Shown here piece after piece: positions 1 to 52,545 of a stretch of DNA of 52,545 nt (positions are counted from its first letter, which is position 1; every line of letters begins with the position of its first letter). Both the position numbers and the translations under genes were made by a program. The stretch covers positions 653,997 to 706,541 of the forward strand of contig SWDG01000006.1 in NCBI GenBank assembly GCA_005116965.1. Direction: 5' to 3'. Under the pieces are notes generated by a model, which did not search any database, was not told where the DNA came from, and saw only the letters and a program-made list of their open reading frames with translations. Origin of the DNA: Nitrospira sp. (lineage in GTDB: Bacteria; Nitrospirota; Nitrospiria; Nitrospirales; Nitrospiraceae).

Positions 1-1
1 G

Positions 2-361
<360 letters not shown>

Positions 362-418
362 CGGCAAGGTCCAAGCGGTAGAACATCATCGCGGAGGATC
401 TTTCAAAGGAGGATGGGC

Positions 419-1828
419 ATGAACGTGCGTGAAGTATTGGAGTTCGCCAAGAAGCACAGGGTTCAGATGGTGGATCTGAAGTTCGTCGATTTGCCGGGCG
501 TGTGGCAGCATATGACTATCCCGGTGAGCGAACTGACGGAGAACCTGTTCAGGGATGGGTCCGGCCTTGATGGATCGTCGATCCGCGGCTGGAAGGCTAT
601 CAACAATAGTGACTTGTTATTGGTGCCTGATCCGGCAACCGCCTGCTTGGATCCCTTTACCGCAGTCCCTACACTTAGCTTGACCGGCAATGTCGTGGAT
701 CCAATTTCTCGCGAAAATTACGAGCGCGACCCCAGGTTCATTGCCCAAAAGGCAGAGAAGTATCTCCAAAGCACCAAGATCGGCGACAACTCATTCTGGG
801 GGCCGGAAGCCGAATTTTTCATCTTCGATCATGCTCGGTACGATCAAACCAGCCACAGCGGTTTCTATTATCTGGACTCGGAAGAAGGCGCTTGGAACAT
901 GGGGCAAGAGGGGGTCAACCTCGGCGGCAAGATCCGCCATAAGCAAGGGTACTTCCCGGTGGCCCCAGCCGATACCCAACAAGACATCCGCAGTGAAATG
1001 GTGCTGGAGATGGAGAAAGTCGGCATTGAGGTGGAGAAGCACCATCACGAGACGGCTACGGCTGGCCAGGCCGAAATCGATATCCGATTCGATTCCCTCT
1101 TGCGGACCGCGGACAAGATGATGCTGTACAAGTACATCGTCAAGAATGTCGCGCGCCGGCATGGAAAGACAGTGACCTTCATGCCAAAGCCGCTCTTCAG
1201 CGATGCCGGATCTGGGATACACACGCACCAGAGCATCTGGAAGGATGGGAAACCCCTCTTTGCCGGGAAAGACTATGCCGGGATCTCGCAGTTGTGTTTG
1301 TATTATATCGGCGGCATTCTCAAGCATGCGCCGGCGCTGGCGGCATTTACGAATCCGACGACGAATTCGTACAAGCGCATCACGCCGGGGTTCGAAGCGC
1401 CGGTGCTGCTGGCTTATTCAAGCCGGAACCGATCAGCCGGCATCCGCATTCCCATGTACTCCCCGAGCCCGAAGGCCAAGCGCATCGAAGTGCGGTTTCC
1501 CGATCCTTCCTGCAATCCTTATTTGGCCTTCTCCGCGATGCTCATGGCGGGGCTCGACGGTATTCAGAACAAGATCAATCCCGGCGAGCCGGCTGAAAAG
1601 GACCTCTACGATCTCGATCCGAAGGAAGCGGCGAGCATCCCAACCATGCCCGGGAGTCTCGATGAGGCGCTCAACAGCTTGGAGAAGGACTACCAGTTCC
1701 TGCTCAAGGGAGAGGTGTTTACCGAGGATTTGATCGAGGCCTGGATTGGCTATAAGCGGAGCAAGGAGATCGATCCGATGCGTCTGCGTCCGCATCCGTA
1801 CGAGTTTTTCCTCTATTACGACGTCTAG
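419..1828 (+). CDS. glnA: Type I glutamine synthetase (GlnA)
   Basis: Makes glutamine from glutamate, ammonia and ATP; the main ammonium-assimilating enzyme. I start it at the second ATG (419) because the AGGAGG at 407-412 abuts the first ATG (413) but is well spaced from the second; this gives 469 residues, the same as E. coli GlnA. Type I-beta hallmarks are visible: the GSGIHTHQS segment, the NRSAGIRIP segment, and the adenylylation loop N-terminal to IPTMPGS with the tyrosine at residue 397 (D-L-Y-D-L), exactly the E. coli position. This implies control by GlnE-type adenylylation, and GlnE-type genes are found at 12240-16308. It follows glnB directly. Confidence 0.97.
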
Positions 1829-1874
1829 TAGGCGGCGAGGCGAGAACTGGGCCGCAAGAGGCCTTGGCGGGCGA

Positions 1875-2267
1875 TTAGGGCTTCCGGCAAGCTGCTTTCC
1901 AGAACGCGTGGTGACAGTGCGTTCTTCAACAGGCTGCCAGCTTCCGGTTTCAATGTAGCCGGGCTTCGACCGGCCAGTACCCATCTGACGAGAGAATTCG
2001 ATCACTTGTAGTACAAGCACGCGTGGGTGCTCACAGTCAAATTCCTTGTGGGTTTTGGTGGACAAGAACTGTGTGGTGTTGTTCCATTTGAGATTGGTGA
2101 GCTGCCAGAGTGTCGCGCGAATCCCGTTTCGGTGAATCGTTTCCGGGTCGAAAGACTGGGGATCGAGGCCGATCGGTTGGTACTGTTTCTCGACGGCCAG
2201 CCATTCTGCGTAGACCGGGCCATAGTGTAGTTAGGAAAATCGTTAGAAGAAAGAACCGTGTCATCAT
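1875..2267 (-). pseudogene. Surface-adhesin-E-like small exported protein, frameshifted
   Basis: Reading the minus strand, an ATG at 2267 opens a signal-peptide-like stretch (MMTRFFLLTIFLTTL). About ten codons later the coding signal moves to another frame (GPVYAEWLAVEKQYQP, then the FLSTKTHKEFDC and FSRQMGTG segments, then GSWQPVE). Near the end it moves again, where a third frame gives AFWKAACRKP followed by a stop at 1875. Joined, these pieces give a roughly 130-residue exported protein with the order of motifs (signal peptide, K-x-EFDC, MGTG, WQPV, WKxAC) that I associate with the surface-adhesin-E family. Two frame changes (near 2230 and near 1905) mean it is either a pseudogene or affected by sequence errors. 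It fills most of the glnA-CBS gap; nothing else is seen in 1829-2442. Confidence 0.6.
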
Positions 2268-2442
2268 CTGAAGTCGAAGGCATACCGATTAGCCACTTGA
2301 GTTCTAACTCCACGTGCGACATCGGTATGGAATGATCTCGGTATGATCAACTGCGGGTGATAGGGGCCGCATCTTGCTCGACCTCTGTTGAGCATCTTCC
2401 TCGTATAGGGTATTCTGCCGTTCACAACCGAGGAGGGATTCA

Positions 2443-3204
2443 ATGCCGAAACGAGTTCGTACCGGGTTGACACGGAGTGATATTCTCGATCGGTATGTCG
2501 ATCGGTTCAAACAGCAGCTCGTCAAATTTCAACCCTTTCTCTCACGTAAGCGGGGGTCGGCGTCGCTTGAAGATTTCGACGAAGCGGCGGAAGAATTGGT
2601 CGGCCAGGTATTCGGCGCAGCCTCGGATGAATCCGAGTCGTATTTCTATGCGAAAACAGGGGAATCGGCCATCCTGCCAGAAGAAGCCCAAGAAAGCGGA
2701 ACCCATAATGTCGAGCGGGAGAGTCTCCACCAGCGCCGGAAGGTGCTGGAAAGCTGCTTGGCCGATCTCGAATTGCGTCGTCGACTGCACGCCACGAGGA
2801 CGGGGAAGGGGATCGAGGCCGCACTTGTCAAAGACTATATGTCCCATGATGTGCGGAGCATCCATAAAGACGCGACGATCAAACAAGCTGGACAATTGTT
2901 ACAGAAGCACAAGGTCGGTTCGCTGATTGTGGACGACGGGTCCCGTTATATCGGTATCATTACCGATTCCGATCTCACCCGCAGAGCGGTGGCCAAAGGC
3001 CTCGATCCCAACACCGCCACGGTTGCCAGCTGCATGAGCCGGTCGCTCATCACGATCGAGGAAGACGAGTCCTTAGCTGACGCCATGTCGCTGATGAAGA
3101 AACAGGGTATTCGCCACTTGCCCGTCACCGCCGACGCAACCATCATCGGAGTGCTCTCCGTGTCTGATCTCCTCCGCGCCTTCGAAGATCAGAGATCTAC
3201 GTAG
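2443..3204 (+). CDS. CBS-domain protein
   Basis: A 253-residue soluble protein. Residues 1-125 are of unknown fold, rich in acidic and basic residues. Residues about 130-183 and 196-248 form a tandem CBS (Bateman) pair, shown by the repeats DYMSHDVRSIHKDATIKQAG...GIITDSDLT and CMSRSLITIEEDESLADAM...GVLSVSDLL. Such pairs bind adenosine nucleotides or SAM and regulate partner proteins. A GAGGAGGG ribosome site lies about eight bases before the ATG. No transporter or kinase domain is fused, so the regulated partner is unknown. Its stop codon abuts the inverted-repeat element at 3204-3329. Confidence 0.85.
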   Translation: MPKRVRTGLTRSDILDRYVDRFKQQLVKFQPFLSRKRGSASLEDFDEAAEELVGQVFGAASDESESYFYAKTGESAILPEEAQESGTHNVERESLHQRRKVLESCLADLELRRRLHATRTGKGIEAALVKDYMSHDVRSIHKDATIKQAGQLLQKHKVGSLIVDDGSRYIGIITDSDLTRRAVAKGLDPNTATVASCMSRSLITIEEDESLADAMSLMKKQGIRHLPVTADATIIGVLSVSDLLRAFEDQRST

Positions 3205-3329
3205 CAGGCTGTTGACAAAGTACGCCAGCGGCGTTCTCGCGGGGCTCAGAGCCTCAACGTACGGCACAGAGTACGCATCGCCTCTTCGCGTGCTGCGGCC
3301 TTGCTGGATGGCCTTTCTGAACAGCCTGC
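3204..3329. repeat. 126-bp element with terminal inverted repeats
   Basis: The segment begins GCAGGCTGTT and ends AACAGCCTGC, a perfect 10-bp inverted repeat that extends imperfectly over about 26 bp (both ends continue with an A-x-AAAG then CCAGC pattern). The interior has no convincing frame. It starts within the stop codon of the CBS gene and could act as a folded transcription end. It looks like a small non-autonomous mobile or REP/MITE-like element. The rest of the gap, 3330-3627, shows nothing recognisable. Confidence 0.5.
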
Positions 3330-3627
3330 AGGAGTTTCTGAACGAGTCTGCGAGATTCACATACTGCTGTGTGCGGCTGCAATTCTGCCACATCCTCATT
3401 CTTCTGACGGAACCATTTTCTGTTGAGGCCTCGTTCGTTTTACGAATCGATGGGAAGCCAGTGTGTGCGGATCACTTCACTTCGTTGCAAATTCCCTACA
3501 CTTTCTTCTCGTTATTCACAGTAAGCTATTGAAATCATGAGCCTGCGATTGGATCTCTCAGGGCACCGTTCTTGCCAGGCTATCTACGTAGACGCTGTGG
3601 TATATTGCCATGTACGGAGGAGTCCGC

Positions 3628-4251
3628 ATGCTTCAACAGATGTCTTCATCCGAGCTCTATGAACGAGGGCTGGTGCTCATGGAGTTGCGCATGTTCCATC
3701 CAGCGATCGATGATTTTGAAACAGTCGCCAAAGACGCTCGATATGCGGGGAAAGCGTATGTGCCTATGGCCCTGTGTTTAAAAGCCATTGGCCGACAGGA
3801 AGAAGCGGTTGCGGCATTTCGACAAGCGATCACGTCGCCTATGGTCTCACCCGTCGAACAACACCATATCCTCTACCAACTGGGTCAGACGTTGGAATCG
3901 TTAGGCCGTTGGGCGGAAAGCCTTGAGGTGTATGGCTGGATCCGCAAAGGAGATCCAGAGTTTCGCGATGTGGCACAACGGATGAAGTATGTGAGCTCCG
4001 GTAAAGGCAGGCTCTATTCACGGATTCGTAATTGGTGGGGGGCTTTGGTGAACGGGGTGCGTACTCACCGCTTAGCACTGCCTCCACATATGCAGAATGT
4101 CCTAGACCAGACAGGGCATGGGTCAGGTTGGCCTGTGGAAACGCCTACGCACTCTGACAGACCTGGAATCAGCCCTTCGTTGTCATCTGATGAGGCAGTC
4201 GGAATCTACGTCCAATCGGGCAGTCCAAGCGGAAGAATGAGCCTATTATAG
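3628..4251 (+). CDS. Tetratricopeptide-repeat protein
   Basis: A 207-residue protein. GGAGGAG at 3616-3622 selects the ATG at 3628 over the one at 3610. Residues about 5-115 contain TPR-like helices (LYERGLVLMELRMFHPAIDDFE, then a run typical of a second and third TPR around AVAAFRQAI and SLEVYGWIR). No signal peptide is evident. The C-terminal 70 residues are low in predicted structure. TPR proteins mediate protein contacts; the partner is not indicated by neighbours. Function unknown. Confidence 0.75.
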   Translation: MLQQMSSSELYERGLVLMELRMFHPAIDDFETVAKDARYAGKAYVPMALCLKAIGRQEEAVAAFRQAITSPMVSPVEQHHILYQLGQTLESLGRWAESLEVYGWIRKGDPEFRDVAQRMKYVSSGKGRLYSRIRNWWGALVNGVRTHRLALPPHMQNVLDQTGHGSGWPVETPTHSDRPGISPSLSSDEAVGIYVQSGSPSGRMSLL

Positions 4252-4454
4252 GATAGGCTTGCACCCTGAGCATTTGTCGGCGCCTCCGGTGGCGGTGCCG
4301 CGTGGTGAGAAGACTGATCTGCGATAGTTCGGCCTCCCCCCTGAACATTCCAACCACACAGATCGATAGGCCGTATCACGAGCTGACGTGCCTGATCGGG
4401 TCGTAAACAAAAATCCCCGTTTGCCACCCACGATCGGCTACACTGCCACCAATT

Positions 4455-6290
4455 ATGCCACCAGCTATGCTGCTCAGTTGTGAGTCTCTTGGGAAAAGCT
4501 ACGGGGTGAAACCGTTGTTCACCGACCTATCGCTTGGGCTCTGCGAAGGCGATCATGTTGGACTGATCGGCCCCAATGGGTCTGGGAAATCTACCTTGCT
4601 CAAGATCCTGGCCGGGATTGAGGATCCGGATCGTGGTACCAGGTCTGTTCGACGGCAGCTCCGTATCGGCTATGTGCCGCAAGAGCCCTCGTTTATGGAG
4701 GGACACTCGGTTGAAGACACTTTAGCCCAAGTCCTTCTCGATGAAGGGCTGGACCCCCATGAGCAGGGTGGGCGCATTGCCAGGGCCCTCAGCCTCGGCG
4801 GGTTTGTCCGCGCTGAGCAGGTGGTATCCACACTATCTGGGGGATGGAAGAAGCGGCTGGCGATCGCGCGGTCGCTGATGCTGGAACCGGACGTGCTGCT
4901 TCTGGACGAGCCGACCAACCATCTGGATGTTGAGGGGATTCTCTGGCTCGAAGGTCTGTTGAAGGCTGAGCCCCATGCCTTCATCGTCATCAGTCACGAC
5001 CGCCGATTTTTGGAAGCGGTAACCACGCGGATCTGGGAACTGAACCGCCGATACCCCAATGGTCTCTTTGAGGCCAAGGGGCGGTACAGCGAGTTTTTGG
5101 AGCAGCGTGATGCAGCCTTGCAGGCCCAGGCCGACTATCAATCATCGTTAGCCAATCGAGTTCGGCGGGAAGTTGAATGGCTCCGGCGAGGGCCGAAAGC
5201 TCGTACGACCAAGGCCAAATCCAGGATTGATTCGGCTGGTCGGCTTATTGACGAACTGAATGATATGGAGTCTCGGCAATCGAAGGGGCCGGCCGGGATC
5301 GACTTCACCGCCTCCGGACGACGGTCCAAGAAACTGATCGAGGTGATCGGTCTGGGGAAGTCGTTGGGTGCGCAACTGATCATACGCAATCTGGATCTGC
5401 AGCTGGGGCCGGGCGAGCGGGTTGGACTGCTGGGTCCGAATGGGAGCGGCAAGTCGACGTTGCTCAAGCTGCTGGCCGGCACGTTGACGCCTGATGCCGG
5501 AACCATCACCCGCGCCGATCGGCTGCGCGTGGTGACCTTCGAGCAACATCGAGAATCCTTGGACCAGCAAGCCCCGTTACGGCGGGCTCTCGCTCCAGCC
5601 GGTGGCGATGCGGTCGTCTATCAAGAGCGGTCTGTGCATCTCGTGTCATGGGCCAAGCGCTTCCTCTTCAAGCCGGAGCAACTGGATTTGCCGGTCTCAC
5701 GCCTATCCGGTGGAGAGCAAGCGCGCTTGCTCATTGCCCGGTTGATGCTTCAGCCTGCAGATGTGTTGATCCTCGATGAGCCGACGAACGATCTGGATAT
5801 CCCCACGCTTGATGTGCTGGAAGACAGCCTATTGGAATTCACCGGGGCACTTGTTCTCGTGACTCACGATCGATGGCTGCTGGACCGCGTCTCGACCAGG
5901 CTGCTTGCGCTGGATGGGACAGGTCGTGCCGAGTGGTTCGCCGACTATGCCCAATGGGAAGCCGTGCAGGGAAGAACCGCCCCAGAAGACAGAAAATCTC
6001 AGAGCTCAAAAGGGAACTCCACGCCAGGGGGGCGGTCCAAACGGAAAGGGTTGTCACACAAAGAACAAGGGGAATGGGACCAGATCGAGGCGAGAATCCT
6101 CGAATCTGAAGCACGGGTTGCCGCCTCCCAAGCCGCAGTGAATGATCCGTCCATCGCGTCCTCCGCTGCTGATTTGCAGGAGCGCTACGCTGCACTTCAC
6201 GCCGCACAGGCCGACGTCGAGCGCCTCTATGCCCGCTGGGCCGCGCTGGACGAGAAACGCGCCCAAACGATCGGTAGCACGCAGTCATAG
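4455..6290 (+). CDS. uup: ABC-F family ATPase, Uup-like
   Basis: A 611-residue soluble protein with two ABC ATPase domains and no membrane segments, the ABC-F plan. Each half has a Walker A (GPNGSGKST near residues 39 and 338), a signature (LSGGWKKR and LSGGEQAR) and a Walker B (LLLDEPTNHLD and LILDEPTNDLD). A linker of about 80 residues separates them, and the C-terminal 80 residues form a charged coiled coil (EARILESEARVAASQAAV and on), which is the Uup-type DNA-binding C-terminal domain. ABC-F proteins act on ribosomes; Uup is linked to ribosome function and precise excision of transposons in E. coli. EttA and other ABC-F members lack this tail, so Uup is preferred. It is a single gene, with no operon partner evident. 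Confidence 0.88.
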   Translation: MPPAMLLSCESLGKSYGVKPLFTDLSLGLCEGDHVGLIGPNGSGKSTLLKILAGIEDPDRGTRSVRRQLRIGYVPQEPSFMEGHSVEDTLAQVLLDEGLDPHEQGGRIARALSLGGFVRAEQVVSTLSGGWKKRLAIARSLMLEPDVLLLDEPTNHLDVEGILWLEGLLKAEPHAFIVISHDRRFLEAVTTRIWELNRRYPNGLFEAKGRYSEFLEQRDAALQAQADYQSSLANRVRREVEWLRRGPKARTTKAKSRIDSAGRLIDELNDMESRQSKGPAGIDFTASGRRSKKLIEVIGLGKSLGAQLIIRNLDLQLGPGERVGLLGPNGSGKSTLLKLLAGTLTPDAGTITRADRLRVVTFEQHRESLDQQAPLRRALAPAGGDAVVYQERSVHLVSWAKRFLFKPEQLDLPVSRLSGGEQARLLIARLMLQPADVLILDEPTNDLDIPTLDVLEDSLLEFTGALVLVTHDRWLLDRVSTRLLALDGTGRAEWFADYAQWEAVQGRTAPEDRKSQSSKGNSTPGGRSKRKGLSHKEQGEWDQIEARILESEARVAASQAAVNDPSIASSAADLQERYAALHAAQADVERLYARWAALDEKRAQTIGSTQS

Positions 6291-6558
6291 TGTGAGAAGG
6301 GGACGTACGCTCGGTACGAACTCCGTACGCGGCGAAGGATTGTTCCCACCTCTGGCTGTTGACTGGAGATTGCCTTTGAGCCAAGGCCAAAACCTCTCCG
6401 AGCTACACAGTACAAATCGCTGAGAGCCGCACAACGTGTGATAGTCTAAAGATTCCAGACTTCTCCCATTTGTTTCTCTACAGTTTTATCCGTTGGTCGC
6501 CGATAAAGAAGGCAGAGAGCCGGTCTGTATCCACAGACAACCGGGAGGAGCATCTACC

Positions 6559-7416
6559 ATGCCATCGGCCAACGAACTGGTCCAGTCCTGCACCTCGGTC
6601 TTCACGTTACCGGAGATTTACTTCCGTGTACGGGATGTCGTGGACGACCCCAATTCAACCATGGGCGACCTTGCCGATGTGCTCAAGATGGATCCGGCTA
6701 TCTCCGCCAGGCTGCTTCGCATCGTCAATAGCCCCCGCTATGGGTTTCCCAGGCAGATCGACACGATCACTCGGGCCGCCAATCTCCTTGGCATACAGGC
6801 CATCAATGACTTGGTGACCGCGACGACCATCGGTCGGACCTTTTCCGGGATGCCTATTCAACTGATGGATGTTCCTAAGTTTTGGCGCAAGAGCGTCCTC
6901 TGTGCGTTGCTGGCTGGAAAGATTGCGAAGTCTTGTAGTATCAACGACAGCGAGCGATTTTTCGTCGAAGGCTTGCTACGCGACATCGGCCACTTCGTCC
7001 TCTACCAGACCATCCCGCAGCGGGCACAATCGGCGTTGATTGAGGCCGCCTACCTGGAGAGTTCGCTTGCTGAGGTTGAGGGGTCTAACTTCGGGTGCGA
7101 TTTTGCAGAGGTCGGGGCCGAACTGGTCCGGTTCTGGGGTATGCCCGCTCAGATTGAGCAGGCCATTCGCCACCAGGTGAATCCGATGGGAGCCGGCGAT
7201 TTCATTCTCCATGCCTCCATCGTTCATCTCGCCGGGGCTGTGGTGGATTACGAAGAATGTGAGCCGAACCGGCGTCCAGAGGTGGTCCCATTCGATACGA
7301 CCGCTCTTGAGAGCACACGGTTTCCGTCGGACCATCTCCCCGCGCTGCTCAAGGAGGCCTACGAGCAACTCCAGGAGACGTTGGCGGTGATCAATCCCCA
7401 CGCCATGGCTGCCTAG
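6559..7416 (+). CDS. HDOD-domain signalling protein
   Basis: A 285-residue protein. GGGAGGAG at 6543-6550 selects the ATG at 6559. Residues about 12-210 match an HDOD domain (LPEIYFRVRDVVDDP, MDPAISARLLRIVNSPRYG, then DIGHFVLY), a catalytically dead relative of HD phosphohydrolases. HDOD proteins act in signal transduction, often with cyclic-di-GMP or stress pathways. It is convergent with a second HDOD protein at 7588-9156, 171 bases away. No output domain is attached. The upstream gap (6291-6558) holds a CGTACG-rich palindromic stretch near 6302-6335 and no gene. Confidence 0.88.
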   Translation: MPSANELVQSCTSVFTLPEIYFRVRDVVDDPNSTMGDLADVLKMDPAISARLLRIVNSPRYGFPRQIDTITRAANLLGIQAINDLVTATTIGRTFSGMPIQLMDVPKFWRKSVLCALLAGKIAKSCSINDSERFFVEGLLRDIGHFVLYQTIPQRAQSALIEAAYLESSLAEVEGSNFGCDFAEVGAELVRFWGMPAQIEQAIRHQVNPMGAGDFILHASIVHLAGAVVDYEECEPNRRPEVVPFDTTALESTRFPSDHLPALLKEAYEQLQETLAVINPHAMAA

Positions 7417-7587
7417 CTGTTCAGCACCTGCGCGGTGGTTAGAAATAGAGCTTGGCTCACCTGCTGTTTGGCCTTCACCAGCGTTAATAAAAGTACAGCA
7501 TCTTCCGATTGAGTGGGTGTGCTCATCGATCCGATTCGGAAGGAAGACGGGTTCCTGTGGGGCACTCACCCTCTCGTCGGCGGCACA

Positions 7588-9156
7588 CTAGAGTATCCCG
7601 GCCAGTCTATTCAGACTGAGCGTTGCCTGGGCAAAAAACAACTGGAATACTTGGTAGTCTTGGGGGAGCACCGGCTGGTTGCTGGTGGCTCGATCGCAGT
7701 AGATGAGCCCGATCGGTCTCGCTCCCACCCGCAACGGCGCCACGATTGCCGATGTCGGTTTCCAGCCCTCGAGAAAGTCTTGCTTCAGAGTCCCGGCCAT
7801 CTGGTCTGAAAAGTTGGGAACTAAGAGTGGATCGACACGCTTGAGGATCGTGAGGAAAAACCGGTGCTCTCGACTGAGTGAGCCTGAGAGGGACTGGAGG
7901 TGGGGCGCGGGAGGAGTCACGCCACATACCAGTCTTCCGACAAGGAGATCACTATCATTCTGGTTCAGGAGTGCCAGGCCTACACGATCAAATCCGGCAT
8001 CTCGATGGAGGGATTGTACAAATGTTCCCAGTAAGCCGTTGAGATCTTTCGCGGCTTGCAGCGAGTCCTGAAAGGCTTGGAGTGTTTCAAGCGGCTTGGT
8101 CCGAATGGGAGCGGTCGGTTCGTCTCGCGGCGAGACCACCGCCTGTTCGTTGCTCACTGTCGGGCTGATGGGGGGCGGGTTCGGGATCGACTCTATCGTA
8201 TCGTGCTCGTGTGATGAGATGGCTTCATCGGAGGAGTCGATGGCCAACCCCATTGAGCGGATAAGTTGGCGCCCCCGATCCATCGCTCGAATCAGTAAAT
8301 CCGTGAACGTGCCCGAAGAGAGTCCGCTTCCGACCTGGAGAGTTTTCTTGGCTTCCGCAATAGCAATGCGCGGTGCGGAACCGGTCAGCACCTCGACCAG
8401 CTGAATGGAGCCGACGACGATACCTCGGTAGGTGTGGAGACTACTTTGCCAATGTTCCATCGGAAGTCTCTCTGGATGACGGAAGAGCTCGATCAGATCA
8501 TCCGGTAGTTTCCACATGTGGGCCAACGCTTGGGCTAAGGTCAGCCGTGGTACACCGATGAGCTGTGTCTCTTGAAGCACACATTCCGATGGGCGCTTGG
8601 TTGTCTTCGAAATAGCTTGGAGAGCGAGAAAGAGGTCCGGGTCCTGGTAGGCGATGGCCAAGTCTCCGATCGAATAGAGAAGGGCACTGGTAAACAACTG
8701 CCCAGGCTGTGGGTAGCCAATAGCCATGCCCAGTTCGTTGGCATAGGTTGCGGAGACCAGGGACTTGGCGATCAGGGTTCGAAACTCCTGTTGGCGAACC
8801 GGCCAGTGTTGCAGTTGTTCGACAAGATGTGCCGCAGCCACGAGAGACCGAACGGTGTCGAGCCCGAGCCAACTGACGGCGTGTGGGACCGACACAATCG
8901 TCTGCTGCGGGCTGTAGGCGATGCTATTCGCCACCTGCAGAACTTTGCATGTCAACCCATGGTCTCGGCTGATCACCTGGGCGAGATTCACGGCGTTGGA
9001 CTGAGGACCCATATGGGTCAAGATTTGCTGACAGGTCAATTGCAAGATGGGCAGACAGCGGCTGGATTCGTCCAAGAGCGGTCTAAGTTTTTGATGGAGA
9101 CGAGGGCGGATTGAGTCGATGAGAGCCGATTCCGTGGCCGCGCTTGACGAAGTCAT
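7588..9156 (-). CDS. HDOD-GAF signalling protein
   Basis: A 522-residue soluble protein. Residues about 30-240 are an HDOD domain (LPILQLTCQQILTHM, RDHGLTCKVLQVANSIAY, YSIGDLAIAYQ). After a proline- and serine-rich linker (about 305-345) comes a GAF-like sensor domain, about residues 355-515 (VGLALLNQNDSDLLVGRLV, IVAPLRVGARPIGLIYCDR). GAF domains bind small ligands, so this may be a ligand-sensing HDOD protein. Its 3' end faces the HDOD protein at 6559-7416. The upstream 286 bases (9157-9442) show no gene. Confidence 0.85.
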   Translation of the reverse strand: MTSSSAATESALIDSIRPRLHQKLRPLLDESSRCLPILQLTCQQILTHMGPQSNAVNLAQVISRDHGLTCKVLQVANSIAYSPQQTIVSVPHAVSWLGLDTVRSLVAAAHLVEQLQHWPVRQQEFRTLIAKSLVSATYANELGMAIGYPQPGQLFTSALLYSIGDLAIAYQDPDLFLALQAISKTTKRPSECVLQETQLIGVPRLTLAQALAHMWKLPDDLIELFRHPERLPMEHWQSSLHTYRGIVVGSIQLVEVLTGSAPRIAIAEAKKTLQVGSGLSSGTFTDLLIRAMDRGRQLIRSMGLAIDSSDEAISSHEHDTIESIPNPPPISPTVSNEQAVVSPRDEPTAPIRTKPLETLQAFQDSLQAAKDLNGLLGTFVQSLHRDAGFDRVGLALLNQNDSDLLVGRLVCGVTPPAPHLQSLSGSLSREHRFFLTILKRVDPLLVPNFSDQMAGTLKQDFLEGWKPTSAIVAPLRVGARPIGLIYCDRATSNQPVLPQDYQVFQLFFAQATLSLNRLAGIL

Positions 9157-9442
9157 AAGGGGTTCCTGGTTGAGGGGCAGAAGCTCTATCGGTCAGAATC
9201 CTACCAAGCTTAAGAATTCACACTGAGCGCTGGCTTGCACGACGTAACATCCAGTGGCTGATCGACGTAAGAATAGCGTCATGAGATGCACATATAAGTT
9301 TGATACATGAGTATTGGATATTGACGAGCCAGTGATGCAGATACTATAAGTCAGTTAGTTTCATGACTGACTGCGCGCACGGGATGATGTTCTTGGACCT
9401 CTGAGTCTGTCTCACCCCCATCACCTGAAAACTCTTAAGGGT

Positions 9443-9973
9443 ATGCGTATGTGGAGATATGTCCCACCGGTGCTGTGGCCATACTTGGGGTGGTTGCTGA
9501 GTCTGGCGCTTCCCATAGGACTCTCCGCCTGTGGACCAGCGCTATCCGATCCCGCGCCGGGTGTGGGATCTCACGCAAGTCTGAACGGGGCGTCCACGGC
9601 GAATCCTGCACAACAAGATAGTCCGTCATCCCGTAACAATCTCACGAAGCCGGCGACGCCTCTCGCGTCACCTCAGGAGTCGGTCCCGGAGCAGAAAAAA
9701 GATCCAGCGCTTCGGCCAGATCGGTCACTCCTGTCCGACCGTACCAGCCAGTCGGTGGATGCTTCGGAGCAACCTGGCATCCTTCCCATGATGAATGTGT
9801 GGACGCCGGAGGGAATACCCTTGTCCGTCGTGGTCCTCGAAGACCCAATCGACGATGCGAGCCTCGACGACGATGCGAATACCGAACGTCGGAACTGGGA
9901 TATCGCGCATGAGACGGAACAGTTGGAAGACGAAAAAGAGCAAGAAGAGAGATTCGATGAGCGGAAAGAATGA
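9443..9973 (+). CDS. Acidic lipoprotein, function unknown
   Basis: A 176-residue exported protein. A hydrophobic stretch (residues 10-27) ends in a lipobox (G-L-S-A-C, Cys30), so it is probably a lipid-anchored envelope protein. The mature part is low complexity: Ser/Pro/Asn-rich to residue 110, then very acidic, with a Glu/Asp-rich coiled tail in the last 50 residues. A weak AAGGG precedes the ATG. It lies 87 bases before the trypsin-like protease on the same strand and may be co-transcribed; both are exported. No family recognised. Confidence 0.6.
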   Translation: MRMWRYVPPVLWPYLGWLLSLALPIGLSACGPALSDPAPGVGSHASLNGASTANPAQQDSPSSRNNLTKPATPLASPQESVPEQKKDPALRPDRSLLSDRTSQSVDASEQPGILPMMNVWTPEGIPLSVVVLEDPIDDASLDDDANTERRNWDIAHETEQLEDEKEQEERFDERKE

Positions 9974-10060
9974 GGAGTGGGGACCGCATGCTCGTCAATT
10001 CACAACGATTGACGGTATCGGTGGGCAAGGCACTATCTAAACAATTGAGGAGGACTGTTC

Positions 10061-11230
10061 ATGAGAATACGAAGCGCACTCGTCAGGGTCATGCCGGCTC
10101 TGTTGGTCGTTGTGTGTATGCAGAGTAGCAACACGGAGGCACAGGATAGCACGGAGACACGGCTCAGCGCGGCAGTCAACGTGGCCGCGCCCCTGACATT
10201 CCAGCTCGGCAAAGAGACCACCGAGGCGCAGGCGGTAGAGACCCTTTCCTATTGGACCCCAGAAAGTTTAGCGAACGCTCAACCGATGCTTCTACTGGCG
10301 AATCCGAACGCGGTCGCTCTTGAGGCGGCTGCGCAGGCGAGCGGGACGCCTGTTTCCCTTCCTGGGAAGCGCCCCACCGCACCGGCCAGCGCTGATTCTG
10401 CCACGCGTCTCTACGACCCGGCGCAGGTCAAGATTCAGGTCGAAGCCGGCGATATCCAGTCACAGGCCGCAGGGTCGCTCAGAGCCCACTTCACCAGTGC
10501 GCGGGTCAACCCCCCTGCCTTGGAGACCATCTTTCCAAACCGCACGGTCGGCAAACTGTTCTTCAGCAAGAGGACGGGGGGAGATTTTGTCTGTTCGGCC
10601 TCGGTGATTCGACAGAGGATTGTGCTCACCGCTGGGCACTGTGTCCACAGTGGGAGCGGCGGATCCGCAGGATTTCACCGCAACTTCCTGTTCGTTCCAG
10701 CGTTCAGAGACGGGGCTGCGCCTCTTGGAACCTTCACGCCCCGCCGTGTGGGCACCACATCTCAGTGGCTCGCCTCCAATGGCATGGTCCCCAATGCGGC
10801 GGATTTTGGGATGTTAGAAATGAACGACAGGGCTGGAAAGAAAATCGGTGCGATCACCGGGACCTTGGGTTTTCGGACCCTTAGCCTCCTTCCCAACCAC
10901 ACGACGAAGCTCGGATATCCGCTTAACCTCGATGGGGGCCAGAAAATGCAGCAGGTGACGTCGCAAAGCTTTCTCGCCACCAGCCCCAATAATGTTGAAT
11001 ACGGATCGAATGCCCGAGGCGGCTCGAGCGGCGGCCCTTGGGTGATGAACTATGGCATTCAGGGCAAAGGTGGGCTGACGAGCAATCTGAATGCGGTTGT
11101 TGGAGTGAGCTCATATGGGTACGTTGAGACGGCTCCGAAGGTCCAGGGCAGCTCGATTCCTGACAGCCGAGCCGGTGGGTTCATTCCTCTTCTTAATACG
11201 ATGTGCGCCGCAAGGGCTGGCAACTGCTGA
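10061..11230 (+). CDS. Secreted trypsin-like serine protease
   Basis: A 389-residue protein with an N-terminal signal peptide (residues 1-28, ending in a TEAQ-type site) and a serine protease domain of chymotrypsin fold in roughly residues 160-385. The catalytic triad is visible: His193 in LTAGHC, Asp248 in NAADFGMLE, and Ser323 in GSSGGPW. The segment 30-155 is a pro- or linker region without known motif, Ala/Pro-rich. GGAGGA precedes the ATG at good distance. The closest general type is the glutamyl endopeptidase/V8-like trypsin group. It follows an acidic lipoprotein gene. A 12-bp-stem hairpin lies 16 bases after the stop. Confidence 0.85.
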   Translation: MRIRSALVRVMPALLVVVCMQSSNTEAQDSTETRLSAAVNVAAPLTFQLGKETTEAQAVETLSYWTPESLANAQPMLLLANPNAVALEAAAQASGTPVSLPGKRPTAPASADSATRLYDPAQVKIQVEAGDIQSQAAGSLRAHFTSARVNPPALETIFPNRTVGKLFFSKRTGGDFVCSASVIRQRIVLTAGHCVHSGSGGSAGFHRNFLFVPAFRDGAAPLGTFTPRRVGTTSQWLASNGMVPNAADFGMLEMNDRAGKKIGAITGTLGFRTLSLLPNHTTKLGYPLNLDGGQKMQQVTSQSFLATSPNNVEYGSNARGGSSGGPWVMNYGIQGKGGLTSNLNAVVGVSSYGYVETAPKVQGSSIPDSRAGGFIPLLNTMCAARAGNC

Positions 11231-11246
11231 GATCTTGCAAATGGAA

Positions 11247-11276
11247 GTGGCGGGTGCGACAAGCCGCACCCGCCAC
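11247..11276. terminator. Strong hairpin between convergent genes
   Basis: GTGGCGGGTGCG at 11247-11258 pairs perfectly with CGCACCCGCCAC at 11265-11276 around a six-base loop. It lies just after the protease stop and before the facing lipoprotein gene. There is no clear T run on either strand, so a Rho-independent role is likely but not certain. Confidence 0.5.
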
Positions 11277-11361
11277 CCGTGCAGGCGAGAGCCCGCCACA
11301 TGTAGACATTGTGAAGATCGTCGCCTGGTGCCCCGCTGACTCGTGAGGCATTCTGTCCCAA

Positions 11362-11943
11362 TTAGGGCGTCATGATCAGGCGAAACGACGCGAGCATTTT
11401 CTCGCTCTCTGGACCAAGGGGGATGAGACCGTACACGTACTGGTCGGTTGCGAAGTAGAGGAACTCGTTGGGCGCAAGCTGCTGCCGGAGTGCGACTTTC
11501 ACCCCTTCGCGTGCCCCAGGCAGTTGAACGGCAGTAATCTCGCTGCCGGGAGGCAGCAGGCCGAAGGAGTTGAGCCAATCACGCAGCGATCGTCCTGACG
11601 GTCGTGGGAATACCTGGATGGTCAACATGGGCGGTTCACGATCCGCAAACTGGCCGGCTGCGATGGTCTTTCGTTGAAAGCGTACGCGCTGGACAGCCGC
11701 CGGCTGCGTGGGTGTTGGGAGGGTGACTTCCTTGAGGATCACGTACTCTTTGGGATATTCGATGGCAAAGCCATAGACGGGGTCGGTGTGCATCTGCCAG
11801 TCCTTCGTCTGGATGACAGGCGACGCTCCCGTCGGCCTGGCGAGTTGCTGCGCTGTACTGTCGCAATTGGCCAAGACCACACTTGCGACAATCACATAGG
11901 AAAGCCATCCGACTCGAAACAGGATTGGTGCATCGGTCACCAT
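11362..11943 (-). CDS. Putative small lipoprotein, function unknown
   Basis: A 193-residue protein with a hydrophobic N terminus (residues 9-26) ending L-A-N-C, a weak lipobox (Asn at -1 is unusual) with Cys27. The rest is a soluble domain beginning DPVYGFAIEYPKEY and containing beta-rich text, somewhat like PsbP/DUF1795-type proteins, but I do not claim the family. It is probably exported. It faces the protease gene across the hairpin at 11247-11276. Upstream, 11944-12239 has no convincing gene. Confidence 0.6.
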   Translation of the reverse strand: MVTDAPILFRVGWLSYVIVASVVLANCDSTAQQLARPTGASPVIQTKDWQMHTDPVYGFAIEYPKEYVILKEVTLPTPTQPAAVQRVRFQRKTIAAGQFADREPPMLTIQVFPRPSGRSLRDWLNSFGLLPPGSEITAVQLPGAREGVKVALRQQLAPNEFLYFATDQYVYGLIPLGPESEKMLASFRLIMTP

Positions 11944-12017
11944 CTATGTCCCTGTCCGTCCTCCGCCCCTGTATGCATTCGATGAATCACGATCGTACGC
12001 CCTCGATCGAATGCCGG

Positions 12018-12044
12018 AACGTGGAGCAACACTGGCTCCACGTT
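12018..12044. terminator. Hairpin in the 11944-12239 gap
   Basis: AACGTGGAGC at 12018-12027 pairs perfectly with GCTCCACGTT at 12035-12044, loop of seven bases. It lies downstream of the GlnE-type gene that ends at 12240 and could end its transcript. No T run follows. An open frame covers this gap on the minus strand but shows no coding character, so I leave it out. Confidence 0.35.
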
Positions 12045-12239
12045 ACCTTGCGCTGAGCTGGCCGAGACTGTCAATCTTTCCCTCTTCCTCTTTCCTGGGT
12101 TGTCGCGCGGGAAGGGTTGAGTACAGGGCGTCAGGTCGTTCGATGACGCGGTGATGGCTGACGGCGTGGCAAGCGTTACCGCATCGCTGCGTCTGTCCAC
12201 GATCCGGCCTAAAGCTTCCCATTCACCCCGCTGATTGGG

Positions 12240-14519
12240 CTACAGACGTCCGAATGTTCGTTCGAAGAACTCTTTGGTGAGTGTCATATGCTGCCCGATA
12301 TCCGTTTGTAGATGGCGTGCGCCGGCTTGCCAGTCATCGGTGGTATAGCCCACGCGGCGGGCGAGGAAGATGAATTCGTCGGAGTCGGTTGGGGGAAGGA
12401 CTCGATCTTTGGCGTTGCCACGGACCATGCGAAGGCCGTCAATGAGCATGCGGATAAAGAAGTAGGCCTTGCGGAGCGTCTCGCCGTCTTGTCTCGTGAC
12501 AAGGCCACAGTCGACGAGGGTCGCCAGCGCCTGCATGGTGTTGGGGGTGCGCAGGACAGGGAGTCGATGGCCGTGCATGATTTGGAGGTACTGCATGGCA
12601 TACTCGATATCGACGATACCGCCGGGGCTATGCTTCAAGTTGACGGTGCTGTGCTCCACCAGCTGCTTGAGTTGCTGTCGGCGCAACGCGAGGGCTTCGG
12701 GGATATTCCAGGGTTTTCCGCTATAGACGTAGTGATCGCGATGGGCTTCGACGCGCTTGCCAAGGGCCGCGTCGCCCGCCACATGACGCAGTTTGATCAA
12801 TGACTGGCGCTCGAATGGCGCGGCCAGGCCATGCTCATTGTAATAGTTGGTGATCTCATCAAAGGGATTGGTCAGCGAGCCTTTTCCGCCGTGGGGACGG
12901 AGACGCACGTCGAGATGAAAGATGCCTTCCTGTTTGGCCTCGATCCATTGTAAGAGTTCCGCCCCCAGCCGCTCAAAGTATTCGCTGTTGTCGATCGGCT
13001 GCTTGCCCCCGGTGCGACCGGCGTCCCCATACACGAACATCACTTCAATATCAGAGGCGTAGCCGAGTTCCTTACCACCGAACTTGCCCAAGCCCAGCAC
13101 AGTGAAGGGACAGGGCTTTTTATTGGCCAAGCGTGGTGGGCCATGCACCTTATTCAGCTTGGCGTGGCAATCCTTCAAACTCCGATCGAGGATGACTTCG
13201 GCCAGCTGAGTCAACGCAGCCGAAAAATCAGGCAGTGCTGTGTCTGACTCGACGATGTGCTTCATATCGATGCGGAACAGTTCACGGTCCTTGAAGCTGT
13301 TCAGCGCGGCCTTCCGGGCCTCGTCGGTTTTGGCTTTATTCACCAGGCGATCGAGTTCCTTACGAAGCGTCGCTTTGGGAGTCATGAGGGGCGCATCGCG
13401 ATAATCTTGGAGAAGCGGTAGTAGGTTACTGTGTTGGCGGCGCAGAAAGTCTTCCCAGAGAAAATCGCTGGCCCCGAGCAGACGGGCGAGCAGGGGAAAG
13501 GTCTTCTTATCGCTGAGAAAGGCCAAGGCTTCTTGCTGGGCTTTCCCTTTCGTTTGCTGCATCGTGAGGTCAAGAAACTGGTCAAAGGCCTCTAAGGCTT
13601 TGGTCGGGTCAGGGGCCCAAGTCAGGGCATGGGTGAATTGCTTGATGAGCACGGCCGTCAGGCGCAGCTGCTGCTGATCGGTTGCATCGGTCAGCTTCTG
13701 GCCATGGCGGTTGCGGACAGAGAAGCGATCGTGAATCTTCCCCTCCTCGACGTCGAACTGTGCTTTGGAAATGTACACGTTGCGCATGGCCAGGGCGTTG
13801 GCGAAGGCGTACAAAAAGGCCGGGGTATCGTCCGACCGGATATCCATGACCGTGTCGGTGGGAGATTGGTTGTTGTCGAATGTGATCTGGACTGGATGGA
13901 GGAGACCGCTGAAAGACCCGCGGCGCTTGCCGAGCTGTTCGACCAGCCGTCGATTCACTGCACAGCGGGCCTCTGTAAATTGCCCTTTATCGAGCAATGT
14001 GATCACTGAGTGGAGCGCATCCGTGAGGTGTTTCTGTTGGATGTCGCCCAATTCCACTCCTGGTACCGGCAGCACGCGGAACACATCGACGATTTTTTTT
14101 CTGGTCAGCCCTGGACTGCTCGTGGCGCGGACGCGTGGTCCGTATCCTGCCCAACTTGTGCGAGCGGGCGGCGCAGCCGCTTGTTCGCCAAACGTATAGA
14201 TATCTCCTTCTTCGATGTTCAGGCCAAACGCAGAGAGCAGGCCGCAAATCGTGGCGAATTCAGAGAAGTAATCAAAGGCTACGATCGTGACCTCAAACCG
14301 TGTGTCCTGTTGCTCGGCAAAGGCAATTGCGCAGGGGCGTTCCGGGGTGAGCTGAGCCGTCGAGCGGATATGAGCGGCAATCGCCGGCGGTTCGAATCTC
14401 CGGAAATATTCTGGGTCCATGCGGCTGAAAAAATCATCAAGGATTTCAGGTGCAACATCAGGACACAGGGGACGAACTGTGCTGAGCAACGCGGTACGAT
14501 CGGGAGCGCCAGTGGACAT
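12240..14519 (-). CDS. ACT-ACT-GlnE type nucleotidyltransferase (AT-like)
   Basis: A 759-residue protein. Residues about 75-112 look like an ACT domain (FEVTIVAFDYFSEFATICGL) and 221-276 are a clear ACT domain of GlnD type (TDTVMDIRSDDTPAFLYAFA, then YISKAQFDVEEGKIHDRF). Residues about 470-755 are a GlnE nucleotidyltransferase half: VLGLGKFGGKELGYASDIEV at 474-493, FHLDVRLRPHG, and the helical GGIVDIEYAMQYLQ region. The motif resembles the adenylyl-transferase (C-terminal) half of E. coli GlnE. The usual Asp-x-Asp pair is Asp490-x-Glu492 here. By family knowledge it would modify glutamine synthetase Tyr397; the ACT domains suggest direct amino-acid sensing. It is divergent from the AR-like GlnE gene, 64 bases apart. 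Confidence 0.8.
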   Translation of the reverse strand: MSTGAPDRTALLSTVRPLCPDVAPEILDDFFSRMDPEYFRRFEPPAIAAHIRSTAQLTPERPCAIAFAEQQDTRFEVTIVAFDYFSEFATICGLLSAFGLNIEEGDIYTFGEQAAAPPARTSWAGYGPRVRATSSPGLTRKKIVDVFRVLPVPGVELGDIQQKHLTDALHSVITLLDKGQFTEARCAVNRRLVEQLGKRRGSFSGLLHPVQITFDNNQSPTDTVMDIRSDDTPAFLYAFANALAMRNVYISKAQFDVEEGKIHDRFSVRNRHGQKLTDATDQQQLRLTAVLIKQFTHALTWAPDPTKALEAFDQFLDLTMQQTKGKAQQEALAFLSDKKTFPLLARLLGASDFLWEDFLRRQHSNLLPLLQDYRDAPLMTPKATLRKELDRLVNKAKTDEARKAALNSFKDRELFRIDMKHIVESDTALPDFSAALTQLAEVILDRSLKDCHAKLNKVHGPPRLANKKPCPFTVLGLGKFGGKELGYASDIEVMFVYGDAGRTGGKQPIDNSEYFERLGAELLQWIEAKQEGIFHLDVRLRPHGGKGSLTNPFDEITNYYNEHGLAAPFERQSLIKLRHVAGDAALGKRVEAHRDHYVYSGKPWNIPEALALRRQQLKQLVEHSTVNLKHSPGGIVDIEYAMQYLQIMHGHRLPVLRTPNTMQALATLVDCGLVTRQDGETLRKAYFFIRMLIDGLRMVRGNAKDRVLPPTDSDEFIFLARRVGYTTDDWQAGARHLQTDIGQHMTLTKEFFERTFGRL

Positions 14520-14546
14520 GGACTTCAGTATACCCGAATGGTTTCA

Positions 14547-14575
14547 TTGTGCGTAGAGGAACCCGTGAGTATAAT
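14547..14575 (+). promoter_or_regulatory. Candidate sigma-70 promoter for glnE
   Basis: A perfect TATAAT at 14570-14575 with TTGTGC at 14547-14552 and a 17-base spacer. Transcription would start near 14582, only about two bases before the glnE ATG at 14584, so the message may be leaderless. The region also has to hold the promoter of the divergent gene. Confidence 0.45.
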
Positions 14576-14583
14576 GCCGCTCC

Positions 14584-16308
14584 ATGCCTCGAAGAACTCC
14601 CACACCCCACTCGTCGCGTTTGCCCTCGTTGACTGAAGGTCGTCCCGATAAGCCGGATCCCACGTCGATCCTGCTGGGGGAGAAGCAAAATGCTGAGGGG
14701 ATTCGGGGGATTTTGTCCGCCTATGGCCTGCGTGATCTCGATCAAGCGGACCGTAATCTCGATGCCATGGCCGGTGACCCGATCCAACGTCGGCAGCTGG
14801 CCGACATCCTGCCAATGTTGATGGACTCGATTGCCCGAACGGCCGATCCCGACCAGGCGTTGAACCACTGGGAGCGTATGTTGACGAGCGTATCCCGAAC
14901 CTCATTTCTCGACTACTTGCGCACGTCGCCGCGCATGCTCGATCTTCTCTGTGTGATCTTCGGCAACAGCGATGCCTTGACCTTTACGCTCATTCGAGAC
15001 CCGACCGTGGTGTACTGGCTGGCTGAGGAGGATGTCCTCGCCCGACCTCCGACGCGAAAGGGGATGGAGCGTGCGCTGTACGGCAGTATCGGGCATCTCA
15101 CCTCCAAAGAATCGAAGCTGGATGCGCTGCGTCGGTTCCAGCGGCGAGAAATGTTACGGATCGGTGTGCGGGATCTCCTTCGCCTCTCGACGGTGCCGGA
15201 GACAACCGGCTCGTTGTCGGATTTGGCCTGCCTCCTTATTCATGCGGCCTACGAGGTTGTCGACGCCGATCTCCGACAGCAATATGGCATTCCCATGCAT
15301 CAGAATCGGCAGCGACGGTGGGTGGAGACCAAGTTTACGGTCATCGGGATGGGTAAGCTTGGCGGACATGAGTTGAATTACAGCTCCGATGTAGATCTGA
15401 TCTATCTCTATGAGTCCCACGATGGAGAGACGAGAGCGCCAAGAGGGAGGCGTGCCGTGATCCCAGCCGGCGTCGGCATTTCCAATGAAGAATATTTTGA
15501 GATTCTCGCCCGTGAGCTCACCAGGGTGTTGGTCGAACCCACCAGAGAAGGCTACGTCTTTCGAGTCGATCTGCGGTTGCGGGCCGAGGGTTCTGTTGGC
15601 CAGTTGGCTCGTTCGCTCGTCGAGTATCGGAAATATTATGCGACACGCGGACAGGTCTGGGAGCGGTTGGCGTTGCTCAAAGCGTGGCCAGTCGCCGGTT
15701 CCCATGATGTCGGGCAGGCGTTTCTGAAGTCGGTGAAGTCGTTTGTCTTGGGGACCGGGGGGGGAATGGATCGCGACAAGGCGTTGACGATCGTGCAAGA
15801 CGTCCGCGCCGTCAAGGACATGATCGATGCCAAAATGATGGACCGTGGCCACGCACAGCGCAACGTCAAGCTGGGGACCGGCGGGATTCGAGAGATCGAG
15901 TTTTTCGTGCAGACCGTTCAAGTCCTGGCCGGACGAACGGTGCCGGCGCTTCTGGATCGGAGCACGCTCGGTTCACTGAGCCGGCTGGCCAAGAAAAAAC
16001 TGCTCTCGACCGAAGACCGCGATGCGCTGACTGCCGCGTATCTCTTCTTACGCGATGTTGAGCATAAGTTGCAGATGGTCGATGATCTCCAGACCCATGC
16101 GCTGCCCGAACGCTCGGAAGAGTTGGAGCGCTGTGCGGTCCGGATGGGGTACGGTGCACAGGATCGGATGAAGGCAGCCAAATTGTTTCATGTCGATCAT
16201 CAGCGCCATACCGAGATGGTCCATCGTACCTTCAGGTCGTTTTTTGTCGAGCCAATGACATCGCTTGTTTTTAAAGCCACGCTCCGTTCAATCAGCAGTT
16301 CGAAGTAG
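14584..16308 (+). CDS. glnE: Single-domain GlnE (AR-like half)
   Basis: A 574-residue protein, against about 950 for two-domain GlnE. Residues about 100-245 form the helical lead-in (FLDYLRTSPRMLDLLCVIFG), 251-276 the nucleotidyltransferase core (FTVIGMGKLGGHELNYSSDV with Asp269 and Asp271), then VFRVDLRLRAEG, and 450-560 the helical bundle (GTGGIREIEFFVQTVQVL, DALTAAYLFLRDVEHKLQM). Overall it matches the N-terminal, adenylyl-removing half of E. coli GlnE, and it ends where a second half would begin. The AT-like half is a separate divergent gene (12240-14519). Start: the only early ATG; no ribosome site is visible, consistent with a leaderless message. A diverged copy of codons at 16020-16166 occurs at 17239-17385. 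Confidence 0.85.
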   Translation: MPRRTPTPHSSRLPSLTEGRPDKPDPTSILLGEKQNAEGIRGILSAYGLRDLDQADRNLDAMAGDPIQRRQLADILPMLMDSIARTADPDQALNHWERMLTSVSRTSFLDYLRTSPRMLDLLCVIFGNSDALTFTLIRDPTVVYWLAEEDVLARPPTRKGMERALYGSIGHLTSKESKLDALRRFQRREMLRIGVRDLLRLSTVPETTGSLSDLACLLIHAAYEVVDADLRQQYGIPMHQNRQRRWVETKFTVIGMGKLGGHELNYSSDVDLIYLYESHDGETRAPRGRRAVIPAGVGISNEEYFEILARELTRVLVEPTREGYVFRVDLRLRAEGSVGQLARSLVEYRKYYATRGQVWERLALLKAWPVAGSHDVGQAFLKSVKSFVLGTGGGMDRDKALTIVQDVRAVKDMIDAKMMDRGHAQRNVKLGTGGIREIEFFVQTVQVLAGRTVPALLDRSTLGSLSRLAKKKLLSTEDRDALTAAYLFLRDVEHKLQMVDDLQTHALPERSEELERCAVRMGYGAQDRMKAAKLFHVDHQRHTEMVHRTFRSFFVEPMTSLVFKATLRSISSSK

Positions 16309-16455
16309 ACGAGGTTGTTCTGAGAGGGGAGATGACTGGGAGGTTCGGGGGACATCACCCTGACATCTTATGTGTGTTCTGGCCTGCAGGAGGGGATCGG
16401 CGCACCCTCGGTGATGACAGCGGGTGCGTGACAGCACCTCACTTGCTGAGCAACG

Positions 16456-16484
16456 TTGACAGTCCTGTTCGCCTCTGCTAGCGT
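16456..16484 (+). promoter_or_regulatory. Candidate promoter for the TumE-type TA module
   Basis: TTGACA at 16456-16461, a 17-base spacer, and TAGCGT at 16479-16484, a weak -10. It lies 59 bases before the first gene of the toxin-antitoxin pair. Confidence 0.35.
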
Positions 16485-16542
16485 CTGTGTGGGGATGAGC
16501 AGGGGCGTGAACATTACCGTCTCATCTTCGGAGCGATGGGGT

Positions 16543-16833
16543 ATGAATACAATTCAGATCAAGACACCGTCTCCTGAGCAAAGCCTTCCTCTGGTAAAAG
16601 GGGCGTTGGAGATGGAGAAAAAACTCACGCGCGATAGTCTCGCAATCTCGGAAAGTCGGATCACGACACTCGTCCGACAGCTTGGGGTCACCGTTGAGCA
16701 AGTCCTGGAGGGCGTTGTTGCGAGAGGGGAGGAGAATGAGCAGGACTTGTTAGACTTGGAAGGTGAGCTGGAGCTTCGTCGGACCTTGCAAGACACCCTC
16801 ACGCATCTCGAACAGCTTGAAGTATGTCGGTAG
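16543..16833 (+). CDS. Putative TumA-like antitoxin
   Basis: A 96-residue protein, taken from the ATG at 16543 (MNTIQIKTP), which has a GGAG about nine bases upstream; an in-frame start at 16456 would lie inside the candidate promoter. It is largely helical and charged (EKKLTRDSLAISESRITTLVR, LDLEGELELRRTLQD). No DNA-binding motif is obvious. Its last 10 bases overlap the start of the TumE-type gene, the usual antitoxin position, and this arrangement is the main reason for the call. Confidence 0.55.
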   Translation: MNTIQIKTPSPEQSLPLVKGALEMEKKLTRDSLAISESRITTLVRQLGVTVEQVLEGVVARGEENEQDLLDLEGELELRRTLQDTLTHLEQLEVCR

Positions 16834-17207
16834 CCGACTACGCGTCGCGGATTCGCTCTGCCATTCTTGAAACGCCCCACGTCGTCTCACACTCCCTCGG
16901 ATATGAAGATCGCCCGCCTGTAGCAGGAATTATAAAAGGGGCAGCGACGTTTGCCGATGGGGCGATCCTCCACTTTAAGGACTATCTGCAACTGAACCCC
17001 AATGCCATCAGGCTCAAATATGCCTACCATTATGTGACGGCGACCGGCAGCCTCATCTTTCGATATGACAACGCACGCGACCCTGCTGCGCGGGATTTGC
17101 CCACCTATCCGCACCACCGGCACAGTCACACGGGCCTCGAAGCGTCCTCTGGTCCCCCGCTCTCGGAAGTATTGCGCGAAGCCGCCGCTCTTGTGAAACG
17201 ACCGTAG
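16824..17207 (+). CDS. TumE-family toxin (DUF6516 type)
   Basis: A 127-residue soluble protein. The middle shows the family pattern: GAILHFKDYL, then KYAYHYVTATGSLIFRYDN, then a His-rich segment YPHHRHSHTG. This pattern is that of the TumE toxin family of type II toxin-antitoxin modules, whose mechanism is not settled to my knowledge. It overlaps the preceding small gene by 10 bases, implying coupled translation. It lies in an accessory patch between glnE and a stray glnE fragment. Confidence 0.65.
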   Translation: MSVADYASRIRSAILETPHVVSHSLGYEDRPPVAGIIKGAATFADGAILHFKDYLQLNPNAIRLKYAYHYVTATGSLIFRYDNARDPAARDLPTYPHHRHSHTGLEASSGPPLSEVLREAAALVKRP

Positions 17208-17238
17208 ACATAAGCCCAGGAGGAATGAAGCGGGCATC

Positions 17239-17385
17239 CGATGCGCTGACCGCCGCTTATTTGTTCCTGCGTGATGTCGAACATAAGTTGCAGATGGTCG
17301 ATGATCTCCAGACCCATTCGTTACCAGAAAGTTCAGAAGAGTTGGAGCGTTGTGCAGTCCGGATGGGGTACGGTGCATAGGATCG
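17239..17385 (+). pseudogene. Fragment of a second glnE
   Basis: These 147 bases align without gaps to 16020-16166 inside glnE (constant offset 1219). By hand count about 19 positions differ (about 87% identity), most of them silent (for example leucine codons CTC/TTG, TTA/CTG and CTG/TTA). Encoded text is DALTAAYLFLRDVEHKLQM and on to RMGYGA, where a Gln codon has become TAG. Both borders are sharp: homology ends at 17385 and Sel1-repeat text follows. This is a piece of a diverged, once functional glnE, not a fresh local copy. Confidence 0.85.
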
Positions 17386-17807
17386 CACAGTATAACCTTG
17401 CTCGGCTGTACTATAGTGGACAGGGTGGAAGGCAGGACTATACCCAAGGCTGTCTGTGGTACGAGAAAGCTGCTCTTCAAGGTAGTGCGGATGCGCAGGT
17501 GAATCTGGGGACACTGTATTCCAACGGTTTAGGATGCCGGAAGGATGATAAAGAAGCAGTCTTCTGGTTTCTGTTGGCTGCGAAACAAGGGCATGGTTTA
17601 GCCTTCGTTAAACTTGGCTCCATGTATGAGGATGGACGTGGGGCGACGCAAGACTATGTCCAGGCCTATAAATGGTACAACTTGGGAGCAAGACAGAACG
17701 AAAAGACGGGGGAGCAGCTTCGGGATGAACTAGTGAAACGGATGACCCCTGCTCAGGTCGCCGAGGCACAACAGCTAACGAAGGAATGGTTGGCTGGAGG
17801 GCCATGA
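17386..17807 (+). pseudogene. Sel1-repeat protein, 5'-truncated
   Basis: About 140 residues of Sel1-like repeats: AQYNLARLYYSGQGG, then ADAQVNLGTLYSNGLG, then LAFVKLGSMYEDGRG, each about 36 residues, followed by a helical tail (LRDELVKRMTPAQVAEAQ). Normal Sel1 proteins begin with a signal peptide or earlier repeats; here the frame runs straight into the glnE fragment with no proper start or ribosome site. An ATG at 17271 lies in frame but inside the foreign fragment. The gene has lost its 5' end at the recombination joint near 17385 and is probably not functional. Confidence 0.7.
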
Positions 17808-17826
17808 ATTCCTTCAGCGCGAAACA

Positions 17827-18027
17827 CTACGACAAGCTTTCCAACAACTCCAGATCCCTTTTGAGCAATTGATTCACCAGATCTGTCACTGGCGTTCCCT
17901 TTTTCTTGGCCAGGCGCTCTAGACGCTTGTGCATGCGGCCATCCACATAGATGGGAAAATTCAGCTCCGCTTCCTTTCGGAAGAACTTGCCTCGGACAGC
18001 GTTTGAAAAGTCGTATTCTCGTTTCAC
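17827..18027 (-). CDS. Small ribbon-helix-helix-like antitoxin candidate
   Basis: A 66-residue protein from a GTG at 18027 (then KREYDFSNAVRGKFFRK). The opening YDFSxxxRGKF and the following LNFPIYVDGRMHKRLERLAKK are typical of small antitoxin-like proteins of CopG/RHH type often annotated as hypothetical. Longer in-frame starts exist at 18123 and 18150 but would overlap the relE-like gene. It is the third gene of a minus-strand cluster (RHH antitoxin, RelE-type toxin, this gene). Confidence 0.55.
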   Translation of the reverse strand: MKREYDFSNAVRGKFFRKEAELNFPIYVDGRMHKRLERLAKKKGTPVTDLVNQLLKRDLELLESLS

Positions 18028-18085
18028 ATCTTGCCGATCGGTTGCATTGTTTTGCTCTGGCGAAGCCTGCGAATGGTGACAGGCG

Positions 18086-18373
18086 CTAGTTGTCCTGATC
18101 GATTCTGCGTAGCATGTCGTCATAGACCGTTTTTCTGTGCCGGATAGCAAGAATCAACACGTCATCTTTCTCCAACTTGTACACCACTCGGTAATCTCCA
18201 ACGCGAAGTTTCCAATAACCTTTTAGGGTCTTCCGAAGAGGGGCTCCGTATTGGTGGGGTTGAAGAGTCAGGCGAGATTCAATAGCGTCAGCAATCCGAC
18301 GGCGAAGGTTACGCGGGATGTCCGGGATATCTTCCTCACCGATTGCAGGGTGGTAGTGAAGGGAGAACGACAC
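18086..18373 (-). CDS. RelE/ParE-family toxin
   Basis: A 95-residue protein from a GTG that follows the upstream antitoxin stop with no gap. It shows the RelE/ParE pattern: RRRIADAIESRLTLQP, then PLRKTLKGYWKLRVGDYRVVYKLE, then LILAIRHRKTVYDDMLRR. The arginine and the C-terminal His-Arg and Tyr residues match RelE-like mRNA interferases, though the ParE (gyrase) branch cannot be excluded. Gene order and immediate coupling to the RHH gene support a type II module. Confidence 0.8.
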   Translation of the reverse strand: MSFSLHYHPAIGEEDIPDIPRNLRRRIADAIESRLTLQPHQYGAPLRKTLKGYWKLRVGDYRVVYKLEKDDVLILAIRHRKTVYDDMLRRIDQDN

Positions 18374-18622
18374 TCATCGCCTCGGACGTTTCGAGGTGCC
18401 CCACACCTCCGCATGGGTCTTTGCGGCCTTTCGATCAAACGTGGCCATCCGCCCGTCGGCAATGTTGGCTAGTACCCGATCTTCTTCAATGTCCAGTGCA
18501 TCCTTCACCAGGTCGCGGACTTTCAATGACAACGAGATGCCGTCGCGTTTTGCCCATCGACGGAGGCCTTGGTACAGTGGCTCGTCGAGCACGACATTCA
18601 CCCGCGGGTTGGTTGCCGGCAT
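18374..18622 (-). CDS. Ribbon-helix-helix antitoxin
   Basis: An 82-residue protein. GGAGGA at good spacing selects the ATG at 18622 over an upstream in-frame ATG at 18736. The N-terminal text (VNVVLDEPLYQGLRRWAKRD, then ISLSLKVRDLVKDALDI) fits a CopG/Arc-type RHH DNA-binding domain, with a C-terminal tail to bind the toxin. Such antitoxins usually repress their own operon. It ends exactly where the RelE-type toxin starts. Confidence 0.75.
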   Translation of the reverse strand: MPATNPRVNVVLDEPLYQGLRRWAKRDGISLSLKVRDLVKDALDIEEDRVLANIADGRMATFDRKAAKTHAEVWGTSKRPRR

Positions 18623-18734
18623 AAATCCTCCTGCATTTGAACTGGGCACAGTGTAACACTTGTGATGCACCTCGCCAAGCGTATGGTGAGGGTTTGGGGT
18701 GTCCTTTCTGGAGAAGAGTAGGATATGAAAACAC

Positions 18735-18766
18735 AAAGGGCCCGGTGGTTGCCCACCGAGCCCTTT
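18735..18766. terminator. Bidirectional terminator hairpin upstream of the RelE-type cluster
   Basis: AAAGGGC at 18735-18741 and GGTGG pair with CCACC and GCCCTTT (ending 18766); a T run follows on the plus strand, and a T-rich stretch on the minus strand. It lies downstream of groEL (minus strand) and most likely ends the groES-groEL transcript before the RHH-RelE genes. Confidence 0.65.
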
Positions 18767-18794
18767 TCTGTCCGAGCAGCCTGTTGGTGGCCTG

Positions 18795-18813
18795 CCCTGA
18801 GCTTGTCGAAGGG
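18795..18813. repeat. Short dispersed palindromic repeat
   Basis: CCCTGAGCTTGTCGAAGGG, an imperfect palindrome that I recognise as a common dispersed bacterial repeat (its reverse strand encodes NPSTSSGQ-like text in spurious frames). It directly follows the groEL stop codon. Only one copy was noted in the window. Confidence 0.4.
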
Positions 18814-20481
<1,668 letters not shown>

Positions 20482-20553
20482 CTAAAATTTACTCAAGTCT
20501 GAACGTCATCAAGTCTCTTTTGAAACGTGATGATGTGACGACCGTGTTTGCTA

Positions 20554-20853
20554 CTACGCCGTAAAGACGCCCAGGATGTCTTCTTCCTTGAGGATCAAGC
20601 ACTCTTCATCCTCAATCCGAAGCTTGCTGCCAGAATACTTGTCGAACAGGACGTGATCGCCGATCTTGACGTTCTCCACTTTCTTTCCAATTGCCTGAAC
20701 CACGCCTCGTTGTGGCTTCTCTTTCGCTGAATCTGGTACATAAATCCCACCGGCGGTCCGATCCAATTCCTCGGTGTAGGTGACAAACACTCGTTCACCC
20801 AAAGGCTGAAACCCCTTGGCAACGTTCTTCTTTTCCTTCTCAGCTGTACCCAT
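20554..20853 (-). CDS. groS: Co-chaperonin GroES
   Basis: A 99-residue GroES from the ATG at 20853, which is preceded by GGAGGAGG; an in-frame upstream ATG at 20949 has no such site. It caps the GroEL ring. Motifs: FQPLGERVFV, the mobile loop TAGGIYVPDSAKEKPQ, and GDHVLFDKYSG near the end. First gene of groES-groEL. Confidence 0.95.
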   Translation of the reverse strand: MGTAEKEKKNVAKGFQPLGERVFVTYTEELDRTAGGIYVPDSAKEKPQRGVVQAIGKKVENVKIGDHVLFDKYSGSKLRIEDEECLILKEEDILGVFTA

Positions 20854-20953
20854 GGCAGAACCTCCTCCTGATGAAAGTGAACTCGTTAGGTGTTGACGGT
20901 TGTAAAGAGTTGGGCTGAACTTGTTCGATCCAGGCAGCCTGCGACTCAAGTGT

Positions 20954-20982
20954 AGAGATAGACCTTCGTTCCCCTAAGTCAA
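20954..20982 (-). promoter_or_regulatory. Candidate groES promoter
   Basis: On the minus strand CTTGACT (core at 20977-20982) is followed after 16-17 bases by TATCTC near 20955-20960. It lies about 100 bases before the groES start. The CTTGA-rich -35 could serve either sigma-70 or the RpoH-type factor encoded next door. No CIRCE operator is seen. Confidence 0.3.
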
Positions 20983-21111
20983 GAGGGGGAATAAGGGATT
21001 TTTATCGTCCCCGATCACTTGTGCTGCTGCAGAGATCGTTTCATTCTAACCTATTGGGAAATCAACATTCCAGGAGTATTTTATCCGGTGGGGGGTGGGA
21101 TCACTGGGATG

Positions 21112-22116
21112 TCATATCCGCAAGCGATCAAAATCTTTGATGTCTTTTTTGATGTAGTCACGGAGGCGTTTGATGATGCGGGCTTCCAGTTGACGCGTCC
21201 GCTCCTTGGTAATCCCGTATTTGTCGCCCAGATCATCCAAGGTCAGGGGCTGGTCAGATAGAATACGATTTCTGAGAATATCTTCGTCTCGTTCTTCCAG
21301 GGTCTTGATGAACTCGGCAAGCTTGGCCCTGAAGAGGGTCTTCAGCTGATGATCGGCGAGTTGTTCGTCTGCCGGTTCTTGGTGGGAGGGCAAGACGTCC
21401 AACAGGGTATGTTCCTGGTTTTCACCGATCGGCTGGTCGAGCGAGAGCTCCCAGTTGCCCAGGCGCTGATCCATTTCAACCACATCGCGCTCACGCACAT
21501 TCAGACGATCCGCGAGTAATTTCGTGTCCGGCGCGAAGCCCTCCCGCTCAAGCTTCGCCTTTTCCTTTTTGAGGTTATAGAACAGTTTTCGCTGATCCTG
21601 CGTCGTCCCGATCTTGACGAGTCGAAAAGTGTGCAGGAGGTACCGGAGAATATAGGCCCGCGACCACCAGGCGGCGTAGGCATAGAAGCGCACGTTTTTC
21701 GAAGGGTCGAATTTCTTGATGGCTTGCATCAGGCCGACGTTGCCTTCTTGAATGAGATCCATGTGGTCGGCCCCGGTATGGAGGTACTCGCCGGCAATCG
21801 AGACCGACACGCGCAGGTTCGCCATGATGAGTTTGACGGCTGCTTCGCGGCTGCCGTGGGTGTGATATTCCTGGAAAAGCTGAAGTTCCTCTTCCTTTGA
21901 CAGATAGGGGTATCGGCGGACTTCGGCGAGGTACTGCTGTAAGGCCGTGACCGGCACCACGGCCATGGTGTCGGCGGGCTGCCGTCCATCAGAGGCTGGG
22001 ATATCCAATACCACCGGCGCAGCTTCGGCCTCGACGATCTCATCATCGGAAGGTCCGAGGATTTCTGGTTCTAGGGCGTCGCCCATCTCCTCCTGTGAAT
22101 GGTCGTGACCGTTCAT
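21112..22116 (-). CDS. rpoH: RNA polymerase sigma factor, RpoH type
   Basis: A 334-residue sigma-70 family factor without region 1.1. Region 2 is clear (DLIQEGNVGLMQAIKKFDPS, FYAYAAWWSRAYILRYLL), followed by QRKLFYNLKKEK, which matches the RpoH box (QRKLFFNLR) that sets heat-shock factors apart from RpoD, RpoS and SigB. Region 4 (LDDLGDKYGITKERTRQLEARI) is near the end. The first 50 residues are acidic and unique. It stands just upstream of groES-groEL on the same strand, supporting a heat-shock role. Confidence 0.85.
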   Translation of the reverse strand: MNGHDHSQEEMGDALEPEILGPSDDEIVEAEAAPVVLDIPASDGRQPADTMAVVPVTALQQYLAEVRRYPYLSKEEELQLFQEYHTHGSREAAVKLIMANLRVSVSIAGEYLHTGADHMDLIQEGNVGLMQAIKKFDPSKNVRFYAYAAWWSRAYILRYLLHTFRLVKIGTTQDQRKLFYNLKKEKAKLEREGFAPDTKLLADRLNVRERDVVEMDQRLGNWELSLDQPIGENQEHTLLDVLPSHQEPADEQLADHQLKTLFRAKLAEFIKTLEERDEDILRNRILSDQPLTLDDLGDKYGITKERTRQLEARIIKRLRDYIKKDIKDFDRLRI

Positions 22117-22178
22117 GATGCGTGCGTGACTATAACAGAATGAATGAACAGCACAAAAGCCGTCTTGCGGGACGAAGA

Positions 22179-22237
22179 GGCGTGACGGGTCACGCCCGTT
22201 CTGTCCCTAAATTAGGGGGAAGAGACTCGTCAGTCTC
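22179..22237. other. Two hairpins in the rpoH-MFS intergenic region
   Basis: GGCGTGA(22179-22185)/TCACGCC(22190-22196) and GAGACT(22222-22227)/AGTCTC(22232-22237), with CCCTAAATTAGGG between. They lie between divergent genes, so they may be operators or leader structures. No function assigned. Confidence 0.35.
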
Positions 22238-22311
22238 TCCTTCGGTGGCGTTCGCTTGCGCCTCTGAAAGCGGCTCCCCTATAGTGACCGCTATCCATCC
22301 GGAGGTCGGGC

Positions 22312-23514
22312 GTGTCTGAGATCTGGAGTATTCTGAAAAGTGGTCATTGGCCGTCACTGGCGGGGGCGTGGTTGCACCTGACCGTGAGTTTTATGGTCTG
22401 GTTGCTTGTCGGGGCGATGAGCATTCCGCTCATGGTGGCGCTGCAGCTGAGCGACACTGAGATCGCCTGGCTCGTCTCCTTGCCGTTACTCGGCGGCGCG
22501 GTGTTACGCATGGCAGCCGGATGGAGCGCGGATTGGCTCGGTGCGCGACCCACGGCCGTGGTTATTCTCGTGATGGAGTGTCTGGTGTTGTGCTGGGGGT
22601 GGCTCGGTGTCACTGGATACGGAGAAGCGCTGGCCTTTTCAGCCTGTCTTGGCGTGGCCGGCGCGAGCTTTGCGGTCTCACTTCCGATTGCAAGCCGCGC
22701 GTATCCGCTCTCGGCGCAAGGATTTGTGCTCGGTATCGCCGCATCGGGGAACATCGGCACCGTGTTGATCCTATTTTTTGCGCCGCGTTGGGCAGCCGCA
22801 CTGGATTGGCATCAGGTCTGCGGCATCATGGCTGGGGTTGTTGCGGCGACCCTGTTGGCATTTGTGCTGGTAGTGCCAGGAACAACACCGGCTCCTGGGG
22901 CTGGTGCGGTGGCGTGGTGGTACCATGCGGCGCAGTTGATTCGCCGCCGGTCAGCCTATTGGCTTTCGTTCCTCTATGCGGTCACGTTTGGCGGTTTCGT
23001 GGGCCTGTGCAGTGTGCTCCCGCTGCTGCTGCACGATGTCTATCGGGCCGATGCGATGGAGGCTGGCGCGGTGGCGGCTTTGTGCGGGCTTGTGGGGAGT
23101 GTGATCCGTCCGGTCGGCGGCTATGTCGCGGATCGTCAAGGAGGGCTGCGGACGCTCTATTATGTCCTGCCGGTGATTGCGGGGACGGTGGTGGCGGTGC
23201 TCAGCCCTTCGCAAACCATGGCGGTCGTGATGATGGTGGTGGCAACAGCCGCGATGGGATTCGGCAACGGCGTGGTGTTCCAGCTGGTCGCCGAATGGTT
23301 TCCTAAGGACATCGGATTGGCGTCTGGCGTAGTTGGGGCGTCGGGGGCGATCGGTGGATTTCTGTTGCCCCTACTCATCGGGACGATGAAGGGGTTCTCA
23401 GGCAGCTACGAATCTGGGCTCTGGCTGTTCGCCGGGTTCACGGTGTGCGCGTGGGGCACGGTGATCGCCGCGTTGCGGGCCAACAGGTCTTCGTCTGTCG
23501 AACTGTCCTCATGA
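22312..23514 (+). CDS. MFS transporter, nitrate/nitrite porter type
   Basis: A 400-residue membrane protein with about 12 hydrophobic helices. Start is a GTG at 22312 with GGAGG six bases upstream. It resembles the NarK/NasA (NNP) branch of the major facilitator family: GAMSIPLMVALQLS near the start, GWSADWLGARP as the loop 2-3 motif, the glycine-rich GIAASGNIGTVLILF, and VIRPVGGYVADR in the second half. Such proteins move nitrate or nitrite across the inner membrane, which suits a nitrite oxidiser. Substrate cannot be fixed from sequence; the NNP signature is imperfect. It is divergent from rpoH and unlinked to the ribBA block. Confidence 0.75.
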   Translation: MSEIWSILKSGHWPSLAGAWLHLTVSFMVWLLVGAMSIPLMVALQLSDTEIAWLVSLPLLGGAVLRMAAGWSADWLGARPTAVVILVMECLVLCWGWLGVTGYGEALAFSACLGVAGASFAVSLPIASRAYPLSAQGFVLGIAASGNIGTVLILFFAPRWAAALDWHQVCGIMAGVVAATLLAFVLVVPGTTPAPGAGAVAWWYHAAQLIRRRSAYWLSFLYAVTFGGFVGLCSVLPLLLHDVYRADAMEAGAVAALCGLVGSVIRPVGGYVADRQGGLRTLYYVLPVIAGTVVAVLSPSQTMAVVMMVVATAAMGFGNGVVFQLVAEWFPKDIGLASGVVGASGAIGGFLLPLLIGTMKGFSGSYESGLWLFAGFTVCAWGTVIAALRANRSSSVELSS

Positions 23515-23589
23515 GATTGTTCGATTCTCGTGCACTCCCTAAAAAAACCATATTCAAGGTTCAGTCTGAAATGCTAGATTGATTGCCCT

Positions 23590-24798
23590 ATGCCCACGCC
23601 GTTCAACCACATCGAAGACGCCATCCGAGATATTAAGAAGGGGAAGTTCGTTATTCTGGTCGACGACGAAGACCGTGAAAATGAAGGGGATCTGGTTATT
23701 GCCGCAGAAAAAGTCACTCCGCAGGCCGTCAACTTCATGGCCAAGCATGCGCGCGGACTGATTTGCCTGGCCCTCACACCTGAGCGCGTCGAGGAACTGC
23801 AGTTGCCGCAGCAGGCGTCCGAAAATACCGCCACCTTTGGCACCGCCTTTACCGTCTCGATCGATGCGCGAAAAGACATCACCACGGGAATTTCAGCGGC
23901 CGATCGAGCGAAGACGATTCACGTGGCGATTGACCCCAAGACGAAGCCGATGGATCTTGCGCGACCTGGTCATGTGTTTCCGCTCAAAGCGCAAACCGGT
24001 GGAGTGCTCCGTCGGGCTGGGCAAACCGAGGGGTCTGTCGACTTGGCCAGGCTCGCGGGTCTCCGGCCTGCCGGGGTGATCTGCGAGATCATGAATGCCG
24101 ACGGCACCATGGCTCGGGTACCTGAGCTGACGAAGTTTGCCAAGCTCCATAAGATGAAGATGGTGACCGTGAAGGCCTTGATCGAATACCGCATGCGACG
24201 GGAAACGTTCGTCAAACGGATGGCGAGTGCGCGATTGCCGACGACGTTCGGCGACTTTGAAGCGGTGGCGTTCGAGAATCAGATCGACGGAGTGACGCAC
24301 ATTGCGTTGGTGAAGGGCCCGGTCGATGGTGGGGCGCCCACCCTCGTGCGTGTCCATTCCGGATGTTTGACGGCTGACGCGTTAGGATCACTGCGGTGCG
24401 ATTGCCGGGATCAATTGCACTCCGCGATGGAGCTCATTCAGAAGGAAGGGCGAGGCGTCTTGCTCTATCTCAATCAAGAAGGCCGTGGAATCGGATTACT
24501 AAACAAGATTAAGGCGTATGGACTTCAAGATAAGGGTAGTGACACGGTCGAAGCCAATCTGCAGCTGGGCTTTAAGGCGGATCTCCGCGACTATGGAGTT
24601 GGGGCTCAAATTTTGGCGAATCTCGGCCTGCAACAGATCAAGTTGATTACAAATAATCCACGGAAGATCGTTGGAATCGAAGGATACGGCCTCAAGGTTG
24701 TCGAACGGGTTCCGATCGAAATGGCCCCGCGCGCCGCCAATGTCCGATATCTTCGGACCAAGAAAACGAAGCTAGGGCATCTCCTCAAAAAGGTGTAA
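23590..24798 (+). CDS. ribBA: Bifunctional RibBA
   Basis: A 402-residue fusion. The first 200 residues are 3,4-dihydroxy-2-butanone-4-phosphate synthase ([11 protein letters not shown] at about 24-34; [10 protein letters not shown]). The second 200 are GTP cyclohydrolase II ([17 protein letters not shown], supplying the three zinc cysteines; [12 protein letters not shown]). It supplies both precursors of riboflavin. Followed by ribH 50 bases later; ribE and ribD are not here. No FMN riboswitch is seen upstream. Confidence 0.95.
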
Positions 24799-24848
24799 AC
24801 ATCGCAACGTTTCAGGGGCCACATCGGTTAAGGGGCACATCATGAGAC

Positions 24849-25406
24849 ATGCACACGTGCTATCTTCCTATGATACTTAGTAAAAGCTCACGCCGCGCGG
24901 TTGGATTTAGGTTCGGCATCGTGGCTGCGAAGTTCAATACGCAGGTCACGAGCAGACTGCTGCATGCCTGTGTCGAGACGCTGACGGCCTATGGTGTTCC
25001 GCAAGAGAATGTTATGGTCGTTCGGGTGCCGGGCGCGTTTGAAATTCCGCTGGTCGCGCGCGCCATGGCTAAGACAGGCCGGTTTGATGCGGTGATTTGC
25101 TTGGGGGCGGTGATTCGTGGGGATACTCCGCATTTCGAGTATATCTGTGCCGAAGTCAGCCGTGGCGTCGGGCAAGCGGCCGTGGACAACGATGTACCGA
25201 TCATCTTTGGTGTGTTGACCACTGAGACGGTGGCGCAGGCCGTGGAGCGAGCGGATACGAAGAAGTTCAACCGAGGTGGCGAGGCGGCGAAGTCCGCGAT
25301 CGAGATGGTGGCGGTAATGAGGAAGATAAGAGGGAACGTTGAAAAGTTGGAAAATCGAAAGTCTTCAAGCCGAAATCAGCGGGCAGTAGGAAGAACAAAA
25401 CGGTGA
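24849..25406 (+). CDS. ribH: Lumazine synthase RibH
   Basis: 6,7-dimethyl-8-ribityllumazine synthase, the penultimate step of riboflavin synthesis. Family motifs: [44 protein letters not shown] and [12 protein letters not shown]. 185 residues from this ATG, with an alternative ATG at 24870. The last 25 residues (a Lys/Arg/Ser-rich tail after AVMRKIRG) exceed the usual length. Co-directional with ribBA and nusB. Confidence 0.93.
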
Positions 25407-25473
25407 GTCATCTCTCTTTTCAGCCGATGAGCTTGCGAGCTTTTCAACGTTCTCACGTTCCCACTGTGTAACT

Positions 25474-26013
25474 ATGGGCTCTCGTCACCAAGCTCGTGAG
25501 CGAGCCTTGCAGATCCTCTTTCAACATGACATTCATGGGAAGTCCGGCGTGCATCTTGACGAGTTTTGGCGTGAATGCGCGGCGTCCGATGAGTCAAGAG
25601 CGTTCGCGGAACAGTTGGTGCAGGGTGTGCTAGCGCATAAAAAAGAGCTCGATGCCACCATCGGTAAATATGCGACGAATTGGACCGTGAGCCGCATGCC
25701 GATCGTCGATCGCAATATCTTGCGTGCCGGGCTGTACGAGCTGTTGTGGTTGGATGAGGTGCCTGCGAAGGTCACGATGGACGAATCCATCGAACTGGCG
25801 AAGAGTTTCGGCGACGAGGATGCGTCAAGGTTTGTGAACGCGGTTCTCGACAAGGCGTTGACCACCGAGTCGCGGCTGGCCGCCAAACGCGCCGGAGCGC
25901 CTTTGAGCATGCCAAACAGGCGCCACGCGGAACGGCGGCGAAAATCCGGAAGAAGGCCAAGATCAACGTCGACCGAATTGCCGAAATCGAAAAGGTCACC
26001 AAGCATGATGTGA
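25474..26013 (+). CDS. nusB: Transcription antitermination factor NusB, abnormal C terminus
   Basis: NusB binds boxA RNA with NusE in rRNA antitermination. Residues 1-130 are typical ([41 protein letters not shown]). The family normally ends soon after this. Here the frame continues for 45 more residues of basic, unrelated text because it runs, out of frame, over the 5' part of purB (overlap with the GTG of purB at 26010). The last natural residues are probably near [12 protein letters not shown]. Confidence 0.9.
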
Positions 26014-27140
26014 TCGCTTTTCTCGAATCGCTCATGGACACAGTAGGACCGGAACATCGGTTTCTCCACATGGGACTCACGTCCTCCGACATTGTCGACA
26101 CCTCCCTGGCCGTTCAAATGACCGAGGCGCTGGATCTCATCCTGCGCGGGGTGGAAGGGTTGCTGGGCGTCTTGAAACGGCAGTCGTTCCGGTACAAGGA
26201 TCAGGTCATGGTGGGGCGGTCACATGGCATTCACGGGGAGCCGATCTCATTTGGGCTGAAGCTCGCCCTGTGGTACGAAGAAGTCCGCCGCCATCACGAG
26301 CGGTTGCGGCGGGTGCGGACCGAGATTGCGGTCGGCAAACTATCCGGTGCCATGGGGACCTTCGCCCATCAGGGACCGGATATTGAAGAATATGTGTGCG
26401 CCAAGCTTGGCTTGAAGGCCGATCCCGTTTCGAATCAGGTCGTCCAGCGAGACCGCCACGCCTCCTATGCCACAGCGCTCGCGTTGCTTGCGGCCAGCAT
26501 CGAAAAGATCGCCACCGAAATTCGCCACCTCCAGCGCACGGAAGTGCTCGAAGCGGAAGAGTATTTCTCCGAAGGCCAGAAGGGATCGTCGGCGATGCCT
26601 CACAAACGGAACCCGATTATCTCGGAGAATCTTTGTGGTTTGGCGCGGCTGGTGCGAGCCAACAGTCTGGCGGCGATGGAGAATGTGGCGCTCTGGCATG
26701 AACGGGATATCAGCCATTCGTCGGTCGAGCGGGTGATCATGCCGGACAGCACGATTGTGATCGACTATATGCTCGCCAAAGTCACGGATCTCATCGAACA
26801 TTTGGTTGTGTATCCTGATCGAATGAGGCGAAACCTCGAATTGACCGGGGGGCTGGTGTATTCGCAGCGGCTGCTGTTGGCCTTGGTCGAGAAGGGGGCG
26901 CAGCGAAAAGAGTCCTATGAAGCGGTGCAGCGCAATGCCATGGTTTCCTGGAGGGGAGGCGGCGCACTGCAGGAATTGGCCGGCAAAGACCCGTTTATCT
27001 CACAGCATCTGAAGCACAGTGAGATTGCAGCTTGTTTCAACCCCAAGTACTATCTGCGCCATCTCGATCAGATCTATCGGCGGGTGTTCGGGAGGGCTAG
27101 ACAACGTTCGCCCGGCATCAAGGGGGAAAGGAGCAAATAG
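26010..27140 (+). CDS. purB: Adenylosuccinate lyase PurB, N terminus missing
   Basis: Adenylosuccinate lyase acts in purine synthesis on SAICAR and adenylosuccinate. 376 residues from the only start in frame, a GTG, against about 430 usually. Present: [22 protein letters not shown], and the signature [10 protein letters not shown]. The same frame is open upstream and carries clear purB text ([17 protein letters not shown]), but no start codon and no counterpart of the N-terminal RYxxPxM active-site motif; the frame runs back into nusB. So about 55 N-terminal codons are lost or out of frame, probably by a deletion at the nusB-purB joint or an assembly error. Stop and cld start are adjacent. 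Confidence 0.88.
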
Positions 27141-27938
27141 ATGATGACTCGATCACTTGTCACGGGGATGATGCTTATTGGGTTGATGGTCGGCCCGTGG
27201 CTATCCGATGCGCAGTCTGCGGCGGATCGCGAGAAACTTCTTACGGAACCCGGAATCTACGGCACGTTTGCCCTTTTCGCGCTGAATGAAGAGTGGGCGA
27301 AGCAAGACCCCGCGACGCGGATCGTCCGTCTGACCTCGCTCAAAGGTGTGGTGGAACAGCATCGGGAGCATGTGGCAATTGATCTGTACCTGCTTCGAGG
27401 GCTTTCCGATCACGCTGATCTCTTGTTCCGGATTCATGCGGCGGAATTACGCGCGACGCAGGAGTTTCTCCTGGATCTGAAGAGCAGCCAATTCGGGAGA
27501 TACCTCAAGACGGTTGGGGTCATGCACGGGCTTACCAAAAAACCGAATTACGTCCCGGGATTTTCCGAGCAAATGAAGGCTGACCTGAAGGTCGTCAGTG
27601 AGCCGGGCCAGCATCCGTATGCCATCGTGATCCCGGTCAGGAAGTCAGCTGAGTGGTGGGGGCTGGATCAGGAGAAACGAGCCGCGATGATGCAGGAACA
27701 TACCGCCGCCACGTTACCGTATTTACAATCGGTCAAGCGGAAGCTCTATCACTCCAGTGGGCTGGACGATCTGGACTTCATTACCTATTTTGAAACCTCC
27801 AAGCTGGAGGACTTTCATAGCCTGGTGTTGTCGCTTGAGAAGGTGCAAGAGTTTCGCTATACGCGGCGGTTCGGGAGTCCAACCATACTCGGGACGATGA
27901 AATCGTTGGACGAGGTTGTCGAGCTGTTGGCGCAGTAA
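27141..27938 (+). CDS. cld: Periplasmic chlorite dismutase
   Basis: A 265-residue precursor with a signal peptide (residues 1-27, cut after QSA). The mature protein is of the long, lineage I Cld type, which splits chlorite to chloride and O2 in a pentameric heme enzyme. The axial heme His is His187 in MMQEHT and the distal Arg is Arg200 in SVKRKLYH; with cleavage after residue 27 these are 160 and 173, as in the Nitrospira defluvii enzyme. Text such as YLLRGLSDHADL, YAIVIP, GLDDLDFITYFET is near that protein. AAGGAG within the purB end serves as ribosome site. It starts right after purB, so it is probably co-transcribed with the purine genes. Confidence 0.93.
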   Translation: MMTRSLVTGMMLIGLMVGPWLSDAQSAADREKLLTEPGIYGTFALFALNEEWAKQDPATRIVRLTSLKGVVEQHREHVAIDLYLLRGLSDHADLLFRIHAAELRATQEFLLDLKSSQFGRYLKTVGVMHGLTKKPNYVPGFSEQMKADLKVVSEPGQHPYAIVIPVRKSAEWWGLDQEKRAAMMQEHTAATLPYLQSVKRKLYHSSGLDDLDFITYFETSKLEDFHSLVLSLEKVQEFRYTRRFGSPTILGTMKSLDEVVELLAQ

Positions 27939-27960
27939 GTTGAACTACAGAGGTCCGATC

Positions 27961-28665
27961 ATGGCGATGGGCGAGCTTCTTTACGAAGGCAAGGCGAAGA
28001 AGATCTTTTCGACGGGAAATCCAGACCAGGTCGTGCAGTATTTCAAAGACGATGCGACGGCCTTCAACGCACAGAAGCGCGGCACCATCCTTGAGAAAGG
28101 CGTCATCAACAACAAGGTCTCCGAGCGGCTGTTTCAGCTCTTGGAGCAAAACGGGATCCGGACACACTTTGTGGAGCGGTCGAATGACCGGGAAATGCTC
28201 ACCAAGAAAGTCAGGATCGTTCCGATTGAAGTCGTGGTTCGGAACGTCGTCGCGGGAAGTTTGGCCAAACGGCTCGGATTGAAAGAGGGCAACCGGATCG
28301 ATCCGGCGGTTGTTGAATTCTATTATAAGAACGATGGGCTGGGAGATCCGCTGGTCAATGACGATCATCTGCGGCTGATGAATGTGGCGACTCCAGGCAT
28401 CTTGCGCGAATTGCGAGAGTCCGGACACGCGATCAATAAGGTCCTCAAACCGTTCTTCGCCGAGCGGAAGATGCAGCTCGTCGATTTCAAGCTCGAGTTC
28501 GGGGTGTTTCACAATAAACTGATCTTGGCGGACGAGATTTCTCCAGACACGTGCCGTTTTTGGGACATGACGACCGGTGAATCGATGGATAAAGATCGGT
28601 TTCGGAAGGATATGGGGAAGATTGAGGAGGCGTATCAGGAGGTGCTGAAGAGGGTGTGTGGATAG
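27961..28665 (+). CDS. purC: SAICAR synthetase PurC
   Basis: Phosphoribosylaminoimidazole-succinocarboxamide synthase, 234 residues, normal length. Start at 27961 (MAMGELLYEGKAKKIF), after AGAGG. Motifs: LLYEGKAKKIF, VRNVVAGSLAKRLG, and VDFKLEFG with the ATP-binding acidic residues. Follows cld by 22 bases. Confidence 0.95.
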   Translation: MAMGELLYEGKAKKIFSTGNPDQVVQYFKDDATAFNAQKRGTILEKGVINNKVSERLFQLLEQNGIRTHFVERSNDREMLTKKVRIVPIEVVVRNVVAGSLAKRLGLKEGNRIDPAVVEFYYKNDGLGDPLVNDDHLRLMNVATPGILRELRESGHAINKVLKPFFAERKMQLVDFKLEFGVFHNKLILADEISPDTCRFWDMTTGESMDKDRFRKDMGKIEEAYQEVLKRVCG

Positions 28666-28743
28666 TGGAGACCTGAGCTTTGCCCGCTCAGGCACGTCAA
28701 CTCGACCGCACTAGGTTTCGCCATCTCTCGGCACACGAAACTT

Positions 28744-28805
28744 GTTCCGTTCTAAGCGGAGCTTGAACGGAACTTCGAACATCGTGAGCCGTCCGCAAGG
28801 CGGAC
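28744..28805. other. Two hairpins downstream of purC
   Basis: GTTCCGTTC(28744-28752)/GAACGGAAC(28765-28773) and GTCCGC(28791-28796)/GCGGAC(28800-28805). They sit in a 241-base gap between purC and the next small gene and may attenuate or end transcription. No gene is seen in the gap. Confidence 0.4.
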
Positions 28806-28906
28806 CGCTCAGTCTCAAAAAGTGCAGTAACCCGAGTTTCCGTGATATTGCGGAACAAAGCTCAAGGTCTCCTCCTGATCTTTGGTAGAGGGGGAAGAAA
28901 GAAGAG

Positions 28907-29125
28907 ATGCTGCGGGCATATTTGAATTATGGGCTGGTGGCTTCGGTGGTGGTTTGGGCGGCCATTATCGGGGTGATGGCCTATCGGTTAAATGAGTCAC
29001 CCTGGCGGTGGGCGTTCGTGGCCTTGGTGTTTTGCGGCGGACTCACCATTGCCGTCATCTTCTGGATCAAGAAATATGTGGATCGGTTGAATGAGGCCGA
29101 AGAAAAGCAGGAGAGTAAGTTGTGA
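28907..29125 (+). CDS. Small two-helix membrane protein
   Basis: A 72-residue protein with two hydrophobic helices (about 8-26 and 35-53) and a charged C-terminal tail ([18 protein letters not shown]). Its TGA overlaps the GTG of purS (GTGA), so translation is coupled. No family recognised. Its repeated position in a purine operon suggests either simple co-expression or an accessory role; nothing more can be said. Confidence 0.65.
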   Translation: MLRAYLNYGLVASVVVWAAIIGVMAYRLNESPWRWAFVALVFCGGLTIAVIFWIKKYVDRLNEAEEKQESKL

Positions 29126-29364
29126 AAGCCAAAATTCACGTAACGTTGAAGTCAGGCATCTTGGATCCTCAAGGCAAGGCTATTGAGCATGCGCTGGACT
29201 CTTTGGGGTTCAAGCACGTGGCGAACGTGCGTGTCGGGAAATACATGGAACTGGACCTTCAGGAGGCCGATAGGGCCAAGGCTGAAGTGGCGGTCAAGTC
29301 GATGTGCGAGAAGCTTCTGGCGAATACGATCATTGAAGATTATCGGTATGAATTGACTGCGTAA
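29122..29364 (+). CDS. purS: FGAM synthase subunit PurS
   Basis: An 80-residue PurS, starting with a GTG overlapping the previous stop. PurS bridges PurQ and small PurL in the three-part formylglycinamidine ribonucleotide synthase. Motifs: [16 protein letters not shown] and [17 protein letters not shown]. Usual length; purQ follows in 20 bases. Confidence 0.93.
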
Positions 29365-29384
29365 CTTCGCGTGGGGTCTGCCGC

Positions 29385-30098
29385 ATGAATGTCGGTGTTC
29401 TTGTATTTCCTGGTAGTAATTGCGATCACGACTGTGCGCATGTCTTGAAAGATGTACTCGGGCAGAATGTCACAATGGTGTGGCATAAGGAGTCGTCGTT
29501 AGCCGGCTTGGATGCGGTGATCCTGCCGGGGGGATTTTCATATGGCGATTATCTCCGCACCGGGGCGATTGCGCGGTTTTCTCCGGTCATGCAGGCGGTC
29601 CAGCAGTTTGCGGCTGAGGGAAAATTGGTGCTGGGGATCTGCAACGGATTTCAGATTCTGCTGGAGGCGGGTTTGTTGCCCGGCGCGATGTTGCGAAATA
29701 AGTCGCTGCACTTTATCTGCCGCGAGACGTACGTCAAAGTGGAGAACGCGGCGACGCCGTTTACGAATGCGTGCAAACCTGGTCAGGTGCTCAAAATTCC
29801 AATCGCGCATGCGGATGGGAACTACTACACCGATCCAGTGACGTTAGGTGGCCTTCAAGCCAACGCCCAGGTGGTCTTTCGCTATTGTACGGTAGACGGG
29901 AAGGTGGTACCTGGGGCCTGTCCTAATGGTTCACTCGATAATATTGCCGGTATCCGCAGTGCGCAAGGCAATGTCTTGGGAATGATGCCACATCCGGAGC
30001 GCTGCGTGGAGACCATGCTGGGAAATGAAGATGGGCGACACATCTTTCAATCAATGCTCTCGTTTTTAGAGCAGAAGAAGGTGGCAGAAGTCCGGTAA
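29385..30098 (+). CDS. purQ: FGAM synthase glutaminase PurQ
   Basis: A 237-residue class I glutamine amidotransferase giving ammonia to PurL. Cys nucleophile in [10 protein letters not shown], and the His-Glu pair in MMPHPERC. N terminus [12 protein letters not shown] is typical. Small-type PurQ fits the small PurL and PurS in this operon. Confidence 0.95.
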
Positions 30099-30225
30099 GC
30101 GCTCCAATGATGATTTGGCGGGATCGCTCTCCTGAGGATTGAAGATCAAAAGTGCGCAGGGTAAAGTATTCAGTCAGTTGGTCGGTAACAGTTTCAACTT
30201 CTTTTATACCTAGAGGAGGGTCGCA

Positions 30226-30564
30226 ATGAGACGTATAGGTGCATTGGTGGCAGCCATTGGTCTATTAATCTTGGGTTCAGGCGCTGGTGTGTTTGCTGCG
30301 ACGGATGACGGGAGCAAGCTCACGATCACGAGTCCGGCACCTGGAGCCAAGGTGGGAAAAGATATCGAGCTGGCCTATGAGTTGACGAAGGGGACCCAGG
30401 CGACGCATGCCCATTGTTTTGTGGATGGCGAATACCAGAAGGGCTGGGATAAAAAGACCGTCAAGGGGATGTCTCCTGGCACTCACGAAATCAAGGTTGT
30501 CGCGGCAGACAAGGATCATCAAATGTTAGCCGCGGAAGCGATCGTCAAGGTTGACGTTCAGTAA
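30226..30564 (+). CDS. Small secreted protein, function unknown
   Basis: A 112-residue protein with a signal peptide (residues 1-24, ending VFAA) and an 88-residue beta-rich domain of Ig-like look (ITSPAPGAKVGKDIELAYEL, FVDGEYQKGW, GTHEIKVVAADKDHQML). GAGGAGGG precedes the ATG. It lies between purQ and purL with a hairpin after it, so it may be its own unit. Possibly a periplasmic carbohydrate- or copper-related Ig-like domain, but not identified. Confidence 0.65.
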   Translation: MRRIGALVAAIGLLILGSGAGVFAATDDGSKLTITSPAPGAKVGKDIELAYELTKGTQATHAHCFVDGEYQKGWDKKTVKGMSPGTHEIKVVAADKDHQMLAAEAIVKVDVQ

Positions 30565-30597
30565 GCGTTTAGGGTGTACGATTGAGGTCTACGACCT

Positions 30598-30624
30598 GGC
30601 GAGGTGCTCTGCTGGCACCTCGCC
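30598..30624. terminator. Hairpin after the small secreted protein gene
   Basis: GGCGAGGTGC (30598-30607) pairs perfectly with GCACCTCGCC (30615-30624), seven-base loop. There is no T run. It lies 34 bases after the stop codon, a likely end or pausing site before purL. Confidence 0.5.
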
Positions 30625-30723
30625 GGTCATTCAGGAGAACCGCTTGCAGTTGTTACATGGCCTGAGGACGCACATTCGCAGATCAGAATTCACTGTGGAA
30701 CGATTTGTTGTGATCGCTAGGGC

Positions 30724-32976
30724 ATGATGCAGGCCGACACATCACGTATCACCAAAGATCTCATCGCTCAGCATAATCTTACGGGCGAGGAATACCAAAA
30801 GATCGTCGATATTCTCGGGCGTGAGCCCAATCTGACGGAACTCGGCATGTTCTCGGTGATGTGGTCTGAGCACTGCTCGTACAAGAGTTCACGCGTACAT
30901 CTGAAGAAGCTGCCGACGACTGGACCTCGTGTTGTGCAAGGGCCTGGTGAGAATGCCGGAGCGGTCGATATCGGTGATGGGCTCTGCGTCGTCTTCAAGA
31001 TGGAATCGCATAACCATCCATCGTTTATCGAGCCCTATCAGGGGGCGGCGACGGGTGTCGGCGGGATTTTGCGCGATATCTTCACCATGGGGGCACGGCC
31101 GATTGCGTTGCTCGATTCCCTGCGGTTTGGAGAACTGCACTCGCCCAAGACTCGTCATCTCATGAAGGGGGTCGTGTCCGGCATTGCCGGTTACGGCAAT
31201 TGCATGGGAGTTCCTACTGTAGGAGGCGAGATTGTCTTCAATGATATCTACGCGCTGAATCCATTGGTCAACGTGTTCTGTCTCGGTCTGGCCCATAAAG
31301 ACAAAATTTTCCGTGGCACGGCGGCAGGCGTCGGTAATCCCGTGATCTACTTCGGCTCAACAACAGGCCGTGATGGGATTCATGGGGCGACGATGGCGTC
31401 CGATTCGTTCGACGATCAATCAGAGCAGAAGCGTCCGACGGTACAGGTCGGTGATCCCTTTACCGAAAAATTGCTGCTGGAAGCCTGTCTTGAGTTGATG
31501 GAGCGAGATCTGCTCGTAGGGATTCAAGATATGGGGGCGGCAGGGTTGACGAGTTCGTCGTGCGAGATGGCCTCCCGTGCCGGCAACGGGATGGAATTGG
31601 ATCTGACCGTGGTCCCGAGGCGAGAGCCGGGGATGACGCCATACGAGATCATGCTGTCCGAGTCGCAAGAGCGGATGTTGATGGTGGCAAAAGCCGGCAA
31701 AGAAGAGGACTGTATCGCCATTTGCCGGAAGTGGGATTTGGATGTGGCTGTAGTCGGAAAGGTGACGGCAGACGGTATCTTGCGTGTGAAAGATCAGGGC
31801 AAGGTCGTGGCGGAAATTCCTGCCAAATCGTTGGCCGACGACGGACCTCGGTATGAACGGCCCTATCAGCCACCCGCGTATCAGGATATGCTGACGAACC
31901 TGAATTATGACGTCCTTCCAGATGTGAAAGACGCGAATGTGGCCTTGTTGGCCTTGTTGGAGTCGCCGACCATCGCCAGCAAGCGGTGGGTCTACGAACA
32001 GTATGATCACATGGTGCGGACGAATACGACGGTTCGTCCTGGATCTGATGCCGCGGTGGTGCGAATCAAAGGCACGAACAAAGCTGTGGCCATGACGGTC
32101 GATTGCAACAGCCGCTATTGCCTGTTGAATCCCTATGAAGGGGCCAGGCTGGCCGTGGCTGAGGCGGCGCGGAATCTCGTGTGTTCGGGTGCCTCGCCGA
32201 TTGGCTTAACTGATTGCCTTAATTTCGGGAACCCGGAACGGCCCGACATCATGTGGCAGTTTGTGCTGGCGATTGAAGGGATGAAAGATGCCTGCGAGCA
32301 TTTCAAAATTCCTATCGTGAGCGGGAATGTCAGCTTCTATAATGAAACCAATGGGCTCTCGATCTACCCGACGCCGATGCTGGGCATGGTCGGACTGATC
32401 GAAGAGGCTGAGCGGACGATGACCCAGTGGTTTAAGCAGGAAGGTGACGACATTATCCTGTTGGGATCGGCGCGGGAAGATCTGGGGGGGTCGGAATATC
32501 TGAAAGTTATGCATGCGCGTGAACAAGGATCGCCGCCGTATTTGAGTTTCGATACCGAACAGGCCCTCCATGATTGTCTGCTGTCGCTGATTCGTGACGG
32601 TCTCCTGCAATCTGCGCATGACTGTTCCGACGGCGGTCTTACCGTGACACTGGCAGAAAGTTGCATCTCTGGTCCCGGACAACCCTTGGGCGCAGTGGTA
32701 CAGTTGTCACGAGGTCGATTACGAAAGGACGCCATGCTGTTCGGAGAAAGCCAGTCGCGCGTCGTGATCTCGTCCCAGTCCACCCATCGACAGACGATTC
32801 TCGATCAGGTCAGGCGCTTCGGGGTGCCCGCTGAAATGATCGGATCTGTGACTGGTACGCGGCTGACCGTTCACCTCCGAGAGGGGGCGTCGACGGAATC
32901 AGTGATCGACCAGCCGGTGACGGCATTGTATGACCAATGGGCCTGTTCGTTGGAACGCGCAGTCCACCACACCTAG
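30724..32976 (+). CDS. purL: FGAM synthase subunit PurL (small type)
   Basis: A 750-residue PurL of the B. subtilis type, which lacks a fused glutaminase and needs PurS and PurQ, both present upstream. Motifs: [55 protein letters not shown] and HDCSDGGL. It uses ATP and glutamine-derived ammonia to make FGAM. Two ATGs are adjacent at 30724; no strong ribosome site is seen. Confidence 0.96.
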
Positions 32977-32998
32977 TTCTTCCATTAGACGCGACGCT

Positions 32999-34429
32999 AT
33001 GCCAACAGAATTACCGATCATCGATCCCGATAAGTTTCATGATGAGTGTGCGGTCTTCGGCGTCTATGGGCACGAGGAGGCCGCGAATCTCACCTATTTG
33101 GGGCTGTATGCGCTTCAGCACCGTGGACAAGAGGCTTCGGGGATAGTGTCTGGAGATGGAGAGCAGTTTTTTGTTCAGAAGGGGATGGGGCTGGTTGCCG
33201 ACATTTTTCATAAATCGGTGCTGGAGAAACTGCCGGGTCATATGGCCATTGGTCATAACCGTTACTCGACGACCGGCGGTAACGATCTCAAGAACGTTCA
33301 GCCGCTCATCGTCAACTTTGCGCTGGGCAATTTAGCTCTGGCTCACAACGGCAATCTGATCAATGCGCAGATGCTTCGGCATGAGCTCGAAGCCTACGGA
33401 GCGATCTTCCAGTCCACATCGGACAGTGAAGTCATCATCCACCTCATCGCCCATTCACGCGCAGACTCCTTTCTCGCGCGTATCATCGATGCGCTGAGTC
33501 AGGTGCGAGGCGCGTTTTCGGTTGTCTTGATGACCGACAATGGTCTCATTGCCGCGCGCGATCCCTATGGGCTCAGGCCGTTGTGTATCGCGCGACTGCG
33601 CAGCAGTTGGGTGGTGGCATCGGAGACCTGTGCCTTTGACTTACTCGATGCCGAATATGTTCGCGAAGTCGAACCAGGTGAACTGATCGTTATCACCGAG
33701 CAAGGGCTGGACAGCCATCATCCCTTTCCTAAAGTGAATCCGGCCATGTGTGTGTTTGAATATGTCTACTTTGCTCGACCCGACAGTCGAATCTTCGGCG
33801 CGAACGCCGTCTATGGGACACGAAAAGCGTTGGGGCGGCGGTTGGCGCAAGAATCAGGGGTGCCAGCGGATGTGGTTATTCCCGTTCCGGACTCCGGGGT
33901 TCCTGCGGCCCTCGGTTATGCAGAGGGTGGGCGTATTCCATTTGAAACCGGCCTCATCCGCAATCATTATGTCGGGCGAACGTTTATCGAGCCGGAACAA
34001 TCGATTCGCCACTTCGGCGTGAAAGTAAAGTTGAATGCCGTGCCGGAAGTGTTGGAGGGGAAGCGGGTCGTCGTGGTCGACGATTCATTGGTTCGAGGAA
34101 CGACCAGCCGCAAGATCGTCAAGATGATCCGCCAAGCCGGGGCGAAGGAAGTACATATGCGGATCAGTTCACCGCCGATCCTGTCGCCTTGTTTTTATGG
34201 GATCGACACGCCTACCAAGAAAGAGCTGATCGCATCCGATCATTCGATTGAGGAAATCCGTAAATATATTACGGCCGACAGTCTGGCGTATCTGAGCATC
34301 GACGGCATGCTGACATCCGCGCCGATGGCGTCCGATCAGTATTGTACTGCCTGCTTTACCGAGCGCTATCCCATTCCGTTTACTCGCGCGGAAGAGCTCC
34401 AGCTTGGGCTGTTCGAATCAGGGCATTGA
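32999..34429 (+). CDS. purF: Amidophosphoribosyltransferase PurF
   Basis: First step of purine synthesis. 476 residues from the ATG at 32999. A 16-residue propeptide ([16 protein letters not shown]) precedes the N-terminal nucleophile Cys17 (CAVFGVYG), as in B. subtilis PurF. PRPP loop [14 protein letters not shown] is present. Cysteines expected for a [4Fe-4S] cluster are present ([20 protein letters not shown]). Lies 22 bases after purL. Confidence 0.95.
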
Positions 34430-34449
34430 GTGGCCGGGACTCCTACGAC

Positions 34450-34803
34450 ATGATGGCTCCAGAGCAAGACGACGAACAAGAGCTGCACCCAAGAGGTCGT
34501 CCTCGAGTGCCGGTCGACTATCCCGTCCAATTCACAGGAGATGAAGGATCGGGCTATGGGACTGTGACGAACCTGACACTTGCCGGAGGTGAGGTTGACA
34601 GTCAGATCCAGCTTTCTATCGGAGCGCGCGTGTGTCTTCACGTGCAGCCTCCAGGTGCTCGGCCTCCGATCATCATCACTCTTGCCATCATCCGATGGAA
34701 GCAAGGTGATCGATTCGGTATCGAGTTTGTTCGATTTGAGGGGACGGCAAAGGAACAACTCAAGGAGATGCTGAACCAGGGCGAAGGTCCTGTCCAAGAT
34801 TAG
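34450..34803 (+). CDS. PilZ-domain protein
   Basis: A 117-residue protein. A PilZ-type c-di-GMP-binding domain: the RxxxR-like motif RGRPRVPVDY and the second motif NLTLAGGEV (where NxSxxG is usual, with Thr for Ser), followed by beta-strand text (ITLAIIRWKQGDRFGIEFV). The start is ATG 34450 or 34453. It may bind cyclic-di-GMP and act on a partner. Co-directional, 20 bases after purF, probably unrelated in function. Confidence 0.8.
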   Translation: MMAPEQDDEQELHPRGRPRVPVDYPVQFTGDEGSGYGTVTNLTLAGGEVDSQIQLSIGARVCLHVQPPGARPPIIITLAIIRWKQGDRFGIEFVRFEGTAKEQLKEMLNQGEGPVQD

Positions 34804-34925
34804 CTTCCTCTCTACTCTACACTGCGGTTGCCGCTCCAAAAATTGCCATGGTAGGATGCAGCTCTTAGGCGCCGATGACCTCAGGAGATGCAAAGGTTCT
34901 CCGGTGAAGCACAGGAGCAGCATAG

Positions 34926-35105
34926 GATCATAGTCTCTTGATCGCGAGGCTCTGTTCGCTTCTCGAAAAAGAGGTCGCGATGAGCGAGGGGCTCAACAGC
35001 CAGATCCAGAAGATCAAGCGCATGGCCTGCGGGTTCCGCAACATCGAGCCGTTCAAAACGGCGATCTATTTCCACTGGGGAGGGCTCGATCTCGTCCTAT
35101 GCTGA
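34926..35105 (+). pseudogene. Transposase C-terminal remnant
   Basis: One open stretch in frame, carrying VAMSEGLNSQIQKIKRMA, then CGFRNIEPFKTAIYFHWGG, then LDLV and a stop at 35103-35105. This text matches the C-terminal end of DDE transposases, which I take as ISL3-like. About 55 codons remain, with no start and no rest of the element, so it is a decayed insertion sequence. The rest of the 34804-35180 gap holds nothing else. Confidence 0.6.
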
Positions 35106-35180
35106 ACTCGGGAGCGCCAGAGAAGCATCAGTCCCCCTTCGCGCGCGATAATAAGAGTGCAGAGAGGAGAAAAGGAAACG

Positions 35181-35426
35181 ATGGATGAGGATGAGATGGA
35201 GGAGGGGAAACAAAAATTTCTAGAAGTGGTACGGGGAATTGACGGGTCTGTCCAAGTCGTGATTCCTGTCACTCCCTCCAACAGCATGTTCTTGATCTCG
35301 CTGACGAAAGGGCCGAATCGTAAATTTATCACCGTCCCTGAAGACGACATTATCGATTTGCCTCACGAAGCAAGTATCCAGACGAAAGTCACCAAGACGG
35401 TCAAGGACGCTATCGCAGCCCTGTGA
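35181..35426 (+). CDS. Small hypothetical protein
   Basis: An 81-residue soluble protein from the ATG at 35181, with an AAAGGA site before it. N terminus acidic (MDEDEMEEGKQK), then a beta-rich domain (GSVQVVIPVTPSNSMFLISL, FITVPEDDIIDLP). No family recognised. Stands just before the overlapping operon starting at 35477, on the same strand. Confidence 0.6.
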   Translation: MDEDEMEEGKQKFLEVVRGIDGSVQVVIPVTPSNSMFLISLTKGPNRKFITVPEDDIIDLPHEASIQTKVTKTVKDAIAAL

Positions 35427-35476
35427 GTTCTGTGATGTCATGAATCCCCAATGATAATACGTCGCCATATATTGCT

Positions 35477-36079
35477 ATGAAACAAGTCTTGCCCGATATC
35501 TGGCAATGGTCGTGGTTTTCTGAGGAGAAGCAGCTCGACTTCAATGGATTGTTTCTCATGATCGGTGAACATAAGATTCTGGTAGACCCACCCACGATGA
35601 CGGCCGAATCGAGGGCGGTCGTCCGTCGACATGAGCCGATCGACTACATCATCATCACGAACCGAGATCACATCCGAGAGGCTGTGGCCTATCAGGCAGA
35701 GCTCAGGTGTCAGCTGCGAGTGCCGGAAGCCGATGCTGCCCAGATGGATGTGACGCCAACGAAGACCTACAAGGATGGTGAGCTATTACCCGGCGGGATC
35801 TGGGCGATCCATCTGAAGGATCAAAAGTCTGCGGGAGAATCCGCATTGTTCATAGAACGGGGGCGAGGTGTGCTGATCGTAGGGGATGCGCTGATCGGCA
35901 AACCGCCCGGTTCCCTCTGTCTGCTTCCTGCCGAAAAGTACGCGGACGTCCAAAAGGCCAAGGCCGGGCTTTGCCGCCTCTTGAAGTACAGCTTCGATAG
36001 CCTGCTTGTCGGAGACGGGGCCTCCATCCTTGCCGGCGGAAAGCAGCGCCTGGAACAGCTCTTGTCAGTGACGTCATGA
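35477..36079 (+). CDS. Metallo-beta-lactamase-like protein without metal ligands
   Basis: A 200-residue protein with an MBL-like order: N-terminal beta-strand (DFNGLFLMIGEHKILVDPP), then IDYIIITNRDHIREA, and later GVLIVGDALIG. The canonical HxHxDH is replaced by TNRDHIRE (residues 61-68), so a metal site is incomplete. It could be a pseudo-enzyme. Its stop overlaps the next start (ATGA), beginning a four-gene overlapping run. Confidence 0.7.
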   Translation: MKQVLPDIWQWSWFSEEKQLDFNGLFLMIGEHKILVDPPTMTAESRAVVRRHEPIDYIIITNRDHIREAVAYQAELRCQLRVPEADAAQMDVTPTKTYKDGELLPGGIWAIHLKDQKSAGESALFIERGRGVLIVGDALIGKPPGSLCLLPAEKYADVQKAKAGLCRLLKYSFDSLLVGDGASILAGGKQRLEQLLSVTS

Positions 36080-36900
36080 CCGTGCGCCACAGCCTCTCCG
36101 AAGAATTGAATCGACAAGGCAACGAGCATTTCTCGCGAGGGTACTACACGGAGGCCTATACCTGTTACGCCAAGGCGTTAGAATATGATCGGCTCACCGG
36201 TGATCAACGTGCCCTGGTCGCCACACTTGGCAACCTGGGGAATATTTGCGCGGTCAGCGGACGGCGCGATGCGGCCCAGGCGAATTATCAGGAGGTCTTG
36301 GAATTGCAAAAAGTTCTCGGTGATGAAAAAGGCATCGGGACGACGCTGGCAAACCTCGGAAACCTTCGGGCTGATGCCGGCGAATGGGATCGGGCACGGG
36401 CGTATTATCTGGAGGCCCTCGATCTCATGACCAAAACGCATGATGAGCCGGCCCAAGCCGTCCTGTTCTCGGACCTTGGTTTGGTGGCTCGTGAAACCGG
36501 TCACTTTGAGGAGGCTATTCAGTTGTACGAACGATCGTTGGAGTTGATGCGCCGGTTGGGGAATTTGGGCGGTGTTGCGGATGCCTGGCGTATGATCGGC
36601 CGCACATTCTTGATGCAAAAACGCTACGACGAGGCCACTGCCTGTTGTCAAACCAGCCAGTCGGTCGCCGAGCGGTTACGCGATGAGCTTCGCGGCGGCG
36701 GCGCCCGATACGTGTTGGCTCAATGTTATGAGGACATGGGGCGTGTGCAGGACGCTGCCGATCTGCTCGAACAGGTGGTGCAGATGGATCACAAGTATCA
36801 CCTGCCGAAACTGGAAGAAAACACCCAGCGCCTACACACCCTTCGTCTCCGTCTCGCCGATCCGTATCAGTCGGGACCTCGTCGAGGGATGCAAGCATGA
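36076..36900 (+). CDS. TPR-repeat protein
   Basis: A 274-residue protein with about six TPR units (ALEYDRLTGDQRALVATLGN, GNLRADAGEWDRARAYYLEA, LGLVARETGHFEEAIQLYER), of the Asn-containing regulatory type. No signal peptide. Likely a protein-contact hub. It overlaps the preceding gene by four bases and the following one by four. Confidence 0.85.
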   Translation: MTVRHSLSEELNRQGNEHFSRGYYTEAYTCYAKALEYDRLTGDQRALVATLGNLGNICAVSGRRDAAQANYQEVLELQKVLGDEKGIGTTLANLGNLRADAGEWDRARAYYLEALDLMTKTHDEPAQAVLFSDLGLVARETGHFEEAIQLYERSLELMRRLGNLGGVADAWRMIGRTFLMQKRYDEATACCQTSQSVAERLRDELRGGGARYVLAQCYEDMGRVQDAADLLEQVVQMDHKYHLPKLEENTQRLHTLRLRLADPYQSGPRRGMQA

Positions 36901-37334
36901 CGGAGCCGGCTTCCTCACCATGGGCCCAGCTTCGTGCTGACCTGCTTCGCTCTTTCCCAAAGTTTTACGAATTGGAGCCCAACGGTCCGCTCGTTATGGA
37001 TCTGGGGGCTGATGGTTGGCTCTTGGAAGTCAGACCGGACGGGAGAGTCCTTTGCCAATATGGGGTTGCGATGGAAGATGTCATGGCGATGATGTCGGAA
37101 GGAACGCCGGAGGATTTAGGAACCGATGAAGTCGCGAAACAGGCCAAATACTTCCTTCAGCCGGCTGTCGCCAAATATCGGGCGCTCCTCGTTCAATCCG
37201 GGTTTGTAGAGGAGACCGAGATGACGGACGAGTTTGTGGCGATCACATTTGTGCGAGATGCGGATCTGCAGAATCGAGCCAAGCTGGAAGATCTCCTCCG
37301 ATGGTGCTGTCGGCAAATCGGATGCGCATCATGA
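36897..37334 (+). CDS. Hypothetical protein in the overlapping operon
   Basis: A 145-residue soluble protein with no family that I recognise. Beta-rich middle (NGPLVMDLGADGWLLEVRPD) and helical ends; one Cys pair near the C terminus (CCRQIGCAS). It shares ATGA overlaps with the TPR gene before and the methyltransferase after. Confidence 0.7.
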   Translation: MTEPASSPWAQLRADLLRSFPKFYELEPNGPLVMDLGADGWLLEVRPDGRVLCQYGVAMEDVMAMMSEGTPEDLGTDEVAKQAKYFLQPAVAKYRALLVQSGFVEETEMTDEFVAITFVRDADLQNRAKLEDLLRWCCRQIGCAS

Positions 37335-38398
37335 CTCGACGCATCACGACCTTCGACGAATTTCGTAACGCCGTCTCAGCTTATCGATTGCCACGCGTGT
37401 TGCTGGTTGCGCTGGAACTGGATCTCTTCACGACTGTCGGCGATCGATCGTGGACCATTCCTGATCTTGCCAAGGAGCTCAAGGTCAGCGAACGGGGTTT
37501 GAGCATCCTGTGTCGTAATCTCGCCGCGGTCGGGATATTACGGAAACAAGGAGCCAGCTATAGGAATAGCCGGTTGGGAGCAACCGCGCTGAATGCGGAC
37601 CATCGTGCCTATCGAGGCGGCTATTTGAATTTGATCAAAAGCCATTGGGCGGACTGGATACGACTGTTGGAATCCATGCGGAGTGGCGTACCGATCAACC
37701 ATGATACTCCAGACAGTCCCGACTACCGCCGACAATTCACGTGGGCCATGCACCACAGGATCTTGGAAATTGCCCCGGCAATTGCGGACCAGATCCCTTT
37801 AGCTCGTTCTACAACACTGCTGGACCTTGGCGGAGGGCCAGGCACCTACGCCATGGCATTTCTCTCAAAGCACCCACGGCTTCGCGCCACCGTCTGTGAT
37901 CGAGAGGCCGCGCTTGAGGTAGCTAAAGAAATCGCCTGCACTCACAAAGCGAGGCGGCGACTCTCCTATCTCTCGCTTGATTTCTCCAGCGAACCCATCC
38001 CTGGGACCTATGATGTGATCTGGTATTCGAATGTGCTGCACATATACTCGCCCGAAGAGAACCAAGCTATTTTTCGCCGAGCGTGGGCGGCATTGAGGCC
38101 GGGGGGTCGATTCATCATCCAAGATGCGTTTCTGCACGATCGCGAAGGTGTGCACCCAGTAGAAGCAAGTTTGTTTGCTGTGTCGATGCTGTTGTTCACG
38201 CGAGGTGGAAATACCTATTCCACATCGGAAACGACGAAATGGCTGAAAGAAGCTGGATTCGTCGGTATCAAACAGGTCCCACTCAAGAAAGGGACGGAGG
38301 ACTGGGAGGACGGGATTCTGGAGGCGTCGGTTCCTGGCCCACGCCCAAAAACGACCGTCCGCCAAACACGATCAAGCAGAAATAAAAAAGCCCGCTGA
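37331..38398 (+). CDS. SAM-dependent O-methyltransferase-like protein
   Basis: A 355-residue protein from the ATG at 37331, which overlaps the preceding stop. N-terminal helical/winged-helix dimerisation domain (LVALELDLFTTVGD, TIPDLAKELKVSERGLSIL), then a Rossmann methyltransferase domain with the SAM motif LLDLGGGPGTY near residue 165, and LRPGGRFIIQDAF. Type: COMT-like O-methyltransferases that act on small phenolic or natural-product substrates. The substrate is unknown. Its 3' end overlaps the convergent membrane-protein gene. Confidence 0.85.
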   Translation: MTRRITTFDEFRNAVSAYRLPRVLLVALELDLFTTVGDRSWTIPDLAKELKVSERGLSILCRNLAAVGILRKQGASYRNSRLGATALNADHRAYRGGYLNLIKSHWADWIRLLESMRSGVPINHDTPDSPDYRRQFTWAMHHRILEIAPAIADQIPLARSTTLLDLGGGPGTYAMAFLSKHPRLRATVCDREAALEVAKEIACTHKARRRLSYLSLDFSSEPIPGTYDVIWYSNVLHIYSPEENQAIFRRAWAALRPGGRFIIQDAFLHDREGVHPVEASLFAVSMLLFTRGGNTYSTSETTKWLKEAGFVGIKQVPLKKGTEDWEDGILEASVPGPRPKTTVRQTRSSRNKKAR

Positions 38399-38684
38399 CT
38401 CCGCTGGCCATCATGGAGACAATACCCTCTGAATCCTTTGCCGGTGCCTGAACGATCGTTGCCACGTCCATTGCCAACCCAACCGTAGCGTAGAAGACAC
38501 AAACCGCTGATGCCCATCGAAACTGGAACCAAATCAAAAGAGCGAGTCCAAGAGGTATGAGGATAAAAAAGCTGATCTTCCAATCCATGACGAGCGGGAT
38601 GGAGGCGCCATTCTGTACGAAGAGAAACCCTGCCTCAACGATGAGGGTGCTGAGTACTAGAGCGAGCAAGGGGCGTTGTTGCAT
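38283..38684 (-). CDS. Small integral membrane protein
   Basis: From the ATG at 38684: a 133-residue protein with about four hydrophobic helices (LLALVLSTLIVEAGFLFV, ISFFILIPLGLALLIWF, ASAVCVFYATVGLAM, FYFCLIVF). The proline-rich C terminus lies within the overlap with the convergent methyltransferase (116 bases). No family recognised. Confidence 0.6.
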   Translation of the reverse strand: MQQRPLLALVLSTLIVEAGFLFVQNGASIPLVMDWKISFFILIPLGLALLIWFQFRWASAVCVFYATVGLAMDVATIVQAPAKDSEGIVSMMASGVSGLFYFCLIVFGGRSFLGVGQEPTPPESRPPSPPSLS

Positions 38685-38740
38685 CCGGTGACTATAGACT
38701 GTCGAAGAAAAGTTCGGCAATGGGTGCCTGGTTATCGTGA

Positions 38741-39302
38741 ATGCCTGAGCGTGAGCCTGTCTCCATGATAGATGCCGATCAGTTAGCGGAGGACCAGTTG
38801 CCCGAGCGGGCCTGTCTTCTGCTGTATGATGGGGAATGTCGACTCTGCATTTTCGCAAAAGCGCCGATTGACCAACTCGCAGTTGGTCAATCGGGAACAG
38901 ATGTCAGGTTCCTCGCATATCAGAGCGATGAGGCCAAACTGGCCCTAGGGCGAGCGTATCGTCCTGGTCGCCATGAGACGGTTTTCTTGATTCAACCTTT
39001 CAGGAGAAGTATTCCAGGGGCTCGACGCGTTTCTCCCTCTCGTCCCTAGCCACCCAGGTGGGAAATTTCTGCTGTGGTGGTTAGGGTTTCCTTCCGCAAT
39101 GCGGCTAGCCGAATGGGGCTATCCCATGATTGCACGCCATCAATATCAATGGTTTGGCGAAGCCAAACCCCCCAGTGACAAAACTGACGAAGCGGGTCCT
39201 TTTCTTCTCCAAGCCCCCCTTTCGAGGGGCTTCTTCCTAACAGCGAGGAATTTACGAACAACCTACCCTCTTTCAGAATACGCACAGCTTCTTGGAGGGT
39301 AA
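38741..39302 (+). pseudogene. DCC-family thiol-disulfide oxidoreductase, frameshifted
   Basis: The first frame encodes ERACLLLYDGECRLCIFAK (the DGxCxxC family motif) and runs to FLIQP near 38998. It then leaves coding sense, while a second frame resumes at GEVFQGLDAFLPLVP near 39005 and continues through WWLGFPSAMRLAEWGYPM to a stop at 39302. One extra T in CCTTTCAGG (about 38997-39005) explains it. DCC-family (DUF393) proteins have unknown redox function. A point frameshift, either real decay or an error. Start could be 38741 or 38765. Confidence 0.75.
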
Positions 39303-39306
39303 ATCT

Positions 39307-40179
39307 ATGTTGCACAGATGGGTCGCGTTGCCGAGTTGTTCTGGCCTAGACCATGTGACCGATCAACCGCAGGGTGGTGCTTGCCGTGATCCTTCAAAGG
39401 CCGTGAGCTGGGTAGTTGCAGTCGTTTGGTGTTTCTTATTCTCTTTTGGTCAGGCTTGGGGCGCAACCGGCGCAGAAGAAAAAAAGACAATTGTGGCGGC
39501 AGGGTTCGGATACCAAATCGGTACCGTCTCAACGATCGCAGTGAAGGTCTATGACGCTGAATCGGGCAACATCTTGTCTGATGAAGTCTACGAACTAGCC
39601 GTCAAGGAAAGCGATGGGGTGAGGTCGAGTCGCGGGCCGCGTATTTTTGCTGGTGGTGTTGGGCTTGGCGCGACAGATCTCTCTAATTTTGTATTGCGGG
39701 TATACGATGCAAATACTGGTGTGTTCCAATGGGAAGGGCGACTCAATTTGGTGCAGCCTGACGGGAAGGCAGAAGGGAAGCTCGTATCGACCGTGCTGCC
39801 GAGGCAAGCAATCATCACGAAGGTGCAGATTATTGAAGCGACCATCGAAGAGCCGGTGTTTTTACTGCGCGCAATGGACCTGGCGACGGGTATGCTTGTA
39901 TGGGAGGATGAGTTTACGACTGTCAGAATGAGAATTCCGCGAGCCCAGCTGATTGCAGGCCCATCGCTCCAACCGGAGAGCAGTCCATCCACGAACTCTC
40001 ATGCCTTTAACTTCAGTATTCGCATGTATGATCCCAGTGGAAAGAAAGTTTTGTGGGAAGATCAGCTCTCTCAGCGGGAGTCCGATGAAGGGCCAGAGCA
40101 GTCGCATAGCGATCAGGCTGATCTGCTTCCCTCTTGGCCTAACCTCTCCCAGGAAGGGTCTGTCGCAGGATCAATCTAG
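39307..40179 (+). CDS. Secreted hypothetical protein
   Basis: A 290-residue protein. GGAGG at good spacing points to the ATG at 39307. The signal-peptide-like helix (AVSWVVAVVWCFLFSFGQAWGA) lies after 30 polar residues, so a GTG at 39403 with AAAGG close by may be the true start. The mature part is beta-rich with a repeated theme: TIAVKVYDAESGNILSDEVY, VLRVYDANTGVFQWEGRL, IRMYDPSGKKVLWEDQL. These three look like internal repeats of a VYDxxxGxxxWE unit. No family recognised. Confidence 0.65.
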   Translation: MLHRWVALPSCSGLDHVTDQPQGGACRDPSKAVSWVVAVVWCFLFSFGQAWGATGAEEKKTIVAAGFGYQIGTVSTIAVKVYDAESGNILSDEVYELAVKESDGVRSSRGPRIFAGGVGLGATDLSNFVLRVYDANTGVFQWEGRLNLVQPDGKAEGKLVSTVLPRQAIITKVQIIEATIEEPVFLLRAMDLATGMLVWEDEFTTVRMRIPRAQLIAGPSLQPESSPSTNSHAFNFSIRMYDPSGKKVLWEDQLSQRESDEGPEQSHSDQADLLPSWPNLSQEGSVAGSI

Positions 40180-40234
40180 CAGCGCGAGAATCTGGCATCT
40201 AAGGCCAATCGATTAGCAAGTAAGTAGAGCGACG

Positions 40235-41647
40235 TTACGGTTGGCTCGCTTCGAAGCTCTCGAGCCACTGCCGGTGGAACTGTTCGTAGGAGACAGATAG
40301 TTTGTTCTGAATTGCATCGGCTAAGGATGACTTTGCTTGCAACGCATTGAGCAGTTCATCGACGCGGGCCATTCCCCATCGCTCAATCAAGTAGCGTGTT
40401 GCCGAATTCGCTTCTGCGTAGGCCACTATCGACGCATTCGCCGGCAGTGCCCCCCAAGAGCCTTCTAAATACGTTAAGGGAACGACCGTGAAATCTCCGC
40501 CCATGGCCTGGTCAAGCTCAGGCCATGCATCTCCGGCCAATTGCATGGCCAGGCCTTCGTTCAGCCAGGTTGGCAACGCGCCGCTGCTTGCTCCGAAGCG
40601 ATCATGGAGTAGGGCGTGAACATATTCGTGACGAAGTACGCTCGCCAACCACTTTGGATCTGTGGTCGCTCCTTGAGTGGGAATCTGAATGCGCCCAAGG
40701 CTGGGGTCATAGAGGCCATCGGCCCAAGCCGGGCTTCCGGTCGCGCCTTGAAACGAATCCTTGGCGTGGAGGACGACCATGATCGGCTTCGTGGGGAAAT
40801 GACTGAACTTCTGTCCAATCTCTCGATAGGCTTCTTCCAGAATCTCCAGCGCTGAGATCCAAGTATTCTGGTCTTCCTCACCATCGAACTTCACGACAAA
40901 GTGAGTGCTACTTTTTGCAGTCATGCGGGATTCAACCGACTGCGTGCGGCGAACTTTTGTCGTGACGGCTGCAAGGTAGGATCGCAATCCTGGATCGTGT
41001 CGTGCTCGGTCAGCTGCCTGGTCCAAGTGTTTCGCGGCTTCCTGTAGTTCATCCTGTTCTTGTAACAAGTCGGCCATAGCCAAATGCGGGAATGGTTCTT
41101 CTGGGGCCACCTTCATCAATTTCATCAGGAATTCTGCATCCAGGGCGCGGTCCCGCTGTTCCCAATAGGCATGGGCCAGATTCATAAGGATCACGGAATT
41201 CGAGTCGTCGAGATCCGCCGCTCGCTTAAACGCTTTGACCGAAGCTCGAGTGCCATTGAGCCGTTCCTGCTGCAATCCGAGATTGTTCCACAGGATTGCG
41301 ACGAAGGGCTTGGACTTTGCGTTTGACAGGACAGTCGAAGGGAGCTCTTTCAGCTTCGTTTCGGCGAGCGATAGGTTATGTTTTTCGATTTCATCACGAA
41401 TGGCTTCCAGTAGGCCCTCATGGGGGGTAGGCGGAACCACGCTGTAATCGAGTACGCGAACTGATTTGTCCTCACTCTCGGGCGACCCGCTTCGTGGCGG
41501 AGCGGGAGGAGGCGCGACTGGTTCGACGGTTTCTGTGTGCTGCACCATCGGCGGCAGGATAGGCTTGAGAAATAGGTTGTAGCCAATCACCAGAGCCAGG
41601 CCGGCTGCAAGCGGTATCAGAATATGTTTGATGTTGCGGCGATACAT
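40235..41647 (-). CDS. Membrane-anchored TPR / peptidase-MA-like protein
   Basis: From the ATG at 41647: 470 residues with one N-terminal membrane helix (ILIPLAAGLALVIGYNLFL), a proline-rich spacer, TPR-like repeats (about residues 100-240) and a C-terminal zincin-type domain with HEYVH (His340, Glu341, His344) and a glutamate-containing follow-up LPTWLNEGLA, as in the peptidase MA (gluzincin) family. It probably faces the periplasm. The 3' end is convergent with the secreted protein gene. Confidence 0.8.
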   Translation of the reverse strand: MYRRNIKHILIPLAAGLALVIGYNLFLKPILPPMVQHTETVEPVAPPPAPPRSGSPESEDKSVRVLDYSVVPPTPHEGLLEAIRDEIEKHNLSLAETKLKELPSTVLSNAKSKPFVAILWNNLGLQQERLNGTRASVKAFKRAADLDDSNSVILMNLAHAYWEQRDRALDAEFLMKLMKVAPEEPFPHLAMADLLQEQDELQEAAKHLDQAADRARHDPGLRSYLAAVTTKVRRTQSVESRMTAKSSTHFVVKFDGEEDQNTWISALEILEEAYREIGQKFSHFPTKPIMVVLHAKDSFQGATGSPAWADGLYDPSLGRIQIPTQGATTDPKWLASVLRHEYVHALLHDRFGASSGALPTWLNEGLAMQLAGDAWPELDQAMGGDFTVVPLTYLEGSWGALPANASIVAYAEANSATRYLIERWGMARVDELLNALQAKSSLADAIQNKLSVSYEQFHRQWLESFEASQP

Positions 41648-41782
41648 GAATTGTTGAAATCGAGTGTAGCACCCTACGGAAAAGCGACCAAGCAATCGAG
41701 CAAAAACAGTCGATGGATCCTGATACGTCGTGTAGTTGGTTCATTGAGCGCTGAGGGTTGCTGTGCTACGATCCCCTCCCGT

Positions 41783-44323
41783 ATGCCGGCTCCCACTGAA
41801 TCGAGTCCGCACACGCCGCTTCAGGAGTGGTTGGACCGCATCGCGCGCCCGATCGAGTTTGCGAGCCGAGATGCTGGGGCTCACCTAGGCGCTGTCACAA
41901 ATCTCAGTTCATTTATCTCGTCACAAGTTTTGTCAGCTCTCTGTCAAGATGTGTACTCCAAGGCCATTGAAGCCCGCCTGGTTTCATTTCGGGATCTCTT
42001 CGTGGATTTTCAGCCAGCGCTTCCTTTGGATGAGCAACGTCGACGATTGCAGGCGGCAACGGTGCTCATTAAGGCGCTTCGAGCTATTGATCAAGAGAAT
42101 CTCATTCCCCAAAAAGATTTGCCAACGCAGGCGTCCAGTTATTCCAAAGTGGCGGACGCCGGCAGATCCGATCTCTGGAATCTTTCTGTCCGGTTCATTA
42201 GAGGCGTCGGGCCGAAGCGCACCAATATTTTGGAACGATTGCATATTGTGACGGTGGAGGATGCGCTCTGGACCATCCCGTGGCGCTATGAGGACCGATC
42301 GGTCATGACACCGATCGGAAATCTCATTCCGGGGATGAGTGTCTCGATTTGTGGGGTGATCGGATCATGTGAGGCGAAACGAACAAGGAATCGGCGGTTG
42401 AGTCTCGTGGAAGTCGGCGTTGAAGATCAGTCTGGGCGAATGCAGGTGGTCTTCTTCAATCAACCGTATTTGGAGGAGATGCTGACGGCTGGGACTCGCG
42501 TGATGATGAGCGGTCGAGTGATAGCTGATCGACAGGGAGGGATGGTCCCGCGCATGGATGTGGCGCAATACGAAGTTATTGGAGAAGACACGGAGTCGAT
42601 GCTGCATGTCGGACGAATCGTCCCGATCTATCATGAGACCAAGGGATGGACCTCTCGTCAGATGCGGATGCTGGTGAGGAATCTGTTAGCAGACCATGGG
42701 CGTGAGGTCGTAGACCCTCTGCCCATGTCTCTTCGAGCGCGGCAGCGGCTGATCCCGATCCATGACGCGCTGCAGGATGCTCATTTCCCAAAGGCTGGTA
42801 CGGATCTTCAGCTTCTGGAACGGGGGAAGACGCCGGCGCACCGGCGACTGGCGTTCGAAGAACTCCTCTTGCTCCAATTGGCTTTGGCGAGTAGGCATCG
42901 AGCGGTGCACGAAGAGCCGAAGGAATTGCGGTTCAACTCGCAGACACCTCTCTTAGAAAAGCTAGGCAGACTCTTGCCATTTTGCCTCACAGCCGCACAG
43001 AATCGGGTCATTCGCGAAATATTTCAGGACATGATTTCGCTGCGTCCCATGAATCGTTTGGTGCAAGGCGATGTGGGATCAGGAAAAACGGCGGTCGCCT
43101 TGCATGCGCTGGTGCTGGCCGGCGGTTCAGGCTATCAGGCTGCGTTGATGGCACCGACCGAGATTCTAGCGGAGCAACACTATCGGAACCTGTCAGGAAT
43201 GCTGCAGGCCCTCGGTCTTCAGACGATTCTCGTGCGTGGGGGAGAGAAATCCTCGGTGAAGAAGGTACAGGCTGAGCGACTGGCATCGGGTGAGGTTCAC
43301 GTGGCGATCGGAACGCATGCCCTCATTCAGCAGGGAGTGCAATTCAAGAACTTGGGGCTGGCAGTGGTCGATGAGCAGCATAAGTTCGGTGTGCTGCAGC
43401 GAAAGACTCTGATCGACAAGGGCTACAAGCCGGATGTGCTTGTCTTGACGGCCACGCCCATTCCCCGGACATTGGCCATGACGGTCTATGGTGATCTTGA
43501 TGTCTCGGTGATTGATGTCCTGCCGCCTGGACGAAAGCCGGTGCGAACATTTCTTTTTCAGGACGCGCAGCGACGGCGTGCCTATCAGATTGTGCGCGAT
43601 GAGTTGCGCGCCGAACGGCAAGCGTATGTGGTCTATCCGCTGGTGGACGAATCGGAAAAGGTTGATCTTCAAGCAGCGATTCAGGGAGCCGAGCAGTTGC
43701 AGAACGGGGAATTGTCGGAATTCCGTGTCGGCCTACTGCATGGGCGCATGAAAGCGGCTGAAAAAGAAGCGGTAATGGCCGACTTTAAGGTCGGAAGAAT
43801 TCGGGTGTTGGTCGCGACGACAGTGATTGAAGTCGGGGTCGATGTGCCGAATGCGACCGTCATCTTGATCGAACATGCCGAGCGGTTTGGCCTCGCACAA
43901 CTGCATCAATTGCGCGGACGAGTCGGGCGAGGCAACCAACAATCCTATTGCCTCTTGATAGCCCAGCATCTGGGACGAGGAGGGGCGCAGTCGGGCGGAC
44001 GTGCGATGGGAAGTGAGGAGTCGGTGTCTACGGCAAGAGAACGGCTGGAGGCGCTGGTCCGGTCACACGATGGATTTGTGATTGCCGAAGATGATTTGCG
44101 GATTAGAGGCCCTGGAGAGTTCTTTGGGCTGCGCCAATGGGGGATGCCGGAGTTTCGTGTGGCGAATCTGGTGAGCGACGCTGATCTGTTAGAGCAGGCC
44201 AGGCAGGAGGCTTTTACGCTGCTGAAAACGGACCCAGGATTGAAAGAGCCGGCCCACCAGGAATTGCGAGCGGCGATGTTGCGGAAATGGGAGAAAAAGT
44301 TGGAGTTAGGTTCAATCAGTTGA
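41783..44323 (+). CDS. recG: ATP-dependent DNA helicase RecG
   Basis: 846 residues from the ATG at 41783; a longer frame from 41624 overlaps the divergent gene's start and is less likely. Structure: an N-terminal extension, a wedge OB-fold domain (about residues 140-270, WRYEDRSVMTPI and on), helicase motifs I (GDVGSGKTAV, near residue 430), II (VVDEQHKFG), III (TATPIPRTLA), and VI (QLRGRVGRG). It reverses stalled replication forks and processes branched DNA. Confidence 0.95.
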   Translation: MPAPTESSPHTPLQEWLDRIARPIEFASRDAGAHLGAVTNLSSFISSQVLSALCQDVYSKAIEARLVSFRDLFVDFQPALPLDEQRRRLQAATVLIKALRAIDQENLIPQKDLPTQASSYSKVADAGRSDLWNLSVRFIRGVGPKRTNILERLHIVTVEDALWTIPWRYEDRSVMTPIGNLIPGMSVSICGVIGSCEAKRTRNRRLSLVEVGVEDQSGRMQVVFFNQPYLEEMLTAGTRVMMSGRVIADRQGGMVPRMDVAQYEVIGEDTESMLHVGRIVPIYHETKGWTSRQMRMLVRNLLADHGREVVDPLPMSLRARQRLIPIHDALQDAHFPKAGTDLQLLERGKTPAHRRLAFEELLLLQLALASRHRAVHEEPKELRFNSQTPLLEKLGRLLPFCLTAAQNRVIREIFQDMISLRPMNRLVQGDVGSGKTAVALHALVLAGGSGYQAALMAPTEILAEQHYRNLSGMLQALGLQTILVRGGEKSSVKKVQAERLASGEVHVAIGTHALIQQGVQFKNLGLAVVDEQHKFGVLQRKTLIDKGYKPDVLVLTATPIPRTLAMTVYGDLDVSVIDVLPPGRKPVRTFLFQDAQRRRAYQIVRDELRAERQAYVVYPLVDESEKVDLQAAIQGAEQLQNGELSEFRVGLLHGRMKAAEKEAVMADFKVGRIRVLVATTVIEVGVDVPNATVILIEHAERFGLAQLHQLRGRVGRGNQQSYCLLIAQHLGRGGAQSGGRAMGSEESVSTARERLEALVRSHDGFVIAEDDLRIRGPGEFFGLRQWGMPEFRVANLVSDADLLEQARQEAFTLLKTDPGLKEPAHQELRAAMLRKWEKKLELGSIS

Positions 44324-44413
44324 CTGAACTGATACGCTGACAGAAGTGCAGGATGACACGATAGGATTGTCGCTGTTAGCGTGACACATGGTACCCTGTC
44401 AGCCAGGAGTCGT

Positions 44414-44737
44414 ATGGGTTTATTGCAGCGGATGAAAGATGACTTGCGAGCCGGGATTGCTACCCTGCGCCTGGGGACCGTCCATGCGGCAGGACGTGCT
44501 CTGGAAGAGACGGAATTGCTCCGCATGAGGCTCGAGCTGCGCAAGCTCGAACAACAGTTGTCTGATCTGTACAAAGACATTGGCGAGCGGGCCGTGGATA
44601 TGAAGGAACGGGGCGAAACGGCAGAGCGGGTGGTGTACGACGCCGAAATTGTGCGTCTCGTCAAAGAGGTTGAGGTACTCAAGGCGTCGCAGAAGAAACT
44701 GGAAGCCGACATGGAAGACATTCGGAACGAGCAATGA
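44414..44737 (+). CDS. Small coiled-coil protein
   Basis: A 107-residue protein from the ATG at 44414, after AGGAG. It is almost wholly helical with heptads (ETELLRMRLELRKLEQQLSD, LVKEVEVLKASQKKLEADME). Its stop overlaps the start of the following ppx-type gene (ATGA), so the two are translationally coupled. Function unknown. Confidence 0.7.
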   Translation: MGLLQRMKDDLRAGIATLRLGTVHAAGRALEETELLRMRLELRKLEQQLSDLYKDIGERAVDMKERGETAERVVYDAEIVRLVKEVEVLKASQKKLEADMEDIRNEQ

Positions 44738-45708
44738 CCGCACCGCCTCATCCCGCGCGCCGATTCGCCGGCATCGATATCGGCACCCTCACCTGTCGCT
44801 TGTTAATTGCGGATCTAGCCCCTGGGCATCCCCTCACAGAACTTCAATCTGACCGCCGTATCCTCCGCTTGGGCGAGGGCGTCGATCAAACCAAACGACT
44901 GAGTCCGGCTGCGATGGATCGGGTTATTGCCTGTCTCCAAGAATGGCGGAATGTCATCAATAGCTATCATGTCGAAGCCACCTCGGTCGTGGCGACAAGC
45001 GCTGTCCGCGACGCCGCGAATCAAGATGAGTTTCTTGAACGAGTCAAACGAGAAGCAGGGTTTGAAGTCGAAATCATCACAGGGGGCGAAGAAGCTCGGA
45101 GGACTTTACTCGGCATTCGTTCAGGACTTCCTGCTGGAGTAACGGACATTCTTGCATTGGATATCGGGGGCGGCAGCACCGAATTCATACTTGATCGATG
45201 TGGCCAGAAGCCGATCTCACGCTCGATTGATATCGGAGTCGTCCGCCTCTGCGAGCGGTTGCTGCACCATGATCCGCCGACTGATGAGGAAGTGCGACAG
45301 GCACGCGAGTGGGTGACCCGAGAAACAAAAACGACTGTTGCTGGCATGGGTGACTATAGGCAGGCGACATTTGTTGGTACAGCCGGCACGGTTACCAGCC
45401 TCGCTGCTATGGCTCAGAAACTTCCGACCTATGAGTCCGCCAGAATTCACAACTATGTGTTGAGGTTGGAAACCATCCGAGAACTTGAGCACACACTGCT
45501 TAGTAGAGCCAAGGCTGAGCGAGTAGGTCTGTCGGGTTTGGAAAAGAACCGCGAAGAAGTCATCGCCGCCGGGGCGATCATTATCCGGACTGTGATGGAG
45601 ACGCTGGGTCAGAGGGAATGTTTGGTGAGCGATATGGGGTTACGAGAAGGGGTGCTGATCGATCTTGCCTTTCACGGGCACTGCATTTTGACCGAGAGAA
45701 GAGAATGA
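44734..45708 (+). CDS. ppx: Ppx/GppA-family phosphatase
   Basis: A 324-residue exopolyphosphatase/pppGpp phosphohydrolase-type protein, the ASKHA fold. Motifs: FAGIDIGTLTCRLLIAD, LALDIGGGSTEFIL, and VGTAGTVTSLAAM. At this length it is the short form without the C-terminal HD-like extension. It removes phosphate from polyphosphate or pppGpp; which one cannot be said. It overlaps the coiled-coil gene. Confidence 0.88.
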   Translation: MTAPPHPARRFAGIDIGTLTCRLLIADLAPGHPLTELQSDRRILRLGEGVDQTKRLSPAAMDRVIACLQEWRNVINSYHVEATSVVATSAVRDAANQDEFLERVKREAGFEVEIITGGEEARRTLLGIRSGLPAGVTDILALDIGGGSTEFILDRCGQKPISRSIDIGVVRLCERLLHHDPPTDEEVRQAREWVTRETKTTVAGMGDYRQATFVGTAGTVTSLAAMAQKLPTYESARIHNYVLRLETIRELEHTLLSRAKAERVGLSGLEKNREEVIAAGAIIIRTVMETLGQRECLVSDMGLREGVLIDLAFHGHCILTERRE

Positions 45709-45889
45709 GCGTTGATCTGCTGGTTGACCTTGTAGTTGGTGAGGTCGTTAGTTGGGGGCACATCAGGCTTTGTGCATCAGGCCAGCATGTTCGTGTGGAT
45801 GCATAAGACAAGATCTGCATTATTGCTTGATGCGATTCGGCTGTGGTCAGCCAGCGGTTGGAGGATAGTGAGGTGTACAATCGGACAAC

Positions 45890-45949
45890 GTGGTGACCAA
45901 AGCCACTGTGACAGACCTACGCAGGAGCAAGACCGTCCATCGGTTCAAT
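45890..45949 (+). pseudogene. Possible antitoxin N-terminal fragment beside the IS
   Basis: A GTG at 45890 opens the text VTKATVTDLRRSKTVHRF, which resembles the start of Phd/YefM-type antitoxins (TATVTDLRR). The pattern fades within 20 codons, close to the insertion sequence end. It may be a gene cut by the IS. The rest of the 45709-46021 gap shows no gene. Weak evidence. Confidence 0.3.
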
Positions 45950-46021
45950 AGTCGCAGATGTGATGTTGTAAAAAACAATGGTCATGCCAGAACATCCCGC
46001 TGGAAATTGCAAGAGAGTGTT

Positions 46022-47305
46022 TTAGGCGCGGGCAAGTTTGGTTGCCCTTCGCAATTGCCCTACCGGCAAGGATCTCGCGGCCACATGACCTGTGGTATCC
46101 CCCTCCACCGAACGAATCTCGTAGAGCCGCTCGGTGGTGAGCATCTTGTAGAGGATGCGGCACAAGTGCCGACCGAGTGCACGAATGGCTTGATTGTGCG
46201 ACTTGCCTTGCTGGCGTTTCTTTTCATAGTAGCGTTGCGATTCCGGGATCTGCTTGCGATGCCGATCCACGGCGATCATCATGGCGGCCTTCGCGCGGAC
46301 GTTGACCTGTTTCGGCGGCTTGGAGCTGTGGCGTGTGCCAGAACTGTTGTCCAAGGTGGCCATGCCGAGATACAACGCTAGACTGCTTTCCTGCTGGAAG
46401 CGTGTCACCGTCCCGATCTCCCCCGCGAGCTCGGCGGTGCAGATCGGGCCAAATCCCGGGAGCGAGGCGACCGTCGTGGCGATCGTGGACTCCTGCGCGA
46501 CCTGATGCATCGTCGTCTCCAAGGCCGCGATCTGTGCATCGAGGTCCAGCACCCGCTGGGCATCCTCCTGGATCATGGCCCCGACCCACTCCACCTCCGG
46601 ACTCCACTGGGCCTGTGGCTGCCAGTCCTGAATGATGCGCGCATACGCTCGCCCCACACAGGGGATGTTCAAGAGGGTCGTTTTGCGAAGGCGCGTCAGT
46701 TGCGGAAGCGTGTCCGCACTGACCAACAAGTGCAGGAACCACTGGTTGCCGACTTCCCGCGTGAGATCGAGCAATCCTGGACAGACTGCCTGGAGATCGG
46801 CTTGGAGCGTATTCAAGACCCGAACTCGCTCGTTCACCAGCCGCCGGCGCCGTCGTGTCAGCCGCTTCAAGTGCGCATTCGCCGCCGGCACTACGCCAAC
46901 TTCCTGTAACACGGCTTTGGCTACCGGAAGATGCTCCCGCAGTTGAAACAACTCAAGCCTCTTGCGCGCATCCAGCCGATCGGTCTTGGCGGCCCCCGGA
47001 AAGATCTCTTTGAACCGGGCCAACTTGAGATTATTGATATTGTAGAGCCGATACCCGCGTGCCTGAATCAGCTGATCCAACGGTCGCGCATACCCATTAT
47101 AGCCTTCCATCGCGACAGCGACTGGCCCTGGGTAGTGTTGGTGATAGGTCTCGATGCGGGCGAAGAAGTGGGCAAAGCCTTCTGGGTGATGCGTGATTGC
47201 AAATTCTTCCAGCACGTCACCACTCGACAGCCCGATGGCGACATGGTGTCGTCGGGCACCCACATCTACACTAACTCGCAGTTCGACGGTTGATGTTGTG
47301 GCCAC
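46022..47305 (-). mobile_element. IS110-family transposase
   Basis: A 427-residue recombinase from a GTG at 47305 with GGAGG five bases upstream. N-terminal RuvC-like DEDD domain: Asp14 (VSVDVG), Glu67 (AMEGYN), Asp109 and Asp112 (KTDRLDARKR). The C-terminal Tnp20 domain (LPGFGPICTAELAGEIG, then LGMATLDNSSGTRHSSKPPKQ) contains the family serine. IS110 elements use a guide RNA made from their own non-coding end and leave no target duplication. The element's exact ends were not determined. Intact and probably active. Confidence 0.93.
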
Positions 47306-47480
47306 GTGACCCTCCTCTTGTAGATCGGTGAGGCATCATCCCTCGGTCTCGTCTACAGTCAGAGCCACGTCTTCAGGGCAGAAGATGGCACCATCCCGGT
47401 CGACCCCTCGGATGATGCAGATGACGGAGGCGGCATTTCAGGCAGAGTGTGCCTGACGACACAGGCCACGGACCCCACGA
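47306..47480 (-). ncRNA. Candidate bridge (guide) RNA region of the IS110 element
   Basis: The non-coding side upstream of the transposase is dense with hairpins: CAGGCA(47439-47444)/TGCCTG(47450-47455); GATGG(47384-47388)/CCATC(47391-47395), TCTTC(47370-47374)/GAAGA(47381-47385), and a long-range stem GCATCATCC(47333-47341)/GGATGATGC(47410-47418). Known IS110 elements carry a structured bridge RNA of about 180 nt at this place. Limits are estimates. Confidence 0.45.
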
Positions 47481-48302
47481 GCCACACCTCCGTCAGGAGC
47501 CCGTATACCGGAAACATGCTGCTCTGTCACCTACAAATTCCCATGGTAGACTCTATTCATATGCTGACTCAGCATCCCGTCAGGGGCCAGCGTGATCATC
47601 TGGGCTCGTTGCACGACACGCAGGCGCAGGCTCTTTGCTGAGCCCACGCGGTCAGCGCCGAACGCTCCACAGGAGACAACACGATAGACGGGGCCAAGAT
47701 GCACGCCGCAATGCATACCGGTCATGGGCATCTATGGTCAAGCTATTTATGACGCGCCAGACTAAGAGCCAACGTCTAACAAAACGATTCCCGATAGTTT
47801 TTGTCCTCTTAATGTATCGGTTCTGATACAGCCAGTTATCCTTTCCGATACAGTCTTCTGCCTGAGCTCTCTTCCAGAAACACTACGTACACTCGTATCT
47901 TCTGAATAAAACAAGGAAGGCTTTTGAGTAATCTTTCCAGCACACGCCTTGCAGTCTCGTTGACGTATTGTCGTTAAGATGGCGAGACTGAAAGTGTGTT
48001 TGGTGTAACAGAACAGACGTTCGGATTGGGAGCACCGTAATAATGTGAGAACCGGTTCGTCCATTCACCCTCATTTGGAGAGGGATATTCTCTGTCACAG
48101 ACGAAAGGAGATCATGATGCACACAGGCCAATCGGGATTGCGGTCCGCGATCTATTTAGGTGGCGCTCTGATTGAGAGTAATGGTGATTGGTGTCGTGTT
48201 TTGAGAAAAAGTAGAAACGGTTCCATACCTCCTCAATTATCACGTCGCATTCCCAGCGTGAGCACATGGACCGACCAACCAGACCGAATCGACAAGGAGC
48301 TG
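47481..48302. other. Intergenic region, mostly unexplained
   Basis: No convincing gene. 47797-47856 has repeated GATACAG-like motifs (near 47823 and 47848). A short minus-strand frame at 47531-47731 shows no family and its base use is not clearly coding. The 5' stretch of the DsbA-like frame (48045-48302) is open but lacks coding character; I start that gene at 48303. Confidence 0.4.
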
Positions 48303-49091
48303 ATGCCTAAACAGATCGTGACAGGGTGGCGAGCCATGATGAAGATGACCCTGGCGGCCTTGGTCTTGTGTGCCGCCTTGCTCTCTTCGCCGGCCTTCGG
48401 GCAGTCCACGGCCCCAACGACCGATCCCCCCTGGCGGCAATCGGTCGAACAAGTGATCGAGTCGTACATTCGGTCACATCCCGAGATGATTGAGCAGACG
48501 CTTCAGGCGTTGGCGGCAAAACGTCAAGAAAAAGAGCAAGCGAGCGTGAAGCAGGCGATCGTCGCACATCAGAGCGAATTGCTGCACGATCCCGCATCGC
48601 CGGTGAGCGGCGATCTGGCCGGAGATGTCACAGTGATCGAGTTCTTCGATTATCGATGCGGATTCTGCAAACGAGCCGCCGGTTCCGTCACGCAATTGCA
48701 GAAGGACGACGCGCGGGTGCGCATTGTTTATAAGGACTTCCCTATCTTAGGGGATGCCTCCGTACAAGTGGCGAAAGCGGCGTTAGCGTCCCGGACGCAA
48801 GGCCGTCATCAAGCGTTTCATGAAGCCCTCCTCGCGGCGAAAGGCGATCTGTCGAAGGAGCATGTGCTTCAGATCGCGAGCGACGTGGGCTTGGATGCCA
48901 AAAGACTGGAGGTGGACATGGAGGAACCTGAATGGCTCACGATCATTGAACGTAACCGGGAACTGGCCAATGATTTGCGCGTCACGGGCACCCCGGCATT
49001 CGTGGTGGGCAACGAGGTAGTGCCCGGTGCGGTGGACCTGCCGGCACTCAAGGCTCTCGTCGCACGAGCCCGCACGCGAGCACCACACTGA
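48303..49091 (+). CDS. DsbA-family thiol:disulfide oxidoreductase
   Basis: From the ATG at 48303 (AAGGAG upstream), 262 residues. Signal peptide ends near SPAFGQS. A helical N-terminal region (VEQVIESYIRSHPEMIEQTL) precedes a DsbA-like thioredoxin domain: Cys119-Gly-Phe-Cys122 in DYRCGFCKR and the cis-Pro loop TGTPAFVVG. Periplasmic; Com1/DsbA-type enzymes make or isomerise disulfides. The neighbour (49279-50454) encodes a secreted protein with 32 repeat cysteines, a plausible substrate. An in-frame start far upstream (48045) is not believed. Confidence 0.85.
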   Translation: MPKQIVTGWRAMMKMTLAALVLCAALLSSPAFGQSTAPTTDPPWRQSVEQVIESYIRSHPEMIEQTLQALAAKRQEKEQASVKQAIVAHQSELLHDPASPVSGDLAGDVTVIEFFDYRCGFCKRAAGSVTQLQKDDARVRIVYKDFPILGDASVQVAKAALASRTQGRHQAFHEALLAAKGDLSKEHVLQIASDVGLDAKRLEVDMEEPEWLTIIERNRELANDLRVTGTPAFVVGNEVVPGAVDLPALKALVARARTRAPH

Positions 49092-49278
49092 GCATGAGCG
49101 GCTAGAACTGAGGCACGGCAATGTTTTGTAGGTTGCGCCAAAGACGGTCGGCGTGCTGAAAGGATAGGTATACGCTCGCTGAGATTGCCATGGCAGCCGA
49201 CGTCCATTACACCACGGTCAGCAAGATAGCAAACGAGCAACTTAATTGAACAACTAAGCTTGAGCAAAGGAGAATGAT

Positions 49279-50454
49279 ATGTTTGTTCGCAGACTGATCA
49301 TCATTGTTCTTAGTGCTTTCTCCGTTGGTTGTTTTGCAGCGCCGGCCTTGGCCTATTCCGTCAAGAAGTGCGATCAGATCGCGGAGAACGATATCAGTGT
49401 GGCTGCCGACTACATCGATCGACGAACTCGACAGATCGCCGACGAATTTACGCATATCAGCAAGGATAATCGCGATGAATTCGTTCGGAAATGGCCGCGC
49501 ATCAATATAGTTTGCCAGGACGAGGGGCCGAAAGGAAAGTCACGCGAATGCCTGAATGAGCAAGGCCTCGGCGGTCAGGCCCATGGTGGGCTGGGGAATC
49601 GGGTTAACGTCTGTTACTACAATCGGGTCGATCGTGGAGAGACACTCTGCGGTCTAGTCGGTATTATCGTCCATGAGGCTGGGCATGCGAACGGGTTCCC
49701 GATACTTGAGAACCACAACAATCCAGATAGCTACGTCAGGAGCAACGATCCCGTCTATGTGATGGGGGATCGGGCAGCGGCGTTCTGCAAAACAGACACA
49801 ACTTTTATTAAGGATGTGCCGCTCATCGGGCGCAGCGAACTCGCGCTTGGTGCCGCTTGTCGTGCCGACGACCAATGCGGAAGTGGTCGCTGCCTTGGCG
49901 GCACCTGCCAATGCGACCAAGACGGGGACTGCCCAACGGGCGAACGTTGCTTCAAACCGGCGGTCGGGAGAAATTTCTGCTCCAGGACCGACCTGGCGAT
50001 CGGCGCTGCGTGCGCTCGCGATGCTGAGTGTCGCTCGGATCATTGCGAGGGTGGCCAATGCGTCTGCCGCCGTGACGGCGATTGTCCATCGGGTCAAGTC
50101 TGCCGCACACCGATCATGGGGCAGAATCGCTGCGAGACGGGCACAGATGGCACCCTGGCGATCGGCGCCGTCTGCCAGAACAACAATCAGTGCAAGTCCA
50201 CCCAATGTGAAGGAGATAGGTGCGTGTGCCGGAGCGACAGCGACTGCCCCACCGGGCAGAGCTGCTACACCCCGATAACCGGGCAAAATTTTTGCCAAAG
50301 CACGACCTTGGGGCTCGGGGCTGCCTGCAACCGCGACAGCCAGTGCCGCTCCGACAAGTGCCAGGGTGGCGCATGCCGCTGCAATAAGGATAGCGATTGT
50401 TCGGGTGACCAAAAATGTAAGAAACCACTGATCGGAAACAATCACTGCGAGTAA
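49279..50454 (+). CDS. Secreted HEAGH-motif protein with four eight-cysteine repeats
   Basis: A 391-residue protein with a signal peptide (residues 1-25, ending PALAYS). Residues 30-175 form a domain with HEAGH (His132-His136), the zincin metal-binding motif, suggesting a metallopeptidase; the third ligand is not clear. Residues about 188-391 hold four tandem repeats of about 50 residues, each with eight cysteines and the plan LAIGAxC, QCxSxxC, GxxCxC, DxDCPTGQxC, PxxGxNxC. This resembles dickkopf/EGF-like cysteine-rich repeats of eukaryotic secreted proteins. AAAGGAGA precedes the ATG. An attC site follows its 3' end, so the gene may be an integron cassette. Confidence 0.8.
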   Translation: MFVRRLIIIVLSAFSVGCFAAPALAYSVKKCDQIAENDISVAADYIDRRTRQIADEFTHISKDNRDEFVRKWPRINIVCQDEGPKGKSRECLNEQGLGGQAHGGLGNRVNVCYYNRVDRGETLCGLVGIIVHEAGHANGFPILENHNNPDSYVRSNDPVYVMGDRAAAFCKTDTTFIKDVPLIGRSELALGAACRADDQCGSGRCLGGTCQCDQDGDCPTGERCFKPAVGRNFCSRTDLAIGAACARDAECRSDHCEGGQCVCRRDGDCPSGQVCRTPIMGQNRCETGTDGTLAIGAVCQNNNQCKSTQCEGDRCVCRSDSDCPTGQSCYTPITGQNFCQSTTLGLGAACNRDSQCRSDKCQGGACRCNKDSDCSGDQKCKKPLIGNNHCE

Positions 50455-50510
50455 GGGAAAAGATCGGCGCCGTAAGAGAAAAGGGGCTAGGCTCAATTAA
50501 CGGTATCGAT

Positions 50511-50577
50511 GCTTAACCAGGCGCTTGAGAGGGACGCCGCAAGAAAGCGCGGCGCCCCTCAGCTTGGTTCGTTAGGC
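50511..50577 (+). other. Integron attC recombination site
   Basis: A 67-bp site with R'' box GCTTAAC (50511-50517, RYYYAAC) and R' box GTTAGGC (50571-50577, GTTRRRY). Between them, GGGACGCCGC (50531-50540) pairs with GCGGCGCCCC (50549-50558), and GCTTGAGAGGG pairs with CCCCTCAGCTTGG around extra-helical bases, the classical attC fold. It sits 57 bases after a gene stop, as cassette attC sites do. No integrase or second attC is seen here. Confidence 0.75.
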
Positions 50578-50614
50578 ATACCGCCTGTCGCTGAATCGTA
50601 AGGAGGGATAAAGC

Positions 50615-52545
50615 ATGAGTGCACAAATGATTGTCCGCTTACGGTCGATACGGCGTCACGCAGGCATTACAGTGCTGATGGCTTATGCAATATTTGTAGT
50701 GAGCGCGTGTACCACCCCGGCCGTGACTGTGACTGTGAATCCGGACGGAACCTTCTCACCGAATCCGGTCAACATTCAGGCAGGGGAGAGAATACAGTGG
50801 GTGGGCCTGACCAGGAGAGATTCAATTGTCCAGATCGGCGACGTAAGCCGATTCCCCACCTCTGATTCATGCGGGATCAATGACAATGATCTAGACCACC
50901 CATTCGCTGCGACCGATCCCAACGAGTTTACCAGACCAACCCGCAAAGGGGTGTCGGGAATCTTCGCGCTGGGTCCAAATGAACCGGGCTTCGTCCAACG
51001 ACTGGCTACTGAGACATGCACGTGCGAGACCCTGGATGAGCCGTGTGTTCCCTTGCAGGTCAACTCGTTGGATGGAAATGCGTACAAACTCTGCCCAAAC
51101 GAGGGAGCAATCCTCGGGACACTCGACACCACTTGGACCAATCCGGACATCACTGGTGTCACCATCCGTATAAACTGGAGCGATATTCAGATCGATAACC
51201 AGGGCATAATCGAATTCAATTGGGACGATCTCGACAAAGAGATGAATAAGGCAGTTGCCAACGGCAAGCTCTTTACTCTGGACGTGCGGGCAGGAAAGGC
51301 CGGCACACCAAGATGGATTTTCAACAACTATGCCGGCCCTGCTGGTTCCGGTCGGGTAACGCCGCTCACCTTTAAGGACTTCGGCAGTGACGGATCACCG
51401 CCGCCCCATTGCGGATTCGACCTTACCATAGGCTCGCCCACGCACGCCAACTACCGAAATCTCTACGTCGCAATGATCAATGAACTGGCGACCCACGTCG
51501 CGAGCGACTCACGCTGGTTTCAGGCCTTGGCTCACGTGAAGATCTCAGGCTCCAATTTTCTTTCCTCTGAAGCGCGACTGCCAAAGAGATGTTTTGACGG
51601 GAACGGCGATGGCATCCTCGACACCGTCGGGCAGGATGAATGTTTGTGTAATTCGAAAACCTGGGCTGACGCCGGCTACACGCCCGCCGGACTTTACGAA
51701 TACTACCGGGTCGTGGGAAATACGATCTACAATGCCTTCTTCCAGAGGAAGTCGATGGGCTACCAATTAATTCAAGACGGGTTTCCCAAGGTTGAGAGCC
51801 CAACCAACTTCGAAGGAGATTCTCTGCAGGATCAGCGGGGCAATAACCTGCTCGAACCGCCCGGAGTGACCTCGGATGATCTTGGACGGACCATACAGAC
51901 CGAGACGATTCTCCGAGAGGGACGAGAAGGGCGTTTCATTGACCCCTTCGGAGCTCTAAATGATCTCGCGGCGGGAAAGCTTTTCGTACCCCAACATAGC
52001 GGTATCCATCGTTTGCCCGAGGATGACGATCCCGTGAACGGCAACTGCACGCAGTCTGTGGCGGTGTCTGCTGGGACCCAACAGGCAATCTTTCCAATCC
52101 CACTTGGCACCAACGGCGATGGAGCGCCAGGCTGTCCCAACAGATGGGCTGTAAACGAAGGAACGCTCTTCTCGCAGATCATGGGATTCCAAACTGACAA
52201 CCCTGAGGGGATCACATCATCGGCAGACGTCGAGTCGGCCCTCTGGAATCTGACCATCAACTCCAATGGAGTCTTTATCGAGCTGTATGAGCAGCGCCTG
52301 TGGGAGATCTATCATTCCCTCGGTACCGGCGCAGCGGCTGCTGTGCTTGATCCCACTCGAACGGGCCTGCCAGCGGGCCACCCGGCGCGTTTCTCGAAAA
52401 ACCTTCTCACCTGGTCAGAGGAACTCCACGACAGGAGGAAAACTTTGGTGGATCCGACCAGTCCCCACCTTGGCGACCCTTTCCCGGCGTTCTATACTCA
52501 CACGTTTTCAAAGGCGATCGCCGCACCAGTGACCTACTATTACAT
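50615..52545 (+). CDS. Large lipoprotein, cut by window end
   Basis: Starts with ATG at 50615 (AAGGAGG upstream) and is open to the window end (643 codons, no stop). N terminus has a hydrophobic stretch ending V-S-A-C (Cys32), a lipobox. Residues about 38-110 look cupredoxin-like (FSPNPVNIQAGERIQWVGL, RKGVSGIFALG). Later text (WFQALAHVKISGSNFLS, GYTPAGLYEYYRVVGNTIYN, MGYQLIQDGFPKVE) reminds me of TIM-barrel glycosidase-like proteins, but this is a weak impression. It may be the cassette or gene after the attC site. Confidence 0.6.
   Translation, partial: MSAQMIVRLRSIRRHAGITVLMAYAIFVVSACTTPAVTVTVNPDGTFSPNPVNIQAGERIQWVGLTRRDSIVQIGDVSRFPTSDSCGINDNDLDHPFAATDPNEFTRPTRKGVSGIFALGPNEPGFVQRLATETCTCETLDEPCVPLQVNSLDGNAYKLCPNEGAILGTLDTTWTNPDITGVTIRINWSDIQIDNQGIIEFNWDDLDKEMNKAVANGKLFTLDVRAGKAGTPRWIFNNYAGPAGSGRVTPLTFKDFGSDGSPPPHCGFDLTIGSPTHANYRNLYVAMINELATHVASDSRWFQALAHVKISGSNFLSSEARLPKRCFDGNGDGILDTVGQDECLCNSKTWADAGYTPAGLYEYYRVVGNTIYNAFFQRKSMGYQLIQDGFPKVESPTNFEGDSLQDQRGNNLLEPPGVTSDDLGRTIQTETILREGREGRFIDPFGALNDLAAGKLFVPQHSGIHRLPEDDDPVNGNCTQSVAVSAGTQQAIFPIPLGTNGDGAPGCPNRWAVNEGTLFSQIMGFQTDNPEGITSSADVESALWNLTINSNGVFIELYEQRLWEIYHSLGTGAAAAVLDPTRTGLPAGHPARFSKNLLTWSEELHDRRKTLVDPTSPHLGDPFPAFYTHTFSKAIAAPVTYYY

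Follow-up and report, generated by a model that had tools for sequence, protein, structure and literature searches.

A solitary attC site shared by three related genomes, probably left by an old cassette outside any integron

An integron recombination site without an integrase beside it may be what remains of an integron, or it may mark a cassette that was placed outside one. This question is raised by a 67-bp segment at 50511–50577 (+ strand) near the right end of the window, by which we mean the whole 52,545-nt stretch of Nitrospira sp. DNA that was analysed. The segment is very likely an attC site. It starts with an R'' box, GCTTAAC (50511–50517), and ends with an R' box, GTTAGGC (50571–50577), in agreement with the RYYYAAC ... 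GTTRRRY rule, and the two boxes are complementary at 6 of 7 positions, the remaining one being a mismatch (T.G on the top strand, A.C on the bottom strand). Since the same position was unpaired in 46 of 137 scored sites, this mismatch is ordinary. Between these boxes, the L'' arm GCTTGAGAGGGACGCCGC (50523–50540; box GCTTGAG) and the L' arm GCGGCGCCCCTCAGC (50549–50563; box CTCAGC) form a perfect 15-bp stem once one T (50525 or 50526), A50530 and A50534 are looped out, all three from the 5′ arm, and folding places the terminal loop AAGAAAGC at 50541–50548. The whole site thus reads GCTTAAC-CAGGC-GCTTGAG-A-GGG-A-CGCCGC-AAGAAAGC-GCGGCGCCCCTCAGC-TTGGTTC-GTTAGGC, with a 5-nt spacer (CAGGC) separating R'' from L'' and a 7-nt spacer (TTGGTTC) separating L' from R'. 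Folding was better than that of shuffled sequences on both strands (z = -3.9 for the top and -3.1 for the bottom strand).

The box order R''/L''/L'/R', the GTT core, the unpaired spacers and the extrahelical bases confined to the L'' side are all shared with attC sites of integron cassettes, in which such one-sided extrahelical bases are the source of polarity. Crossover is presumably at G|TT of the R' box, after 50571. The same L'' arm occurs in an intI-linked attC of Rhodocyclaceae (L069:112–183), the L''/L' pair of which is nearly identical to that of the window site. Compared with canonical and chromosomal attC sites, the window site differs in the A.C mismatch of R''/R', in an L'-R' spacer about two bases above the usual length, and in having no integron around it.

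Covariance models were built for this analysis to stand in for that of IntegronFinder, with seeds taken from attC sites that belong either to class 1 integrons or to integrase-adjacent arrays of various bacteria. With model R1 (23 seed sequences, window site excluded), the site scored 45.1 bits (E = 6.1e-9 in the window and 4e-7 genome-wide), and the runner-up in the window had 10.8 bits. Because the L boxes of L069 were almost identical to those of the window site, L069 and two similar seeds were dropped for model R3, which, with seeds of this box type removed, gave 34.1 bits (E = 4e-6). A decoy model (R2), in which the same seeds were written backwards with composition and pairing preserved, returned zero matches in the window and in 175 genomes of the family. 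Paired positions covaried strongly across 139 R1 sites in an alignment fitted to the model. Searching the window against Rfam at gathering thresholds gave no match, a search of plasmid records for relatives of the site gave chance matches only, and the site was not repeated elsewhere in the source genome. The attC identity and the box rules put forward in the original prediction were borne out.

With R1, the site had no attC neighbour in a range from about 18 kb upstream to 37 kb downstream, and no IntI fragments were detected in the window or in the 37 kb beyond. The prediction had rightly reported no integrase in the window, but its proposals of a cluster of attC sites or of a chromosomal integron extending beyond the window did not hold, as there was only one site over this range and neither a further attC nor an IntI fragment to the right. 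A low score together with a lack of any other attC or intI in the genome had been named as evidence that would speak against it; this combination was not seen, because the contig also carries an integron relic, 289 kb to the left of the site. A CALIN is made up of two or more attC sites lying a few kb apart at most, and a complete chromosomal integron has an intact intI and attI beside its array; the window locus has a single attC, and the only clear intI of the genome is a relic lacking 919 bp. With exactly one attC in the neighbourhood and no intact integrase nearby, the window site is by published usage a SALIN, the term for a single attC lacking an integron integrase (PMC12690207).

The flanking genes also agreed with what had been claimed. 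A Cys-rich secreted ORF of 391 aa (49279–50454, + strand) occupies the cassette position, ending 56 nt before the attC; its Pfam matches to EB and Dickkopf_N were both below cut-offs. It is preceded by a dsbA-like gene (48336–49091, + strand; Pfam DSBA, 6.8e-26). On the other side, a lipoprotein-like ORF without Pfam match starts 39 nt after the attC (50616–52545, + strand), continuing past the window end into a run of unknown bases. An IS110/IS116-family transposase gene (46022–47305, - strand) separates the attC region from the last conserved block of genes. It was also noticed that two divergent ORFs farther to the left (12240–14519, - strand, and 14584–16308, + strand) resemble parts of GlnE/GlnD-type nucleotidyltransferases by eye, possibly representing a split or duplicated gene.

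The relic on the same contig (G000:C6:414648–417062, corresponding to about 9649–12063 of L038) is the only clear integron of the genome. Relative to the intact intI of G108, its intI (IntI match at C6:414739–415032) has suffered a 919-bp internal deletion, with the start and the last quarter retained; the N-terminal domain falls inside the deletion, and the first catalytic arginine of this tyrosine recombinase was presumably lost as well. After the intI come, in order, a GTTAGAC core, a 220-aa ORF, an attC, ORFs of the GIY-YIG and DUF6884 kinds, and a weak match resembling attC (17 bits). The relic attC (C6:415888–415945), 0.85 kb from the intI, scored 61.7 bits and has TTTAGGC in place of GTTAGGC as its R' box. 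Other weak R1 matches (19–23 bits) on C6, C5 and C25, not significant alone, look like decayed sites. Because the sole clear intI is a deletion relic, the window attC, solitary as it likely is, presumably is immobile today.

Among the 175 family genomes, the lipoprotein gene was present in three, namely the source genome, G106 (83%) and G107 (80%), and all three had the order dsbA, gene, attC, lipoprotein gene, with the dsbA-like gene identified as left neighbour by synteny and without any sign of a second cassette at the locus. Beyond the source genome, the core hairpin type of the window site was found only at the same locus in G106 and G107 and as one match each in G085, G154 and G165. In G106 the gene preceding the attC is again the Cys-rich one (82%), whereas the same slot in G107 holds an unrelated PHB-esterase-like gene (PF00756/PF10503), its frame being interrupted in the G107 assembly. 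Weaker homologues of the Cys-rich gene occur elsewhere (G107 and G127), none of them accompanied by a convincing attC. The G106 site has kept its shape; its R' reads GCT, the GTT being lost, and R1 gave only 21 bits. One of its pairs, 50535–50554 in window numbering, has changed from C-G to T-A with pairing kept, and this is the sole compensated pair. In G107, the loop is unchanged, the outer boxes are altered and changes in the L' arm break canonical pairing, the site being unreported by R1. Both sites look like they are decaying. It appears that the attC was inherited at this locus and that the preceding gene was exchanged; since the G107 loop is the same while the gene differs, the swap was possibly made by an agent other than IntI.

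The window locus resembles SALINs and single-attC CALINs in having one attC beside a gene in cassette position with no integrase nearby, but differs from them in that its position is common to three species with differing upstream genes and that an intI relic lies elsewhere in the genome. IntegronFinder 2.0 found just two CALINs in the phylum to which Nitrospira belongs, and a CALIN with one attC is noted there as a possible true positive (PMC9024848). As a single cassette outside attI, the locus is also similar to cassettes inserted at attG sites, although neither the insertion event nor the target site is seen here. Such cassettes have at their start a left core, G|TTRRRY, matching R''; before the Cys-rich gene, the best candidate matched at 5 of 7 positions, the same as in random stretches. 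Because this core is unrecognisable, it is not possible to draw the limits of the original cassette. The motif CTAAGC, directly preceding the Cys-rich gene, was too short to be accepted as a left core. Nor did the comparison reveal an empty insertion site, the lipoprotein gene being confined to 3 of 175 genomes and both relatives already having the attC.

Cassette insertion at attG sites is attributed to Loot et al. (2024; doi 10.1038/s41564-023-01548-y) in papers citing that work. Activity of IntI at secondary sites has been documented (PMC10127599). We consider it probable that what remains here is the attC of one old cassette lying outside any integron, which IntI would have inserted at an attG-type site in an ancestor of at least three species of the genus. 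An integrase would have inserted a circular cassette, consisting of a gene and an attC folded from the bottom strand, between the dsbA-like and lipoprotein genes, its target being a non-attI site of the attG kind. The attC would then have been passed on with its neighbours, the gene before it being changed in one lineage. At present the cassette would be immobile unless an integrase was supplied in trans, for which the site may have remained competent. Insertion at an attG-type site is favoured over the remnant of a decayed array, but is unproven, since neither a left core nor an empty site was identified at this locus.

Such a remnant would be all that is left of a chromosomal cassette array after decay at its original place, the intI and other cassettes having been deleted or moved by rearrangement so that the attC now lies 289 kb from the relic. 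This agrees with the presence of the relic and of a few weak, decayed-looking attC matches (17–23 bits; C6, C5 and C25) in the genome, with short IntI fragments within about 1 kb of 3 of 20 family sites, and with the proposal that CALINs are degraded integrons (PMC9024848). The lack of IntI fragments in the window and in the following 37 kb, together with a gene order that is the same in three species and shows no trace of a second cassette, makes decay in place unlikely in our judgement. We find it more doubtful that a former attC now serves as an RNA element retained between the two co-directional genes, for example in transcription attenuation or mRNA protection. The hairpin does lie 39 nt before the lipoprotein start, the 50535–50554 pair is compensated in G106, and transcripts in arrays reportedly end at attC hairpins (PMC8876359); but this is a single compensated pair, no terminator pattern was found, and the broken L' pairing in G107 and the R' without GTT in G106 resemble decay. 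Hardly credible is a chance or ordinary palindrome, such as a terminator or a REP-like repeat, that merely resembles attC. The segment is GC-rich, intergenic and able to fold on both strands, but it has no T run or terminator call as an intrinsic terminator would, is not repeated in the genome, and scored 45.1 and 34.1 bits with models built without it, while the decoy matched in 0 of 175 genomes.

Solitary sites were not confined to this locus. At E ≤ 1e-3, R1 found attC sites in 117 of the 175 family genomes (decoy, 0 of 175), and intI was matched at E ≤ 1e-60 in 22. Counted from these two lists, 100 attC-positive genomes had no intI at this cut-off, which misses short relics such as that of the source genome, and many of the assemblies are incomplete. 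Twenty sites away from contig ends were fetched from the top of the list, and so do not form a random sample; 18 had no second site of at least 30 bits within 5 kb, and 16 had none of at least 20 bits. At most of them, a same-strand ORF ended within about 30 nt of R'', and an exact 7/7 left core preceded the gene in 8 of the 20, compared with 3.6% of random stretches (binomial P about 2e-7). Single and often complete cassettes are therefore common in this family. Solitary cassettes having both an exact left core and an attC were seen across the family, for example in L178, L180, L181, L187 and L195, several of the genomes being without a detectable intact intI.

It was also noticed that intI genes of the family are mostly transcribed toward the attC array, which lies on their 3′ side (L042, L044, L046, L049, L050, L051, L054 and L055, as well as the relic in L038), whereas L045, the second intI of G038, has the usual arrangement. 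An atypical arrangement with intI directed toward the array has been described in Treponema (PMC3607928), and an attC array on an Acidobacteria contig (L061:9307–12810, + strand) likewise lies on the 3′ side and the strand of intI.

We tentatively propose, at somewhat less than even confidence, that the usual form of the integron system in this family is not an array but scattered single cassettes, which IntI would have placed around the chromosome at attG-like sites and which stayed when the integrase was lost. The site studied here would then be an old case, its gene slot having been refilled by an unrelated gene in one lineage. The locus common to three species indicates that an attC can outlive the gene with which it arrived. 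How often the cassette insertion outside integrons reported from the laboratory leaves lasting marks in nature has so far been less clear, and a family with attC in two thirds of its genomes, mostly single in the sample and often integrase-free, is a natural data set for this question.
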